From Candidatus Vondammii sp. HM_W22 (lineage in GTDB: Bacteria; Pseudomonadota; Gammaproteobacteria; Chromatiales; Chromatiaceae), in contig NZ_CP099567.1 of assembly GCF_022530855.2 (NCBI RefSeq), positions 1,302,001 to 1,366,000 of the forward strand: DNA of 64,000 bases. The letters run 5' to 3'. Positions 1-64,000 of this stretch are shown piece by piece. Below the pieces are notes generated by a model. It did not search any database, was not told the origin of the DNA, and worked only from the letters and a program-made list of their open reading frames with translations. Positions within the stretch are counted from its first letter, which is position 1; every line of letters begins with the position of its first letter. Position numbers and translations under genes: made by a program.

Positions 1-578
1 GTTTTTGCCGCAGTCTGCTGACGGCAATATCGACTGAACGGCTGAACAACTCCGTCTCCACCCCTTTCAGCGCGTTAAGAATATCATCCCGGCTTTTGGT
101 GATTCCGGCATTCTGCGCCAGAAACTCCAATAGCTGATACTCCATGGTACTCAGATGAATCTCCTGATTGTTGAGAACAACCCGCTTCATGCCGGTATCG
201 ATCTCCAGCTCGCCAAAGCAGAGCTTATGGGGCTGGTGTGTCTGGTGTGCAGAGCGCTTTAGAATGCTCTGTATTCGCGCCACCAGCTCACGGGGCTCGA
301 AGGGTTTTGGCAAGTAGTCATCGGCACCCAGTTCCAGCCCGACAACCCGGTCCATCACATCACCCCGAGCGGTCAGCATGATGATCGGTATTTGGCTGGT
401 TTTACGGATGAGTTTACACACCTCGAAGCCATCCCTCTCAGGTAACATGACATACAGAATCACCAGCGCATAGCCCCCTTTTTCGAGCCGTTTCAAGCCG
501 CAACTCGTAGCGATCAAAATACTGAACCAGCAGGCTGGCCAGTCTCTCATCATCATCGATCAGCAGGATATTATGCAT
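1..578 (-). pseudogene. OmpR-family response regulator, frameshifted, 3' end beyond window
   Basis: Read on the minus strand from the ATG at 576-578, the start MHNILLIDDDERLASLLVQY is a clear receiver domain with its acidic pocket. After about 31 residues the frame breaks near 490-497 and resumes with a deletion of roughly ten residues at RLEKGGYALVIL. The receiver then continues, and a winged-helix DNA-binding domain (STMEYQLLEFLAQNAG, then SVDISVSRLRQK) runs off the left edge. The residue that should be the phosphorylated Asp (family consensus ILDVMLP) is Tyr (ILYVMLPERDG). The gene is therefore both frameshifted and mutated at its active site. It follows a CpxP-like remnant in the same direction, as in CpxP/CpxR-type loci. 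A sensor kinase would be expected further left, outside the window. It is almost certainly non-functional. Confidence 0.85.
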
Positions 579-666
579 GGGCAAAGGGTAACTTTAATTG
601 AAGATAATCTGTAGGGATGGGATAGAATGCCCACCCCCTATGATTTGTATCCTCATCGGCCACAAC

Positions 667-859
667 TCAGTTATAGCGATGCTCACTATGGCGACGTAAA
701 AACCCCCGAATCTCATTTTGCTGCCGGGTCGTCAGGCTGTCATAGAAATCACCAAAGGCAGCGATAACAACAGGCGCCCGTTCATCGACAAACCGGGTCT
801 GTGAATTCACCAGAGCAACCGCTTTATCCTGATAGGGAAATTTTGGTTACACGTTTCAT
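667..859 (-). pseudogene. Spy/CpxP-like periplasmic protein remnant
   Basis: A start codon at 857-859 follows a good ribosome binding site (GGAGAG) and gives MKRVTKI. The frame then shifts and the sequence jumps to a C-terminal segment containing FYDSLTTRQQNEIRGFLRRH, ending at the TGA at 667-669. The LT-x-x-Q pattern near the C-terminus is typical of the Spy/CpxP/ZraP group of periplasmic stress chaperones. Those proteins are about 150 residues long, and only about 60 codons remain here, so most of the middle, including the export signal, is gone. It lies 88 bp upstream of the decayed response regulator on the same strand, which is the usual family context. The family call rests on a short motif plus context. 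Confidence 0.55.
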
Positions 860-1430
860 TTTTCTCTCCGTTCGTTGATTTGACAGAGATAGAGTAGTCT
901 CCCCAAGAAGTCGAAACCTCGCCGTTGGGTAACAGTGTGTAACAGTTTGTAACGCGGCCAGAAGGAGAGGGTAAATTCTACGGCATTCAGGCACCAAGGT
1001 GTCGCCTACATTGGGTATGAACAGGTTGTTCGCAGAGATCAGTAGGTAGCAAATATCTCTCAGAGGGTGCAAACACTTTGCCTATCGCTGCATAAATCCA
1101 AAGATTTCGACAAACTAATCTAAATCTATTCCCTAATTGTCTGAATCTGTTAATATTCTTCAGCAGTATGATGCTTTTTTACATACGCCATAATTCGGCA
1201 GCCAAAAGCATTGCCGCAGATTCATAGAGGGCAGTATATGATTCCACTGGAAGGAGCCCACAACGAAAGAGAGACCCGGGAGCAGAACGCTAGGGTGTTA
1301 ATTCTCGTGGGGACCACCAGGCAAAGCCGAAACAGAGTATGGTCCAGTCTGCGGAATATTTTCAAATTGACTAATTTTCCTACCCCAAAGGCTATAACTG
1401 TTGGGGTGGTTTGATCACAGTGAAGAGCCG
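860..1430. other. Intergenic region with no supported gene
   Basis: No open frame here has a convincing start or recognisable protein. A 67-codon frame at 1211-1414 has low-complexity composition and no family signature. The 5' part (860-900) probably holds the promoter of the CpxP-like remnant, and the region just before 1431 should hold the hsdM promoter, but I cannot identify boxes with confidence. Confidence 0.5.
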
Positions 1431-2930
1431 ATGACCGAAGACCAAAAGAAAAAACTGGAACAACAGCTCTGGAGCATTGCCAACGAACTGCGAGGCAAAA
1501 TGAATGCCGACGAATTCCGCGACTACTGCCTGGGTTTCATCTTCTTACAAATACCTCTCGGAAACACTGCACCAGTATGCTAACACCATTCTGAGTGAAG
1601 ATGGTATCGATTTTACCGAGATCGATGAGAGCAGCGAGCAGGGGCAGGCGATGCTCGCCGCCATCGAAGAGGAGTCCGTCGCTCAACTGGGTTATTTTCT
1701 AAAACCTTCCGAGCTGTTCAGCAGCATGGCTCAACGGGGTGCCCACAAGGGTGATGAAGCGGCAGATGACATCATTGTCGATAACTTTATCCTCGATGAC
1801 CTGGCCAAAGTGCTCAACCATATCGAACGCTCCACCATGGGCACCGAGAGTGAAGACGACTTCGACCACCTGTTCGAAGATCTCGATCTTACCTCCACCA
1901 AACTGGGCCGGACGGAAAAAGCCAAAAATGCCCTCATCGCCAAAATACTGCTTCACCTCGACAAGATCGACTTCGGTATGCACGATGCCGAAAGTGATTA
2001 TCCTCGGCGACGCCTACGAATACCTGATTGGTCAGTTCGCCAGTGGCGCGGGTAAAAAGGCCGGCGAGTTCTACACCCCCCAAGCCGTCTCCACCATACT
2101 GGCGCGCATCGTCACCACCGGCAAACAACGCATCAAATCGGTCTACGACCCCACCTGCGGTTCCGGTTCGCTGCTGCTGCGGGTCGCCCGTGAGGTGGAG
2201 CACGTCGGTGACTTCTACGGCCAGGAGATGAACCACACCACCTACAACCTGGCACGCATGAACATGATTCTCCACGGCGTCCACTACCGTAACTTCGATC
2301 TGAAACAGGAAGATACCCTGGAGCACCCGCAACACCAGGATAAACGCTTCGAGGCGGTGGTCGCTAACCCGCCCTTCTCCGCCAAGTGGAGCGCCAATAA
2401 ACTGTTTGAGTCTGACGACCGTTTTGCCCGGTACGGCAGACTCGCCCCCAAATCCAAAGCCGACTTCGCCTTTGTACAGCACATGCTCTACCAGCTCGGC
2501 GAAAACGGCACCATGACCGTGGTACTGCCCCACGGCGTCCTGTTTCGCGGTGCTGCCGAAGGCCATATCCGCCGCTACCTGATTGAAGAGCAGAACTGGC
2601 TCGATGCCGTCATCGGCCTCCCCGCCAATATCTTCTACGGCACCAGCATCCCCACCAGCATACTGGTGTTCAAAAAATGCCGGGAACACCCCTGAAGATG
2701 TGCTGTTTATCGATGCCAGCGCCCATTTTGAAAAGGTCAAAAACCAGAACAAACTGCGCCCCCGGGATATCGACAAGATTGTACAAACCTACCGGCAACG
2801 GAGTGAGGAGGATAAATACAGCTATAAAGCCACGCTCAGTGAAATAGCGGAGAATGACTACAACCTCAACATACCGCGTTATGTGGATACTTTTGAGGAG
2901 GAGGAGCCGGTAGATCTTGCCAAGAAGTGA
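1431..2930 (+). pseudogene. hsdM: Type I restriction-modification methyltransferase subunit HsdM, multiply frameshifted
   Basis: HsdM transfers a methyl group from S-adenosylmethionine to adenine within the bipartite HsdS target. The frame opens with MTEDQKKKLEQQLWSIANEL, typical of HsdM N-termini. The catalytic domain is easy to read: EFYTPQAVSTIL, the SAM-binding motif I DPTCGSGSLLL and catalytic motif IV NPPF. The reading frame changes at about 1545, about 2000 and about 2693, so no full-length protein can be made. The C-terminus stops abruptly at VDLAKK, a few codons after the usual NLNIPRYVDTFEEEE block, and runs directly into an hsdS gene lacking its beginning. This suggests one deletion removed the hsdM/hsdS junction. 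It belongs to one locus with hsdS and the inverted hsdR at 12457-14720. Family assignment is certain; the inactive state is very likely unless the frameshifts are sequencing errors. Confidence 0.92.
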
Positions 2931-4093
2931 AGAATTCTCGAGTAAAGGTATACCGTATGTTACTGCAAGCGATTTAGATGGGAATACTGTAAATCTACGT
3001 AATTCAAAGCGGTTGCCTGTGCCACGAGCAAAGCAATTCAAGAAAGGAATAGCTATGAATGGCGATGTCATATTCGCCCATAATGCAACAGTAGGGCCAG
3101 TAGGCATATTGGTGACCAACTTAGATTATGTGATTCTTAAGTACTACGGTTACTTACTTAATCGGTGTAACCTAAACAAGATCGATAATTATTTTCTACT
3201 CAGCTCTCTCAGCACGATATATTTCATAAAGACAATATTCAAGGGTGATGTCTCAGTCTACGAGAAATCAAGTACCAATTACAATGCAAAGAAGGTTCTT
3301 TTTACAATTACCGAAATTAGCAGAACAACAAAAAATTGCAACCTTTCTAGGCTCGATCGATACCAAACTCAACAAACTACGTCGCAAGCGCGAGCGGCTG
3401 GAAACCTGGAAGCGCAGCCTGATGCAAAAAATCTTCTCGCAGCAACTGCGCTTTACACAGGATGATGGCACGGATTTTTTTGATTGGGAAGAAAAAAAAG
3501 TAAGTGATGTCTATAGATGGGTAAAAACAAATAGCTTGTCTCGTGAAAAACTTACATGTCAAAAAGGGGATATTCAGAATATCCACTATGGTGATATACA
3601 TACAAAATATTTTGTACAGTTCGATCAAGATGTTGCGGATGCACCATTTATTAAAGATAGAAAATCAAGTAAAAATATTACAGAGACAGAATTTTGTAAA
3701 AATGGTGATATAGTCATTGCTGATGCTTCAGAGGATCTTGATGATATTGGGAAGTCTATTGAGATTATTAATGTTAAATCTAATTCTTTAGTGGCAGGCC
3801 TACATACATATATAGCGAGGCCAAAAGATAGTTTCAGAAGTGGATTTTCAGGATACCTATTTCAAAGCAACGATTTCCGAAAGCAAGTTAAGCGTATTGC
3901 GCAAGGTGTCTCAGTATTAGGGATTTCAAAAACCAATTTTGAGAAGTTGGATATACCTCAGCCGGTACCAGAAGAACAACAAAAAATCGCCAACTCCCTC
4001 TCTTCAATAGACAAAAAAATCCAAGCCGTCACCAATCAAATTACCCATACAGAAACCTTCAAAAAAGGCCTTCTGCAGAAGATGTTTGTATAA
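2917..4093 (+). pseudogene. hsdS: Type I restriction specificity subunit HsdS, 5'-truncated and frameshifted
   Basis: HsdS recognises the two halves of a bipartite DNA site through two target recognition domains separated by conserved helices. The first readable domain begins mid-domain (PRSEEFSSKGIPYVTASDLD), so the usual opening strand is missing. The frame shifts near 3240-3250. The central conserved region then follows (AEQQKIATFLGSIDTKLNKL), then a full second domain, then the second conserved repeat (PEEQQKIANSLSSIDKKI), ending KKGLLQKMFV. The EQQKI..L..ID repeats are diagnostic. The second domain is markedly more AT-rich than the neighbouring hsdM, as is common for exchangeable recognition domains. 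The protein is not expected to be functional. Confidence 0.9.
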
Positions 4094-4118
4094 TGGCGAG
4101 ACACTTGAGGATTACCCC

Positions 4119-4279
4119 ATGACAGAAGACATTCGCTGGATACAACGCTTGGATAACTGGAACCGTGCCTTGGCACAATTAACCAAATTTCTCGACCGTA
4201 AAGAGCTGAATGACCTGGAAGAGCAGGGGTTGATCCAATCTTTTGAATATAACCATGAATTGGCCTGGAAAACCCAAAA
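4119..4279 (+). pseudogene. HepT/HI0074-like nucleotidyltransferase substrate-binding protein, 5' half
   Basis: The frame MTEDIRWIQRLDNWNRALAQ matches the start of the HI0074 family: small all-helical proteins that pair with an MntA/HI0073-like minimal nucleotidyltransferase and are related to HepT toxins. It runs in frame to ...ELAWKTQK, where the first Tn3-type family I copy begins at 4280. The missing C-terminal half is at 15017-15283 on the other strand. Joined through the shared 5-bp CAAAA, the two pieces give an uninterrupted WKTQKDFLEASGYTDLFG, so this is one gene split by transposon insertion and later separated by an inversion. HI0073/HI0074-type pairs are often found inside hsd operons. 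Confidence 0.82.
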
Positions 4280-7200
4280 GGGGTCCTAGGGATTTTCCCT
4301 CGTAAACGGACATAAACGGCTAGATCCCTTTCCCCGCCTACGTTTCCCGAGAGGGGTACTTTTCGATTTCCGAACATTTTAGGGTAATTTGGCTAGAATC
4401 GTGGCCTTTAGGTAACGATTATGACCACAGAGAAACGACTCAAGATCCTCACCGAAGCGGAAATTGTTGACTTGTTCGGCCCGCCAGCACTCAATCAAAA
4501 CGATCAACGATTCTTCTTCACACTCAATGATATCGAATTGGCCCAGTGCCAGAAGATTCGCAGGCGTGATCAACGCTGCATGTTCGTTGTGTTGCTCGGC
4601 TACTTTAAAGTGAAGCCCATTTCTTTGAGTCCCGGCTACCACCAGATCAAGCATGATATTAAATATGTCTGCTCAGAAGTGTTTCCCGGTTCCGGTCTGA
4701 GTCCCTTCAATCTAACTCAAAAAACTCGTGTGCGTATCTATCATCGCATATACGAATTAACAAACCATCAACGCTGGGAGAACGAACGGCACAGCGCCGC
4801 GCTGACAATAGACCTTCGCGAACACGCACAAGCATGGGCTCAACCGCGAGCGTTGTTTGACAGGGCTATTGAATACTTAGCGGCACAAAAAATTAGCATT
4901 CCTGGGTACTCAGTTTTGCAAGACTTGATCAGTGATGTCGTCAGTGCTACCAACGATCAACTCATTCGCCAACTCGAAGACCTCATCTCTGTTGACTTGA
5001 CTTCTATGTTGTCTGACTTTGTCGAAGGCAATGACCCACTGACTCTACGGCGGTTAAGAATGGCGGCTAAGAACATTACAAGGAGTGAGTTGCAAAAAGA
5101 ACTCGCCGTACATCAGCACATTCAATCTTGGATGCTAGAAGTCGATGAGGTTTTAAGTCAGCTATCAATATCGTTGAAGAATCAGCAGTACTTTGCTGAA
5201 AGAGTGACTTACTATGGTGCCAAACTAAAACGCCAACCTGTTGGTTATCAACGCCTCTACTTGTTGTGCTATTTGCAATCGCGTTGGCAACAGGCACTGG
5301 AACGAATAGCCGATGGCTTTGTTCATCATCTTTTTCAAAGAAAACAGAAAGCCAAAATATACGCGAGAGAATCTGTTTATCAAGACTGGCAACGAGCTGC
5401 GAGTAACGTCAGTAAAGCGGCGCAAGTGTTGCGTCTTTTTATCGACGACAGAGTAGATCAACAACAACCGTTTGGGGCGTTACGGCAGCATGCTTTTAAA
5501 CTTCTAGCGGCGAAAGATCTGGAATCCGTTTGCCTGTTTTTGAATGATCAAAAGCGATCGGTTGAAGAGGCCACGTGGCAGTACTTCGATCACCGGGTGA
5601 GCTTACGAGAAGGCTTACTTCGTGATCTATTCCTGTGCTTGCACTTTGAAGGCGGTGAAAAAACACAGCGCCTGGCAGCTACACTGCATCGTGCGCAGCG
5701 TGATCTTATCGCCGATGGTGAAATCTCAATCGGCGCAATGGATAGCCGCTTGCCTACCAAGAAGCAATTGTCGTTCATGCAAGACTCGAGCGGCGTGATG
5801 AATAAAGGTCGGTACGAATGGTTCCTTTACTTGCAAATCCCCAATCGGTTGAATGGCCAGCTCACACTGCCAAATGTGTTTAAATACAGGGCTTTGGAGG
5901 CTGATCTAGTCAATCGTGAGCGATGGACAGAAGAAAAAGACGCGCTATTAGAGCGCACCCAGTTGCCTAAATTAGCCGCCAATCCCAACAAACTCATTGA
6001 CCAAATGGCCAAAAACCTGGGTGTTAGATTACAAGAAGTGAGTCACTATCTAGAACACGATGACAACCGAAATATTATCCTGAGAAACCCCAAAGGAAAG
6101 CGCCATTGGCGCTTACCCACGGCCAACAAAAAGTACTTGGTCAATAATCCGTTCTTCCAGCAACTACCCACGACTGGCGTTGCCGATGTGTTGCGAATGG
6201 TCGATCGCGACACAGGCTTCCTTGATGACTTTAAGCATGTACTGGGTGCACAGTCGAAGAGCCGAGCACACGAGTATGACCTGTTGGCTATCTTGGTGGG
6301 CAACGCGACCAACCAAGGCATTTATGGTATCGCTCAAATATCCGATCGCACTTACGATCAGCTCAGCACCATTCAGGCGAACTATCTGAGGTTAGAAACA
6401 CTGAACGCAGCCAACGATCGCATCAACAACGCAACGGCTAAGCTTCCGATCTTCAAGCACTACAATATCCAAGAAGATGTTATCCACGCCAGTGCTGATG
6501 GTCAGAAGTTCGAATCCCGGCGTGAGACATTTAAAACACGTTACTCGTCAAAATACTTTGGCACGCAAAAAGGCGTGTCGGCCATGAGCTTGATCGCCAA
6601 TCATGCGGCCATCAATGCTCGTGTGATCGGTGCTAACGAGCACGAGTCCCACTACATCTTCGATCTACTGATGAACAATAGTTCCGAGATCGTGCCAGAC
6701 GTACTGTCTACCGATACGCACGGAGTCAATCACATCAACTTCGCATTGCTAGATCTCTTTGGGTACAGCTTTGCTCCACGCTATGCTCAGGTGGGTCGTG
6801 TCATCAATGAGATGTTCGATGTCAAAGAAGACAAGGATAAGAAAATCCAATTGAGTCTGAAAAAGCCCATCAACACCAAGCTCATCGCGGCTCACTGGGA
6901 TACTATACAACGGATCATGATCTCACTTTATGAACGCAAAACAACGCAAGCGACATTGGTTAGAAAGCTCTCAGGTTACAAAAGCAGCCACCCGTTACTC
7001 GGGGCACTAACGGAATACAATCGTATGGTGAAAGCGAATTATTTACTCAACTACATCGATGACGTCAGTCTGCGCGACTACGTTCAGCGAGCACTCAATC
7101 GAGGCGAGGCTTACCACCAACTGCGTCGTGCAATCAGCAACGTCAATGGTGATCAGTTCCGCGGCAGCTCGGATGAGGAGATCCAACTGTGGAACGAATG

Positions 7201-7517
7201 TGCTCGCCTGGTTACCAACGCTATAATCTACTTTAACTCGGCCATACTCAGTCAGTTGCTGACTAGCTTTGAATATCAGAAGGATGATGAAAAAATCCAG
7301 ATCGTCAAACAAGCCTCCCCAGTTGCCTGGTACAACATCAACCTGAAAGGCACCTACAACTTCCAAATGAGTGGGAAATTGCCGGATCTGGACGAATTAA
7401 TGAGCTCAATCGACGGTTATAAGCCTGTTCAGGAAAAGTACCCACATCCGGAAACGTAAGCAGGGCATGGGATCTAGCCGTTTATGTCCGTTTACGAGGG
7501 AAAATCCCTAGGACCCC
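4280..7517 (+). mobile_element. Tn3-type element, family I, copy a (complete)
   Basis: The element is 3238 bp and bounded by perfect 49-bp inverted repeats beginning GGGGTCCTAGGGATTTTCCC; similarity continues imperfectly for about 35 bp further inward. It contains one gene, the transposase at 4421-7459, with no resolvase, res site or cargo, so it is a minimal element comparable in organisation to IS1071. The left flank ends in CAAAA and the right flank begins AATTA, so there is no direct duplication. The matching CAAAA is instead found, inverted, at copy b (15279-15283), showing that the right half has been exchanged by an inversion. At protein level copies a and b are identical. Confidence 0.95.
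4421..7459 (+). CDS. tnpA: Tn3-family transposase (family I)
   Basis: This 1012-residue protein has the length and layout of Tn3-family transposases: an N-terminal DNA-binding region (from MTTEKRLKILTEAEIVDLFG), a long helical middle and a C-terminal DDE catalytic domain. The likely catalytic residues are Asp near 693 (HASADGQKF), Asp near 765 (LSTDTHGVNH) and Glu near 896 (LNRGEAYHQLRRAI). It would bind the 49-bp ends and carry out replicative transposition, forming cointegrates. With no resolvase in the element, cointegrates must be resolved by host recombination, which favours deletions and inversions between copies such as the one seen here. The ATG is preceded by only a weak purine-rich site (AGG). 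The gene is intact and is repeated exactly at 15342-18380. Confidence 0.95.
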   Translation: MTTEKRLKILTEAEIVDLFGPPALNQNDQRFFFTLNDIELAQCQKIRRRDQRCMFVVLLGYFKVKPISLSPGYHQIKHDIKYVCSEVFPGSGLSPFNLTQKTRVRIYHRIYELTNHQRWENERHSAALTIDLREHAQAWAQPRALFDRAIEYLAAQKISIPGYSVLQDLISDVVSATNDQLIRQLEDLISVDLTSMLSDFVEGNDPLTLRRLRMAAKNITRSELQKELAVHQHIQSWMLEVDEVLSQLSISLKNQQYFAERVTYYGAKLKRQPVGYQRLYLLCYLQSRWQQALERIADGFVHHLFQRKQKAKIYARESVYQDWQRAASNVSKAAQVLRLFIDDRVDQQQPFGALRQHAFKLLAAKDLESVCLFLNDQKRSVEEATWQYFDHRVSLREGLLRDLFLCLHFEGGEKTQRLAATLHRAQRDLIADGEISIGAMDSRLPTKKQLSFMQDSSGVMNKGRYEWFLYLQIPNRLNGQLTLPNVFKYRALEADLVNRERWTEEKDALLERTQLPKLAANPNKLIDQMAKNLGVRLQEVSHYLEHDDNRNIILRNPKGKRHWRLPTANKKYLVNNPFFQQLPTTGVADVLRMVDRDTGFLDDFKHVLGAQSKSRAHEYDLLAILVGNATNQGIYGIAQISDRTYDQLSTIQANYLRLETLNAANDRINNATAKLPIFKHYNIQEDVIHASADGQKFESRRETFKTRYSSKYFGTQKGVSAMSLIANHAAINARVIGANEHESHYIFDLLMNNSSEIVPDVLSTDTHGVNHINFALLDLFGYSFAPRYAQVGRVINEMFDVKEDKDKKIQLSLKKPINTKLIAAHWDTIQRIMISLYERKTTQATLVRKLSGYKSSHPLLGALTEYNRMVKANYLLNYIDDVSLRDYVQRALNRGEAYHQLRRAISNVNGDQFRGSSDEEIQLWNECARLVTNAIIYFNSAILSQLLTSFEYQKDDEKIQIVKQASPVAWYNINLKGTYNFQMSGKLPDLDELMSSIDGYKPVQEKYPHPET

Positions 7518-7720
7518 AATTATAGTAATATTCCGGCTTTTACGAGAAGCCTATGCCTTATAAAGAACGCCTGACCGTACTCCACGAAGCAGAAATTAAC
7601 GATTTATATGGCGTTCCCAGCCTGTCACTGGAAGAAAAACGTATCAGTTTTACTCTGAATGATCTGGAGCAGGACGTTATTAAATCCATCAGGGATCGCA
7701 ATCATAAATGCTATGCTATT
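7518..7720 (+). mobile_element. Tn3-type family II, 5' end fragment
   Basis: The sequence from 7518 matches the region just inside the left end of the family II element (compare 28047 onwards). It includes the first 56 codons of its transposase (MPYKERLTVLHEAEINDLYG, start at 7553). The outer end is replaced by the right end of the family I element, and the inner side stops at 7720 where the terminal repeat of another family II end begins. It is a dead fragment. Confidence 0.85.
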
Positions 7721-7963
7721 GGGGTTCTGGGGACATTCCGTCCTAAAGTGACACTTATCTCTACAGCCCATACCCCACAAGGCCTACAGAGGTGGCTTAA
7801 TTTTCATTTTGCACGATTGATTGCATAATTTCATCCAAATCTAGTAGGTTTTGTTCAAAGCTAAAGCTGTAAGTTCCGTTCAAATTGATGTTATGCCAAG
7901 CCACTGGCGAAACTTGCTTAATAATTTCCAACTTCTTATCGTCACTTTCCCCCTCAAAATGCT
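7721..7963 (-). mobile_element. Tn3-type family II, 3' end fragment in inverted orientation
   Basis: It begins at 7721 with the family II terminal repeat GGGGTTCTGGGGACATTCCG and, on the minus strand, contains the last codons of the family II transposase (ending MQSIVQNEN, stop near 7826). It matches the end of the copies at 30957-31130 and 37353-37600. It breaks off at about 7963. Its terminal repeat abuts the transposase gene of the preceding fragment, as if one family II element inserted into another. Confidence 0.85.
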
Positions 7964-8023
7964 ACAGACTAATTGGAAATCTCATCCTTGTCATGGCTCT
8001 ATTTTTGGGGGAAAGGTCAATCC

Positions 8024-8219
8024 AGTTCAACGTTGAGTGCTGCATCGACCGTGATTTTGGTCAGCATTGGCCGAAACTCGTTGAGGTCTTCTTCAGTTTT
8101 GATGTGATTAGCGGCCGCCTAGGCTATCGCCTGGAGCTCTTTCTTGTCGATCATCTGCCTATCCTCACCCTTGTTTGGGTTTAATGACGGGCAGTTATAC
8201 AGCATTTAGGTCTGTCTCA
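8024..8219 (-). pseudogene. IS256 beta transposase N-terminal fragment
   Basis: The minus strand encodes MIDKKELQAIA followed by an in-frame TAG and then KITVDAALN-type sequence, the start of an IS256-family transposase. The same block recurs at about 40722-40925. Upstream (8205-8219) is the element's outer end (TATACAGCATTTAGGTC), similar to TTACACAG at the other copies. Positions 7964-8023 hold nothing recognisable. Between this fragment and purB (8220-8262) there is a piece similar to 27803-27852, which belongs to an IS30-type fragment. Confidence 0.7.
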
Positions 8220-8263
8220 AAAGGTTCAAAGAACCAGATCTTCAGCCGATACCTCAGGGACGA

Positions 8264-9983
<1,720 letters not shown>

Positions 9984-10361
9984 TTATAATGACTCGCCAA
10001 CTTCGCCGGCTTTCTCCATGGCATCAGCCGATATCTCTTTGGTTTTCCCCCAGGCAGATTTGGACTTTTCGACTACAGTGCTTCCAATCTTACTCCCTGT
10101 TTCCTTGGCGGATTGATAAATTTCTTTTGATTTATCCACTGCTTGGCTGGAAATCTCTTTGGTTTTATCCCAAGTCTCCCGTCCCATCTCTTTTGTGGAA
10201 TCGATAATGCTTTTTTCTCCCGAGGATCTCTCGACGATCGGTGTCTCTGTTGGCTTCTCCATAGCTTCTGGTTGTGTTTGTTCTGCCTGAGGCGAAGTGC
10301 TTTCAGTACAGCCGGAAAGCATGAAAGCGAGAGCGAACAGGAGAGCTTGAAATGTTTTCAT
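9984..10361 (-). CDS. Small helical lipoprotein
   Basis: The 125-residue protein has an N-terminal lipoprotein signal (MKTFQALLFALAFMLSGC) with lipobox LSGC, so Cys18 should be lipidated. A Ser/Thr/Pro/Glu-rich linker follows, then a C-terminal part of repeated amphipathic segments (KTKEISSQAVDKSKEIYQSA, later KTKEISADAMEKAGEV) with roughly 11-residue periodicity, resembling LEA- or apolipoprotein-like helices. No enzymatic function is suggested. It may be an outer- or inner-membrane stress-related lipoprotein, but the exact role is unknown. It lies between hflD and purB on the same strand. Confidence 0.75.
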   Translation of the reverse strand: MKTFQALLFALAFMLSGCTESTSPQAEQTQPEAMEKPTETPIVERSSGEKSIIDSTKEMGRETWDKTKEISSQAVDKSKEIYQSAKETGSKIGSTVVEKSKSAWGKTKEISADAMEKAGEVGESL

Positions 10362-10510
10362 TAGTTATTCCTTAGGTATCAGTGGAGCCGTTGTTTGAGA
10401 AAGTCTCAGAGCGTTCATTTATCATCGGATCAGGTTCCCAGATGCAGACAATTGTAGCATAGGCACTGTTATCACAGTTGAACGATTTACCGAGGTGTAA
10501 TTTGTGTCAG

Positions 10511-11073
10511 TTATTGAATCTCTTTTAACAGATGCTTTCGAGCAAAAAGGATCTGGAAACGGCCTCCGCCACATTGTCGCCACAACATGGCTGAGCGCAT
10601 GCCTGCCAGTAACAAGAGCGCGGATGCGGTTGGCATTTTCGGGGTTTTGCAAATGTGCTGACGGTTGAAGCGTAGATATCAGCTAGCTGAGCAATGATAT
10701 TGGAATGGGGCAGATTAAAGTGTGAGAGGCGTTCGGTTGCCAGACTGATGCCTTTACTAACTTGTTTTAGCATCTCTCTTTTTTTAGATAGTTTGCGCTC
10801 CAGGTTGAGCAGGGCAACCACATAGCGGATGGTGTTTACCTCTTTCAGATCCCCTCCCTCTAATCTGGCAGCCATGGCATTGAGACCGGTGGCAATCCCC
10901 AATATCCCGCCATAGACTTCGCTGACTGTATCGGCATCTGTCTGAAAAAGGCTATGGATGCTGGTCTCCACTGCCAAACTGTCCGCCATTCCCCGGTGAG
11001 CAATCTGGGAGGCGAGTTCTGCCGCCTGAAACACGCCGGCAATGGCGATACATCGGTCTCTGTCTGTTTTCAT
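10511..11073 (-). pseudogene. hflD: HflD, broken by frameshifts in its last third
   Basis: HflD is a small cytoplasmic/membrane-associated helical protein encoded between mnmA and purB in E. coli; it is known for affecting lambda lysogeny through CII. The N-terminal ~125 residues are well preserved ([56 protein letters not shown]). After STVSTF about a dozen residues are missing, and the frame moves to [12 protein letters not shown] and then again to [20 protein letters not shown], ending LLKEIQ at 10511. The protein as encoded would have a scrambled tail (182 aa total). The location between mnmA and purB confirms the identity. Probably inactive. Confidence 0.85.
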
Positions 11074-11211
11074 TGATCTACATACTTATGCTTGAGGTTC
11101 GAATATTCAACCATAATCTATGGATGCGGCATCTGAAAGTTGAATTGCCATTTATTCCTCTCTGTCCTCTGGATCTGCCGGGGCCTTCTGCATCCCATTT
11201 TCATATGCTAT

Positions 11212-12300
11212 TCAAAATGCCCGATCGATCACGCCTCCACCAAGACAAACCTCATCAAAATAGAAAACAATGGATTGGCCTGGGGCCACTGCACGCTGCT
11301 TCTCTTCGAAAACAACCCGGCAGTGGTCATTTCCAATCTGCTCGATCTCACACATCTGTAACGGTTGGCGGTGACGGATTCGTGCTTGGCATGCAAGCGG
11401 GGCCTGGGGGGCCTTTCCTGAGACCCAGTGAAGCTGGGATGCGATAAGCTTCTGTTTTAGCAGGAGTGGATGACTATGTCCCTGTGCGACGATCAGTATA
11501 TTATTGATGATATCTTTTTCTACCACAAACCAGGGTTCTGCATCCGCATCTGAGCGACCACCGATACCCAGGCCCTTGCGCTGGCCGAGAGTATAGTACA
11601 TCAGCCCCTGGTGTTCTCCCACCGTCTCTCCTTCGGGGGTCATCATCTGTCCCGGGTTAGTGGGCAGGTACTGGCTGAGAAAATCACGAAATTTCCGCTC
11701 TCCAATAAAGCAGATGCCCGTGCTGTCTTTTTTTCTATGGTTTGGGAATCCTGCTTCCTCCGCCAGTTGACGCACTTCACTTTTAATCAGGTGACCCAGC
11801 GGAAACTGGCTGTGCTCGAGCTGGGGTTGGCCGAGCATGTAGAGAAAATAGGTCTGGTCCTTGTTTTCATCTTTTGCCCGGCACATGTAAATACCATCTT
11901 CTTTGACGAGGGTGCTTGCATAGTGTCCGGTTGCTATCCCATCTGCACCAAGATCCAGGGCATGGTTGAGAAATGCCTTGAATTTTATCTCCCGGTTGCA
12001 GAGAACATCGGGGTTTGGTGTCCGTCCGGCCTGGTACTCTTTGAGAAAGTATTGAAATACATTATCCCAGTATTCAGAGGAGAAATTGCTAGTATGGAGC
12101 GGTATTGAAAGCTGTCTTGCCACGGCCTCAGCGTCTGCCAGGTCTTCAGCGGCAGAGCAGTATTCAGCCGTGTCATCCTCCTCCCAGTTCTTCATGAACA
12201 GGGCTTCGACCTGATATTGCTGTTCCAGCAAAAGAAGCGCGGCGACGGATGAGTCCACTCCGCCGGAAAGGCCGACAATGATTTTCTGCTTCTTGGTCAT
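11212..12300 (-). CDS. mnmA: tRNA-specific 2-thiouridylase MnmA
   Basis: MnmA activates U34 of the Lys, Glu and Gln tRNAs with ATP and inserts sulfur received through the Tus relay, giving 2-thiouridine. The start [20 protein letters not shown] contains the PP-loop ATP pyrophosphatase motif SGGVDSS. The two catalytic cysteines are visible in [11 protein letters not shown] and [12 protein letters not shown]. The C-terminal tRNA-binding beta-barrel follows ([25 protein letters not shown]). Length is 362 residues from the ATG at 12300; the frame stays open 24 codons further upstream (to 12372), but the family start at 12300 is clearly preferable. The frame is intact. The mnmA-hflD-purB order is conserved in gammaproteobacteria. 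Confidence 0.96.
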
Positions 12301-12456
12301 TGGGGTAATTCTATCTGAAACTCTCGTCTGCCACCTAGGACTCCAGAAGTTGGATGGCAGGTGGTTCTCCATTTTTCAGGACCCAGGAGTCGATGGCGTA
12401 CGCAGGGCGGCCGGAGCAATAACAGGCTGTTGGGGATTAGGATGTCTCAAAACGCG

Positions 12457-14720
12457 TCACCAGATCGAAGGCACACTTGTATTCACTGCCATGATTAACC
12501 GGTTAACCGCTTCAGGTGTTCTGGCTATCAGACGCAGCTCCAGCACACCGGCATTAAACAGCTCCACATAGTTATCGTAGGGTTCAATCAGTATGCTTTC
12601 CTGGGCTCCCGTGTCTGAGAAAAGTGCAATCGCTTGATCGGTGTTTTTCTTGAGATTGCGAAAACAGACAATATTGCCCTGAGACTTCAGCTCGCCCAAT
12701 ATACGGTTGGTACGGGAATAGGCTTGTATCAGGCCGTGGTATTTGAGGTTTTTATCCACATAGAGGGTATTGAGTTTTTTCGCATCGAAGCCAGTGAGAA
12801 ACATGTTTACAACTAAGAGAATATCGGCACGGTCTTTATCTTTAAAACTCTCTTTATCCCGCTCTTTCATGCGCTTGGCGATATCTTTGTAGTAAGTATA
12901 AAAGGCCCTGCTGTCTTTAACCGAGTGTTTGGTTTGGTACATTGCGTTGTAGTCTGCTACACACGCTTCCAGCTTTTCACGGCTGTGCTTATTCTTGATG
13001 TCACCCTTTTTAATATCAAAATCGGGATCTCCGATCAGGCCATTGGCATCGGCGTCCTCTTCATTGGTGCCGTAGGTAAAAATAGTAACCATCCGCAAGT
13101 TATGGTTGCCTGCTATTTTTTTCCGTTGGAAGCTCTCATAATATTTTATCAGCGTCTCGACATTGCCTACGCACATCATGGCCGAGAACTGTCTGTTGTG
13201 GGTTTTTCGATTGTGGTGAGCAACCACCCAATCAACAATGCCGTCGATACGCTTGGGGTTTTCAAAGAACTCCTTCACGTTGATGGCAGGCACCTGCTCA
13301 TCGACAAGGCTACCGTCTTTGCGCTTCAGCCGGCCCCAGTACTCTATTGAGAACTTGAGTACATTATCGTCAGCAATGGCGTTGGTGACGACATATCGAT
13401 GCAGGCACTCGCCAAACAGGTCTTTGGTGGTGCGTTTGCCGTACGCATTACCGATGGAATTATCTTTGAAAACTAGGTGTACCGGCAAAGCCAAACAGTT
13501 GAACATTACTGAAGAAGGCGACGATGTTTTTATGGGTATCGCCAAACTGCGAACGGTGACACTCGTCAAAGATAAAGACCATGCGTCGCTCTTTCAGGCC
13601 ATCCATCTGCTTGCGGTGTTTTGGTTTTTTTATCGCCGCGTTGAGTTTCTGAATGGTGGTGATAATGAGAGAGTTCTCCCCCGCCATCTGTTTCACCAGC
13701 GCCGTGGTGTTATCCGTGCCATCCACAGAGCCTTCGCTGAAGAAGTTAAACTCACGGGAGGTTTGATAATCGAGATCAGCCCTGTCCACCACAAACACCA
13801 CCTTGTGTACTTTGGGCAGCCGGGTGAGAATTTGCGCAGCCTTGAAGCTGGTGAGGGTTTTCCCCGAGCCGGTGGTGTGCCAGATATAGCCGTTTATCGG
13901 CTTACCCTCAGGGTCCAGCCGACCGTTGGCCGATTTGACCCGTTCGACAATCGCCTCTACCGCGTAGTATTGATAGGGGCGCAACACCATCAATATTTTG
14001 TCGGACTCGTGCAGCACAATGTATTTGCAGATCATCTTTGAGAGATGGCATTTCTCCAGAAACTTATCGGCAAAATCGTCCAGTTGGGTAATAAGGCTGT
14101 TCTCCGCATCCGCCCAGTAGAAGGTCTGTTTAAACTCCTGCTTGCGGTTATTGGCGTAGTAGCGGGTATTCACCCCATTGGAGATGACAAACAGCTGCAC
14201 ATATTGAAACAGCCCGCTCTCGGCCCAGAAGGAGTGGCGCTGATAACGGTTGATCTGGTTAAACGCCTCTTTCAGCTCCATGCCCCGGCGCTTCAGCTCG
14301 ATCTGCACCAGGGGGAAGCCATTTACCAGTAGGGTCACGTCGTAACGATTTTTGTACTTGCCCTCGATGGTCACCTGATGGGTGACCTGATACTGGTTCC
14401 GACACCAGTGCTCGGTATTTAAAAATTGCAGGTAACAGTTACTGCCATCATCACGGGTAAACTGGAAACGGTCACGCAGGGTTTTGGCGCGCTCAAACAC
14501 GTTACCCCGGCCAAGATGGTTTAACACCCTGGCAAACTCCTGATTAGTCAGTTTGACGCTGTTATGAATCTCCAGCTGTTTTTTTTAAGTTAGCGCGTGA
14601 CTGGTCGGCATCGGTGATCTTGACTCGCTCATAACCTAACCCTGTCAGGCGTTGAACCAGACTCGCTTCCAGTTGCGCTTCGGACTGCGTGGAGACTTCT
14701 GCATAGTCCAATCGGCTGTT
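12457..14720 (-). pseudogene. hsdR: Type I restriction endonuclease subunit HsdR, frameshifted and truncated
   Basis: HsdR is the ATP-driven translocase and nuclease of type I systems. In order: an N-terminal segment STQSEAQLEASLVQRLTGLG; a PD-(D/E)xK nuclease core (RYDVTLLVNGFPLVQIELKR); helicase motif I GSGKT; motif II DECHRSQFG; the GFDAKKLNTLYVDK region and motif VI-like QAYSRTNRILGE. The frame breaks at 14578-14586, in a run of eight T (A on the coding strand), and again near 13485, just after LFGFAGTP. The C-terminus ends around TPEAVNRL, several hundred residues before the usual end (~1000 residues), so the protein is also truncated next to mnmA. It belongs to the same locus as hsdM/hsdS and now lies in reverse orientation because of the inversion between the two Tn3-type copies. 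Confidence 0.92.
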
Positions 14721-15009
14721 TTTACGCTGTTGCCTAGCTTCAAATGCTGCCTTGTTATAGAACTCGACACCCACCCGCTGAATGTGCTCAAGCAGATTCT
14801 TATTTTCAATATGGTTAAAAAGTGAAACATCAAAACCATAAGCCAGATCAAGCGCATCCAAGGCCCCGATAACATCAAACAGTAGTTTTGTATCAGGGGA
14901 GGTGAGCGTCTTTATCGTCAGATCAATAGTAGAATACCTGCTGAACCAACGCAATGGTTTCGTTGGGCAGCCCCCAGGTCTCTTCCTTCCTGTTTTTCGG
15001 CTCAATCAT
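14721..15009 (-). pseudogene. MntA/HI0073-like minimal nucleotidyltransferase, catalytic motif deleted
   Basis: From the ATG at 15007-15009 the frame reads MIEPKNRKEETWGLPNETIA and stops after VQQVFYY. Another frame picks up at IDLTIKTL and ends in DVSLFNHIENKNLLEHIQRV-GVEFY, the typical C-terminus of HI0073-like nucleotidyltransferases. The block between, which in this family holds the nucleotide-binding GSRAKG motif, is missing, leaving only part of the D-x-D segment. MntA proteins use ATP to modify the HepT-type partner. This copy cannot do so. It sits directly after the HepT-like gene and before hsdR, and its 3' end seems fused in frame to the hsdR start. Confidence 0.72.
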
Positions 15010-15016
15010 TAGCGCG

Positions 15017-15283
15017 CTATCCCTGTTCGCTCCGGCTCTTCTCTGCCAGCCCATTGAGCTTTTCATTCAACGCACGAAAGGCCGCAAAATAGTCATCGAT
15101 TATGGCATTCACAATCTCATCGGTGGTCTCTTTGTTATAGGTATGGGAGGATTTATTTCGGCTCTCCACCATCTGCATCCAGACGTCACCCTTCTCCACC
15201 AGCCCCACTTTAAAGGCTTTATGGGCAACGTTTTTAGAGCCAAACAGGTCGGTATAACCACTCGCCTCCAGAAAGTCCTTTTG
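15017..15283 (-). pseudogene. HepT/HI0074-like protein, 3' half
   Basis: This is the continuation of the gene at 4119-4279. After the 5-bp copy of CAAAA next to the transposon end it reads KDFLEASGYTDLFGSKNVAH and continues through VGLVEKGDVWMQMVESRNKS to SRSEQG, the conserved second half of the HI0074 family. The stop is 8 bp before the start of the MntA-like gene. The RNxxxH-like pattern of HepT ribonucleases is present only loosely (RNKSSHTYN), so a toxin activity is possible by analogy but not shown. Confidence 0.82.
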
Positions 15284-18200
15284 GGGGTCCTAGGGATTTT
15301 CCCTCGTAAACGGACATAAACGGCTAGATCCCATGCCCTGCTTACGTTTCCGGATGTGGGTACTTTTCCTGAACAGGCTTATAACCGTCGATTGAGCTCA
15401 TTAATTCGTCCAGATCCGGCAATTTCCCACTCATTTGGAAGTTGTAGGTGCCTTTCAGGTTGATGTTGTACCAGGCAACTGGGGAGGCTTGTTTGACGAT
15501 CTGGATTTTTTCATCATCCTTCTGATATTCAAAGCTAGTCAGCAACTGACTGAGTATGGCCGAGTTAAAGTAGATTATAGCGTTGGTAACCAGGCGAGCA
15601 CATTCGTTCCACAGTTGGATCTCCTCATCCGAGCTGCCGCGGAACTGATCACCATTGACGTTGCTGATTGCACGACGCAGTTGGTGGTAAGCCTCGCCTC
15701 GATTGAGTGCTCGCTGAACGTAGTCGCGCAGACTGACGTCATCGATGTAGTTGAGTAAATAATTCGCTTTCACCATACGATTGTATTCCGTTAGTGCCCC
15801 GAGTAACGGGTGGCTGCTTTTGTAACCTGAGAGCTTTCTAACCAATGTCGCTTGCGTTGTTTTGCGTTCATAAAGTGAGATCATGATCCGTTGTATAGTA
15901 TCCCAGTGAGCCGCGATGAGCTTGGTGTTGATGGGCTTTTTCAGACTCAATTGGATTTTCTTATCCTTGTCTTCTTTGACATCGAACATCTCATTGATGA
16001 CACGACCCACCTGAGCATAGCGTGGAGCAAAGCTGTACCCAAAGAGATCTAGCAATGCGAAGTTGATGTGATTGACTCCGTGCGTATCGGTAGACAGTAC
16101 GTCTGGCACGATCTCGGAACTATTGTTCATCAGTAGATCGAAGATGTAGTGGGACTCGTGCTCGTTAGCACCGATCACACGAGCATTGATGGCCGCATGA
16201 TTGGCGATCAAGCTCATGGCCGACACGCCTTTTTGCGTGCCAAAGTATTTTGACGAGTAACGTGTTTTAAATGTCTCACGCCGGGATTCGAACTTCTGAC
16301 CATCAGCACTGGCGTGGATAACATCTTCTTGGATATTGTAGTGCTTGAAGATCGGAAGCTTAGCCGTTGCGTTGTTGATGCGATCGTTGGCTGCGTTCAG
16401 TGTTTCTAACCTCAGATAGTTCGCCTGAATGGTGCTGAGCTGATCGTAAGTGCGATCGGATATTTGAGCGATACCATAAATGCCTTGGTTGGTCGCGTTG
16501 CCCACCAAGATAGCCAACAGGTCATACTCGTGTGCTCGGCTCTTCGACTGTGCACCCAGTACATGCTTAAAGTCATCAAGGAAGCCTGTGTCGCGATCGA
16601 CCATTCGCAACACATCGGCAACGCCAGTCGTGGGTAGTTGCTGGAAGAACGGATTATTGACCAAGTACTTTTTGTTGGCCGTGGGTAAGCGCCAATGGCG
16701 CTTTCCTTTGGGGTTTCTCAGGATAATATTTCGGTTGTCATCGTGTTCTAGATAGTGACTCACTTCTTGTAATCTAACACCCAGGTTTTTGGCCATTTGG
16801 TCAATGAGTTTGTTGGGATTGGCGGCTAATTTAGGCAACTGGGTGCGCTCTAATAGCGCGTCTTTTTCTTCTGTCCATCGCTCACGATTGACTAGATCAG
16901 CCTCCAAAGCCCTGTATTTAAACACATTTGGCAGTGTGAGCTGGCCATTCAACCGATTGGGGATTTGCAAGTAAAGGAACCATTCGTACCGACCTTTATT
17001 CATCACGCCGCTCGAGTCTTGCATGAACGACAATTGCTTCTTGGTAGGCAAGCGGCTATCCATTGCGCCGATTGAGATTTCACCATCGGCGATAAGATCA
17101 CGCTGCGCACGATGCAGTGTAGCTGCCAGGCGCTGTGTTTTTTCACCGCCTTCAAAGTGCAAGCACAGGAATAGATCACGAAGTAAGCCTTCTCGTAAGC
17201 TCACCCGGTGATCGAAGTACTGCCACGTGGCCTCTTCAACCGATCGCTTTTGATCATTCAAAAACAGGCAAACGGATTCCAGATCTTTCGCCGCTAGAAG
17301 TTTAAAAGCATGCTGCCGTAACGCCCCAAACGGTTGTTGTTGATCTACTCTGTCGTCGATAAAAAGACGCAACACTTGCGCCGCTTTACTGACGTTACTC
17401 GCAGCTCGTTGCCAGTCTTGATAAACAGATTCTCTCGCGTATATTTTGGCTTTCTGTTTTCTTTGAAAAAGATGATGAACAAAGCCATCGGCTATTCGTT
17501 CCAGTGCCTGTTGCCAACGCGATTGCAAATAGCACAACAAGTAGAGGCGTTGATAACCAACAGGTTGGCGTTTTAGTTTGGCACCATAGTAAGTCACTCT
17601 TTCAGCAAAGTACTGCTGATTCTTCAACGATATTGATAGCTGACTTAAAACCTCATCGACTTCTAGCATCCAAGATTGAATGTGCTGATGTACGGCGAGT
17701 TCTTTTTGCAACTCACTCCTTGTAATGTTCTTAGCCGCCATTCTTAACCGCCGTAGAGTCAGTGGGTCATTGCCTTCGACAAAGTCAGACAACATAGAAG
17801 TCAAGTCAACAGAGATGAGGTCTTCGAGTTGGCGAATGAGTTGATCGTTGGTAGCACTGACGACATCACTGATCAAGTCTTGCAAAACTGAGTACCCAGG
17901 AATGCTAATTTTTTGTGCCGCTAAGTATTCAATAGCCCTGTCAAACAACGCTCGCGGTTGAGCCCATGCTTGTGCGTGTTCGCGAAGGTCTATTGTCAGC
18001 GCGGCGCTGTGCCGTTCGTTCTCCCAGCGTTGATGGTTTGTTAATTCGTATATGCGATGATAGATACGCACACGAGTTTTTTGAGTTAGATTGAAGGGAC
18101 TCAGACCGGAACCGGGAAACACTTCTGAGCAGACATATTTAATATCATGCTTGATCTGGTGGTAGCCGGGACTCAAAGAAATGGGCTTCACTTTAAAGTA

Positions 18201-18521
18201 GCCGAGCAACACAACGAACATGCAGCGTTGATCACGCCTGCGAATCTTCTGGCACTGGGCCAATTCGATATCATTGAGTGTGAAGAAGAATCGTTGATCG
18301 TTTTGATTGAGTGCTGGCGGGCCGAACAAGTCAACAATTTCCGCTTCGGTGAGGATCTTGAGTCGTTTCTCTGTGGTCATAATCGTTACCTAAAGGCCAC
18401 GATTCTAGCCAAATTACCCTAAAATGTTCGGAAATCGAAAAGTACCCCTCTCGGGAAACGTAGGCGGGGAAAGGGATCTAGCCGTTTATGTCCGTTTACG
18501 AGGGAAAATCCCTAGGACCCC
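15284..18521 (-). mobile_element. Tn3-type element, family I, copy b (complete, inverted)
   Basis: 3238 bp, same length and ends as the copy at 4280-7517 but in opposite orientation, with an identical transposase. Left flank TTTTG is the reverse complement of CAAAA beside copy a; right flank is TTAAA. The pair of oppositely oriented identical copies is the substrate that allowed the 7518-15283 segment to flip. Confidence 0.95.
15342..18380 (-). CDS. tnpA: Tn3-family transposase (family I), second identical copy
   Basis: A 1012-residue protein identical in sequence to that encoded at 4421-7459, with the same predicted catalytic triad (Asp in HASADGQKF, Asp in LSTDTHG, Glu in LNRGEAYH). Complete identity over more than 3 kb points to either very recent replicative transposition or gene conversion between the copies. 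It ends 58 bp inside the element's terminal repeat. Nothing else is encoded in the element. Confidence 0.95.
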   Translation of the reverse strand: MTTEKRLKILTEAEIVDLFGPPALNQNDQRFFFTLNDIELAQCQKIRRRDQRCMFVVLLGYFKVKPISLSPGYHQIKHDIKYVCSEVFPGSGLSPFNLTQKTRVRIYHRIYELTNHQRWENERHSAALTIDLREHAQAWAQPRALFDRAIEYLAAQKISIPGYSVLQDLISDVVSATNDQLIRQLEDLISVDLTSMLSDFVEGNDPLTLRRLRMAAKNITRSELQKELAVHQHIQSWMLEVDEVLSQLSISLKNQQYFAERVTYYGAKLKRQPVGYQRLYLLCYLQSRWQQALERIADGFVHHLFQRKQKAKIYARESVYQDWQRAASNVSKAAQVLRLFIDDRVDQQQPFGALRQHAFKLLAAKDLESVCLFLNDQKRSVEEATWQYFDHRVSLREGLLRDLFLCLHFEGGEKTQRLAATLHRAQRDLIADGEISIGAMDSRLPTKKQLSFMQDSSGVMNKGRYEWFLYLQIPNRLNGQLTLPNVFKYRALEADLVNRERWTEEKDALLERTQLPKLAANPNKLIDQMAKNLGVRLQEVSHYLEHDDNRNIILRNPKGKRHWRLPTANKKYLVNNPFFQQLPTTGVADVLRMVDRDTGFLDDFKHVLGAQSKSRAHEYDLLAILVGNATNQGIYGIAQISDRTYDQLSTIQANYLRLETLNAANDRINNATAKLPIFKHYNIQEDVIHASADGQKFESRRETFKTRYSSKYFGTQKGVSAMSLIANHAAINARVIGANEHESHYIFDLLMNNSSEIVPDVLSTDTHGVNHINFALLDLFGYSFAPRYAQVGRVINEMFDVKEDKDKKIQLSLKKPINTKLIAAHWDTIQRIMISLYERKTTQATLVRKLSGYKSSHPLLGALTEYNRMVKANYLLNYIDDVSLRDYVQRALNRGEAYHQLRRAISNVNGDQFRGSSDEEIQLWNECARLVTNAIIYFNSAILSQLLTSFEYQKDDEKIQIVKQASPVAWYNINLKGTYNFQMSGKLPDLDELMSSIDGYKPVQEKYPHPET

Positions 18522-18586
18522 TTAAACGCCTTGTGTGGAGCGCCAACGAAACACTAGGCTTTCGTGACGATTGAAAAGGATAGCGC

Positions 18587-18985
18587 ATGGTTACTTCGGA
18601 AGTGATAAGTGAAAATTTTAGTGATGCTTTGTTTAAAGATATATTTGCTGATCGGGCCAATCTATCGCGGCTAACTATTATGGGTGTGGTTGAGGAGTTT
18701 TGCCCCGCCTATAGCTTTGGCCGGTGGGTCTACTATAAGTTGTCTAATGGCGGTTTTTTTATGGCCCCAGACGCAACTATTCTGCTTCAACTGGTCAGAG
18801 TGGATTGCTTTCTTAAGGCTTCTTTGAGTGCTGAAGCGGCGGGTATTATCGCCAGTATGGAAGCCTACGGTCGTTTGGGTTTCGCTACTGGTGATCTTCT
18901 TTACCAAACGCAGCGTGACCGGCTGCGGGAGTTTTACTTCCCTTTAGCTGAAGCCTCTCTTATTAATAGAGCCACTTCTTTTTAG
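18587..18985 (+). CDS. ardB: ArdB/KlcA-type antirestriction protein
   Basis: The 132-residue protein carries the core of the ArdB/KlcA family: WVYYKLSNGGFFMAP, closely matching the family's W-x-[FY]-Y-x-LSNGGF-[YF]-MAP block, followed by LSAEAAGIIASMEAYGRLGF, the second conserved block. These plasmid- and island-borne proteins relieve type I restriction in vivo, acting on the restriction activity without being DNA mimics. The start ATG at 18587 follows an AAGGAT ribosome binding site. It is slightly shorter than typical members (~140-150 residues) but has no frameshift. It begins 65 bp from the right end of a Tn3-type element. In this window it sits beside a decayed type I system; whether the two ever interacted is unknown. 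Confidence 0.85.
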   Translation: MVTSEVISENFSDALFKDIFADRANLSRLTIMGVVEEFCPAYSFGRWVYYKLSNGGFFMAPDATILLQLVRVDCFLKASLSAEAAGIIASMEAYGRLGFATGDLLYQTQRDRLREFYFPLAEASLINRATSF

Positions 18986-18990
18986 GGGGT

Positions 18991-19020
18991 GCCCTGGTCA
19001 TGCGCCAACATGACCAGGGC
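18991..19020. repeat. Perfect 12-bp inverted repeat after ardB
   Basis: GCCCTGGTCATG (18991-19002) and CATGACCAGGGC (19009-19020) form a perfect stem with a 6-nt loop CGCCAA, starting 5 bp after the ardB stop. There is no T-run, so it is not a standard intrinsic terminator. It could stabilise the ardB mRNA end or be a protein-binding site. Confidence 0.7.
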
Positions 19021-19296
19021 GACACATCGAGGACGATTAGGATACTCGATATGCCTGCTTAGTATATCGCTTCCCTCTTTCTAAAGTTATCCCCATTTTT
19101 GGTGCATAACCCTGTCTATATTTCCTTCGATACCAGCCTGCACCTACCTCTCCCCCGGTTGTCTTCTTTTTATACAGATGCCTTCTCTTTTTTTTCCGCT
19201 TGTTCGGTTGTCCATTGGTGTTAGAGGATTCGTACCCTCAGCCAACATTCACTCTTCCACATTCCGGTTACCATCATTATTTCCCCGGAGATTCTT

Positions 19297-19407
19297 ATGT
19301 TTGATTTGATCGATGCTTTTTTCGCTCTACCCTTTCACCTTCGCCTGTCGCTTTCTTTTCTGTTTCTAGCGATCCTTTTTTGCGTTCTGACCCGACGAGA
19401 TCCGTAG
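19297..19407 (+). CDS. 36-residue single-pass membrane protein
   Basis: The short frame starts at an ATG preceded by CCGGAG at good spacing. It encodes MFDLIDAFFALPFHLRLSLS followed by a strongly hydrophobic segment (FLFLAILFCVL) and a charged TRRDP end, so a single membrane helix with a positive C-terminal tail is likely. No family is recognised. The ribosome binding site and the hydrophobic pattern support it being real. Toxin-like small membrane peptides of mobile islands are one possibility, not demonstrated. It lies between ardB and the orphan methyltransferase, in the same direction. Confidence 0.5.
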   Translation: MFDLIDAFFALPFHLRLSLSFLFLAILFCVLTRRDP

Positions 19408-19718
19408 GCTTTAATGCTGTGCATTTCCCTGCGGGCCGTTCCATTCTGGGTTTCGCTCCGCTGCATCCCTGCGGGACAAGCCCTACATCTCACTAATGCC
19501 TTCGCTCCTTTGTCGCTCCGCGCTCCGCTTGAAGTGATTTGATAAGGGGCTGTTTGCCCCCCGCTCGCAAAAGGGTATCCCCAACCTTCCGCTTTCGCTG
19601 CGCTCTTTTGTGCAGGCTGGGTGATTCCCCTCCCTTTCACTCTCTACCCCCACACTTCGCCAGTGTTGCAGGAGCGCATGACGCTCAACATTCAAAACAA
19701 CAAAATCAGGGGTTAGAA
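19408..19718. other. Non-coding stretch with short hairpins before the methyltransferase
   Basis: No gene seen. The strand contains repeated CCCTGCGGG palindromes (near 19428 and 19466), a GGGGC/GCCCC hairpin near 19547-19561 and several CGCTCCG words. It is probably a 5' untranslated or regulatory region of the methyltransferase gene. Confidence 0.4.
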
Positions 19719-20459
19719 ATGAACCGACTTACCAAGGAATTGATTTCACTTCACAATCAGAAAGGGCTAAGAGCTGATCAATGGTTTAGCTTGATGATAG
19801 ATGATGTATTGGCCGGTTTTGGTATTAAACTGACGGAGATACCAGCCGAGCCGGTTAGAGAGGTGCTATTTAATCTAACTGGAATGTATGCCCAGGAGGT
19901 TCTAAAAGCAGAACCCTTTACTGATTTGCTAAGTACGGTTTACATGGATATGGGCAGTAATTATCAACGGTCAGGGATGGGCCAGTTTTTTACACCAGAG
20001 TCTGTTTGTCGTTTGCTAGCTAGAATGACCATAGGCAGTGATTTTGATCATCTTGCAGAGAGGAAACGCCTCATTAGAATGCAAGAGCCTGCCGTAGGAG
20101 CGGGGGGAATGGTGCTGGCTTTTTTGGCTGAAATATTGGAACGCCAGGGGCCAGAGGCCATTAAGTGGATCTCAGTTACAGGAATAGATTTGGATCGTAT
20201 GTGTTGCCGCCTATTTCCTTGCCAAGTCCTTTCTAGCCTCCTTGTGAATCGGATAGAGTTGGGTGAATTGATTTCATATCACGGCAATACCTTGGGCGAC
20301 CCAACCCAATGGTCTACTGTTTGCCATTATTCACGTAGAGATCTACCAGAGGAGATCCACGAGGCAGACAGCCCGCAGGTAAAGAAAGCAGTAGCCGAAG
20401 CAGTGGCCAATCCGGTAACAAGTAGCCTGTCACAGCTAGACCAAATGCAGCTTTTTTAG
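19719..20459 (+). CDS. Orphan N6-adenine DNA methyltransferase of mobile islands
   Basis: The 246-residue protein starts at an ATG preceded by AGGGG. It has the SAM-binding motif I as EPAVGAGGMVLAFLAEIL (family form D-P-A-x-G-x-G-G-M), preceded by GQFFTPESVCRLLARM, the N6-methylase entry region, and followed by ISVTGIDLDRMCCRLFPCQV with the acidic SAM ribose-binding residue. It ends in a GNTLGDPTQW block as in island-borne relatives. The classical catalytic NPPY/DPPY motif is not visible, so enzymatic activity is uncertain. There is no restriction or specificity partner next to it. The Asp-to-Glu change at the first position of motif I is unusual. It probably modifies or protects island DNA, by analogy only. 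Confidence 0.75.
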   Translation: MNRLTKELISLHNQKGLRADQWFSLMIDDVLAGFGIKLTEIPAEPVREVLFNLTGMYAQEVLKAEPFTDLLSTVYMDMGSNYQRSGMGQFFTPESVCRLLARMTIGSDFDHLAERKRLIRMQEPAVGAGGMVLAFLAEILERQGPEAIKWISVTGIDLDRMCCRLFPCQVLSSLLVNRIELGELISYHGNTLGDPTQWSTVCHYSRRDLPEEIHEADSPQVKKAVAEAVANPVTSSLSQLDQMQLF

Positions 20460-20614
20460 CTAGATTCATGCCCAACAAGCAGTTGTATTGCGCGTTGGCT
20501 AGAAAATGTTTCTATTTGTGCAGTTAAGTAATGACAAAGGCACTATTTTGATGCGGAATGCTTTTCAAAGGGCAGTCTTATTAGTATTGACTGACAAATA
20601 GAGGCATCAATAAT

Positions 20615-20761
20615 ATGCAGGTTTTAATTCAGATCGATACAGAAACAATCAAGTTACTATTGCCTGTAGTGCCCGTAGCCGTGGTTTTTTGGGTGAATCG
20701 TAAACGGCTGCTAAAGAAATTGGCCGAAAATCGTTATTTACGTCATTTCTTAGAGGGATAG
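20615..20761 (+). CDS. 48-residue single-pass membrane protein
   Basis: MQVLIQIDTETIKLLLPVVP leads into a hydrophobic stretch (VVPVAVVFWV), then a basic tail NRKRLLKKLAENRY and LRHFLEG. It is preceded by a purine-rich site (AGAGGCAT). The layout suggests one membrane helix with the basic tail in the cytoplasm. No family is recognised. It lies downstream of the orphan methyltransferase on the same strand, separated by 155 bp. Confidence 0.45.
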   Translation: MQVLIQIDTETIKLLLPVVPVAVVFWVNRKRLLKKLAENRYLRHFLEG

Positions 20762-20932
20762 CCGTGCTAACTTCGCCGGATTCCACGTAGAAACGCTTGT
20801 TTTAGGGCCTAGATGAGTAACATATACCACTTAAGAACCTTATTCTTGTGAGAAAGGGGTGCAGAAAACACTTGCCGTGGTGGGGGAGGGGGTAATGTAG
20901 GCCCCTACTTAAAGGCTTTTCGGGGTACCAAC

Positions 20933-20962
20933 TTGACAGGGTAACGCGTTACCCGGTAACAT
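20933..20962 (+). promoter_or_regulatory. Strong promoter with palindromic operator
   Basis: A perfect -35 box TTGACA (20933-20938) and a -10-like TAACAT (20957-20962) have an 18-bp spacer. The spacer contains the perfect 16-bp palindrome GGGTAACGCGTTACCC (20939-20954). A third half-site, GGTAAC (20955-20960), follows directly and overlaps the -10. A repressor bound here would block the promoter. Confidence 0.65.
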
Positions 20963-20968
20963 TATTAA

Positions 20969-21095
20969 CACAGTTGTATGAACGGGATCGCTTCGGCGAT
21001 GCGACTACCCCGCCGGGAAACCGGTTTCCGCCCAAGTGCAGAAATACCCAAGAGGCCCGATTAAGGAAAAGCTCACCGTAAGGTGGGCTTTTTTA
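20969..21095 (+). ncRNA. Candidate structured small RNA (or 28-codon peptide mRNA)
   Basis: Between the promoter above and an intrinsic terminator lies a ~127-nt transcription unit. It can form ATCGC-TTCG-GCGAT (stable UUCG tetraloop, about 20987-21000) and CCGG-GAAA-CCGG (GNRA tetraloop, about 21013-21024); the second lies within the perfect palindrome GGAAACCGGTTTCC. A 28-codon frame, 20978-21064 (MNGIASAMRLPRRETGFRPS and 8 more residues), fills most of the unit and stops 5 nt before the terminator stem, but it has only a 9-nt leader and no ribosome binding site. Either a small RNA or a leader-poor peptide is possible. I do not recognise an RNA family. Confidence 0.4.
21070..21094. terminator. 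Intrinsic terminator of the small transcription unit
   Basis: AGCTCACC-GTAA-GGTGGGCT stem (8 bp including one G-T pair) followed by a T-rich run ending near 21094. It sits at the 3' end of the convergent gene at 21093-21635 and may serve both directions. Confidence 0.75.
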
Positions 21096-21635
21096 TTTTG
21101 GGGCTTTTATTGGTTTTTTGTGCAGCGTGTTGTAGGCAACTACATGAAAGCGGATAGGCTTTTTTCTTTTCGGTTTAGACCCATGCTGACGGGTACGCTC
21201 GAACGCTGTTTGGATGGACAGGTTCATCCGACCCCTATTTTTCCCTGATCGAGATACCGCGAAATAGACCTCATAGCTTTGTTTCTGATTACCGGTGCCA
21301 ATTAAATCTACAGTGAAGTAATTACCGTGTTGGGTATGGTGGCATTTACGTTGTCCGAGACTGTTAACAATTCCTGGTAGCTGCTTCGACAGCGCATAGC
21401 GATCAAAGTCGAATTCACGTGTCTCTCTTGAATCCCGATAGTGCAGCGCCGGGTTAACGTTTGTGCCTTGGTCTATGCCTTTGGTGAAGGTGTGTAAGCT
21501 AAAAGTCACGTCAAAGGTATATTTTCGCTCAGGCTTATCCCCTTGAGCAGGCTGAATACACTCCCACTCGAAAGGGTGTAGGTGTGATAGATCATACTCA
21601 TTGCCTTGATAGGTAAACGGCGTCCAGTTCATCAC
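21093..21635 (-). CDS. Hypothetical protein, second gene of an unknown two-gene cassette
   Basis: The 180-residue soluble protein starts MMNWTPFTYQGNEYDLSHLH (start at 21635, or one codon later). It has no signal peptide or membrane helix. Conserved-looking features are a Tyr/His-rich N-terminus, a DSRETREFDFDRYALSKQLP block and a very basic C-terminus (GSKPKRKKPIRFHV, HKKPIKAPK). I believe similar hypothetical proteins occur on mobile islands, but I do not recognise a domain and assign no function. Translation starts 33 bp after the gene at 21669-22604, so the two are probably one transcript. It ends at the shared terminator. Confidence 0.7.
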   Translation of the reverse strand: MMNWTPFTYQGNEYDLSHLHPFEWECIQPAQGDKPERKYTFDVTFSLHTFTKGIDQGTNVNPALHYRDSRETREFDFDRYALSKQLPGIVNSLGQRKCHHTQHGNYFTVDLIGTGNQKQSYEVYFAVSRSGKNRGRMNLSIQTAFERTRQHGSKPKRKKPIRFHVVAYNTLHKKPIKAPK

Positions 21636-21668
21636 GGGGATTGGTTCTCCAATTTGAGAGAAATACTA

Positions 21669-22604
21669 TCAGAGAAACTTTTCTGCCAATTTTCGCTTAC
21701 CATTCGGGTCGAGCGTTTGAAGCTTGTCCTTTTCTGGGTAGTAGAATCCATTAGCGCTCAAATCTAAGTCTCCAATCGTCACCCTAACGGATAGTTCATA
21801 TCCATCATCCCAAGTATCACGTACTTCAGCTTTGCAAATCTCGTCCCTTAATTCAAATTCAAACTTATCCTTTCCCTTTTTCCAGTTGTCAACTGCCGTT
21901 CTAACAAGGGTCTCACTAATGGTTTTTCTTTTCTTTTCTGAAAGCATGTCTAATGACCACTCTTTAACTGGCCCATACATTCCACTATTGTTTAGTGTCT
22001 CTACTATTTTGCGCATGTGCCCGCCTGTATGCTGATTCACCAATAAAGATGAGCGTGACCCATGGGGACTACCAAGAATATTTGTTCTCAAATTCCACCA
22101 AGTTTCCGCGACTTGAGCATCGTGGGCAAATTTGAGCATTTCTTCTGTATGCCAAATTAAGGCATCGCGGCTGCGAATAGTCCCATCTGCCTCAAGCTCA
22201 ACTTCTACAGCTTCAACTAATACAGGAAATGCAGAGTCGCTATATAAAGGAGCCTCCAAGCGATCAGCGTGAAGCCATGTGATTTTATTGACTGAATCGA
22301 CAAGTTTGTTGGCTACCTTTTCCGAGTAGGGGCAGGTTACAAACCCACGCACAAAAAAAACCGTGTGATCGATGCCCTTATAGGTGTCCAATTCTCCAAT
22401 TGAAACAAAATTACGACCGCTCTTGTTTGGAGGTGTTGTCAATATCGGATGCCAGTCGGGGTAATTTTTAACAGCGTTTCCCAATCTGGCCACAACCTCT
22501 TCAAATGTGGCATACCCACCTTCCGGGTCATTTAATCCTTTCGTCAAATATTCACGGTAGCTTGCATTTGTCTCTGCTGCTGCAATCGGGTGTCTGAATT
22601 CCAT
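21669..22604 (-). CDS. Hypothetical protein, first gene of an unknown two-gene cassette
   Basis: 311 residues, start MEFRHPIAAAETNASYREYL, soluble, no membrane segments. The sequence is mixed alpha/beta in character with many acidic residues (LVEAVEVELEADGTI, WDDGYELSVRVTIGDLDLS), a region rich in Gly/His (SPHGSRSSLLVNQHTGGHMR) and a basic helical stretch (LSEKKRKTISETLV). I recognise no known fold or catalytic motif. Codon use is AT-richer than the housekeeping genes of this window, fitting acquired DNA. It is the upstream gene of a two-gene operon. The 3' boundary of the island is the IS256 fragment that begins upstream of it (about 22700). Confidence 0.7.
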   Translation of the reverse strand: MEFRHPIAAAETNASYREYLTKGLNDPEGGYATFEEVVARLGNAVKNYPDWHPILTTPPNKSGRNFVSIGELDTYKGIDHTVFFVRGFVTCPYSEKVANKLVDSVNKITWLHADRLEAPLYSDSAFPVLVEAVEVELEADGTIRSRDALIWHTEEMLKFAHDAQVAETWWNLRTNILGSPHGSRSSLLVNQHTGGHMRKIVETLNNSGMYGPVKEWSLDMLSEKKRKTISETLVRTAVDNWKKGKDKFEFELRDEICKAEVRDTWDDGYELSVRVTIGDLDLSANGFYYPEKDKLQTLDPNGKRKLAEKFL

Positions 22605-22699
22605 AGTATGTCTTCCACATAGCTTCTACTGTTGCGTATGTGTAAGATAATACGCTTATATACTATTTACGTAAAGTACTAGTTAGCGTATTTATGCCT

Positions 22700-23316
22700 T
22701 AATGCGATGAAGGGGCTGAAAACAATTCTGATTGGGTCTGAGCTAATACAATCTGTATCGCGGTGTGAAGGATATTTTGATAGCCTAAAGGGCTTTCCTG
22801 ATGCAATCAACACGGCTTTTCCGAATATCCATCTGTGTATTGTGCATATGCTACGGAACTCGATGAAGCAGGTGCCCTGGAAAGACCACAAGCCTGTGGC
22901 GGCTCATTTGAAAAAGAGTTGCCAGTCCATCACCGGGGAAAGAGCCTTACCGGCGCTGGATAAATTCTCTGACCGATAGGACGATAAATACCCCCAGATC
23001 AGCCACTCCTGGAGCACCCATTGGCAGAATTTCAACACGCTGCTCAACTACCCGGAGGACAAACGAAAAGTGATCTACACGACCAACGCCATTGAGTCGC
23101 TGAACAGCGTCATTCGCAAAGCGATCAAAAAGCGGAAGTTGTTTCCAACCGATGACTCTGCGAAGAAGGTAATCCACCTAGCAATCCAGGCCCCATCGAA
23201 AAAGTGGACAATGCCGATCCGTCATTGGAAACCAGCACTGGATAGATTTATGATTGAGTTTGTAGAACGCTTAGCGGTATATATTTAACCTTGGCTGTTA
23301 CACAGAAAACTTTACA
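22700..23316 (+). pseudogene. IS256 beta transposase, 3' part
   Basis: On the plus strand the C-terminal half of an IS256-type transposase can be read: GFPDAINTAFPNIHLCIVHM, then a nonsense codon after KFSDR (TAG at 22977), then IYTTNAIESLNSVIRKAIKK and the end VERLAVYI at 23288, followed by the element's outer end (TGTTACACAGAAAACTTTACAGGCTC). The 5' side is degraded. It is related to the copy at 59596-60726. Confidence 0.85.
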
Positions 23317-23324
23317 GGCTCTTG

Positions 23325-23741
23325 ATGGATAGATTTACACGAAACTACAGCATTATTTTGGGCAGTATCATTTTACTGTTTATTGCCTATGCACTCTATG
23401 AAAACCCAGATGTATCAGATCTTAACGACCTTCTAGAAGAGGATAAAGCGATAGCCAGCTATCTCTATCAATTTCGGGTATTAAGAGTGAGTAATGGGAT
23501 CGCCACAATGAGTTCACCCCGTTCAGCGGCTTTCCCCGTCTATCGTGTGCTCGGACTACTCAACCCTTACTTGGCAAACCGGTCTCAGGACGACCCGGAT
23601 CTGATGAAGGCCCAGGATGAACTGGCGGATGTACAGAAACGCGCTCAGAAAATCGTAATAGAGTCTGCATCCGTAAACAGGGTCGTATGGGAATTGGATA
23701 AAAACTGGCTTTCCCAGCACGGTGTTCAAGTCGGCCTGTAA
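23325..23741 (+). CDS. Hypothetical inner-membrane-anchored protein
   Basis: 138 residues from the ATG at 23325 (MDRFTRNYSIILGSIILLFI). One N-terminal transmembrane helix (about residues 8-25) is followed by a soluble, mostly helical domain, probably periplasmic, with an acidic start (DVSDLNDLLEEDKAIASYLY) and a C-terminal part containing VNRVVWELDKNWLSQHGVQV. No family is recognised. It is intact and sandwiched between an IS256 end 9 bp upstream and an IS30 fragment just downstream, so its promoter may have been replaced by the IS end. Confidence 0.6.
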   Translation: MDRFTRNYSIILGSIILLFIAYALYENPDVSDLNDLLEEDKAIASYLYQFRVLRVSNGIATMSSPRSAAFPVYRVLGLLNPYLANRSQDDPDLMKAQDELADVQKRAQKIVIESASVNRVVWELDKNWLSQHGVQVGL

Positions 23742-23751
23742 CTAACTCCAG

Positions 23752-23957
23752 GATAATGTTTGGTGGATTCAAGTTGCAAGTGCACCTGTACTCTTCAGAG
23801 AGACCTCTCAGAGAGACCTCGTTGAGCACCTGATAATTGAGGCATTCCCGAGGTCGATTGTTGAGCTTTTCCACCACAGTTGCAAGCATTAGATCAATGA
23901 CTTTTCGCCGATCGCTTCCTTTGGGAAAGGTAACGACGTAGCAGTCACTGCTGCCCC
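23752..23957 (-). pseudogene. IS30-family transposase C-terminal fragment
   Basis: The minus strand encodes FPKGSDRRKVIDLMLATVVE-KLNNRPRECLNYQ, the conserved C-terminal block of IS30 transposases (FPKGTD ... LNNRPRKxLGY). A tandem duplication of AGAGAGACCTC (about 23798-23820) disrupts the following codons. Another IS30 piece, from the middle of a transposase, lies at 27780-27945. Confidence 0.8.
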
Positions 23958-24300
23958 ACTTTGCAGGCAATAAAAAGGCTTAAATCTCAATAAGTTGTTG
24001 CAATGAAGGTGCGAAGAAACACTGTAATAACAAGAGGATTCAAGCCTTGCCTCATCATAACACTGTGTTCTCTCACATCCTAAAACTGCTCCCTAGACAT
24101 GAGTTTTCAGTGGCCACAGCCCAACTAACCGGACGCGCCAGTCTCCCTGATATTGAATCCGCCCTGGCAAGCCAAAAGCATTTGACGTATCACTTGGGAA
24201 GCGGGTCAATCAAGCGAACAACCCTGAGTCGAGCCAATCAAAATCTTTCTTCCGGTTTTTATGAAGAGCTCTTTGGGAAGTTATACGAACGCTGTTCGGT
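23958..24300 (+). pseudogene. IS4-family transposase N-terminal fragment
   Basis: MPHHNTVFSHILKLLPRHEF at 24047 is the standard start of an IS4-type transposase. A block present in the other copy (52458-52757) is deleted, and it resumes ATAQLTGRASLPDIESALAS, ending at LFGKLYERC where an IS3 end begins. The first 90 bp are the IS4 outer end. Confidence 0.82.
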
Positions 24301-24714
24301 AATCCCCCCTAAAAACCGGTGGGGTTAAAAGTAGAATTTTCTGATAATGATTTTAAGGAGATTCTTCATGAAAATATCGAGATATAGCGATAGCCAAATA
24401 ATGGCTATATTAAAGCAGACGGGGACTGGTAGCCCTGTGCCTGAGCTGTGCCGTGAATACGGCATGAGCAGTGCGACATTTTACAAATGGCGCAGTAAGT
24501 ATGGAAGCATGGATGCGTCCATGATGTCTCGTTTAAAAGAGCTTGAAGCCGAAAACCGGCAACTCAAGAAAATATATGCCGAGGAACGCATCAAATCTGA
24601 GCTGCGCGAGGAGGCTCTTCAAAAAAAGTGGTAAGGTCTCGGCAGCGACGTAATCTGGCACAACAAGCGGTATTGGACAAGGCAGTGAGTATTCGGTTGC
24701 CCTGTGAGACCTAG
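24300..24714 (+). mobile_element. IS3-family element, 5' part: orfA (24368-24634) and start of orfB
   Basis: The end GGTAATCCCCCC and a conserved AAAAGTAGAATTTTCT precede orfA. OrfA (MKISRYSDSQIMAILKQTGT..., 88 residues) has the helix-turn-helix and leucine-zipper layout (SSATFYKWRSKYG; LKELEAENRQLKKIYAEE). The orfB start is cut after ~27 codons by the IS256 alpha element at 24715. It resembles the copy at 60727-61671. Confidence 0.85.
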
Positions 24715-26059
24715 GAGTTATAACTGTAAAGTGTTGTTTGAAAGGAATTGAAAAAAAGCGGGGTATCTGGTTGATTTGTTGTTGCGAGACATCAAAACAA
24801 CCATTGGAGATACGCCACCATGAGTAAGAATAACGTTGTTAAGCTGGCAGGTCGAGATACGATTATCGATCCGCTGACAGAGTTGCCGAGAAGCGGTGCA
24901 GAGCAGTTGATCTACCAGGTGGTGGAGGCCGAGCTGCTGGAGCTGTTGGCGGAGCACGTCGAGCGACGGACAGAGGATGGCAAGACGGGTGTGGTGCGTA
25001 ATGGTCACCTGCCAGCTCGTAAACTGCAGACAGGATTGGGGCCGGTAACGTTCCGATCAGCTCTGGTGCCGCCGTATGTACGCAAGACGAAGTCACTGGA
25101 AGCGGCGCTGGCGTGGCTCTACCTGAAGGGGATTTCCAGTGGGGAGATGGGTGAAGCCCTGAAAGTGCTGGTGGTTCCGGATGCAACAGGCTTGTCGGCC
25201 GGCAGGGTATCGCATCTGAAGCAGGTCTCGGCAGAAGAATATCGGAGCGGGTGCGAGGAGCGCCTGGATAAGGGCCATTGGGTGTATGTGTGGGCAGACG
25301 TCTACAGCGGACAGAGAGCAGAGCAGAGCAGACGAAGCTGTGTGCCCTGGTGGTGATCGGCGTGAATGAGCGTGGTGAGAAGCATTTTCTGGCAATTGAG
25401 GATGGTGTACGGGAGTCCACACAGAGCTGGCGGGAGGTACTGTTGAAACTGAAGTCACGCGGACTGACCCCGCCAAAATTGGCGATCGGTGACGGTGCCA
25501 TGGGATTCCGGGCTGCGCTGGAGGAAGTGTATCCGGAGACGCGCCAACAGCGCTGCTGGATGCACAAGACCATGAACGTGCTGAACTGCCTGCCAAGGTC
25601 AGCTCAGCCGAAAGCGAAGCAGGCACTGCATAACATCTGGCAGTCGGAGACCCAGGCCGATGCGGAAAAGGCCTTTGATCTGTTTATCAAAACGTATGAG
25701 CCAAAGTATCCGCAGGCTGCCATCTGTCTGCACAAAGACCGAGAGGAACTGATGGCTTTCTATCAATTTCCTGCGCAGCACTGGCAGAGCATTCGGACCA
25801 GCAATCCGATTGAATCCACCTTCGGGACAATCCGCCATCGAACCAAGCGTTCCAAGGGCTGCCTATCGCGTGACGGCATGGTACACATGATGTTCAAACT
25901 CGGCCTGTGTGCCGAGAAGAAGTGGAGACGATTACGGGGTTTCGATTACCTGGCGAAGGTGATAACCGGAATCAAATTTAAAGAGGGTGTTGAGGTAGCA
26001 GGAATCGATCAGGTTGCCGCTTGATTCAACTAGCTAAACACCAGATTTGACTATAACTC
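24715..26059 (+). mobile_element. IS256 alpha element, copy 1 (full length, transposase broken)
   Basis: Ends are GAGTTATAACTG... and ...GACTATAACTC, imperfect inverted repeats of about 25 bp; length 1345 bp. No matching 8-9 bp duplication is visible at its flanks (an IS3 fragment on the left, an inverted IS5-like fragment on the right), so at least one flank has been rearranged. Confidence 0.85.
24820..26024 (+). pseudogene. IS256 alpha transposase with internal deletion and frameshift
   Basis: The frame starts MSKNNVVKLAGRDTIIDPLT and is a typical mutator-type (IS256) transposase. Compared with the copy at 36154-37350 about 15 residues are missing after LGPVT. A 5-bp duplication in the GAGCAGAGC region (about 25319) shifts the frame after SGQRAEQ. 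The second frame continues TKLCALVVIGVNERGEKHFL to VEVAGIDQVAA. Catalytic-domain blocks visible are GDGAMGFRAALEEVYP, QRCWMHKTMNVLNCLP and SNPIESTFGTIRHRTKRSKG. Confidence 0.88.
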
Positions 26060-26700
26060 ATGACCTTGTGCTTCGGAATCTATGCTGATGCAGTTTTTGC
26101 ACCCATAGTGGGTTTTGCCATGCTTTATGGCCCAGCGGGCTTCAACATCCTTCTGGCGGCGTTTGTTATCACCCCATGCTCAGGGCTGCCCCCATCTTTG
26201 GATTTGCCTATTTTTCTCTCGCGTATCACGTTGCCTAGGTACTGGAACGATAGCGGCATCTACAATCTGTCCCTTGCGAGCACTGAAGCCCGCTGCATCA
26301 ATCCGGATCAACAGCTCTGAAAAGAGTTTATCAACAAGGCCCCGTTCTTTCAGGCACTCACGATATACCCAAACCGTTTTGGCATCGGGTACCTTACCCT
26401 CCGGGCTCAGCCCAGGAAAACGACAAAAGCTATAGCGATCCCGTAATTTGGAGCTCTGTTTTATCATCCGGACAGATTGAACAAATGCTGTAGGACCAAC
26501 ACCTGAACATCAGTACCGCATCGTAAGGTGGGCGCCCACCTTTACTGGGACCACTGTTTTTATAAATTGAGCCCAGCAACGCCCGAAAAACCTCCTAGTC
26601 TACGGTCCTTTCCAGCTTTGGCAGCGAGTCTCCCTGTTGCTCAAGGTGTTCAAGTTGGTCTTGATGATCAAAAAAGCTCGGTTGCATGGCTTTTATCAAT
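26060..26700 (-). pseudogene. IS5-type transposase fragment, degenerate
   Basis: On the minus strand the start (near 26690) to middle of an IS5-type transposase can be followed with several frameshifts: RDRYSFCRFPGLSPEGKVPD, VWVYRECLKERGLVDKLFSE, IDAAGFSARKGQIVDAAIVP. It is cut at 26060 by the end of IS256 alpha copy 1. The same element, less damaged, is at 50820-51621 on the plus strand. Confidence 0.82.
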
Positions 26701-26825
26701 GGTTGGTTGAGTTGGTTACTATTATCGCTGATTTACGAGGTTTTTTAGAGACTCCCCCAATAAGCTATTTAGTTTGCAAGAAAAATCTCCCTTCAATATC
26801 AATATCAATATCAATATCTTGCAAT

Positions 26826-27744
26826 CATGAAACCACAAAAACCGGATAACAATGTTAATTTATTCCGTTCGAAACTTTCTCATATCTTAAATCTCTGACA
26901 CCCATTGGTGCGGTTATCCGAGAAAATGAACGGGGAAAAACTTGAGGCTGACATTAATATCATTTACAATGAAAGTGCTGGCCAGTCCTCCGTTACCCAC
27001 TCGTTTACTGGCGATACCTCAAATACACCTTTAATCAGAGCGATTAAAGCGTTGTGAAACGCTGGGTTGAAAACCCATATTGGCCGTACTTTTGTGGATT
27101 CCAATACCTGCAACACGAACTCCCCTTACACCCCTCCAGACTGGTTCGTTGGCGCAACTGAGTCGGTATAAATTTGACGCACTGTTGAAACAAACCATCG
27201 AGCTAGCGCTGAATACTAAAGCAATGAGCTTGCGTGAGTTAGAGCACGTCAATGTGGACACCACCGTTCAAGAGAAGGCCATCACCTTTCCCGCAGAGAT
27301 GCAAAGCTCTACCATAAAATACGTGACCTATTGGTGTCTGCGGCTCAAAAGAGCGACACTATAATGAGGCCAGAGCTATGTCAAGGTAGAAAGAACGCCT
27401 TGATCATGCAAGGACGATATTCTCATGCTCAGCAGATGAAGCGTTCGGCGAGGCAGACTAGAGAACTCAAGAATGCATATTGTGCATCAGGGCTATTCTG
27501 GGCACCGCGTAGGCAATGAAATTGACGTTAAGCTTTGTGGCAGGCTCCCTAAGAGGGCGACTCGGTCAACCTGAAAATGGATGAAGCACCGAACCGCCAT
27601 CGAGCCGGTTATTGGGCACCTTAAATCAGACAATAGACTAAATCGAAACTACCTTAAAGCTGAATATGGTAATGAAGCTAATATGGCTTTGGCGGCAGCG
27701 GGATATAATTTAGCCAAGTTGTTAGCTTGGTTTTATTGTGCTTA
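26826..27744 (+). pseudogene. IS5/IS1182-like transposase, heavily decayed
   Basis: Starts MKPQKPDNNVNLFRSKLSHI and is interrupted by many stops and frameshifts. Recognisable blocks are VNVDTTVQEKAITFPAEM (first catalytic Asp region, same motif as at 32689-32720) and, at the end, TAIEPVIGHLKSDNRLNRNY (catalytic Glu region) and LAAAGYNLAKLLAWFYCA. It is a different member of the group from the better preserved one at 32190-33600. Upstream, 26701-26825 holds a short AATATC repeat (four copies) and no gene. Confidence 0.75.
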
Positions 27745-27779
27745 GATAAGGTTAGCGGGAAATCGTATGATTATTCCAG

Positions 27780-27945
27780 ATAATAGGCAGAGAATCAGAT
27801 CTGAAAGGTTCAGGGAACCAGATTCTCGGCCTGACACTTCAGGGACGACTATCTATCGATGGATATACGGGGATGCTGCACAAGGCGATTCTTTGTACCA
27901 ACATCTACTGAGGTGGCACAAAAGCGTCTAAGACAGCAGCAATAC
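27780..27945 (+). pseudogene. IS30-family transposase internal fragment
   Basis: A plus-strand segment encodes TIYRWIYGDAAQGDSLYQHL followed by RWHKS, matching the 'ETIYRWI...GGSLYxxLRRxHK' block of IS30 transposases. It is cut on the right by the Tn3-type family II element. A ~45-bp piece of the same region is found at 8220-8262. Confidence 0.7.
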
Positions 27946-30900
27946 GGGGTTCTGGGGACATTCCGTCCTAAAGTGACACTTATCGCTACAGCCCACGCCT
28001 CATAAGGCTTCTAGAGGTGCCTTAATTTTCGAAATCACTGCAATATCCCAATTATAGTAATATTCCGGCTTTTACGAGAAGCCTATGCCTTATAAAGAAC
28101 GCCTGACCGTACTCCACGAAGCAGAAATTAACGATTTATATGGCGTTCCCAGCCTGTCACTGGAAGAAAAACGTATCAGTTTTACTCTGAATGATCTGGC
28201 GCAGGACGTTATTAAATCCATCAGGGATCGCAATCATAAATGCTATGCTATTGCTCTGCTGGGTTACTTTAAGATCAAGCCCATTCAGCTCAATCCGGCC
28301 TACAAGGAATTGAAAGCAGATCTCACCTTTATTGCTGAAGAATATTTCCCTAAATTTAAAGTCCCTCGCTTCAGTGTTAGCAATAAGCAGAAAACACGTA
28401 TCTACGACAAGATTATAAACCTTCAGGGATTCAAAACATGGTGTGTGGAACAACATCAGGAACCTCTCATTACCTATTTGCAACAGGTTGCTAAATCCTG
28501 GATTGAGCCGCGCTTTTTATTTGATGCCTGCACCGAATACTTAGCTCGAAATCATACAGGAATCCCTAAATATACCGTGCTTCAGCGAATTATCAGTCAG
28601 GTAATAAAACAGGAACGTAAGCGACTTTCTGATCTATTAAAGACAACCATATCAGATGAATTAGCTACTAACTTGGCTGAGTTAGTTGATGGAAAAGGTA
28701 TGCTAACCGTTAAAGAACTTAAGCAGGCGGCGAAAAGTTTTAATGCTCCAGAATTGGAGAAAGAGTTGAACGTCAACAAGTTGATTCAGCCCTGGATGGA
28801 TGAAGTTAATCAAGTGGCCTCTGCTCTATCACTATCGCAACAAAACCGACTGCACTATGCGGCGATGGTTGATTACTACTCTATAACCAAGCTTAAACGC
28901 TTCGACCGTGTCACGCAGCAGCTTTATTTACTTTGTTATCTTCAGAAGCGGGTACAAATCAATATTGAACGTTTGGCTGATGGGTTTATTTATCATGTCC
29001 GAGAGTTACGTGAAAAAGCTAAAGCGTATGCCAAGGAAATGGCCTATAAAGATTGGGATGGCGCGGTAATAAATATTAGCAAAGCCGCTGAATTATTATA
29101 CTTTTTTATTGACGACACCATTGATGACCATGTGTCATTTAGACAAATAAAACAACGGGTACAAGGCTTGCTTGGAGCACGGGAAATAGAATCACTGTGC
29201 TTGTATCTGAAGAAACAAAAACGCACGAAAAATGATTACATCTGTGAATTTTATGATAAGCAGCGTGAACTGATTCAGCACTTAATACGCCCCATTTTTT
29301 TATGCCTGACCTTTGAAGGATCAGACAATACACAGGCTTTATCTGCACAATTAAATAGAATGAAAAAAGAGTTGTTAGGTGCTGGTGAATTAGCATCGTC
29401 AGATCGACGATTGATTCCAGCCAAACACCAATTGTATGTTATCAATATTGATAACAACGTACTCTCTGAGCGTTACGAGTTGATGCTGTATTTAGCAGCT
29501 CAAAATAATCTTGGTGGGAAACTCTTTATACCAACGGCGACCTTGTTGGAGATATCCCCTGGGCACAGAAAGACAAGCTACTTAAAGGTTCCATGCTAGA
29601 TAGCATGAATACAGAGCCTGCCCAGCGGGTTAAATCGATGGAGAAAAAGATGAACGATAAGCTGCAACGGGTTGGCCAGCGCATTGATGAGGGCGACAAT
29701 CGAAATGTGGTATTGCGTAATCGCTCAGGAAAAACTCAATGGAGGTTGCCGTATTCAGGCACAAAATCGGCTTTAAACAATCCCTTTTTCGATCGTATGA
29801 AACCGATTAACATTGCCGATGTATTACGCTTCGTTCATCAGGAAACAGGATTTTTAAAGCACTTTGAGCATGTTCGCCAGGTACAGTCCGGACAGAGTGA
29901 TCATTTGAATGATTTACTGGCGGCTCTCATTGGCAATGGAACCTATTATGGCCTACACGGCATGGCCAGCATCTCTGATAGATCATCTACGCACAGTACA
30001 GGCCAATTATTTGCGACCTGAAACGCTAAACCTCGGCAATGATGCAATTAACGATGCGACAGCGAAATTATCAATCTTCAAGCATTACAATATCCAAAAA
30101 GGACTCATTCATGCCAGTGCTGACGGGCAAAAATTCGAATCACGGTTAGAGACTTTTAAAACTCGCTATTCATCTAAATATTTTGGCACGAATAAATGAC
30201 TAACATCGATGAACTTGATTGCCAATCATGTAGCCTTGAATGCCCAGATTATTGGTTCCAATGAACATGAATCTCATTTTATTTTGGATCTGCTTCATAA
30301 CAATACCTCGGAGATTAAGCCGGATATTTTGTCAACGGATACGCACGGCGTTAATCATGTTAACTTTGCTTTGCTGGACCTGTTTGGCTATATCTTTGCG
30401 CCGCGCTATGCTCAGTTTGGAACCGTGATATCAGATCTTTTTGATGTAAATGAGGGAGAAGACAATAAGGCAACGCTCTCATTAAAAAAGCCTATTAATA
30501 CAGAATTAATTATCGATGAGTGGGATACGATACAGCGCATTATTATATCACTACAGCAGAAGACGATAACGCAGGCGACCCTTGTTAGAAAGCTTTCTGG
30601 CTATAGTCAAAACCACCCCTTGCTGAAAGCTTTAACTGAATATAATCGTATGCTCAAGGCCATGTACTTACTGGACTATATTGATGATGCCAGTTTAAGA
30701 ACTTATGTACAGCGAGCCTTGAATCGTGGGGAAGCTTATCATCAATTACGGCGTGCTATTGCACATGTGAATGGCAATCGTTTCCAGGGAAAATCAGACG
30801 ATGAGATTGTCTTGTGGAATGAATGCGCGAGGCTATTAACCAACGCCATTATCTATTTTAATTCGCTGATACTGACGCGATTACTTGAGCATTTTGAGGG

Positions 30901-31130
30901 GGAAAGTGACGATAAGAAGTTGGAAATTATTAAGCAAGTTTCGCCAGTGGCTTAGCATAACATCAATTTGAACGGAACTTACAGCTTTAGCTTTGAACAA
31001 AACCTACTAGATTTGGATGAAATTATGCAATCAATCGTGCAAAATGAAAATTAAGCCACCTCTGTAGGCCTTGTGGGGTATGGGCTGTAGAGATAAGTGT
31101 CACTTTAGGACGGAATGTCCCCAGAACCCC
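27946..31130 (+). mobile_element. Tn3-type element, family II, copy a (full length, transposase broken)
   Basis: Ends GGGGTTCTGGGGACATTCCGTCC and the inverted equivalent at 31092-31130 enclose 3185 bp with a single transposase gene. The flanks are an IS30 fragment (AATAC) on the left and an IS256 gamma gene (ATATT) on the right, with no target duplication, so the element has recombined or its flank was deleted since insertion. Confidence 0.92.
28085..31054 (+). pseudogene. Tn3-family transposase (family II), frameshifted
   Basis: MPYKERLTVLHEAEINDLYG starts a ~980-residue Tn3-type transposase distantly similar to family I (shared blocks: LRPETLN, IFKHYNIQ, HASADGQKFESR, LSTDTHGVNHVNFALLDLFG, ALNRGEAYHQLRRAI). 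The frame is lost near 29555-29600 and near 29980, a TGA interrupts at about 30197 (after FGTNK), and a TGG codon has become TAG at about 30953 (VSPVA*HNINLN; the copy at 37429-37863 keeps Trp). It cannot be functional as written. Confidence 0.92.
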
Positions 31131-31590
31131 ATATTCGCTTTCCCAAGAGCGCCAAGCAAACCTGCCAGTGCGTCCCTGAAGTCGCCTGTAGAGATGCCTT
31201 TCAAGTACAACCAGGGCAGCAGCTCTTCAATGGTCTTCGCTCGCTTCAAGTACGGTGGCACCAAACCGCTGTTAAACTTGATGCCTTGCCCGGTACGATC
31301 TCTTACTTTGGGAACCTTGACCCCAATATCACCAAGCCCTGTTTGGATCATACGTTCCGGCAGGTGCCCATTGCGCACAACACCTTGTAAGCCTGATTCT
31401 CTCAGCAACCCTTGGTATTGTGCTAACAGGGTGGCGACTTCCGCCTCTATGGCTTGGGCTAATAGTTGCTGGGATCCGGTATGTAAAAGCTCAGAAAGGA
31501 CATCTCGCGCTGGCCTATTCAGCCCGACAATATTATCATTCTTCATGTAGCGTACTCTTGTTGGTTGGTGATCGGCTAGGATTTTTTCCT
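31131..31590 (-). pseudogene. IS256 gamma transposase, N-terminal part
   Basis: Start at 31546: MKNDNIVGLNRPARDVLSEL, then VVRNGHLPERMIQTGLGDIG, LVPPYLKRAKTIEELLPWLY and LKGISTGDF, the standard N-terminal half of an IS256 transposase. The gene is cut at about residue 139 (LGKANM) by the end of the family II element. The rest is not present in this window. Confidence 0.88.
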
Positions 31591-31604
31591 TCCAACAGGA
31601 TATA

Positions 31605-32010
31605 CTGCTTTAATTCCTCATACACCAGAAATGACTATACCTCTTAACCCACGCGTAGTAGCTTGATCGACTCAATCCAACCATTTGGCATAAGCGGTTA
31701 ACCGGCAACTGGGCTGAGTGACACTGAATAAACTGATGCTTTATTTCATTTCTTTGGCGAACAAGGCTGAAGCCTTCTGCGTAATCGGTGAAGCTCCGTC
31801 CGCTCATCGGCTGATAACGCACCGTCTTGTTTTGAGGCTTCAATCTTTGTTTTACAATCATAGAGTTGATTTGCTCGAATACCCAGTAATTTAGCCGCCT
31901 CAGCGACCGAATAACCTTGATCTGTCACCAATCCAACCGCTTCTTCTTTAAAGGCTTGAGGGTAACTCTTGTAAACTCGTTTTTGATTCATATCCGCTAC
32001 AATAACCAAC
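31605..32010 (-). pseudogene. IS3-family (IS150-like) fragments of orfA and orfB
   Basis: OrfA can be read from MNQKRVYKSYPQAFKEEAVG (start near 31991) with helix-turn-helix GYSVAEAAKLLGIRANQLYD. After ELHRLR the middle is deleted, and orfB-like sequence KHQFIQCHSAQLPVNRLCQM-VGLSRSSYYAWVKR follows. Both ends of the element are missing or unrecognised. Confidence 0.8.
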
Positions 32011-32189
32011 GGTATTGTCTTTTATTCAAGTGTCCAGATCAATTAAACTAGAACAACCCTGTGTTTTCTACATATTCAATATTTATTTTAGATCCGCCGC
32101 CGTAGCCTACAATACGAAGGAAATCTGAATAGTAATTAGTCGATCCTGAAATATTCATAACGCAATGATTTATATAAAATAAGCGTCTA
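32011..32189 (-). other. Short unassigned stretch between IS elements
   Basis: A minus-strand frame ending at the TAG near 32048 gives MNISGSTNYYSDFLRIVGYG and about 16 more residues, which could be the tail of a lost gene. I recognise nothing in it. Confidence 0.3.
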
Positions 32190-33600
32190 AATTTGATAAA
32201 ATAAACGTCCGTGAAAGGGGTAAAAGCAGAGAAAAACTGGACGAAACAGAGGTGGATAATTGAGCAAACCCAAGACAGACAATCCCAACCAGCAAAGTTT
32301 CCTGCACCAGAACTTACTGGATCAACTGAACCCCAAGCATCCACTTTTGCTACTGGCCAGACAGATAGACTGGTCATATTTTGATGCTGAATTTGCCCCG
32401 CTTTATTCTCATCTTGGAAAGCCCTCAAAACCCATCCGCCTAATGGTGGGTCTCTCGATACTCAAGCATCTGGAAAACCTCAGTGACGAGGTTCTGATTC
32501 AACGCTGGATACAAAATCCCTACTACCCGAGTTTTACGGGTGAGATCGAATTCCAATGGCAACTTCCTTGTGACCCCTCCGACCTGACTTACTTCAGAAA
32601 GCGTATTGGCAACGAAGGTTTTGAAAAGGTCCTGGCTGCCTCTATCGCCTTACATCAAGAAAAGGCGATCGAAGATAAAATGTGTATCGACACTACCGTA
32701 CAAGAGAAAAACATTACCTTTCCAACTGATGCAAAGCAGTACCGAAAGATACACGGGCAGTTACTCAAGATGGCCCGAGCAGAAGGTATCGTGCTCAGTC
32801 GAAGCCATGAGAAGGAAGTAAAAATTCTCAAGCTCCCCACCCGATTTGCCACACATCCGAGGAATCGTAAAAAGGCACGTAAGGCTGTAAAGCGATTAAA
32901 GACCATCAGCGGCCGATTACTGCGTGAAATACAGCGTAAGATGACCGCAGAACAACAGAAATTCTATGCAGAAAAGTTCGCCCTGTACCAGCGCATGCTG
33001 AATCAGAAGCGTGCTGATAAAAACAAGTTGTACAGCCTACATGAACCTCATGTTTACTGTATGAGCAAAGGCAAGGCACAGCAGCGTTATGAGTTTGGCA
33101 CCAAGGCATCAATCACCACCACAAGGGACGCGGGCATTGTGATTGGTGCCCTGGCTTTTGAGAAGAATGTATTTGATGGTCACACCGTACCTGAGGTCTT
33201 GGCACAGGTGAAACGTCTCATCAATCGAGTACCCAAAGTGGGTATTGCTGATCGAGGTTATCGGGGCAAATCAAAGGTTAATGACACCCAGATAGTAACG
33301 CCAAAGCCTGCTAGGAAGAATACCTCAGAAGAAGCCATGGCATTAGCCAGAAAACGTTTCAGAAGACGAGCTGGCATTGAGCCTGTGGTCACTTAAAGAG
33401 TGACCACAGGCTAAAAAGGAACTTTCTTAAAGGCTTTGCCGGGGATCAGATTAACTTGCTTATGGCGGCGGCTGCCTTCAACTTCAGAAAATGGATGAGG
33501 GAGGTTCTTTTTGTGCTGAAAAATATCATGTCCATACTGTTGTTCCTGTTTGCAAAACAGAAACAACAGTATTATTAAGTGCCTGGAATGAATATTTCAG
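32190..33600 (+). mobile_element. IS5-family-like element, nearly complete
   Basis: One long transposase gene (32260-33579, see next entry) with short flanking sequence; the exact ends are uncertain because no second copy is available for comparison. Candidate outer ends lie near 32190 and 33600. Confidence 0.6.
32260..33579 (+). pseudogene. IS5-type transposase with a late frameshift
   Basis: The start is a TTG at 32260 preceded by GAGGTGG at good spacing (MSKPKTDNPNQQSFLHQNLL). The first domain is DUF772-like (KPIRLMVGLSILKHLENLSD, DPSDLTYFRKRIGNEG). The DDE domain has the first Asp in CIDTTVQEKNITFPTD, the second in KVGIADRGYRGKSK and the Glu in RRAGIEPVV. Immediately after EPVV the frame runs into a stop at 33394-33396. 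The expected THLKSDHRLKRNFLKGFAGD continues in another frame to 33579. A perfect 14-bp inverted repeat (AGCCTGTGGTCACT / AGTGACCACAGGCT) sits exactly on the break point. Confidence 0.88.
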
Positions 33601-33629
33601 GCTCGACTAATTAATGCTAAAAATAAAAC

Positions 33630-34646
33630 AGAATGATAAAACATAAATGCAGATGCGATTGCTACCCACAATCTTGAAGCAGCACGAAGCCGGTGTTTCG
33701 GTGTCAGAGCTGGCGTGCGAGCACGGGGTTAGCACGGCACTGATTTATCAGTGGCGTGCCAAATACGGTGGAATGGATGCCTCCCTGATGAAAGAGGTCA
33801 AAGATCTACGTGCTGAGAATGCCCGACTTAAGAAGATGTACGCAGAAGAACGGATCAAAGCGGAACTGCGACAGGAAGCCCTTGAGGGAAAGTTGTAGCG
33901 CCATCTCGTCGAAGGGGGATGGCGAAGCACACCGTGAGCCGTGATGGTATCAGTATCCGTTTAGCCTGTATTACTTTTGGTATCAGTCAGACCTGTTACC
34001 GATATGAGGCTAAATGCTCTAGTGAAAACAGGCAGATTGCCGATTGGCTATTGCGACTGAGACAAACGCACAAGCGTTGGGGCTTTGGTTTGTGCTTTCT
34101 GTATCTACGCAATGTGAAAGGCTATGGCTGGAACCACAAGCGGGTGTATCGCATTTATCGGGAGTTAGAACTTAACCTTCTGATTAAGCCCCGAAAACGG
34201 ATCAAACGGGATTATCCCGGAGAATTGGATGTGCCCAAGGCAAAGAATCAAGTCTGGTCGATGGATTTTATGTCAGACCAGCTTCGTGGTGGGCGCCACT
34301 TCCTTACGTTCAATGTGATGGATGATTACAACCGTGAAGGGCTGGGAATTGAAGTGGATTTATCACTACCCTCATCGCGCGTGGTTCGGGCGCTAGAGCA
34401 AATCATTGAGTGGCGTGGAAAACCAGCGGCACTGCGGTGTGACAACGGGCCAGAGTATCTTAGTCAAACCCTGGTGAACTGGGCGAATGCGCACCGAATT
34501 ACCTTGCTGTATATCCAACCGGGCAAGCCGATACAGAATGCCTGTATTGAGCGGTTTAACCGCACAGCGAGGCATGAATGGTTGGACATGCACCTGTTTG
34601 AGAGCATTGCGCATGCCCGGTTATTAGCCACTCAGTGGCTTTGGCA
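33630..34646 (+). mobile_element. IS3-family element, 3' end lost
   Basis: OrfA is at 33647-33898 (its first ~11 residues are corrupt; then ILKQHEAGVSVSELACEHGV and LRAENARLKKMYAEER). OrfB is at 33919-34646. After LLATQWLW near 34646 the sequence diverges into unrelated DNA, so the last ~15 residues and the right end are missing. Confidence 0.85.
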
Positions 34647-34713
34647 ATGGAAGAGTACCTCCGAGGCAACTGCTAAAGGCAGCTTAACCCTCTATTTAAA
34701 ACTCAGGTTATAA
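33919..34713 (+). pseudogene. IS3-family transposase orfB with replaced C-terminus
   Basis: Integrase-type DDE transposase. An HTH_21-like start ISIRLACITFGISQTCYRYE is followed by the catalytic core: first Asp in [11 protein letters not shown], second Asp in ALRCDNGPEYLS, Glu in IQNACIERFNRTARHEWLD. In intact IS3 elements OrfA and OrfB are joined by -1 frameshifting into OrfAB. Here the last residues after ATQWLW are replaced by foreign sequence (QWKSTSEATAKGS...), so activity is doubtful. Confidence 0.85.
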
Positions 34714-34937
34714 ATGGGGCGATTACAGATAATGAATATGCGGAAATGGGGGGATTTGTTTATCGGCCGAATGAAAGGCTCTGAGCTGAAACGACTGAAG
34801 CCATTGGAGTGGTAGAGAGGCGAGGCAGAATCCTGGATGGATGTCCGCAGTAGTTCGAGGTACCACGAATTGTCGTGGGCAGTCTCGTGGTAATTCTGAG
34901 CATTTTCTGTTCAGAATAGAACGCCCCCCTCCAATAT
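34647..34937. other. Non-coding or unassigned stretch with two hairpins, between IS3 and the 4.5S RNA gene
   Basis: No confident gene. It contains dyads TACCACGA...TCGTGGTA (about 34860-34892) and ATTCTGA...TCAGAAT (about 34893-34918). These lie 3' of the 4.5S RNA gene (transcribed leftward) and might act in its processing or termination, though there is no T-run. Confidence 0.35.
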
Positions 34938-35051
34938 GGTGGCGGCCCGTACCAGCCACACCCCGGCACACAAGTCCACTGCTGCGGCTGCTCCCTTCCG
35001 GGCCTGACCGGATTCACAGTTTTTCGTTGCGGGGGACCGATACAGGCCACC
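34938..35051 (-). ncRNA. ffs: 4.5S RNA of the signal recognition particle
   Basis: The minus strand holds the conserved SRP RNA apical hairpin: GGTCAGG ... CCGGAAGG ... AGCAGCC, with the GGAA tetraloop and both internal loops that bind Ffh. The flanking strands pair (GGTGGC at the 5' end with GCCACC at the 3' end; CCCCGCAACG region and GTGTGCCGGGG further in). The total of about 114 nt matches the bacterial 4.5S form. The RNA and Ffh direct ribosomes making membrane proteins to FtsY. The gene body looks intact, but only 9 nt upstream of the mature 5' end an array of 22 perfect 8-bp repeats begins, so the normal promoter is not recognisable; TGTAAT directly upstream is a weak -10 candidate. 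The usual neighbour dnaX is not seen. Confidence 0.93.
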
Positions 35052-35060
35052 ATTACAGAC

Positions 35061-35237
35061 ACCAACCCACCAACCCACCAACCCACCAACCCACCAACCC
35101 ACCAACCCACCAACCCACCAACCCACCAACCCACCAACCCACCAACCCACCAACCCACCAACCCACCAACCCACCAACCCACCAACCCACCAACCCACCA
35201 ACCCACCAACCCACCAACCCACCAACCCACCAACCCA
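35061..35237. repeat. 22 perfect tandem copies of an 8-bp repeat upstream of ffs
   Basis: The plus strand reads ACCAACCC repeated without a single mismatch over 177 bp. The minus strand, which is the ffs coding strand, is GGGTTGGT repeated, with regular G-runs capable of forming G-quadruplexes. The array occupies the place where the ffs promoter should be. Any long proline/threonine-rich frame through it is an artefact of the repeat. Confidence 0.98.
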
Positions 35238-35317
35238 GGCGAATTATCCCGGTCTATCGTGATGGGGTCAACCTTGAGGAGCTACTTACGGAGAAAATAG
35301 CGGTTTTACCCGATTAA
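35238..35317 (+). pseudogene. 3' tail of an unknown gene
   Basis: After the repeat array the plus strand reads RIIPVYRDGVNLEELLTEKI-AVLPD then a stop at 35315-35317. It looks like a real protein C-terminus separated from its start. I cannot assign it; the short IIPV pattern is vaguely TIR-like but not enough for a call. Confidence 0.3.
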
Positions 35318-35393
35318 AATCCTTTAAAAGCGCTCTGCGAACCATTAATCGAACTTTTTTCTGCACTTTTCTGCTCAAAAAATTGTAATCCTC

Positions 35394-36118
35394 CCTGATA
35401 AAAGGCCCATCACAAACTAGAGTTCTCCGGTTAAACTAACCACAGACAGGAGAACGAAGATGAAGAAGAGCGAAAGCCAGATTATCCGTATTTTGAAGGA
35501 AGTAGAGGACGGTAGGGTATACCCGATGCCACCTACTACAACTAGAAGAGAAAATATGGTGGTAGGCATCAGATATCAAGCGTCTAAAAGAGCTTGAAAA
35601 TGAGAACAGGTGTCTCAAGCAGATGCTCGCCAATTTAAGCCTGGAACATGCCACACTTAAGGATGTCATTGAAAAAAGCTCTAAAGCCAGCTGAGAAGCG
35701 CGAACTGGTTGATTATCTGCAAGACGAGCATGTTCTGACTCTATGAGCCTGATACAGAACGAGACCGGCCCGTTATAGATGCACTGCAACAGCTGGAGAC
35801 GAAACAACCAACGTATGGATTTGGTTTGATATTCGACACGCTCCGGCGCGAAGGAAAGCCCTGAAACCATAAGCGAGTATACCGCATATACAAGCTACTG
35901 AAGCTTAATTTCAGACGCAAGGGTAAAAAGCGGTTGCCTAACCGTAATCCTCAGCCGCTGGTTGTTCCGGAGGCAATGAATCAATCATGGTCAATGGATT
36001 TTATGAGTGATTCACTGATGACCGGAGGCGTTTTAGAACATTCAACATTCTCGATGATTTTAACCGAGAGGCGTTGGCCATTGAGATTGATTTAAATCTA
36101 CCGGCACCGCGCATTATT
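35394..36118 (+). pseudogene. IS3-family (IS407-like) element, left part of a split copy
   Basis: Left end TGTAATCCTCCCTGA pairs with the right end at 40408-40422. OrfA begins MKKSESQIIRILKEVEDGR (35460) and is frameshifted; later LKELENENRCLKQMLANLSL and VIEKSSKAS are readable. OrfB is frameshifted but recognisable ([29 protein letters not shown]). At 36118 it is interrupted by IS256 alpha copy 2. The remainder is at 40039-40422. Confidence 0.88.
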
Positions 36119-36153
36119 GAGTTATAGTCAAATCTGGTGTTTAGCTAGTTGAA

Positions 36154-37350
36154 TCAAGCGGCGACCTGATCGACTCCTGCTACCTCAAGACCCTCTTTAA
36201 ATTTGATTCCGGTTATCACCTTCGCCAGATAATCGAAACCCCGTAATCGTCTCCACTTCTTCTCGGCACACAGGCCGAGTTTGAACATCATGTGTAGCAT
36301 GCCGTCACGCGATAGGCAGCCCTTGGAACGCTTGGTTCGATGGCGGATTGTCCCGAAGGTGGATTCAAGCGGATTGCTGGTCCGAATACTCTGCCAATGC
36401 TGCGCAGGAAATTGATAGAAAGCCATCAGTTCCTCTCGGTCGTTTTGATAAACAGATCAAAGGCCTTTTCCGCATCGGCCTGGGTCCTCCGACTGCTAGA
36501 TGTTATGCAGTGCCTGCTTCGCTTTCGGCTGAGCTGACCTTGGCAGGCAGTTCAGCACGTTCATGGTCTTGTGCATCCAGCAGCGCTGCTGGCGCGTCTC
36601 CGGATACACTTCCTCCAGCGCAGCCCGGAATCCCATGGCACCGTCACCGATCGCCAATTTTGGCGGGGTCAGTCCGCGTGACTTCAGTTTCAACAGTACC
36701 TCCCACCAGCTCTGTATGGACTCCCGTACACCATCCTCAATTGCCAGAAAATGCTTCTCACCACGCTCATTCACGCCGATCACCACCAGGGCACACAGCT
36801 TCGTCTGCTCTGCTCTCTGTCCGCTGTAGACGTCTGCCCACACATACACCCAATGGCCCTTATCCAGGCGCTCCTCGCACCCGCTCCGATATTCTTCTGC
36901 CCAGACCTGCTTCAGACGCGATACCCTGCCGGCCGACAAGCCTGTTGCATCCGGAACCACCAGCACTTTCAGGGCTTCACCCATCTCTCCACTGGAAATC
37001 CCCTTCAGGTAGAGCCACGCCAGCGCCGCTTCCAGTGACTTCGTCTTGCGTACATACGGCGGCACCAGAGCTGATCGGAACGTCACCGGCTCGCCGGTCT
37101 TCGCGCGAACTTTGGGGATCTTGACCGTGACCGGCCCCAATCCTGTCTGCAGTTTACGAGCTGGCAGGTGACCATTACGCACCACACCCCCGCCTTGCCA
37201 TCCTCTGTTCGTCGCTCGACGTGCTCCGCCAGCAGCTCGGCCTCCACCGCTTGGTAGATCAACTGCTCTGCACCGCTTCTCGGCAACTCTGTCAGCGGAT
37301 CGATAATCGTATCACGACCTGCCAGCTTAACAACGTTATTCTTACTCATG
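36154..37350 (-). pseudogene. IS256 alpha transposase, copy 2
   Basis: The gene reads leftward from its ATG at 37348-37350: MSKNNVVKLAGRDTIIDPLT, then KIPKVRAKTGEPVTFRSALV (a block missing in copy 1), GDGAMGFRAALEEVYPETRQ, QSIRTSNPLESTFGTIRHRT and the end GLEVAGVDQVAA at 36154. A frameshift near 37180 (GVWCVMVTC against GVVRNGHLPAR) and a deletion near 36440-36500 (FDLFIKTYEPKYPQ block) break it. The start codon itself was the integration point of the Tn3-type element. Confidence 0.88.
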
Positions 37351-37352
37351 GT

Positions 37353-39932
37353 GGGGTTCTGGGGACATTCCGTCCTAAAGTGACACTTATCTCTACAGCC
37401 CATACCCCACAAGGCCTACAGAGGTGGCTTAATTTTCATTTTGCACGATTGATTGCATAATTTCATCCAAATCTAGTAGGTTTTGTTCAAAGCTAAAGCT
37501 GTAAGTTCCGTTCAAATTGATGTTATGCCAAGCCACTGGCGAAACTTGCTTAATAATTTCCAACTTCTTATCGTCACTTTCCCCCTCAAAATGCTCAAGT
37601 AATCGCGTCAGTATCAGCGAATTAAAATAGATAATGGCGTTGGTTAATAGCCTCGCGCATTCATTCCACAAGACAATCTCATCGTCTGATTTTCCCTGGA
37701 AACGATTGCCATTCACATGTGCAATAGCACGCCGTAATTGATGATAAGCTTCCCCACGATTCAAGGCTCGCTGTACATAAGTTCTTAAACTGGCATCATC
37801 AATATAGTCCAGTAAGTACATGGCCTTGAGCATACGATTATATTCAGTTAAAGCTTTCAGCAAGGGGTGGTTTTGACTATAGGCAGAAAGCTTTCTAACA
37901 AGGGTCGCCTGCGTTATCGTCTTCGCAAATACGCCGGGATGGATGTCTCAGAAGCCAAACGGCTCAAAGAGCTTGAAAGCGAAAATAACAAGCTTAAGAA
38001 GTTACTTGCCGAGAAAATGCTTGAAGCTGAGGCGATGAAGGATGTGCTCTCAAAAAAGTGGTAAAGCCTGCTGATAGAAAACAAATCGTGAGCTACCTTA
38101 AGTCGCGGTTCAAATTAAGTGAGCGTAGAGCTTGCCTATTAGTAGGCTTAAGTAGAACCGCTTTTCGGTACGTTACTCAATGGGGAAAAGATGAGCCTCT
38201 ACGCAAACGGTTACTTGAGCTGGCAAAAAAGCATCCGAGTTATGGTTATTTGTTTTTACATGGCCTCCTGAGAGGAGAGGGGCTTGTGAAAAACAAGAAG
38301 CGGACCTACCGAGTCTATAACGAAGAAGGTCTTCAAGTGAGGACTAAAAAACGCAAGAAGATAATACGACCAAGAATGCCAACGATTATGCCCATTGGTA
38401 AAAATATACGCTGGTCAATGGATTTTGTCAGTGATCAGTTGGCTAATGGTCGCCGCTTTCGAGTATTTAATGTGATTGATGATTACTCAAGAGAAGTTAT
38501 TGGCCAGCTCTCTGACTTCTCGATCAATGGTCACCAGGTCGCTCGTTTTTTAACTCAGGTGATTGAGCTCAGGCATAAAAAAATGGGGCGTATTAAGTGC
38601 TGAATCAGTTCACGCTGCTTATCATAAAATTCCCAGATGTAATCATTTTTCGTGCGTTTTTGTTTCTTCAGATACAAGCACAGTGATTCTATTTCCCGTG
38701 CTCCAAGCAAGCCTTGTACCCAAGGTTTTATTTGTCTAAATGATACATGGTCATCAATGGTGTCGTCAATAAAAAAGTATAATAATTCAGCGGCTTTGCT
38801 AATATTTACTACCGCGCCATCCCAATCTTTATAGGCCATTTCCTTGGCATACGCTTTAGCTTTTTCACGTAACTCTCGGACATGATAAATAAACCCATCA
38901 GCCAAACGTTCAATATTGATTTGTACCCGCTTCTGAAGATAACAAAGTAAATAAAGCTGCTGCGTGACACGGTCGAAGCGTTTAAGCTTGGTTATAGAGT
39001 AGTAATCAACCATCGCCGCATAGTGCAGTCGGTTTTGTTGCGATAGTGATAGAGCATAGGCCACTTGATTAACTTCATCCATCCAGGGCTGAATCAACTT
39101 GTTGACGTTTAACTCTTTCTCCAATTCTGGAGCATTAAAACTTTTCGCCGCCTGCTTAAGTTCTTTAACGGTTAGCATACCTTTTCCATCAACTAACTCA
39201 GCCAAGTTAGTAGCTAATTCATCTGATATGGTTGTCTTTAATAGATCAGAAAGTCGCTTACGTTCCTGTTTTATTACCTGACTGATAATTCGCTGAAGCA
39301 CGGTATATTTAGGGATTCCTGTATGATTTCGAGCTAAGTATTCGGTGGAGGCATCAAATAAAAAGCGCGGCTCAATCCAGGATTTAGCAACCTGTTGCAA
39401 ATAGGTAATGAGAGGTTCCTGATGTTGTTCCACACACCATGTTTTGAATCCCTGAAGGTTTATAATCTTGTCGTAGATACGTGTTTTCTGCTTATTGCTA
39501 ACACTGAAGCGAGGGACTTTAAATTTAGGGAAATATTCTTCAGCAATAAAGGTGAGATCTGCTTTCAATTCCTTGTAGGCCGGATTGAGCTGAATGGGCT
39601 TGATCTTAAAGTAACCCAGCAGAGCAATAGCATAGCATTTATGATTGCGATCCCTGATGGATTTAATAACGTCCTGCTCCAGATCATTCAGAGTAAAACT
39701 GATACGTTTTTCTTCCAGTGACAGGCTGGGAACGCCATATAAATCGTTAATTTCTGCTTCGTGGAGTACGGTCAGGCGTTCTTTATAAGGCATAGGCTTC
39801 TCGTAAAAGCCGGAATATTACTATAATTGGGATATTGCAGTGATTTTGAAAATTAAGGCACCTCTAGAAGCCTTATGAGGCATGGGCTGTAGCGATAAGT
39901 GTCACTTTAGGACGGAATGTCCCCAGAACCCC
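37353..39932 (-). mobile_element. Tn3-type element, family II, copy b, with internal replacement
   Basis: Terminal repeats of family II at both ends. Perfect 5-bp target duplication ATGGT (37348-37352 and 39933-39937) inside the IS256 alpha copy 2, so this insertion is directly proven. Transposase parts are read on the minus strand: N-terminal 38569-39793 (about 408 codons) and C-terminal 37432-37923. About 400 codons between are missing and their place is taken by an IS3 fragment (37924-38568). Confidence 0.93.
37924..38568 (+). pseudogene. IS3-family fragment lacking both ends, inside the family II element
   Basis: It starts in the middle of orfA (KYAGMDVSEAKRLKELESEN ... VLSKKW) and runs into orfB (HTH region RRACLLVGLSRTAFRYVTQW; first catalytic Asp in RWSMDFVSDQLANG; VIGQLSDFSINGHQVARFLT), stopping at VIEL where the transposon sequence resumes. 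There is no terminal repeat on either side, so this is not a simple insertion. A second copy with the missing 3' part is at 52850-53261. Confidence 0.85.
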
Positions 39933-40038
39933 ATGGTGGCGTATCTCCAATGGTTGTTTTGATGTCTCGCAACAACAAATCAACCAGATACCCCGCTTTT
40001 TTTCAATTCCTTTCAAACAACACTTTCAGTTATAACTC

Positions 40039-40422
40039 GCGTTATTCGAGTACTGGATAGAATGATAGCGGAACGTGGTTATCCTGAGAAAATCAGGCTG
40101 GATAATGGCCAGGAAATGACATCAGTCGCGTTAGCCGATTGGGCTGAAGAACATGGCGTTTTGCTTGATTTCATCGAACCAAGCAAGCCTACACAGAACT
40201 CATTCATTGAACGATTCAATCGAACCTACCGGACGGAGGTCTTGGATTTGTACCTGTTCAGCAGGTTATCGGAAGCCAGAGAAATCACTGAAAACTGAAT
40301 CAGGAAATATAATGAAGACCACTCACATCAGTCACTTGGGAAATTAACGCCCGTAGAATGCCGGCTTAAATATGAATCAGAAAACTCTAAAGTTGGGTGG
40401 CACTGAAACAGGAGGGTTTACA
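40039..40422 (+). pseudogene. IS3-family (IS407-like) element, right part of the split copy
   Basis: Continuation of 35394-36118: VLDRMIAERGYPEKIRLDNG (second catalytic Asp), EPSKPTQNSFIERFNRTYRT (catalytic Glu), then a TGA after EITEN at 40296-40298, further codons to the C-terminus (LGKLTPVECRLKYES), and the right end finishing TTTACA at 40422. Confidence 0.88.
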
Positions 40423-40930
40423 CTCCGACAGCCACATCTCCAATAATTCCTTGTGGCCTTCCAGGTTGACGCCAAAAGCGAGGTAAATTGCTTTGTTGAT
40501 CACTTTCTTGTCTTGCCTGATTTTAACGACAATGCAGTCCAGATAAACAATAGGCTGAATCGCATCCAGGGGCGAGATTGCCATTCGATAACCTGCTCGG
40601 TAACCGCATCAGTAACTTTGGATATGAGTGTGTCGGGGACAAGGGTGTTGAGGTAGCAAGAGTCGATCAGGTCGCCGCTTGATTCAACTAGCTAAACACC
40701 AGATTTGACTATAACTCGATGATCAGCCAGTTCAACGTTGAGTGCTGCATCGACCGTGATTTTGGTCAGCATTTGCCGAAACTCTTTGAGATCTTTTTCA
40801 GTTTTGATGTTTTTAGCGGCCGCCTAGGCTATCGCCTGGAGCTCTTTCTTGTCGATCATCTGCCTGTCCTCTCCCTTGTTTGGGTTTAATGACAGGCAGT
40901 TACACAGAATTTAGGTCTGTCTCGATCTCT
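40423..40930 (-). pseudogene. IS256 beta fragments enclosing an IS256 alpha tail
   Basis: Minus strand: 40720-40930 is the IS256 beta start (with TAG in MIDKKELQAIA*). 40647-40713 is the terminal 67 bp of IS256 alpha (GVEVARVDQVAA and its outer end GACTATAACTC). 40430-40646 is the middle of the beta transposase (LDAIQPIVYLDCIVVKIRQD, YLAFGVNLEGHKELL). All pieces are dead. Confidence 0.78.
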
Positions 40931-40973
40931 TTTAACCAGCTTCTTTGTTCAGTAACCCAACAGCCTGCTGGAC

Positions 40974-41498
40974 TTAATCAAAAGACTCTCTGATCTCAAC
41001 CGGTGTGCCGACAGGGATTCGCTGAAAAAGAGTGAGGAGATTGTCATTTCGCATCCGGATGCAGCCATGTGATTTGGCTATCCCCATGGGTTCTGTCTCT
41101 GGGCAGCCATGTATATAGATGAATCTGCGCAGTGTGTCCCGCTTTCCACCTCTATTGAAACCTGACTGATCGCCACTTAGCCAGAGAATCCGGGTTAAAA
41201 TCCAGTCCCGCTTTGGATGGGCTTTTGCCAGTTCTGGCGTGTAGATCTCTCCTGTAGGGCGGCGTGCGATAAAAACACTGTTCTCAGGTAACTCAGCGCC
41301 AATCTTTGCTCTGATATGGTGATGCCCGCGTGGTGTGCAGCCGCTACCCTCTTCTTCACCCACACCATTGGCTGCTGTGGAAACAGGGAATAGATACAGC
41401 CGTTTTTCTTTGTTGAGTAGCTCGAGCGTCTGCCTGCTGATATCAATTCTGATATGCAGGCCGGACTTAACAGTTACTTTTTCAGACGTGTTTACCAT
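40974..41498 (-). CDS. L,D-transpeptidase (YkuD/ErfK domain)
   Basis: The 174-residue protein carries the YkuD catalytic motif: HGCPETEPMGIAKSHGCIRM, with the nucleophilic Cys in SHGCIRM and the partner His in IHG. Such enzymes form 3-3 peptidoglycan cross-links or attach lipoproteins in the periplasm. Unusually, the predicted N-terminus (MVNTSEKVTVKSGLHIRIDI) has no visible signal peptide, so the export route, or a non-periplasmic role, is unclear. Its start overlaps the 3' end of the CYTH gene by 7 bp, so the two are translationally linked. The frame is intact. Confidence 0.88.
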   Translation of the reverse strand: MVNTSEKVTVKSGLHIRIDISRQTLELLNKEKRLYLFPVSTAANGVGEEEGSGCTPRGHHHIRAKIGAELPENSVFIARRPTGEIYTPELAKAHPKRDWILTRILWLSGDQSGFNRGGKRDTLRRFIYIHGCPETEPMGIAKSHGCIRMRNDNLLTLFQRIPVGTPVEIRESFD

Positions 41499-41959
41499 TG
41501 ATTAAAGGGGTGGTTAACCAGGCTAACGTTGTAGTACTTGGGGTCACCTGACACTTCATCCCCTACCCATTCAGGCAGCTCGAAGGCTTCATCTTCACTA
41601 TTGAGCTCAATCTCAGCAACGATCAGCCCCCTGTTAGCTCCTTCAAAGATATCCAATTCCCAGATGTGTTCTCCACATTTCACTTTATAGCGTGTCTTGT
41701 CGATAAATGGCTGCTCTGCGATCTGAGCCAAAATTTCTTCTGCCTCTTCCAGAGGAATTTCGTATTCAAATTCAGCTCGTTTAATTCCTATGGTGCTGCT
41801 CTTGATGTTCAGGTGTGCCTTACCATTGGCAATCCGAACACGCACTGAAGCATTTGTCTGGTTGGCTACATATCCCTGCTTCATGACAGCATCAGAGACA
41901 ACGGACTTTCGCCACTGATCATTTTTCACCAGAAATTTACGTTCTATTTCAATTCCCAT
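41492..41959 (-). CDS. CYTH-domain protein (triphosphate tunnel metalloenzyme family)
   Basis: 155 residues from the ATG at 41959 (MGIEIERKFLVKNDQWRKSV). The family signature ExExK is present as EIERK at the very N-terminus. Further tunnel residues come from paired basic/acidic strands (SVRVRIANGKAHLNIKSS, FEYEIPLEEAEEIL, WELDIFEGANRGLIVAEIEL). Members hydrolyse inorganic triphosphate or related substrates with Mg; the exact substrate is not predictable. Single-domain length fits bacterial CYTH proteins. The ATG is chosen over a start 27 bp upstream because the ExExK motif normally lies within the first ten residues. It follows rlmD by 7 bp and overlaps the next gene. Confidence 0.88.
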   Translation of the reverse strand: MGIEIERKFLVKNDQWRKSVVSDAVMKQGYVANQTNASVRVRIANGKAHLNIKSSTIGIKRAEFEYEIPLEEAEEILAQIAEQPFIDKTRYKVKCGEHIWELDIFEGANRGLIVAEIELNSEDEAFELPEWVGDEVSGDPKYYNVSLVNHPFNQW

Positions 41960-41966
41960 AATTAAA

Positions 41967-43295
41967 TCACTTCTGAAATAGTGCAATTGATTCGACGTGG
42001 GCTGTGTGAGGAAACATATCCATCACCCCTGCAGAAATAAGCTTGTAGCCATGTTGATTAACCAGTTCTCCAGCATCCTTAGCTAGAGTGCCCGGATAAC
42101 AGGAGACGTAGACGATCCGTTCAATACCCAGTTTAGGCAGATGTTCCAGTACCTCCTGAGCCCCGGATCTTGGCGGGTCGAGTAGTGCTTTGCTGAATGT
42201 ATCCAGCAACCAGGGCTCTTTCTCCAGGGATTCGTAGAGGTTGGCCGTGTAGTAACGGGTATTGGATATTCCATTACTTTGGGCATTTTCTCTCGCCCGG
42301 GAAACCAGTCCCGCGTCACCCTCCACTCCAACCACCTCTTGTACCTGTCGGGCGATGGGCAATGTAAAGTTACCAAGTCCACAGAACAGATCCAGCACCT
42401 TGTCGTCCGGGGTCAATTCCATCATGCCGATGGCACGTTCAACCATTAATTGGTTGAGTTCACTGTTCACCTGGGTGAAATCATTGGGCTGAAACTGAAT
42501 GGTCACATTATAAGCGGGTAGAGAATAGCTGAGTTCTGCCGCCTGACCTGAGAGTGGACGAACGGTATCCAGACCACCGTCCTGACTATAGATATCAATA
42601 TTCTGCTGTTCCCCAAATTGGAGCAGTAGTAACTTGTCTTGTTCGGCAAGAGGTTCCAGTATTCTGAATATCAATACACAGGTCTCATCACCCATGGCAA
42701 CTTCAATCTGGGGTATTTTATCTTTTATCGTCAGTGATTCGATCAGGTCAGCCAGGGGAGTCAGCAACTCCCCCACCTTGGGGTGCAATACATGACAGCG
42801 GTCTATGTCGGCAACAAAGCCTGAACCACGCTCACGAAAACCAACAAGCACTTTGCCCTTTTTTATGACGTTCTTTGCACCCAGGCGAGCTTTCCTTCGA
42901 TATCCCCAGACACTCTCATTCAACAGCGGCGGCAAAATGGTTTCAGGCTTTACCTTGCAGATGCGTTCAAAAGCATCCATCAGAGAGGTCTGCTTTGCAG
43001 CAATCTGAGCAGAAGGTGAGACGTGCTGCAGGCTGCAACCGCCACAGATTCCAAAATATTCGCATTTTGGTTCAACTCGATCTTCAGATGCCTTGAGTAC
43101 CTCGCTGACGATGCCTTCGTCATAGCGTCGCTGTTTTCGGGTATAGGTGAACATGACCTCTTCACCCGGCAAGGCGCCGTGTATGAAAATAGCCTTTCCA
43201 TCAAGATGAGCAACACCTCTGCCATCGTGACTCAAAGAGTCGATTGTTGCCAACACGGGTTCAGTAGGCAGTTTTCGCCGTCTGGAACGCCCCAT
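41967..43295 (-). CDS. rlmD: 23S rRNA (uracil-1939-C5)-methyltransferase RlmD
   Basis: 442 residues. Order of parts: N-terminal TRAM domain (LATIDSLSHDGRGVAHLDGK); 4Fe-4S cluster cysteines in CEYFGICGGCSLQH plus an upstream or downstream fourth Cys; central RNA-binding region; C-terminal SAM-dependent methyltransferase domain (VLDLFCGLGNFTLPIARQV) with the catalytic LDPPRSGAQEV and the nucleophile in VYVSCYPGTLAKD. It methylates U1939 of 23S rRNA. The length matches E. coli RlmD (433). The gene is intact and starts MGRSRRRKLPTEPVLATIDS. It lies in the same direction as cysM/ydbH/ydbL upstream and CYTH downstream. Confidence 0.96.
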   Translation of the reverse strand: MGRSRRRKLPTEPVLATIDSLSHDGRGVAHLDGKAIFIHGALPGEEVMFTYTRKQRRYDEGIVSEVLKASEDRVEPKCEYFGICGGCSLQHVSPSAQIAAKQTSLMDAFERICKVKPETILPPLLNESVWGYRRKARLGAKNVIKKGKVLVGFRERGSGFVADIDRCHVLHPKVGELLTPLADLIESLTIKDKIPQIEVAMGDETCVLIFRILEPLAEQDKLLLLQFGEQQNIDIYSQDGGLDTVRPLSGQAAELSYSLPAYNVTIQFQPNDFTQVNSELNQLMVERAIGMMELTPDDKVLDLFCGLGNFTLPIARQVQEVVGVEGDAGLVSRARENAQSNGISNTRYYTANLYESLEKEPWLLDTFSKALLDPPRSGAQEVLEHLPKLGIERIVYVSCYPGTLAKDAGELVNQHGYKLISAGVMDMFPHTAHVESIALFQK

Positions 43296-43330
43296 TTTAA
43301 AACCTCAATATTTAGTCACGGAGAATAGAT

Positions 43331-43355
43331 AACGGCGGCACAATTGGCCGCCGTT
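43331..43355. terminator. Hairpin between ydbL and rlmD
   Basis: AACGGCGGC-ACAATTG-GCCGCCGTT: a perfect 9-bp stem followed on the plus strand by TTTG. On the minus strand, where the genes are, the following bases are not T-rich, so termination efficiency downstream of ydbL is doubtful. Confidence 0.4.
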
Positions 43356-43411
43356 TTGTCAAGTAAATGCGTTATACAGAAATTGACGAGTAGCTGACTG
43401 TTAAGTCCCTT

Positions 43412-43999
43412 TTATCTCTTTTTCCATTTGCCTTTAGATGTTTGATACCACCAGCCGGCAGAGGCTTTCTGTACCCAGGTTCTGGCAAAGGTCGTGCGAA
43501 CATCAGCCTCCCACTCCGGATGCCCATTGGCTTTGGCAATGGCTTTGTAGAGTGCATTGCGGTCTTTGTTCTCTGCACTGACCAGCTTTTTTGCTTTGTT
43601 ACGCTCTTTTAGCGAAATCACGGATGCATCATGAATCGACACCAGGGCATTTTTGGTGAATCCTATCCCGCCGGTGGCGTAGTAACGTTTCAGGCTGTTG
43701 TTACGCTTCTTCATACTCGCCTGCAGTTTACGAATCCCCGGCGTGTTGATATTGAAATTGGGTTGTGCTGCTTGGGCTGAAGGAATAATCAATTCCAACA
43801 GTTGGCTTGCAAAACTCGCTTCAACCGCCGGCTCCAGCCTTGCGCCTTTATCTTCATCTATGGGATTTTTATCCTGCTTCTGAGTTCCCAGGATATCATC
43901 GACAATCCGTTCAGCAGCTTCTTCTGCCTGGGCTGAGGGAAAATAGATGTTTATCGTGACACATGCAGCGAGCAGTACCGGTGTTTTAAATGCTTTCAT
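43412..43999 (-). CDS. ydbL: YdbL-family (DUF1318) periplasmic protein
   Basis: 195 residues with an N-terminal signal peptide (MKAFKTPVLLAACVTINIYF-PSAQA). The C-terminal half is the DUF1318 domain: INTPGIRKLQASMKKRNNSL, GGIGFTKNALVSIHDASVIS, RNALYKAIAKANGHPEWEAD, ending in an SH3-like WWYQTSKGKWKKR. In E. coli ydbL is part of the ydbH-ynbE-ydbL operon, where YdbH (AsmA-like) with YnbE bridges the envelope for phospholipid transport and YdbL modulates it. Here ydbL follows ydbH by 20 bp and no ynbE-like gene is seen between. A ~60-residue linker separates signal and domain. The gene is intact although its partner ydbH carries stops. Confidence 0.85.
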   Translation of the reverse strand: MKAFKTPVLLAACVTINIYFPSAQAEEAAERIVDDILGTQKQDKNPIDEDKGARLEPAVEASFASQLLELIIPSAQAAQPNFNINTPGIRKLQASMKKRNNSLKRYYATGGIGFTKNALVSIHDASVISLKERNKAKKLVSAENKDRNALYKAIAKANGHPEWEADVRTTFARTWVQKASAGWWYQTSKGKWKKR

Positions 44000-44019
44000 T
44001 CATGCTTCTCCTTTGGTGC

Positions 44020-46086
44020 TTATTCGATAACGGGTGCACTACCCGATGCAATCTGCTGCAATTTGCTTAACAGCAGATTCCAGTCTGTTTTGGTGTTGAA
44101 TCCTATGATATCAATCCGTGGAATACCGCCACCTTTGACAAGATAATAGCCGCGTTCTGTAGATTCGATACCGCCCATGTCACAAATACCCTCTTCCAGT
44201 TTGCATTTGATGCCCAGCCGGGTGTAGCCAAACTCATCAAAAAAACGTAAAAAACTGCGTGACAATGCACCTGACACCCCTGAACCATCCAGGTTGGAGA
44301 TATTATCTACCGCTTTCTGACTGATTCGGTGCCGGCTGTCATCATCAACTGGAGTGGCAAACCAAGCATCAAATGAGATGGGCTGCCAATCTTCGAGTCG
44401 AAGATTATCAATACGGCCTTCCAATTTGCCTGTTATTTTACCAAATGAGAATGTTTTGGTCAGGGTTTCCAGATCAAGCTCTTTTAGTTCAATATCGGCA
44501 TCGAGTGCGGGCAGTGCCCCGAACAGATCATCCAACTGCAGATTTTGAATAAGGATGCTCCCCCCAAACATCTTCACCAGCGCCACACCATCGACATTGA
44601 TGACCCCTGACTGATAGGAGACGCCGGGAATCATCCCCGAGAGTTGGCCTGCTAGAGTAGGCCAGCCCATAGCCTGGCTGAAGCGTTCCATGGAGATAGG
44701 GGTCAGATAGCCTTGAAAACGGAGTTCTGCACCACTCTCCCTTTGAATCGACACAAACTTTTCTGCCATGAGTTTGCCGTCGAGCAGAGGGATTGCCGCT
44801 GGCCTGCCGAGCACAATACGCTGTTCTCCTAGGGTGATGAAGAGTTCAGCCGGGCCAATGTCGATGCCACCAAGAAGTGTGCCTCCCTCCCATCTCAGGT
44901 AACTTTCGCTCTCACTCTCATTACGGGTTGTCCAGTTTAGTGTGCCATCGAGGCCGTAGAGAGCAAATTGTCCGCCTACGGATTCACTGCTCTCCTTTCC
45001 CTGCTCCAGATAGATATCATCCAATTCTATCTTTACCCGGGTCTCCCGAATGCCATCTATCTCCAGTTCGAGCCGGACTTGCCCGGCTAATTCAATCTCT
45101 TCGAAGAGTGGGTCAGCCAGCACAGGTTGAAAATAGGCTGAGAAGAGTCTGGCCAGATCTGAAACCCCGGTCTTTGCCTGCAGTTGAATAATGCTGAAAT
45201 TCTCACCCAATCCGAGAACTGCAGATGCTGTGAGATTCAGTATATTCGGATGGTTAAATGAAAAACCGGATAATGAGAGCCGTTCACTATTTTCTGACAG
45301 ATGATAGTCTGACTGAAGGATTATTTCACTGCCTTCTGGAGCAAGATAAAGGCTAGAAGTGAGAATTTTACCCTTCTCGACAATCAGGGAGTGATGCCCT
45401 TTCCACTGAGTGTTTTTCTGTGAAAAGGTACCATTCCATTCGCCGCCGACACCTTCACCCAGATAATCGGCATCTGCGTCAGAAAAACCCAAAGCAGCAA
45501 AGTAAATATCCCAGTCACCTTTTCGTATACCGCTGCCTCTACCTTGCATGGCAAGTTTGATATCAACACGTCCGGTAAGTGCCATTTTATTTGCTGACTC
45601 ATCCTGAATAGGAAACAGCTCCGCAAGTTGCACCAGATCTACCTTTTTTGCATTGATTCTGATATGCTAGTCGGGATTTTGATAAACCGCTGAAATGGCT
45701 AAGGATCCTTTTAAAAAATGAAACTTATCTATATTTAAAACAAGATGTTATGAATTATTATTCCAGCTAAATCTAACTGGTATCTCCTGGGCTTTTAACG
45801 CAGGATGATTGAAATGCAGCTTTCCCTGATCACAGATGATTTGATCATTGACTCGCCCTTTGCGGCAGTCTATCCAGGGTGACTCAAGGGGAAAAGGGAG
45901 TAAGGGATGATTAAGGCTGACAGCAGAAATCCTGAATTTATCGCCGCCGTCTCTCCATGAAAGGGCGATGGTAATCTCTTTCGCCAGCCAGTCCGGTCCG
46001 GAAACACTCCCCAAGTCTATGGTGATGCTGTCTATGCCTGTGGCAACGTAAGGCACCAGCAGCAAACTAAAGGCTGCTGCCAGCAT
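44020..46086 (-). pseudogene. ydbH: YdbH-like AsmA-type envelope protein interrupted by two in-frame stop codons
   Basis: A continuous reading frame of about 689 codons runs from an ATG at 46086 (MLAAAFSLLLVPYVATGIDS, hydrophobic anchor) to 44020. It contains a TAA at 45748-45750 and a TAG at 45667-45669, both in frame. The long downstream part (from about 45633) is intact and ends in the family's conserved C-terminal block (FLRFFDEFGYTRLGIKCKLE, YYLVKGGGIPRIDIIGFNTK). The repeated beta-strand character fits the AsmA-like lipid-transport family. It starts 9 bp after cysM and is followed by ydbL, so all were probably one transcript. Family membership is by conserved C-terminus and position next to ydbL. 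Nonsense mutation rather than frameshift is evident because both sides share the frame. Confidence 0.82.
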
Positions 46087-46095
46087 ATCCGGACT

Positions 46096-46989
46096 CTATT
46101 CTGCTGGATAAACACCTGTAGATAGATACCTATCACCACGGTCACAGATGATCGCAACAATCACAGCATTTTCAACTTCGCCGGAGAGTGTGAGCGCTGC
46201 CGAAACCGAGCCGCCGGAAGAGATACCGGCAAAAATACCCTCTTCGGTGGCCAGTCTCCGTGTCGTCTCTTCCGCCGCTTGCTGAGTAACATCCATCTCT
46301 CTATCGACCCTTGAGCGGTCAAAGATGCTGGGAAGGTAAGCCTCCGGCCAACGCCGTATTCCTGGAATGCTCGCACCCTCGGCTGGTTGTACGCCAATTA
46401 TCCGGATATCCGGATTCTGCTCTTTAAGATAACGGGATGTTCCCATGATGGTGCCCGTTGTTCCCATTGCACTGACAAAATGGGTGATCCTGCCTGAAGT
46501 GTCTCGCCAAATCTCAGGCCCTGTCGTTTGATAATGCGCTTCTGGATTATCCTGATTGGAAAATTGATCAAGGACTATCCCTCTCCCTTCCAGTTCCATC
46601 TGCTGCGCTAGATCACGAGCACCTTCCATTCCTTTCTCACGGCTGACAAGAAGAATATCTGCACCGTAGGCACGCATTGAAGCTCTCCGCTCAACGCTCA
46701 TATTGTCGGGCATGATAAGGAGCATTTTGTACCCTTTAATGGCTGCAACCATGGCCAGTGCAATACCTGTATTACCGCTGGTAGCCTCTATCAGCGTATC
46801 ATCAGGCTTGATATCACCGCGAAGTTCGGCCTGCTGTATCATGCTCAGAGCCGGACGATCCTTTACGGAGCCTGCTGGATTATCTCCTTCAAGCTTGACC
46901 AGAATGCTATTAGTGCTCTTTCCTGGCAGGCGCTGCAGGCGTACCAAAGGGGTATTCCCGACAAATTGTTCGATCGTTGGATAGTTCAT
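46096..46989 (-). CDS. cysM: Cysteine synthase B (O-acetylserine sulfhydrylase)
   Basis: 297 residues. A PLP-dependent fold II enzyme that makes cysteine from O-acetylserine and sulfide, or S-sulfocysteine from thiosulfate. The PLP lysine is in NPAGSVKDRPALSMI, the substrate loop is TSGNTGIALAMVAAIKGYK, and the phosphate-binding glycine loop is SAMGTTGTIMGTSRYLKEQN. The C-terminal IFAGISSGGSVSAAL contains the PLP-ring serine. Start MNYPTIEQFVGNTPLVRLQR is canonical, and length agrees with CysM (about 300) rather than CysK (about 320). The frame is intact. It is the first gene of a leftward group cysM-ydbH-ydbL-rlmD-CYTH-L,D-transpeptidase. Confidence 0.95.
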   Translation of the reverse strand: MNYPTIEQFVGNTPLVRLQRLPGKSTNSILVKLEGDNPAGSVKDRPALSMIQQAELRGDIKPDDTLIEATSGNTGIALAMVAAIKGYKMLLIMPDNMSVERRASMRAYGADILLVSREKGMEGARDLAQQMELEGRGIVLDQFSNQDNPEAHYQTTGPEIWRDTSGRITHFVSAMGTTGTIMGTSRYLKEQNPDIRIIGVQPAEGASIPGIRRWPEAYLPSIFDRSRVDREMDVTQQAAEETTRRLATEEGIFAGISSGGSVSAALTLSGEVENAVIVAIICDRGDRYLSTGVYPAE

Positions 46990-47141
46990 AACACATGCTC
47001 TACTCTGGCACGGGTTTTCGATTTGTATCGATTCGCCGATGGCTTTTGTCCAGTCAGGTAACTTTGGTCTTTAACCCATTAATTAAGTTGTTTTAACTGA
47101 CTTTTTGGATTACTGCTGTTAGATTGCCATTCACACCCCTT

Positions 47142-47223
47142 CAAGACGCATATGTCGCTTTGCCTGGTTCAGAGGATTCTTGGAGCCAGGCAAGGCGACA
47201 TATGCGTCTTGCAAGAATCCTCT
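47142..47223. repeat. Two interleaved inverted repeats (A-B-A'-B')
   Basis: Arm A (47142-47167, 26 nt, starting CAAGACGCATATGTCGC) pairs with A' (47186-47211) at 25 of 26 positions. Arm B AGAGGATTCTTG (47171-47182) pairs perfectly with B' CAAGAATCCTCT (47212-47223). Because B lies between A and A' and B' lies outside, the two hairpins exclude each other or form a pseudoknot. It lies upstream of cysM, next to an IS1595 fragment. Confidence 0.85.
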
Positions 47224-47283
47224 ATTTCGTTAATGTGGTTAGGCTTGTTTGCGAATAGCTTACTGTGATTTATTCGATAGTGC

Positions 47284-47716
47284 TTAAATTTCTGAGACAT
47301 CTGCACTATAGCTTCTCCATATGTCGATATAAACAATACTGTCGTGCTTTACCTGTTGCCTAATGATCGGCATTAATGTTCTGGCTTTAGCATCGAGGAT
47401 AATAACGGTAAGTACCTTACCGTCGCGCTTTAGCAAGCCAAATACAGAAACTTTACCGACCGCACCTCGACCTCCTTTTCCTTTGAGCCTACCACCAAAA
47501 TAACTTTCGTCTGCTTCTATTCCTCTGTCCAGCAATTCCAGATACTCACTGTGGTCATAGATAACCTGTCTAAGTCGATGAAAGCAATATCCCTCCGTTG
47601 TTTTATTGACGCCAACTTCAAAGAGGCATCTGTTCGTGCTATTGTACCCGCTACAAATAACTCGATTAATCGACTTTGTTTGTACCTACTTAATCTGCTC
47701 TTTCTCATCTTTGTCA
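47284..47716 (-). pseudogene. IS1595-family (ISXO2-like) transposase remnant
   Basis: C-terminal catalytic half: EADESYFGGRLKGKGGRGAV-GKVSVFGLLKRDGKV, the classic ISXO2-like block. N-terminal remnant from MRKSRLSRYKQSRLIELFVA. The zinc-finger middle region is deleted and the end is short (TAA-type stop at 47284). Dead. Confidence 0.85.
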
Positions 47717-48006
47717 TCCTAAAATAATTTATTTATCTAGGACAGCCCCTAAGGTTTTACAATCTCATTTTACCAAATATTCAAATCATCTCTTTTTAGT
47801 CATCCAGGTGGTGCCCTTTAGAGTTGAATCCACCAGTTTCTAATTAGGAAAGTCCCTGCTACAAAGCTGAAATGAAAGGGTTATCGCCCTCCACTCCAGA
47901 AGAGAGTTGAAGAGACCACCTCTGTAGCACTTCCCGACCGGATGATCTGTATAATGTTCCAGATAATTACCATCTGGATCTCCAGAGGCCATAGCCAAAC
48001 AACCTA
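47717..48006. other. Intergenic region with a candidate -10 box for the GTPase genes
   Basis: No gene. A TATAAT at 47950-47955, 52 bp before the GTPase start, is a good -10. A matching -35 is weak. The first 90 bp may include the outer end of the IS1595 remnant. Confidence 0.4.
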
Positions 48007-49494
48007 ATGCTGAAATTCCAGTTACCAAGAACCCTGATCGCCCTGGTCATTGGCCTGCTATTTCTGCTGCTGGTAGTACTATTGCTGCTAGCTACCGACA
48101 TCGCCTTCCGGGTATGGGGACACCTTGAGCAGGCCCCCGTCTGGTTCAATTTTATTTACGCTGCAGGCATTGGTATTCTGGGTATCCCTTTCGTCATCTG
48201 GATCTGGCGCCTGCTGTCACGGTCCAAGCAGATCAAGAGAGAATCCCCGGAGCCAAAGCCTCAAAATGAGGAAGCACTGAAGCAGCGACTGCAGGAGGCA
48301 CAGGAGCTGGGGGTAGATGCCGGAGTTGCAGAGTCCACCTTGACCACCCTGCAGCAAGACCGTGAGGCTGGGATTATTCGGGTGTCGCTGTTTGGCGAAA
48401 TCAGCAGTGGCAAGAGCGCTCTTGCCGGCGCACTGATCCCCGGAGCAACAACCAGCAGCGACGTACTCGGCGGCACCACACGTACAATGGTGGAGCATCA
48501 CTGGACCAGCCCGGCCGGAAATGAATTGATCCTGGTGGACATGCCCGGCCTGAATGAAGCCGGAGAGAAACTGAGCGACCTAGCACGGGAAGAGGCGCTG
48601 CGCTCGCACATCGTAATCTATCTGTGCGATGGCGATCTCACCCGGGGTCAGCACCGGGAGTTGCACGCGTTGCTCTCACTGCACAAACCCACCATTTTAG
48701 CATTGAACAAGACAGACCGTCTCCAGCCTGGGGAACTGATCCAGTTGCGCGAACGTCTGGGGGAAAGGGCTGAACAGATCAACACTTTTGTCGCCATTCG
48801 CACAGGTGGAGAACAGCAAGTGGTCCGGGTATCGCCCGATGGCAGTGAAACCCTGGAGAGCAGACCCCTGCCACCGCAACTTGATGAGCTGAGAGCAGCA
48901 CTGCAACAGATTATCGACAGTGACCAAGGGATGCTCGACCAATTGCGTAACAACAGTCTGTTCGTGCTAATCTCCCGACAACTGGATCAGGCTGAGGCGA
49001 TCCACCGTCGTGAGCAGGCACAGCAACTGGTCAACGGCTACGCAAAAAAAGCGATGATTGGTGCCCTCGCTGCGGTAACCCCGGGAACCGACCTGGTGAT
49101 CCAGGGTTATCTGGGAACACGGTTGATCCGCGAACTGACAGAACTCTACAAGGTTCCCTTGCGCCGGATAGACAGCGAAACACTGATCGAACTGGCACAG
49201 AAGCACTTGGGGAAAAAACACACTCTAGTGCTGGCATTGGCAGGCAATGCGATGAAAGCGTTTCCCGGTGTCGGTACACTCACCGGCGGCCTGCTGCACG
49301 CGGCGGCCTATGGCATGATATTCGACAGCCTGGGAAGAGCAGTCGCCGACAGCCTGGAGCGTCGCGGCGAACTGCACCCCCTGCCCACGGCTTCACTATT
49401 TGAGGAGTATCTGGGTGAAGACCTGGAATCGACTGCGCAACGCATTGCCCAAGTGGTGGCAGCGGAAGCAAAAAAAAAATCCACAGACTCCTGA
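48007..49494 (+). CDS. Membrane-anchored GTPase with DUF697-like C-terminal domain (1)
   Basis: 495 residues. Two N-terminal transmembrane helices (about 8-32 and 45-67; LIALVIGLLFLLLVVLLLLA) are followed by a soluble dynamin/Era-like GTPase domain: P-loop G130-EISSGKS-137, switch II DMPGLNE around 178, and NKTD around 234. A C-terminal helical part resembles DUF697 (KKAMIGALAAVTPGTDLVIQ; VPLRRIDSETLIELA). Such proteins (YcjF/YcjX neighbourhoods and EngB/Era relatives) are thought to act at the membrane; the exact role is unknown. The next gene is a paralogue overlapping its 3' end by 80 bp. The frame is intact. Confidence 0.82.
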   Translation: MLKFQLPRTLIALVIGLLFLLLVVLLLLATDIAFRVWGHLEQAPVWFNFIYAAGIGILGIPFVIWIWRLLSRSKQIKRESPEPKPQNEEALKQRLQEAQELGVDAGVAESTLTTLQQDREAGIIRVSLFGEISSGKSALAGALIPGATTSSDVLGGTTRTMVEHHWTSPAGNELILVDMPGLNEAGEKLSDLAREEALRSHIVIYLCDGDLTRGQHRELHALLSLHKPTILALNKTDRLQPGELIQLRERLGERAEQINTFVAIRTGGEQQVVRVSPDGSETLESRPLPPQLDELRAALQQIIDSDQGMLDQLRNNSLFVLISRQLDQAEAIHRREQAQQLVNGYAKKAMIGALAAVTPGTDLVIQGYLGTRLIRELTELYKVPLRRIDSETLIELAQKHLGKKHTLVLALAGNAMKAFPGVGTLTGGLLHAAAYGMIFDSLGRAVADSLERRGELHPLPTASLFEEYLGEDLESTAQRIAQVVAAEAKKKSTDS

Positions 49495-50791
49495 TCCGGA
49501 GCAGAATGGCAACCCCGGCAATCTGAACATTGCCAGGGAGAGCCTGCGCGCCCTGCTGGATGACCAACGGGTACCGGATGAGGTACGCCTGTCACTGGCC
49601 GGAGACTACCGCCAAGTGCGGGAGATGCTGGACAAACTGGAACATGAGCATATCCACATCTCCGCTTTCGGACGGGTGAGTGTGGGTAAATCCGCCACTC
49701 TCAACGCACTCCTGGGGCAGCCCCTGTTCACTACTAGTCCGTTGCATGGCGAAACGAGTGAAAGTGCCATGAGCATGTGGCAGGAACAGAGCAGCGGCAG
49801 TATCTTTCTTATCGACACGCCCGGGATCAACGAAGTGGAAGGCGAGGCACGTGAACGTTTGGCACACGAAGTGGCAGAGCGATCCGACCTGGTGATCTTC
49901 ATTGTTGACGGCGACATCACTCACAGCGAACTGGAAGCCCTGAAACTGCTGACTGCACAGAACCGTCCGCTGCTGCTGGTACTGAATAAAGCAGACCGCT
50001 ACAGCCGGGATGAACGGGCAAAATTACTGCAAAATCTGCAGCGGCGCGTGACCGGAATGGTCAACCCTGAAAACATCATCCCGATTGCGGCAGATCCGGC
50101 GGAGCAGTTGGTGATTCAAGTGGACAGCGAGGGTATAGAACGTGAAAGCCAACGCCAGCCTGCACCGTACATAGCCCCGCTGAAAGAGCGTCTCTGGGAT
50201 ATTCTGGAGCGGGAAGGGAAAACTCTGGCAGCAATCAATGCCACGCTGTTCGCCGGCAACCTCTCCGATCAGGTGGGAAAACGTATCCTGACCATAAAAC
50301 GTGAGCTGGGTAGCAAGGTGACCCGCATCTACTGCGTGGTTAAGGGTATTGCCGTTGCGTTGAACCCGATTCCGGTTGCCGATCTGGCGACTGCCGCTCT
50401 GGTGGATATCAGTCTGGTGGTTCACCTCTCCCGCCTCTATGGACTCCCCCTGTCAAAGCGCGAAGCGGGACAATTGATCAAGACCATCATGGCCCAGATG
50501 ATTCTGCTGATGGGTACCGTCTGGGCAATCCATCTGGTCTCCTCCGCTCTGAAGCTGGGCACCGGAGGCATCTCCACTCTGGCCACTGGCAGTGCACAGG
50601 GGGCCGTGGCCTATTTCAGCACTCGCATCGTGGGTGAAGCCGCCGAGCAATATCTGGCCCAGGGAAAATCCTGGGGTGAAGGCGGCCCCAAACTGGCGGT
50701 CAGGGATATCCTCGATGGGTTGGACCGGAATTCAATCCTTGCTCAGGCCAAAGCGGACATCGCCTCCAGACTCAAGGCATCGCGTAACTGA
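49415..50791 (+). CDS. GTPase with DUF697-like C-terminal domain (2), GTG start inside gene 1
   Basis: The start is best placed at GTG 49415 (VKTWNRLRNALPKWWQRKQK), because GAGGAG lies 7 nt upstream; a TTG 15 nt earlier has no such site. This puts the start 80 bp inside the upstream GTPase gene, in another frame. The product (458 residues) has a P-loop FGRVSVGKSATLNALL, DTPGINEVEGEARERL and NKADRYSRDE motifs, then a hydrophobic DUF697-like C-terminus (ALNPIPVADLATAALVDISL, MILLMGTVWAIHLVSS). It is a paralogue of the upstream gene without the N-terminal membrane helices. The two likely form a translationally coupled pair acting together at the membrane. Confidence 0.82.
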   Translation: MKTWNRLRNALPKWWQRKQKKNPQTPDPEQNGNPGNLNIARESLRALLDDQRVPDEVRLSLAGDYRQVREMLDKLEHEHIHISAFGRVSVGKSATLNALLGQPLFTTSPLHGETSESAMSMWQEQSSGSIFLIDTPGINEVEGEARERLAHEVAERSDLVIFIVDGDITHSELEALKLLTAQNRPLLLVLNKADRYSRDERAKLLQNLQRRVTGMVNPENIIPIAADPAEQLVIQVDSEGIERESQRQPAPYIAPLKERLWDILEREGKTLAAINATLFAGNLSDQVGKRILTIKRELGSKVTRIYCVVKGIAVALNPIPVADLATAALVDISLVVHLSRLYGLPLSKREAGQLIKTIMAQMILLMGTVWAIHLVSSALKLGTGGISTLATGSAQGAVAYFSTRIVGEAAEQYLAQGKSWGEGGPKLAVRDILDGLDRNSILAQAKADIASRLKASRN

Positions 50792-50819
50792 ACCGGCCTT
50801 GAGAACAAAACAGAAGGAA

Positions 50820-51621
50820 TACATCCAATGGACCCTATGATAAAAACCATGCAACCGAGTTTTTTGATCATCAAGACCGACTTGAATTCCTTGAGCAACT
50901 GGGAGGCCCGCTGCCAAGGCTGGAAAGGACCGTAGACTAGAAGGCTTTTCGAGTATTGTTGGGCTCAATTTATAAAAATAGTGGTCCCAGTAAAGGTGGC
51001 GTCCACCTTACGATGCGGCACTGATGTTCAAGGTATTGGTTCTACGGTATTTGTTCAATCTGAACGATGATCAAACAGAGTTCCAAATACGGGATCGCTA
51101 TAGCTTTTGTCATTTTCTTGGGCTGAGCCCGGAGGGTGAGATGCCCGATGCTAAAACAGTTTGGGTATATCGTGAGCGCCTGAAAGAACGGGGCCTTGTT
51201 GATAAACTCTTTTCAGAGCTGTTGATCCAGATTGATGCAGCAGGCTCCAATGCTCGCACAGATTGTAGATGCCGCTATCGCTCCAGTACCCAGGCAACGT
51301 AATACACAAGAGGAAAATAAGCAGATCAAAGCCGGGGATAGTCCTGAGGTATGGAGTGATAACAAACGCCGCCAGAAGAATGTTGAAGCCCACTGGACCA
51401 TGAAGCATGGCAAAACCCACTATGGGTACAAAAACCGCATCAGCATAGACCGGAAGCACAAGGTCATTCGCAAGTACGCCATCACATCAGCTGAAGTTCG
51501 TGATAGCCAAGTCTTTAAGGAACTGCTGGATGAGAACAACAATAATGGCAGTGTCAGGGCCGATTCTGCTTACCGCAGTGTAGAATGGGAAGCCGCTTTA
51601 CCGGGGTGCGCATTGCCGCAG
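50820..51621 (+). pseudogene. IS5-type transposase, 5' part
   Basis: From YDKNHATEFFDHQDRLEFLE (near 50836) through VLMFKVLVLRYLFNLNDDQT, FLGLSPEGEMPDAKTVWVYR and THYGYKNRISIDRKHKVIRK to GSVRADSAYRSVEWEAAL, with a frameshift near 51255 and a stop near 50935. It is cut at 51621 by IS256 alpha copy 3. Same element as the inverted fragment at 26060-26700. Confidence 0.85.
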
Positions 51622-52457
51622 GAGTTATAACTGAAAGTGTTGTTTGAAAGGAATTGAAAAAGAGCGGGGTATCTGGTTGATTTGTTGTTGCGAGACATCA
51701 AAACAACCATTGGAGATACGCCACCATGAGTAAGAATAACGTTGTTAAGCTGGCAGTTCGAGATACGATTATCGATCCGCTGACAGAGTTGCCGAGAAGC
51801 GGTGCAGAGCAGTTGATCTACCAAGCGGTGGAGGCCGAGCTGTTGGCGGAGCACGTCGAGCGACGGACAGAGGATGGCAAGGTGGGTGTGGTGCGTAATG
51901 GTCACCTGCCAGCTCGTAAACTGCAGACAGGATTAGGGCCGGTCACGGTCAAGATCCCCAAAGTTCGCGCGAAGATCCGGCGAGCCGGTGACGTTCCGAT
52001 CAGCTCTGGTGCCGCCGTATGTACGCAAGACGAAGTCACTGGAAGCGGCGCTGGCGTGGCTCTACCTGAAGGGGATTTCCAGTGGAGAGATGGGTGAAGC
52101 CCTGAAAGTGCTGGTGGGTCCGGATGCAACAGGCTTGTCGGCCGGCAGGGTATCGCGTCTGAAGCAGGTCTGGGCAGAAGAATATCGGAGCGGGTGCGAG
52201 GAGCGCCTGGATAAGGGCCATTGGGTGTATGTGTGGGCAGACGTCTACAGCGGACAGAGAGCAGAGCAGACGAAGCTGTGTGCCCTGGTGGTGATCGGCG
52301 TGAATGAGCGTGGTGAGAAGCATTTTCTGGCAATTGAGGATGGTGTACGGGAGTCCACACAGAGCTGGTGGGAGGTACTGTTGAAACTGAAGTCACGCGG
52401 ACTGACCCCGCCAAAATTGGCGATCGGTGACGGTGCCATGGGATTCCGGGCTGCGCT
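51622..52457 (+). pseudogene. IS256 alpha element, copy 3, 3' truncated
   Basis: Outer end GAGTTATAACTG at 51622; transposase from 51726 (MSKNNVVKLAVRDTIIDPLT). A frameshift near 51980 (KIRRAGDVPISS instead of KTGEPVTFRSA) and truncation after GDGAMGFRAAL, where an inverted IS4 fragment begins. Confidence 0.9.
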
Positions 52458-52757
52458 GTACGTCAAATGCTTTTGGCTTGCCAGGGCGGATTCAATATCA
52501 GGGAGACTGGCGCGTCCGGTTAGTTGGGCTGTGGCCATAGCAACAAATTGCGTCCAGCGATTCATCGCATCACAGCGGCGCTGTCCATCGTGCTTGTTGG
52601 CAAGTACTGAAAACTCATGTCTAGGGAGCAGTTTTAGGATGTGAGAGAACACAGTGTTATGATGAGGCAAGGCTTGAATCCTCTTGTTATTACAGTGTTT
52701 CTTCGCACCTTCATTGTAACAACTTGTTGAGATTCAAGCCTTTTTATTGCCTGCAAA
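52458..52757 (-). pseudogene. IS4-family transposase N-terminal fragment, inverted
   Basis: Minus strand MPHHNTVFSHILKLLPRHEF (start 52670), LANKHDGQRRCDAMNRWTQF, VAMATAQLTGRASLPDIESA to QKHLTY. It includes the block deleted from the 23958-24300 copy. The outer end of the element reaches about 52757. Confidence 0.85.
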
Positions 52758-52849
52758 GCGGGACAGCAGTGACATGCCCAGTTATTAGCCACTCAGTGGC
52801 TTTGTCAATACAATAACGAAAGGCCACATATGGTGACCTTCCCCCCATC
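52758..52849 (+). pseudogene. Short IS3 orfB C-terminal tail
   Basis: The plus strand reads ARLLATQWLCQYNNERPHM, the end of an IS3 orfB like that at 33919-34646, which lacks precisely this tail. Confidence 0.6.
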
Positions 52850-53261
52850 TTAACACCAAGACTTGGATGAGATAATTCATTCTAAGCGGCCCTATTTACA
52901 AAGGCCACAGGTGACAAATAATTTAATGCGCTATGAGGCCGCACGTGATTGTAGTGCTCTCGCCATTGATCAATTTCATGTCTAGCGTCATCAATGGACC
53001 TGAACCAATGCTGATTTAAGCATTCATTTCTGAATTTACCGTTTAAGCTTTCTACAAACGCATTCTGAGTAGGCTTACCTGGCTGAATAAAACCTAGCTT
53101 AACGCCACTTTCTTTTTGCCAGTAGAACATCGCCTTGCTAGTAAACTCAGTACCGTTGTCGCAGATTATTTGATCCGGAGCGCTCCTTAGATCAATCAGC
53201 TGAGTTAAAAAACGAGCGACCTGGTGACCATTGATCGAGAAGTCAGAGAGCTGGCCAATAA
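52850..53261 (-). pseudogene. IS3-family orfB C-terminal part, cut by a Tn3-type element
   Basis: Minus strand from the transposon junction: IGQLSDFSINGHQVARFLTQ, then IICDNGTEFTSKAMFYWQKE (second catalytic Asp), IQPGKPTQNAFVESLNGKFR (Glu) and ALNYLSPVAFVNRAA with a stop at 52882. It supplies the 3' part of the IS3 type seen at 37924-38568. The junction base pairs AATAA before the transposon (53257-53261) are the expected left copy of a target duplication, but the right copy is absent. Confidence 0.87.
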
Positions 53262-56141
53262 GGGGTCCTAGGGATTTTCCCTCGTAAACGGACATAAACG
53301 GCTAGATCCCTTTCCCCGCCTACGTTTCCCGAGAGGGGTACTTTTCGATTTCCGAACATTTTAGGGTAATTTGGCTAGAATCGTGGCCTTTAGGTAACGA
53401 TTATGACCACAGAGAAACGACTCAAGATCCTCACCGAAGCGGAAATTGTTGACTTGTTCGGCCCGCCAGCACTCAATCAAAACGATCAACGATTCTTCTT
53501 CACACTCAATGATATCGAATTGGCCCAGTGCCAGAAGATTCGCAGGCGTGATCAACGCTGCATGTTCGTTGTGTTGCTCGGCTACTTTAAAGTGAAGCCC
53601 ATTTCTTTGAGTCCCGGCTACCACCAGATCAAGCATGATATTAAATATGTCTGCTCAGAAGTGTTTCCCGGTTCCGGTCTGAGTCCCTTCAATCTAACTC
53701 AAAAAACTCGTGTGCGTATCTATCATCGCATATACGAATTAACAAACCATCAACGCTGGGAGAACGAACGGCACAGCGCCGCGCTGACAATAGACCTTCG
53801 CGAACACGCACAAGCATGGGCTCAACCGCGAGCGTTGTTTGACAGGGCTATTGAATACTTAGCGGCACAAAAAATTAGCATTCCTGGGTACTCAGTTTTG
53901 CAAGACTTGATCAGTGATGTCGTCAGTGCTACCAACGATCAACTCATTCGCCAACTCGAAGACCTCATCTCTGTTGACTTGACTTCTATGTTGTCTGACT
54001 TTGTCGAAGGCAATGACCCACTGACTCTACGGCGGTTAAGAATGGCGGCTAAGAACATTACAAGGAGTGAGTTGCAAAAAGAACTCGCCGTACATCAGCA
54101 CATTCAATCTTGGATGCTAGAAGTCGATGAGGTTTTAAGTCAGCTATCAATATCGTTGAAGAATCAGCAGTACTTTGCTGAAAGAGTGACTTACTATGGT
54201 GCCAAACTAAAACGCCAACCTGTTGGTTATCAACGCCTCTACTTGTTGTGCTATTTGCAATCGCGTTGGCAACAGGCACTGGAACGAATAGCCGATGGCT
54301 TTGTTCATCATCTTTTTCAAAGAAAACAGAAAGCCAAAATATACGCGAGAGAATCTGTTTATCAAGACTGGCAACGAGCTGCGAGTAACGTCAGTAAAGC
54401 GGCGCAAGTGTTGCGTCTTTTTATCGACGACAGAGTAGATCAACAACAACCGTTTGGGGCGTTACGGCAGCATGCTTTTAAACTTCTAGCGGCGAAAGAT
54501 CTGGAATCCGTTTGCCTGTTTTTGAATGATCAAAAGCGATCGGTTGAAGAGGCCACGTGGCAGTACTTCGATCACCGGGTGAGCTTACGAGAAGGCTTAC
54601 TTCGTGATCTATTCCTGTGCTTGCACTTTGAAGGCGGTGAAAAAACACAGCGCCTGGCAGCTACACTGCATCGTGCGCAGCGTGATCTTATCGCCGATGG
54701 TGAAATCTCAATCGGCGCAATGGATAGCCGCTTGCCTACCAAGAAGCAATTGTCGTTCATGCAAGACTCGAGCGGCGTGATGAATAAAGGTCGGTACGAA
54801 TGGTTCCTTTACTTGCAAATCCCCAATCGGTTGAATGGCCAGCTCACACTGCCAAATGTGTTTAAATACAGGGCTTTGGAGGCTGATCTAGTCAATCGTG
54901 AGCGATGGACAGAAGAAGGTGGGCAACGCGACCAACCAAGGCATTTATGGTATCGCTCAAATATCCGATCGCACTTACGATCAGCTCAGCACCATTCAGG
55001 CGAACTATCTGAGGTTAGAAACACTGAACGCAGCCAACGATCGCATCAACAACGCAACGGCTAAGCTTCCGATCTTCAAGCACTACAATATCCAAGAAGA
55101 TGTTATCCACGCCAGTGCTGATGGTCAGAAGTTCGAATCCCGGCGTGAGACATTTAAAACACGTTACTCGTCAAAATACTTTGGCACGCAAAAAGGCGTG
55201 TCGGCCATGAGCTTGATCGCCAATCATGCGGCCATCAATGCTCGTGTGATCGGTGCTAACGAGCACGAGTCCCACTACATCTTCGATCTACTGATGAACA
55301 ATAGTTCCGAGATCGTGCCAGACGTACTGTCTACCGATACGCACGGAGTCAATCACATCAACTTCGCATTGCTAGATCTCTTTGGGTACAGCTTTGCTCC
55401 ACGCTATGCTCAGGTGGGTCGTGTCATCAATGAGATGTTCGATGTCAAAGAAGACAAGGATAAGAAAATCCAATTGAGTCTGAAAAAGCCCATCAACACC
55501 AAGCTCATCGCGGCTCACTGGGATACTATACAACGGATCATGATCTCACTTTATGAACGCAAAACAACGCAAGCGACATTGGTTAGAAAGCTCTCAGGTT
55601 ACAAAAGCAGCCACCCGTTACTCGGGGCACTAACGGAATACAATCGTATGGTGAAAGCGAATTATTTACTCAACTACATCGATGACGTCAGTCTGCGCGA
55701 CTACGTTCAGCGAGCACTCAATCGAGGCGAGGCTTACCACCAACTGCGTCGTGCAATCAGCAACGTCAATGGTGATCAGTTCCGCGGCAGCTCGGATGAG
55801 GAGATCCAACTGTGGAACGAATGTGCTCGCCTGGTTACCAACGCTATAATCTACTTTAACTCGGCCATACTCAGTCAGTTGCTGACTAGCTTTGAATATC
55901 AGAAGGATGATGAAAAAATCCAGATCGTCAAATCAAGCCTCCCCAGTTGCCTGGTACAACATCAACCTGAAAGGCACCTACAACTTCCAAATGAGTGGGA
56001 AATTGCCGGATCTGGACGAATTAATGAGCTCAATCGACGGTTATAAGCCTGTTCAGGAAAAGTACCCACATCCGGAAACGTAAGCAGGGCATGGGATCTA
56101 GCCGTTTATGTCCGTTTACGAGGGAAAATCCCTAGGACCCC
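53262..56141 (+). mobile_element. Tn3-type element, family I, copy c, internally deleted
   Basis: Same 49-bp ends as copies a and b, but 2880 bp instead of 3238. About 359 bp are missing from the transposase between 54916 and 54917, and one extra T near 55932 adds a frameshift. The flanks (AATAA / ACTAT) are not a duplication: left is one IS3 type, right another. Confidence 0.93.
53403..56083 (+). pseudogene. Tn3-family transposase (family I) with 359-bp deletion
   Basis: The N-terminal ~505 residues match the intact copies through RWTEE. Sequence then jumps to GNATNQGIYGIAQISDRTYD in another frame, continues through the DDE motifs, and a 1-bp insertion near 55932 shifts the last 45 residues. 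The terminal repeats are intact, so this copy could still be mobilised by transposase from copies a or b. Confidence 0.93.
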
Positions 56142-56871
56142 ACTATATTCAAAACGAGAACATCGTGACCGGCATCTGTCGGCCGCGTTGCGCGTAGTGG
56201 CGCGGGAGGATCCCAGTTGGTGTTATCGTTTATCAGGTGCCTATCTGCGGCTCAGAGGTTGGCAGGTAAACAACAAACGCGTATATCGACTCTGGCGGCT
56301 TAATGGCCTGTGTTTGCCGCCTTATCGCCCTCGACGGAAGATTCGCACTGGGGTAAAACTGGAGGGATTGGCGCTACGACGGAATGATGTGTGGGCATGG
56401 GATTTCGTACATGACCGCTATCATGACGCAGAGCCTCTGCGGTGCTTGACGGTCAAGAGCGAAGCAACCGGTTATTGTGTGGCAATCAAAACTGGTCGAT
56501 ACCTACAGAGTCAACACGTGAAAGCGGTGCTACGTGAATTAATCATTCGCTACGGAATTCCCCGAGCCATTCGCAGCGACAACGGAGCCGAGCTGTTGGC
56601 CTTCGTACTGCGCGAGGAACTGGAAAAGGATGATATTAAGCTAGCCAATATTGAACCGGGAAAACCCTGGCAAAATGGCAGCAATGAAAGCTTCAACGGC
56701 ATTTTCCGCAAGGAGTGTTTAAATGCAGAGATATTTGGTAGCCTGACCGAAGCCAGAGTTGTTATTGAACAGTGGCGTTGCCGATATAATGAGCGGCGAC
56801 CCCACAGTTCACAACACTACGTCACGCCAGAGATGGCGTATTTTGGATTACGTGAAATGCGGAGAACCTAA
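56142..56871 (+). pseudogene. IS3-family transposase orfB, 5' end lost
   Basis: Starts inside orfB after the transposon end: HTH_21 part WCYRLSGAYLRLRGWQVNNK, then the integrase core with Asp in VWAWDFVHDRYHDAEPLRC, Asp in AIRSDNGAELLAF, Glu in PWQNGSNESFNGIFRKECLN, ending YFGLREMRRT at 56871. The frame is open over the entire retained part. It is a third IS3 type in this window. OrfA and the left end are missing. Confidence 0.85.
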
Positions 56872-56910
56872 CACGCCAAGTGGCCATAGAATGGGGGCAT
56901 TTCAATACTT

Positions 56911-59436
56911 CTATCCCAACGGCAATGGCACTACGGGCTCAAGGTGCCAGATATCTTCATTGTATTCCCGCATAGTACGGTCGGTTGAGAATTTACCGCT
57001 CATTGCGGTATTCAGAATACTGCTTCTTGTCCAACTCTCTACATCACGATAAGCCTTCGCTGCCTTGTTCTGGGCCGCGATATAGGAGGTGAAATCTGCA
57101 GCGACCATCCAAGGATCGTGAGGGTTTCTGATCGACTGGGTAATCGAATCGAATAATCTCGGGAAGAACTGATTGAAATGCCCTTTCTCCAGCAGATTCA
57201 TCACCTGTCTCAGATCCGGATCACCCTTTATCACCGCCTCAGGATTATAATAGGTCCGCCTATCCATCACCTCTTCTGCCGTCATGCCAAACAGGAAGAA
57301 ATGGTCATCACCCACCTCTTCTCGAATCTCAATATTGGCGCCATCCAGTGTTCCGATGGTAAGAGCACCATTCATCATGAACTTCATATTACCGGTGCCT
57401 GATGCCTCCTTGCCGGCAGTTGAGATCTGTTCTGACAAGTCGGTACCCGGGCAGATCACCTCCATGGCAGAAACCCGGTAATTGGGCAGAAATGCCACTT
57501 TGAGCAATTCTCCAACATCGGGGTCATTGTTGACCACATCGGCAACATTATTGATCAGTTTTATGATCAGCTTTGCCATGGCATAACCAGGTGCCGCTTT
57601 ACCGCCAATTAACACACAACGGGGTATCCACTCGGCTGTGTCCCCAGCTTTGATTCGGGCGTAGAGATGGACGACGTGGAGAATATTGAGCAACTGGCGC
57701 TTATATTCGTGGATACGTTTTACCTGGACATCGAACATTGCATTGGCATCAAATTTGATCCCACAGTCCTGTTTAACCAGTTGGGCCAGCTTTTGCTTGT
57801 TCTCTTGCTTGACCTTGCGCCAGATTTTCCTGAATTTCGCATCCTCCGCATAGGGCGCCAACTGGCGGAGTTGCTCAAGATCCGAGATCCATCCTTCACC
57901 AATGGTTTTATTGATCACCCCCCGCAATCCGGGATTGCAACTGGCTAGCCAGCGCCTTTGAGTAGCACCGTTGGTTTTGTTATTGAATTTCTCCGGCCAG
58001 AGTTCATAAAAGTCCCTAAACAGGCCCTCTTTAAGCAGATTAGAATGAAGTTGTGCCACACCATTTACAGAGAAGCTGCCTACCAAAGCGAGATAGGCCA
58101 TGCGTATCTGAGGCTCGCCACCCTCTTCTATTATGGACATTCGACGCAATCGATCATTATCACCCGGCCAGTAGCAGGAGATCTGGCGTAAAAAACGGGC
58201 ATTGATTTCATAAATAATTTCAAGCAGCCGCGGCAGCAACTGTTGAAACAGCCTTACCGGCCACTTTTCAAGTGCCTCTGGTAATAATGTGTGGTTAGTG
58301 TAAGCCATGGTGGATTGGGTGATTTCCCAGGCTTTGTCCCAGCCCAGCCCATACTCATCCATCAGCAACCGCATCAATTCTGCCACCGCAATTGTCGGGT
58401 GAGTGTCATTGAGTTGAAAGCAGTTGGAAGCTGCGAAGCCATCAAACAGTTGTCCGCTGCGGTCACACCAGTCTCTGATCACATCTTTTAAGCTGGCAGA
58501 GGCCAGAAAGTACTGCTGGCGAAGACGGAGTTCTTTTCCATTTTCACTGCTATCATTGGGATAGAGGACCATTGTGATGTTCTCTGCCGCATTTTTAGCA
58601 CCCACCGATTCGGCGTAACTGCCGGCATTGAACTCTCCAAGGTCAAACTCGTCGGTAGCGGCGGATTTCCACAACCGTAAAGTATTCACCGTGCCGTTTC
58701 TATACCCCGGAATCGGGGTATCGTAAGGAACAGCCAAGACATCATGGGTATCTACCCAAAACACTTTAAACGATCCATCACTGCCGCGACGATACTCGGT
58801 GTGGCCTCCAAACTGCACTCTCTGGGTGTACTCGGGGCGTTCCAGTTCCCAGGGATAACCATCACGCAACCAGTGGTCAGGCTCTTCCATCTGATTGCCA
58901 TCGACAATTGTCTGCCGGAACATGCCGTACTCGTAACGGATGCCAAACCCCTTCACCGGTAGTTGCAACGTCGCACAACTGTCCATAAAACAAGCCGCAA
59001 GCCGCCCCAGACCACCATTTCCCAATCCGGCATCCGGCTCATTCTCAGCCAATTCTTCCCATAGAATGCCCAAATCATAAAGCCCTTTGGTCGTTGCGTC
59101 GGTAATCCCCAGATTGAGCAGACTGTTGCTCAATGCCCGCCCCATGAGGAACTCCATCGAAAGATAACTGGTGCGCTTGCAGTCGGCATTATCATAGGCC
59201 ATCTGGGTGCTTTTCCAGCGTTCCATCAGCCGGTCACGAATGGCCATCGCCAATGCAACATAGGGGTAGTGAACCTTATCGCAATTTCGGTCCCTGCCCA
59301 AGGTGTTGTTAAAGTAGTGTTTGAAACTCTTCCCCACCTGAGTTGAACTCATACCCAATACAGGTATGTCAGTTAGTTTTTGGTTTGGCCTGCTGTGCAG
59401 AAAAGAGGCGAAAGGGGCATCGTCATTATGTCGCAT
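56911..59436 (-). CDS. glgP: Glycogen/starch/maltodextrin phosphorylase
   Basis: 841 residues. A PLP enzyme that releases glucose-1-phosphate from alpha-1,4-glucans. Landmarks: N-terminal YPYVALAMAIRDRLMERWKS, catalytic-site blocks NGGLGRLAACFMDS and VWDTHDVLAVPYDTPIPGYR-like (read as VDTHDVLAVPYDTPIPGYRN), HPTIAVAELMRLLMDEYGL, the sugar-phosphate region KRIHEYKRQLLNIL, the PLP lysine region GGKAAPGYAMAKLIIKLINN and the signature EASGTGNMKFMMNGALTIGT. Length fits GlgP/MalP (800-840). The frame is intact. It is flanked within 40 bp downstream by an IS3 fragment and 160 bp upstream by an IS256 fragment, so it has kept its reading frame in a battered neighbourhood. Confidence 0.97.
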   Translation of the reverse strand: MRHNDDAPFASFLHSRPNQKLTDIPVLGMSSTQVGKSFKHYFNNTLGRDRNCDKVHYPYVALAMAIRDRLMERWKSTQMAYDNADCKRTSYLSMEFLMGRALSNSLLNLGITDATTKGLYDLGILWEELAENEPDAGLGNGGLGRLAACFMDSCATLQLPVKGFGIRYEYGMFRQTIVDGNQMEEPDHWLRDGYPWELERPEYTQRVQFGGHTEYRRGSDGSFKVFWVDTHDVLAVPYDTPIPGYRNGTVNTLRLWKSAATDEFDLGEFNAGSYAESVGAKNAAENITMVLYPNDSSENGKELRLRQQYFLASASLKDVIRDWCDRSGQLFDGFAASNCFQLNDTHPTIAVAELMRLLMDEYGLGWDKAWEITQSTMAYTNHTLLPEALEKWPVRLFQQLLPRLLEIIYEINARFLRQISCYWPGDNDRLRRMSIIEEGGEPQIRMAYLALVGSFSVNGVAQLHSNLLKEGLFRDFYELWPEKFNNKTNGATQRRWLASCNPGLRGVINKTIGEGWISDLEQLRQLAPYAEDAKFRKIWRKVKQENKQKLAQLVKQDCGIKFDANAMFDVQVKRIHEYKRQLLNILHVVHLYARIKAGDTAEWIPRCVLIGGKAAPGYAMAKLIIKLINNVADVVNNDPDVGELLKVAFLPNYRVSAMEVICPGTDLSEQISTAGKEASGTGNMKFMMNGALTIGTLDGANIEIREEVGDDHFFLFGMTAEEVMDRRTYYNPEAVIKGDPDLRQVMNLLEKGHFNQFFPRLFDSITQSIRNPHDPWMVAADFTSYIAAQNKAAKAYRDVESWTRSSILNTAMSGKFSTDRTMREYNEDIWHLEPVVPLPLG

Positions 59437-59595
59437 TTTGGACCACTGATTGTCAGAGTAGGTAGCTTCTCATCAACAACATGTGGATATTTACCTGAAG
59501 GTATGGAGGTGTCCTCCACCGCATAGAGTTATTAGAAGTCACAAAAAATATTTTGATTTCGAAGAATAATGAAGACTCTTCCCTTAATCGAGCGA

Positions 59596-60726
59596 GCCTG
59601 TAAAGTTTTCTGTGTAACTGCCCGGATTAAATATATTCCGCTAAGCGTTCTTCGAACTCAATCATAAATCTATTCAGTGCTAGTTTCCAATGACGGGTCG
59701 GCATTGTCCACTTTTTCGATGCGGCCTGAATTGCCAGGTGGATTACCTTCTTCGCCGAGTCATCGGCTGGAAATAACTTCCGCTTTTTGATCGCTTTGCG
59801 AATGGCGTTATTCGTGTAAATCACTTTTCGTCTGTCCTCCGGGTAGTTGAACAGCGTGTTGAGATTCTGCCAATGGGCACTCCAGGAGCGGCTGATCCGG
59901 GGGTATTTGTTGTCCCATCGGTCAGAGAATTTATCCTGCGCCAGTAAGACTTCTTTCCCGGTGATGGACTGGTAACTCTTTTTCAAATCAACCGCCACAG
60001 GCTTGTAGTCTTTCCAGGGCACCTACTTCATCGAGTTCCGTAGCATATGCACAATACACAGCTGGACATTCGGAAAAGCCGTGTTGATTGCATCAGGAAA
60101 GCCCTTTAAGCCATCGACACAGGCAATCAAAATATCCTCCACACCGCGATTCTGAAGCTCTGTCAGCAGGTTCAGCCAGAGCCCCGAAATTCCTTGTGGC
60201 CTTCCAGGTTGACGCCCAAAGCGGGGTAAATTGCTTTGTTGATCATTTTCTTGTATTGCCGGATTTTAATGACAATGCTGTCCAGATAAACAACAGGCTG
60301 AATCGCATCCAGGGGGCGAGATTGCCATTCGACAACCTGCTCGATAACCACATCAGTAACTTTGGATATGAGTGTGGCGGAGACATCGGCTCCGTACATT
60401 TCCTTGAATGTCGTGACGATTTCGCGGGTCGTCATACCCTGAGCATACAAGAAGAGGATCTTGTCATCCATTGAGGTAAATCGACGCTGGTGCTTTTTAA
60501 CCAGTCGGGGTTTAAAGCTGCCCGCTCTATCTCGTGGAGTATCCTGTTCAAACTGGCCATCCTCCGTTTGCAAGGTCTTGCCAGTAGTGCCGTTGCGGCT
60601 ATTACTCGCTTCGGACTGTTCATGTTTGGCAAAGCCTGGATGATCACCCAGTTCAACGTTAGAGTGCTGCATCGACCGTGATTTTGGTCAGCATTGGCCG
60701 AAACTCGTTGAGATCTTCTTCAGTAG
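59596..60726 (-). pseudogene. IS256 beta element, longest copy, transposase broken
   Basis: Minus strand: KITVDAAL-NVELGDHPGFAKHEQSEA, GKTLQTEDGQFEQDTPRDRA, DDKILFLYAQGMTTREIVTT, PLDAIQPVVYLDSIVIKIRQ; then a deletion and frameshift at about 60183; QNRGVEDILIACVDGLKGFP; a nonsense codon TAG near 60023; finally PWKDYKPVAVDLKKSYQSIT to FEERLAEYI at 59627. The outer end TTACACAGAAAACTTTACAGGCTCG is at 59596-59620. Confidence 0.88.
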
Positions 60727-61671
60727 CGCCACAACCATTGAGTGGCGGTGTTGCTGGGCATACTCGATCGACTCAAAGAGATGCTGGTTCAGCCATTCAT
60801 GTCGAACTGTTCTGTTAAAACGCTCCACGTACGCGTTCTGTTGCGGGTTGCCGGGCTGGATATAGTGTAACTTAATCCATTGTTTCTCTGCCCACTCCAA
60901 TTGTAGTCGTCGATGACATTGAACGTCCTGAAGCTACGGCCATCGGCCAAGCTGTCATGCATAAAATCCATCGACCACATGATGTTAATTTGACGAGGTA
61001 CAGCTAGCGCATCCGGCACGTCGCGCTTCAATCGACGTTTGGGCTTGATCCGCAAGTTCAGCTCAAACTCCCTGTATATGCGGTATACACGTTTATGATT
61101 GTAGGGGTAACCCTTCACATTGCGAAGGTACAAATAGCACAACCCGAAACCCCAGGTTCGATTGGTCATCGTCAATCGGAGTAACCAATCTGCAATCAGT
61201 GCGTTGTCGCTCGAATGCTTGGCCTGATAGCGATAGCAGGTCTCGCTGATACAGAATGCACGACAAGCCAGGCGTACCGACACGCCATCCTGCATAGCTG
61301 CGATCTTGGCCATCTCCTTGCGACGAGATGGCCTTACCACTTTTTTGCCAGGGCCTCCTTGACGATCTCCGCCTCTAATTTGGTCTCGGCGTACATCTTC
61401 TTGAGTCGCCGGTTCTCATCCTCGAGTTCCTTCATACGCTTCATGAGAGAGGCGTCCATGCCGCCGTATTTGGCGCGCCACTTGTAGAAGGTGGCACTGC
61501 TCATGCCATGCTCCCGGCACAGATCGGAAACTGGTGTGACAGTCTCAGCCTGCTCGAGAATAGCAATGATCTGGCTGTCCTTGAATCTTGATGTCTTCAT
61601 GCAGAATCTCCTGCGTTCATATTTACGAGAAAATTCTACTTTTGGCGTCAGCTACTTCCCGGGGGGATTAC
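60727..61671 (-). mobile_element. IS3-family element: intact orfA, orfB with internal deletion
   Basis: OrfA at 61334-61600 (MKTSRFKDSQIIAILEQAET; helix-turn-helix SSATFYKWRAKYGG; zipper LEDENRRLKKMYAETK). OrfB begins near 61340 (MAKIAAMQDGVSVRLACRAF; MWSMDFMHDSLADGRSFRTF). It is broken after NVIDDYN at about 60905, where the second catalytic Asp region is missing, and continues KLHYIQPGNPQQNAYVERFN. The outer end GGTAATCCCCCC lies near 61660-61671. The right part is cut by the IS256 beta fragment. Confidence 0.85.
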
Positions 61672-61674
61672 CGC

Positions 61675-62017
61675 GGCAGCTGAATCAGCCCTCGATGATC
61701 TTGAGAAAGCCTGGGGCGATAAATACCCCATCGTGATTCAATCATGGCGCAAGAAGTGGGATAACTTATCCGTCTGTTTTCGTTATCCCGAGGACATTCG
61801 TCGAGTTATTTATACGACTAATTCTATTGAAGCAGTGCATCGACAATTCCAGAAATTGATAAAAACCAAGGACGGTTTTCCGAATGACAACAGCCTGCTC
61901 AAATTATTATACCTTGGCATTCAGAATGCCAGTAAGAAATGGACGATGCCCATTCGCAACTGGAACCTGACCTTGTCTCAACTGGCTATCTTCTTCGAAG
62001 GTAGACTTGATCTGTGA
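61675..62017 (+). pseudogene. IS256 delta transposase C-terminal fragment
   Basis: DDLEKAWGDKYPIVIQSWRK, then FRYPEDIRRVIYTTNSIEAV, KLLYLGIQNASKKWTMPIRN and LAIFFEGRLDL with stop at 62015-62017. A clear C-terminal third of an IS256-type transposase, distinct from the alpha, beta and gamma types. Confidence 0.87.
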
Positions 62018-62169
62018 TGGTATGGATTGAGTGCTTTTACGTTGACACAATATTTTGAACAGTCTCTCAATGAACGAGGTGTGCATTAAACTTCTATCAA
62101 TACCTGATGGGAGATTAGCCATATCCGTTCAAAAACAGTATAAAACTGGGTATTTACGGCTTAACAAAG

Positions 62170-62200
62170 AAACCCGAAGGGTGCTGGTCCCTTCGGGTTT
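62170..62200. terminator. Intrinsic terminator downstream of ihfB
   Basis: AAACCCGAAGGG (62170-62181) and CCCTTCGGGTTT (62189-62200): a perfect 12-bp stem with a 7-nt loop, with T-rich sequence on the minus-strand 3' side (TTTCTTTG) and TTTT on the plus side. It is well placed to end the rpsA-ihfB transcript. Confidence 0.88.
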
Positions 62201-62257
62201 TCACATTACATTACAATACGACTGAATCAGGAATAATAACCTGACGAGATAATACTA

Positions 62258-62563
62258 TCAGCTGATATCCAACTCTGGTCTATTGGCTGAATTGACCCGA
62301 TCACGCAACTCTTTCCCCGGTTTGAAATGAGGCACATGCTTTCCTGACAGTACGACAGATGACCCCGTCTTGGGATTGCGTCCCTGACGTGGTGGACGAT
62401 AGTGCAAAGAAAAGCTGCCAAAACCGCGTATCTCTATTCTTTCACCCGACGAGAGAGTCTGGCTCATCTGTTCCAACATACACTTGACCGCAAGTTCAAT
62501 ATCACGGTACGCAAGATGGCTCTGTTCTTTCGCGATGACATCAATGAGTTCAGATTTTGTCAT
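62258..62563 (-). CDS. ihfB: Integration host factor subunit beta
   Basis: 101 residues. A histone-like DNA-bending protein that pairs with IhfA in transcription, replication and recombination. The HU/IHF fold is evident: [20 protein letters not shown], the beta-arm region [20 protein letters not shown] with the conserved GRNPKTG DNA-intercalation tip, and [15 protein letters not shown] at the C-terminus. Its position directly downstream of rpsA is the classical gammaproteobacterial order and supports IHF-beta rather than HU. A C-terminal extension ([10 protein letters not shown]) is slightly longer than in E. coli (94 aa). The frame is intact. Confidence 0.97.
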
Positions 62564-62642
62564 TCTTTTATTATCCTCATTTCATAGCCGGAGCTCATAA
62601 GAGCCCCGGCTGGTCTCAGTCTAAAAATACGAAGGGTCTAAA

Positions 62643-64000
62643 TTACTCTTCTGAATTACTGTCCATCTGGGCCTTGAGCAGATCACCAAGGGTCCCGGAA
62701 GAACTACTACTGGCTGAACCACTGGAGTAAGACTTGATAGCCGCCTGCTCTTCAGCATAATCCTTCGCTTTCATAGAGAGCATGATACTGCGGTTCTTAC
62801 GATCAACGCCCATAAACTTGGCTTCGACCTCATCCCCCTCTTTCAGTGCTGTACGTGCATCTTCAATACGGTCACGGGATATCTCAGATACCCGGAGATA
62901 ACCTTCAATACCTTCGGTCAGAGTGATAACAGCACCTTTTGCATCAACCTCTTTGATAATGCCCTTAACCACACTGCCTTTGCTATTAGTGGCAAGATAG
63001 GAAGAGAAAGGATCTTTATCGAGCTGCTTAAGACCCAGGGAGATACGCTCACGCTCAGGATCAACAGAGAGAACAACTGTCTCCAGCTCCTGACCCTTTT
63101 TGAAGTCACGAACAGCCTCTTCGCCATTCTCATCCCAAGAGATATCGGAGAGATGGACCAATCCGTCGATACCACCATCCAGTCCAATGAAGATACCGAA
63201 ATCGGTAATGGATTTAATTTTACCGCTGACGTGATCGCCCTTATTAAAGTTAGAGGCGAAGTCATCCCATGGATTTGCACGGCACTGTTTCATTCCTAGA
63301 GAGATTCGACGGCGCTCTTCGTCAATATCGAGAACCATCACTTCCACTTCCTGGCCCAGCTCTACCAGCTTGGAGGGGTGGATATTCTTGTTGGTCCAAT
63401 CCATTTCGGATACATGAACCAGACCTTCGACACCCTCTTCGATCTCAACGAAGCAGCCGTAGTCAGCAAGATTTGTAACCTTACCAAACAGGCGGGTATT
63501 CTCAGGGTAACGACGTGACAGGTTCACCCAAGGATCATCGCCCATCTGTTTCAGGCCAAGAGACACACGCTGTTTCTCACGATCGAACTTGAGTACTTTG
63601 ACACTGATTTCATCACCGATCTCAACCACTTCAGAAGGGTGCTTGACCCGCTTCCAGGCCATATCGGTTATGTGCAACAGACCGTCGATACCGCCCAAGT
63701 CAACAAATGCACCGTAGTCGGTCAGGTTCTTGACGATACCCTTGATGGTGATTCCTTCCTGCAGACTTTCCAACAAAGCTTCGCGCTCTGCACTGTACTC
63801 TGTCTCAACCACGGCACGGCGGGAGACGACAACATTGTTGCGGCGCTGGTCCAGCTTGATGACCTTGAATTCCAGGTCCTTGCCTTCCAGATAGGTAGTA
63901 TCACGGACAGGGCGCACGTCAACCAGCGAGCCCGGCAGGAACGCACGGATTTCACCAAGTTCGACGGTGAAGCCGCCTTTGACTTTACCATTAATACGAC
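62643..64000 (-). CDS. rpsA: 30S ribosomal protein S1, 5' end beyond window
   Basis: The reading frame is open from the right edge of the window to the stop at 62643-62645, giving about 452 residues of a ~560-residue protein. Several S1/OB-fold repeats follow each other: [60 protein letters not shown] and [20 protein letters not shown], each followed by the RISLGLKQ-type strand. S1 binds mRNA on the small subunit and helps initiate translation. The C-terminus is Ser-rich ([20 protein letters not shown]). ihfB follows 80 bp downstream on the same strand. Confidence 0.97.

Follow-up and report, generated by a model that had tools for sequence, protein, structure and literature searches.

The window, the whole stretch of 64,000 nucleotides that was analysed, carries on its minus strand a 4.5S RNA gene (ffs) in the order promoter, array, linker and 4.5S RNA, within a short single-copy island:

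34938-35051, minus strand: mature 4.5S (SRP) RNA, ffs, 114 nt, the only copy found (RF00169, hairpin fold, congener identity)
35052-35059, minus strand: linker TCTGTAAT, 8 nt, joining array and mature RNA (sequence), whose 3′ end is the predicted RNase P cleavage site
35060-35237, minus strand: perfect tandem array, T(GGGTTGGT)x22 G (TRF), in the predicted transcribed 5′ leader
35236-35242, minus strand: predicted transcription start region, 1-7 nt past the -10 (TCGCCT, then the array's first G), from promoter geometry
35243-35271, minus strand: sigma70-type promoter, with -35 TTGACC at 35271-35266, a 17-bp spacer and -10 GATAAT at 35248-35243 (promoter scan, homology)
About 34720-35383, no strand: single-copy island of about 660 bp with ffs, array and promoter (blastn, 800 kb of this genome)

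That the 4.5S RNA gene is intact, as a sequence-only reading of this DNA had held, is borne out by a full-length match to RF00169 (34947-35042, minus strand, model positions 1-97 of 97; 70.1 bits, gathering score 40) and by the fold of 35051-34938, a single closed hairpin of 114 nt (-60.6 kcal/mol) that retains the apical GGAA loop and the conserved asymmetric loop, with GGUCAGGCCCGGAAGGGAGCAGCC present. The congener, the single other species of the genus compared, scores slightly higher (74.7 bits), and the two ffs genes are 92.3% identical across 117 nt. In its mature hairpin and conserved apical region the gene resembles the bacterial small SRP RNA (RF00169), a system in which, as in E. coli, RNase P processes the 5′ leader. 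SRP is normally essential, and the search for a second ffs, a check that the earlier reading had proposed, returned no further SRP RNA gene when RF00169 was run over the 3,352,437-base genome; a gene for RNase P RNA was detected in the same genome.

TRF places the array at 35060-35237 (period 8, 22.2 copies, 100% matches, 0 indels, score 356), which gives (GGGTTGGT)x22.2 on the minus strand, 178 bp in total and free of mismatches. The perfect array of 22 copies described earlier is thereby confirmed, though its span is 178 bp and not 177. Similarly, the array does adjoin the gene, but the gap to the RNA 5′ end is 8 nt rather than 9, since folding puts the closed hairpin at 35051-34938; relatives show a similar (T)ATGGYGG junction at this linker. 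Long open frames with WWVGGLVG and PTHQPTNP repeats cross the array on both strands (window 34760-35233, minus; 34841-35317, plus), they are a consequence of the 8-bp unit and are unlikely to be genes.

The genome is a single contig of 3.35 Mb (G+C 50.6% in 800 kb; two 16S genes), probably from a tubeworm symbiont, and the window carries a heavy IS load. Searched by blastn against 800 kb from this genome, 34720-34937 gives no second copy. Repeat homology sets in at 35384 on the right-hand side and, on the left, takes up most of 33500-34720, which leaves the island between multi-copy relics of IS3-like and other transposases. The congener has ffs followed by dnaX, ybaB and recR. Here that order is broken (G000:C1:1904150-1905784 and window 34938-35051): dnaX-ybaB-recR lies 567 kb from ffs, behind a broken aldehyde dehydrogenase gene, and ffs has no dnaX downstream. 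The separation apparently arose by an IS-associated rearrangement; no remnant ffs was found beside dnaX, which is preceded by the broken aldehyde dehydrogenase gene. Two further observations concern insertion-sequence DNA in the window. An Rfam match to isrN (window 35683-35778, minus strand; 49.9 bits, threshold 44) probably reflects transposase DNA rather than a small RNA, since it is located inside a multi-copy insertion-sequence relic. Three copies of a gene for a transposase-like protein of 1012 aa occur (window 4421-7459, 15342-18380 and 53403-56046), two with identical translations and one disrupted, which suggests recent transposition.

Promoter and leader of ffs

The array had been thought to fill the position of the promoter, and this proved to be wrong. 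On the minus strand the DNA upstream of the array reads GGTTGACCCCATCACGATAGACCGGGATAATTCGCCT, followed by the first unit, and a promoter scan identifies there TTGACC-17-GATAAT, with 10 of 12 matches, ending about 5 bp upstream of the array (sites with at least 9 of 12 matches occur by chance at 0.4 per 700 bp in shuffled sequence). Homology is the stronger argument for retention of the promoter: the congener has GGTTGACCGCTAGAGGGTAGACCGGGATAATCCCGCC ahead of its ffs, with 27 of 36 bases identical to the promoter here (conserved sequence in the congener, TTGACCGCTAGAGGGTAGACCGGGATAAT), and TTGAC[CG]-17/18-[GC]ATAAT stands at the same place before ffs in about 18 further genomes of the family. 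Judged by sequence, the promoter is homologous to the ffs promoters of the congener and other relatives. We also considered a promoter downstream of the array, where the sole -10-like string, TGTAAT, is without A at position 2 and without a -35, and would set the start inside the mature RNA; it was rejected.

Measured from the end of the -10 to the mature 5′ end, the leader is 191 nt long, of which 178 are array. Relatives with the same promoter have leaders of 21-107 nt, most of them 37-57 and that of the congener 21, and removal of the 178-bp array would leave 13 nt, of the same order as in the congener. SRP RNA genes of relatives have a short leader with a strong promoter immediately upstream, whereas here the -10 and the RNA are joined through the octamer array. 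Because relatives carry a leader at this place, between the shared promoter and ffs, the array would sit in transcribed leader, and probably expanded inside it. The start predicted from promoter geometry lies 1-7 nt past the -10, and therefore nearly the whole array should be transcribed. Long ffs leaders appear to be tolerated, since one relative with the same promoter (G012, L026) has a 107-nt leader of ordinary sequence with no repeats. No tandem arrays were found in the ffs leaders of relatives. Upstream of its ffs gene, a different relative (L018, G028) carries two heptamer arrays, both apparently ahead of the likely promoter; one is a perfect 47-bp array of GCTGGTA, located about 170 to 125 nt before the ffs core.

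Repeats in this genome and elsewhere

We surveyed perfect arrays with units of 5-12 bp, at least 24 bp in length and at least 3 copies, in 864 kb made up of the window and an 800-kb sample of the same genome. The 800 kb contained 15 such arrays and 400 kb of the congener 5, while 400 kb of base-shuffled sequence contained no perfect array of at least 24 bp. The next longest array in the 864 kb is (GTCTATGTT)x9 of 82 bp (L126:2020-2101), less than half the length of the ffs array; with no such array in shuffled sequence either, the latter is not a product of chance. Other perfect arrays of the same genome include:

L115:13100-13159: (TGGGTA)10
L130:3728-3783: (GCCGATTA)7
L125:19843-19893: (AAGCCA)8.5
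L160:3872-3944: two adjoining decamer arrays
L163:12506-12548: (GGCTCCA)6

Repeats of this class are locally common, with the ffs array as their extreme case, and the genome seems prone to expansion of 6-10-bp repeats. The perfect repetition suggests recent expansion and not long selection, in agreement with the earlier proposal that the expansion was recent.

The octamer has a single exact locus in the genome, with no other array of the same unit. At least 3 consecutive units were found in none of the other 209 genomes of the family, congener included, this genome being the one of 210. Stretches of at least 4 units were found 21 times in unrelated prokaryotes, none of them near an ffs core, and a search of viral contigs found no array-ffs junction. 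The closest published parallel is from Xanthomonas and Nostoc, where no regulatory role could be assigned to perfect heptamer arrays that are G-rich and up to 26 units long (Rehm et al. 2015, PMC4692102). Those repeats (GGGAATC, GGGGATT) are, like the ffs array, perfect or near-perfect, G-rich, short-unit, intergenic and capable of forming G-quadruplexes. However, they are heptamers dispersed in many copies, whereas the octamer occupies one locus and is predicted to lie within the transcribed leader of an essential RNA. A literature search for SRP RNA together with tandem repeats gave nothing relevant.

Folding of the leader

The coding strand of the array had been described as G-rich and able to form quadruplexes, and calculation agrees: its G4Hunter score of 1.6 is the highest among all 178-nt stretches of the window, and two-layer quadruplexes are predicted. 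What the leader does to the RNA depends, in equilibrium models of folding and interaction energies, on whether these structures are allowed. With a quadruplex term, some ten two-layer quadruplexes form in the leader, and at none of the copy numbers tested between 0 and 30 does the RNA lose its mature fold, whereas in the minimum-energy fold without quadruplexes at least 8 units refold the 4.5S hairpin, the mature fold being lost between 5 and 8 units. For at least 8 units, the interaction between leader and mature RNA amounts to a modest -6 to -9 kcal/mol without quadruplexes and -3 to -5 kcal/mol with them; it changes little between 10 and 26 units when the quadruplex term is left out, and between 14 and 26 when it is included. 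Given the refolding of the 4.5S RNA that the model without the term predicts for 8 units upward, the array may not be harmless.

A unit specially designed against misfolding can be rejected, as for most permuted G5T3 octamers the calculated interference is at least as large, with several reaching -16 to -20 kcal/mol; the unit therefore looks untuned, with no sign of a design to block the RNA or to spare it. In the account given in PMC8191793, Guo and Bartel (2016) reported that RNA quadruplexes are depleted in bacteria and that they reduce growth when placed in a reporter; the array may therefore carry a fitness cost.

Explanations for the array

We consider it probable that this is a functional 4.5S RNA gene, present once, and that slippage expansion of a G-rich octamer, neutral or mildly costly, has made its transcribed leader longer. 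Transcription would begin from the conserved promoter that immediately precedes the array, and RNA polymerase would transcribe the repeats, the leader folding on itself into the calculated quadruplexes while the 4.5S hairpin forms. RNase P would then cleave at the base of the hairpin and the leader be thrown away. In E. coli, where the 4.5S precursor has a short leader, RNase P naturally acts on pre-4.5S RNA and removes that leader (PMC11143913), and by analogy we infer the same processing here. As such a leader is disposable, an eroding genome rich in IS elements, in which many arrays of this sort arise, would have tolerated the expansion. Formation of the quadruplexes in the cell and neutrality of the array are likewise inferred, and the length of the array, which is extreme, and its placement where RNA quadruplexes should be costly both run counter to this model.

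The sequence-only reading had seen in the array a possible phase-variable regulator. Simple-sequence contingency loci do resemble it in having perfect tandem short units near a gene, but they act by switching spacing or frame, whereas the ffs tract lies downstream of the promoter and outside any reading frame. With the array at the predicted start or beyond it, adding or losing units would alter the length of the leader and not promoter spacing, and classical phase variation is therefore unlikely. Both usual routes would be closed, the 17-bp spacing being unaffected by an array in this position and a reading frame being inapplicable to a non-coding gene. A weaker effect of copy number, by way of elongation or processing, is possible. 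In its fuller form this would make the array a copy-number-variable tuner, with slippage changing the number of units between cells, and leader length or quadruplex load altering the elongation, processing or folding of 4.5S RNA such that cells differ in SRP capacity. A long perfect octamer array is expected to be unstable, the gene is the only one for SRP RNA that was found, and the loss of the mature fold between 5 and 8 units in the model without quadruplexes might act as a threshold. However, promoter spacing is not altered by the array, the quadruplex term preserves the mature fold throughout, the calculated interaction energies are roughly flat over the larger copy numbers, and low SRP in an essential pathway is expected to be deleterious, all of which makes such a tuner improbable. 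More specifically, and very improbably, a hypervariable quadruplex leader could set 4.5S yield, with quadruplexes that fold co-transcriptionally preventing the G-rich leader from trapping the C-rich strand of the SRP RNA, unit number tuning processing and the protein-export capacity of symbiont cells varying as a result. A leader kept by selection to insulate, stabilise or delay maturation of the RNA, for example as a protective structured 5′ tail, would account for the top G-quadruplex score of the window and for some ten predicted quadruplexes that keep the leader off the mature RNA. We nevertheless think it a poor candidate, given that the array was found in none of the other family genomes, congener included, that its perfect repetition suggests recent expansion, that RNase P would remove the leader and that two-layer RNA quadruplexes are weak.

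Two further explanations appear still less probable. The gene might be in the course of being disabled by genome erosion, the array being one lesion and SRP function weak or lost. The heavy IS load around the gene, its separation from dnaX and its slightly lower RF00169 score than in the congener (70.1 versus 74.7 bits) point in this direction, but the hairpin with both its loops is intact, the promoter is conserved and no other SRP RNA gene was found to supply a normally essential function, so that decay is very hard to credit. The repeat number, or the array as a whole, might also be an artefact of assembly: if the genome is that of HMS1, a single animal supplied the PacBio Sequel and Illumina reads for its assembly, in which contigs were merged manually, and short reads cannot size an octamer array of 178 bp. 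PacBio reads of at least 15 kb, however, easily span it, and both of its borders match the sequence order in relatives. We therefore regard an artefact as most improbable, the exact count of 22 units being all that is uncertain.

The locus shows how a repeat can look like a substitute for a promoter that in fact survives beyond the repeat. Were unit number to change the yield of 4.5S RNA, this would amount to repeat-length control of a housekeeping RNA, for which a literature search found no precedent and of which we know no other case. If, instead, the favoured reading of a disposable leader lengthened by slippage is true, the gene would provide a natural test of how much quadruplex-forming foreign sequence the leader of an essential RNA can carry in bacteria, in which selection is reported to act against structures of this type.
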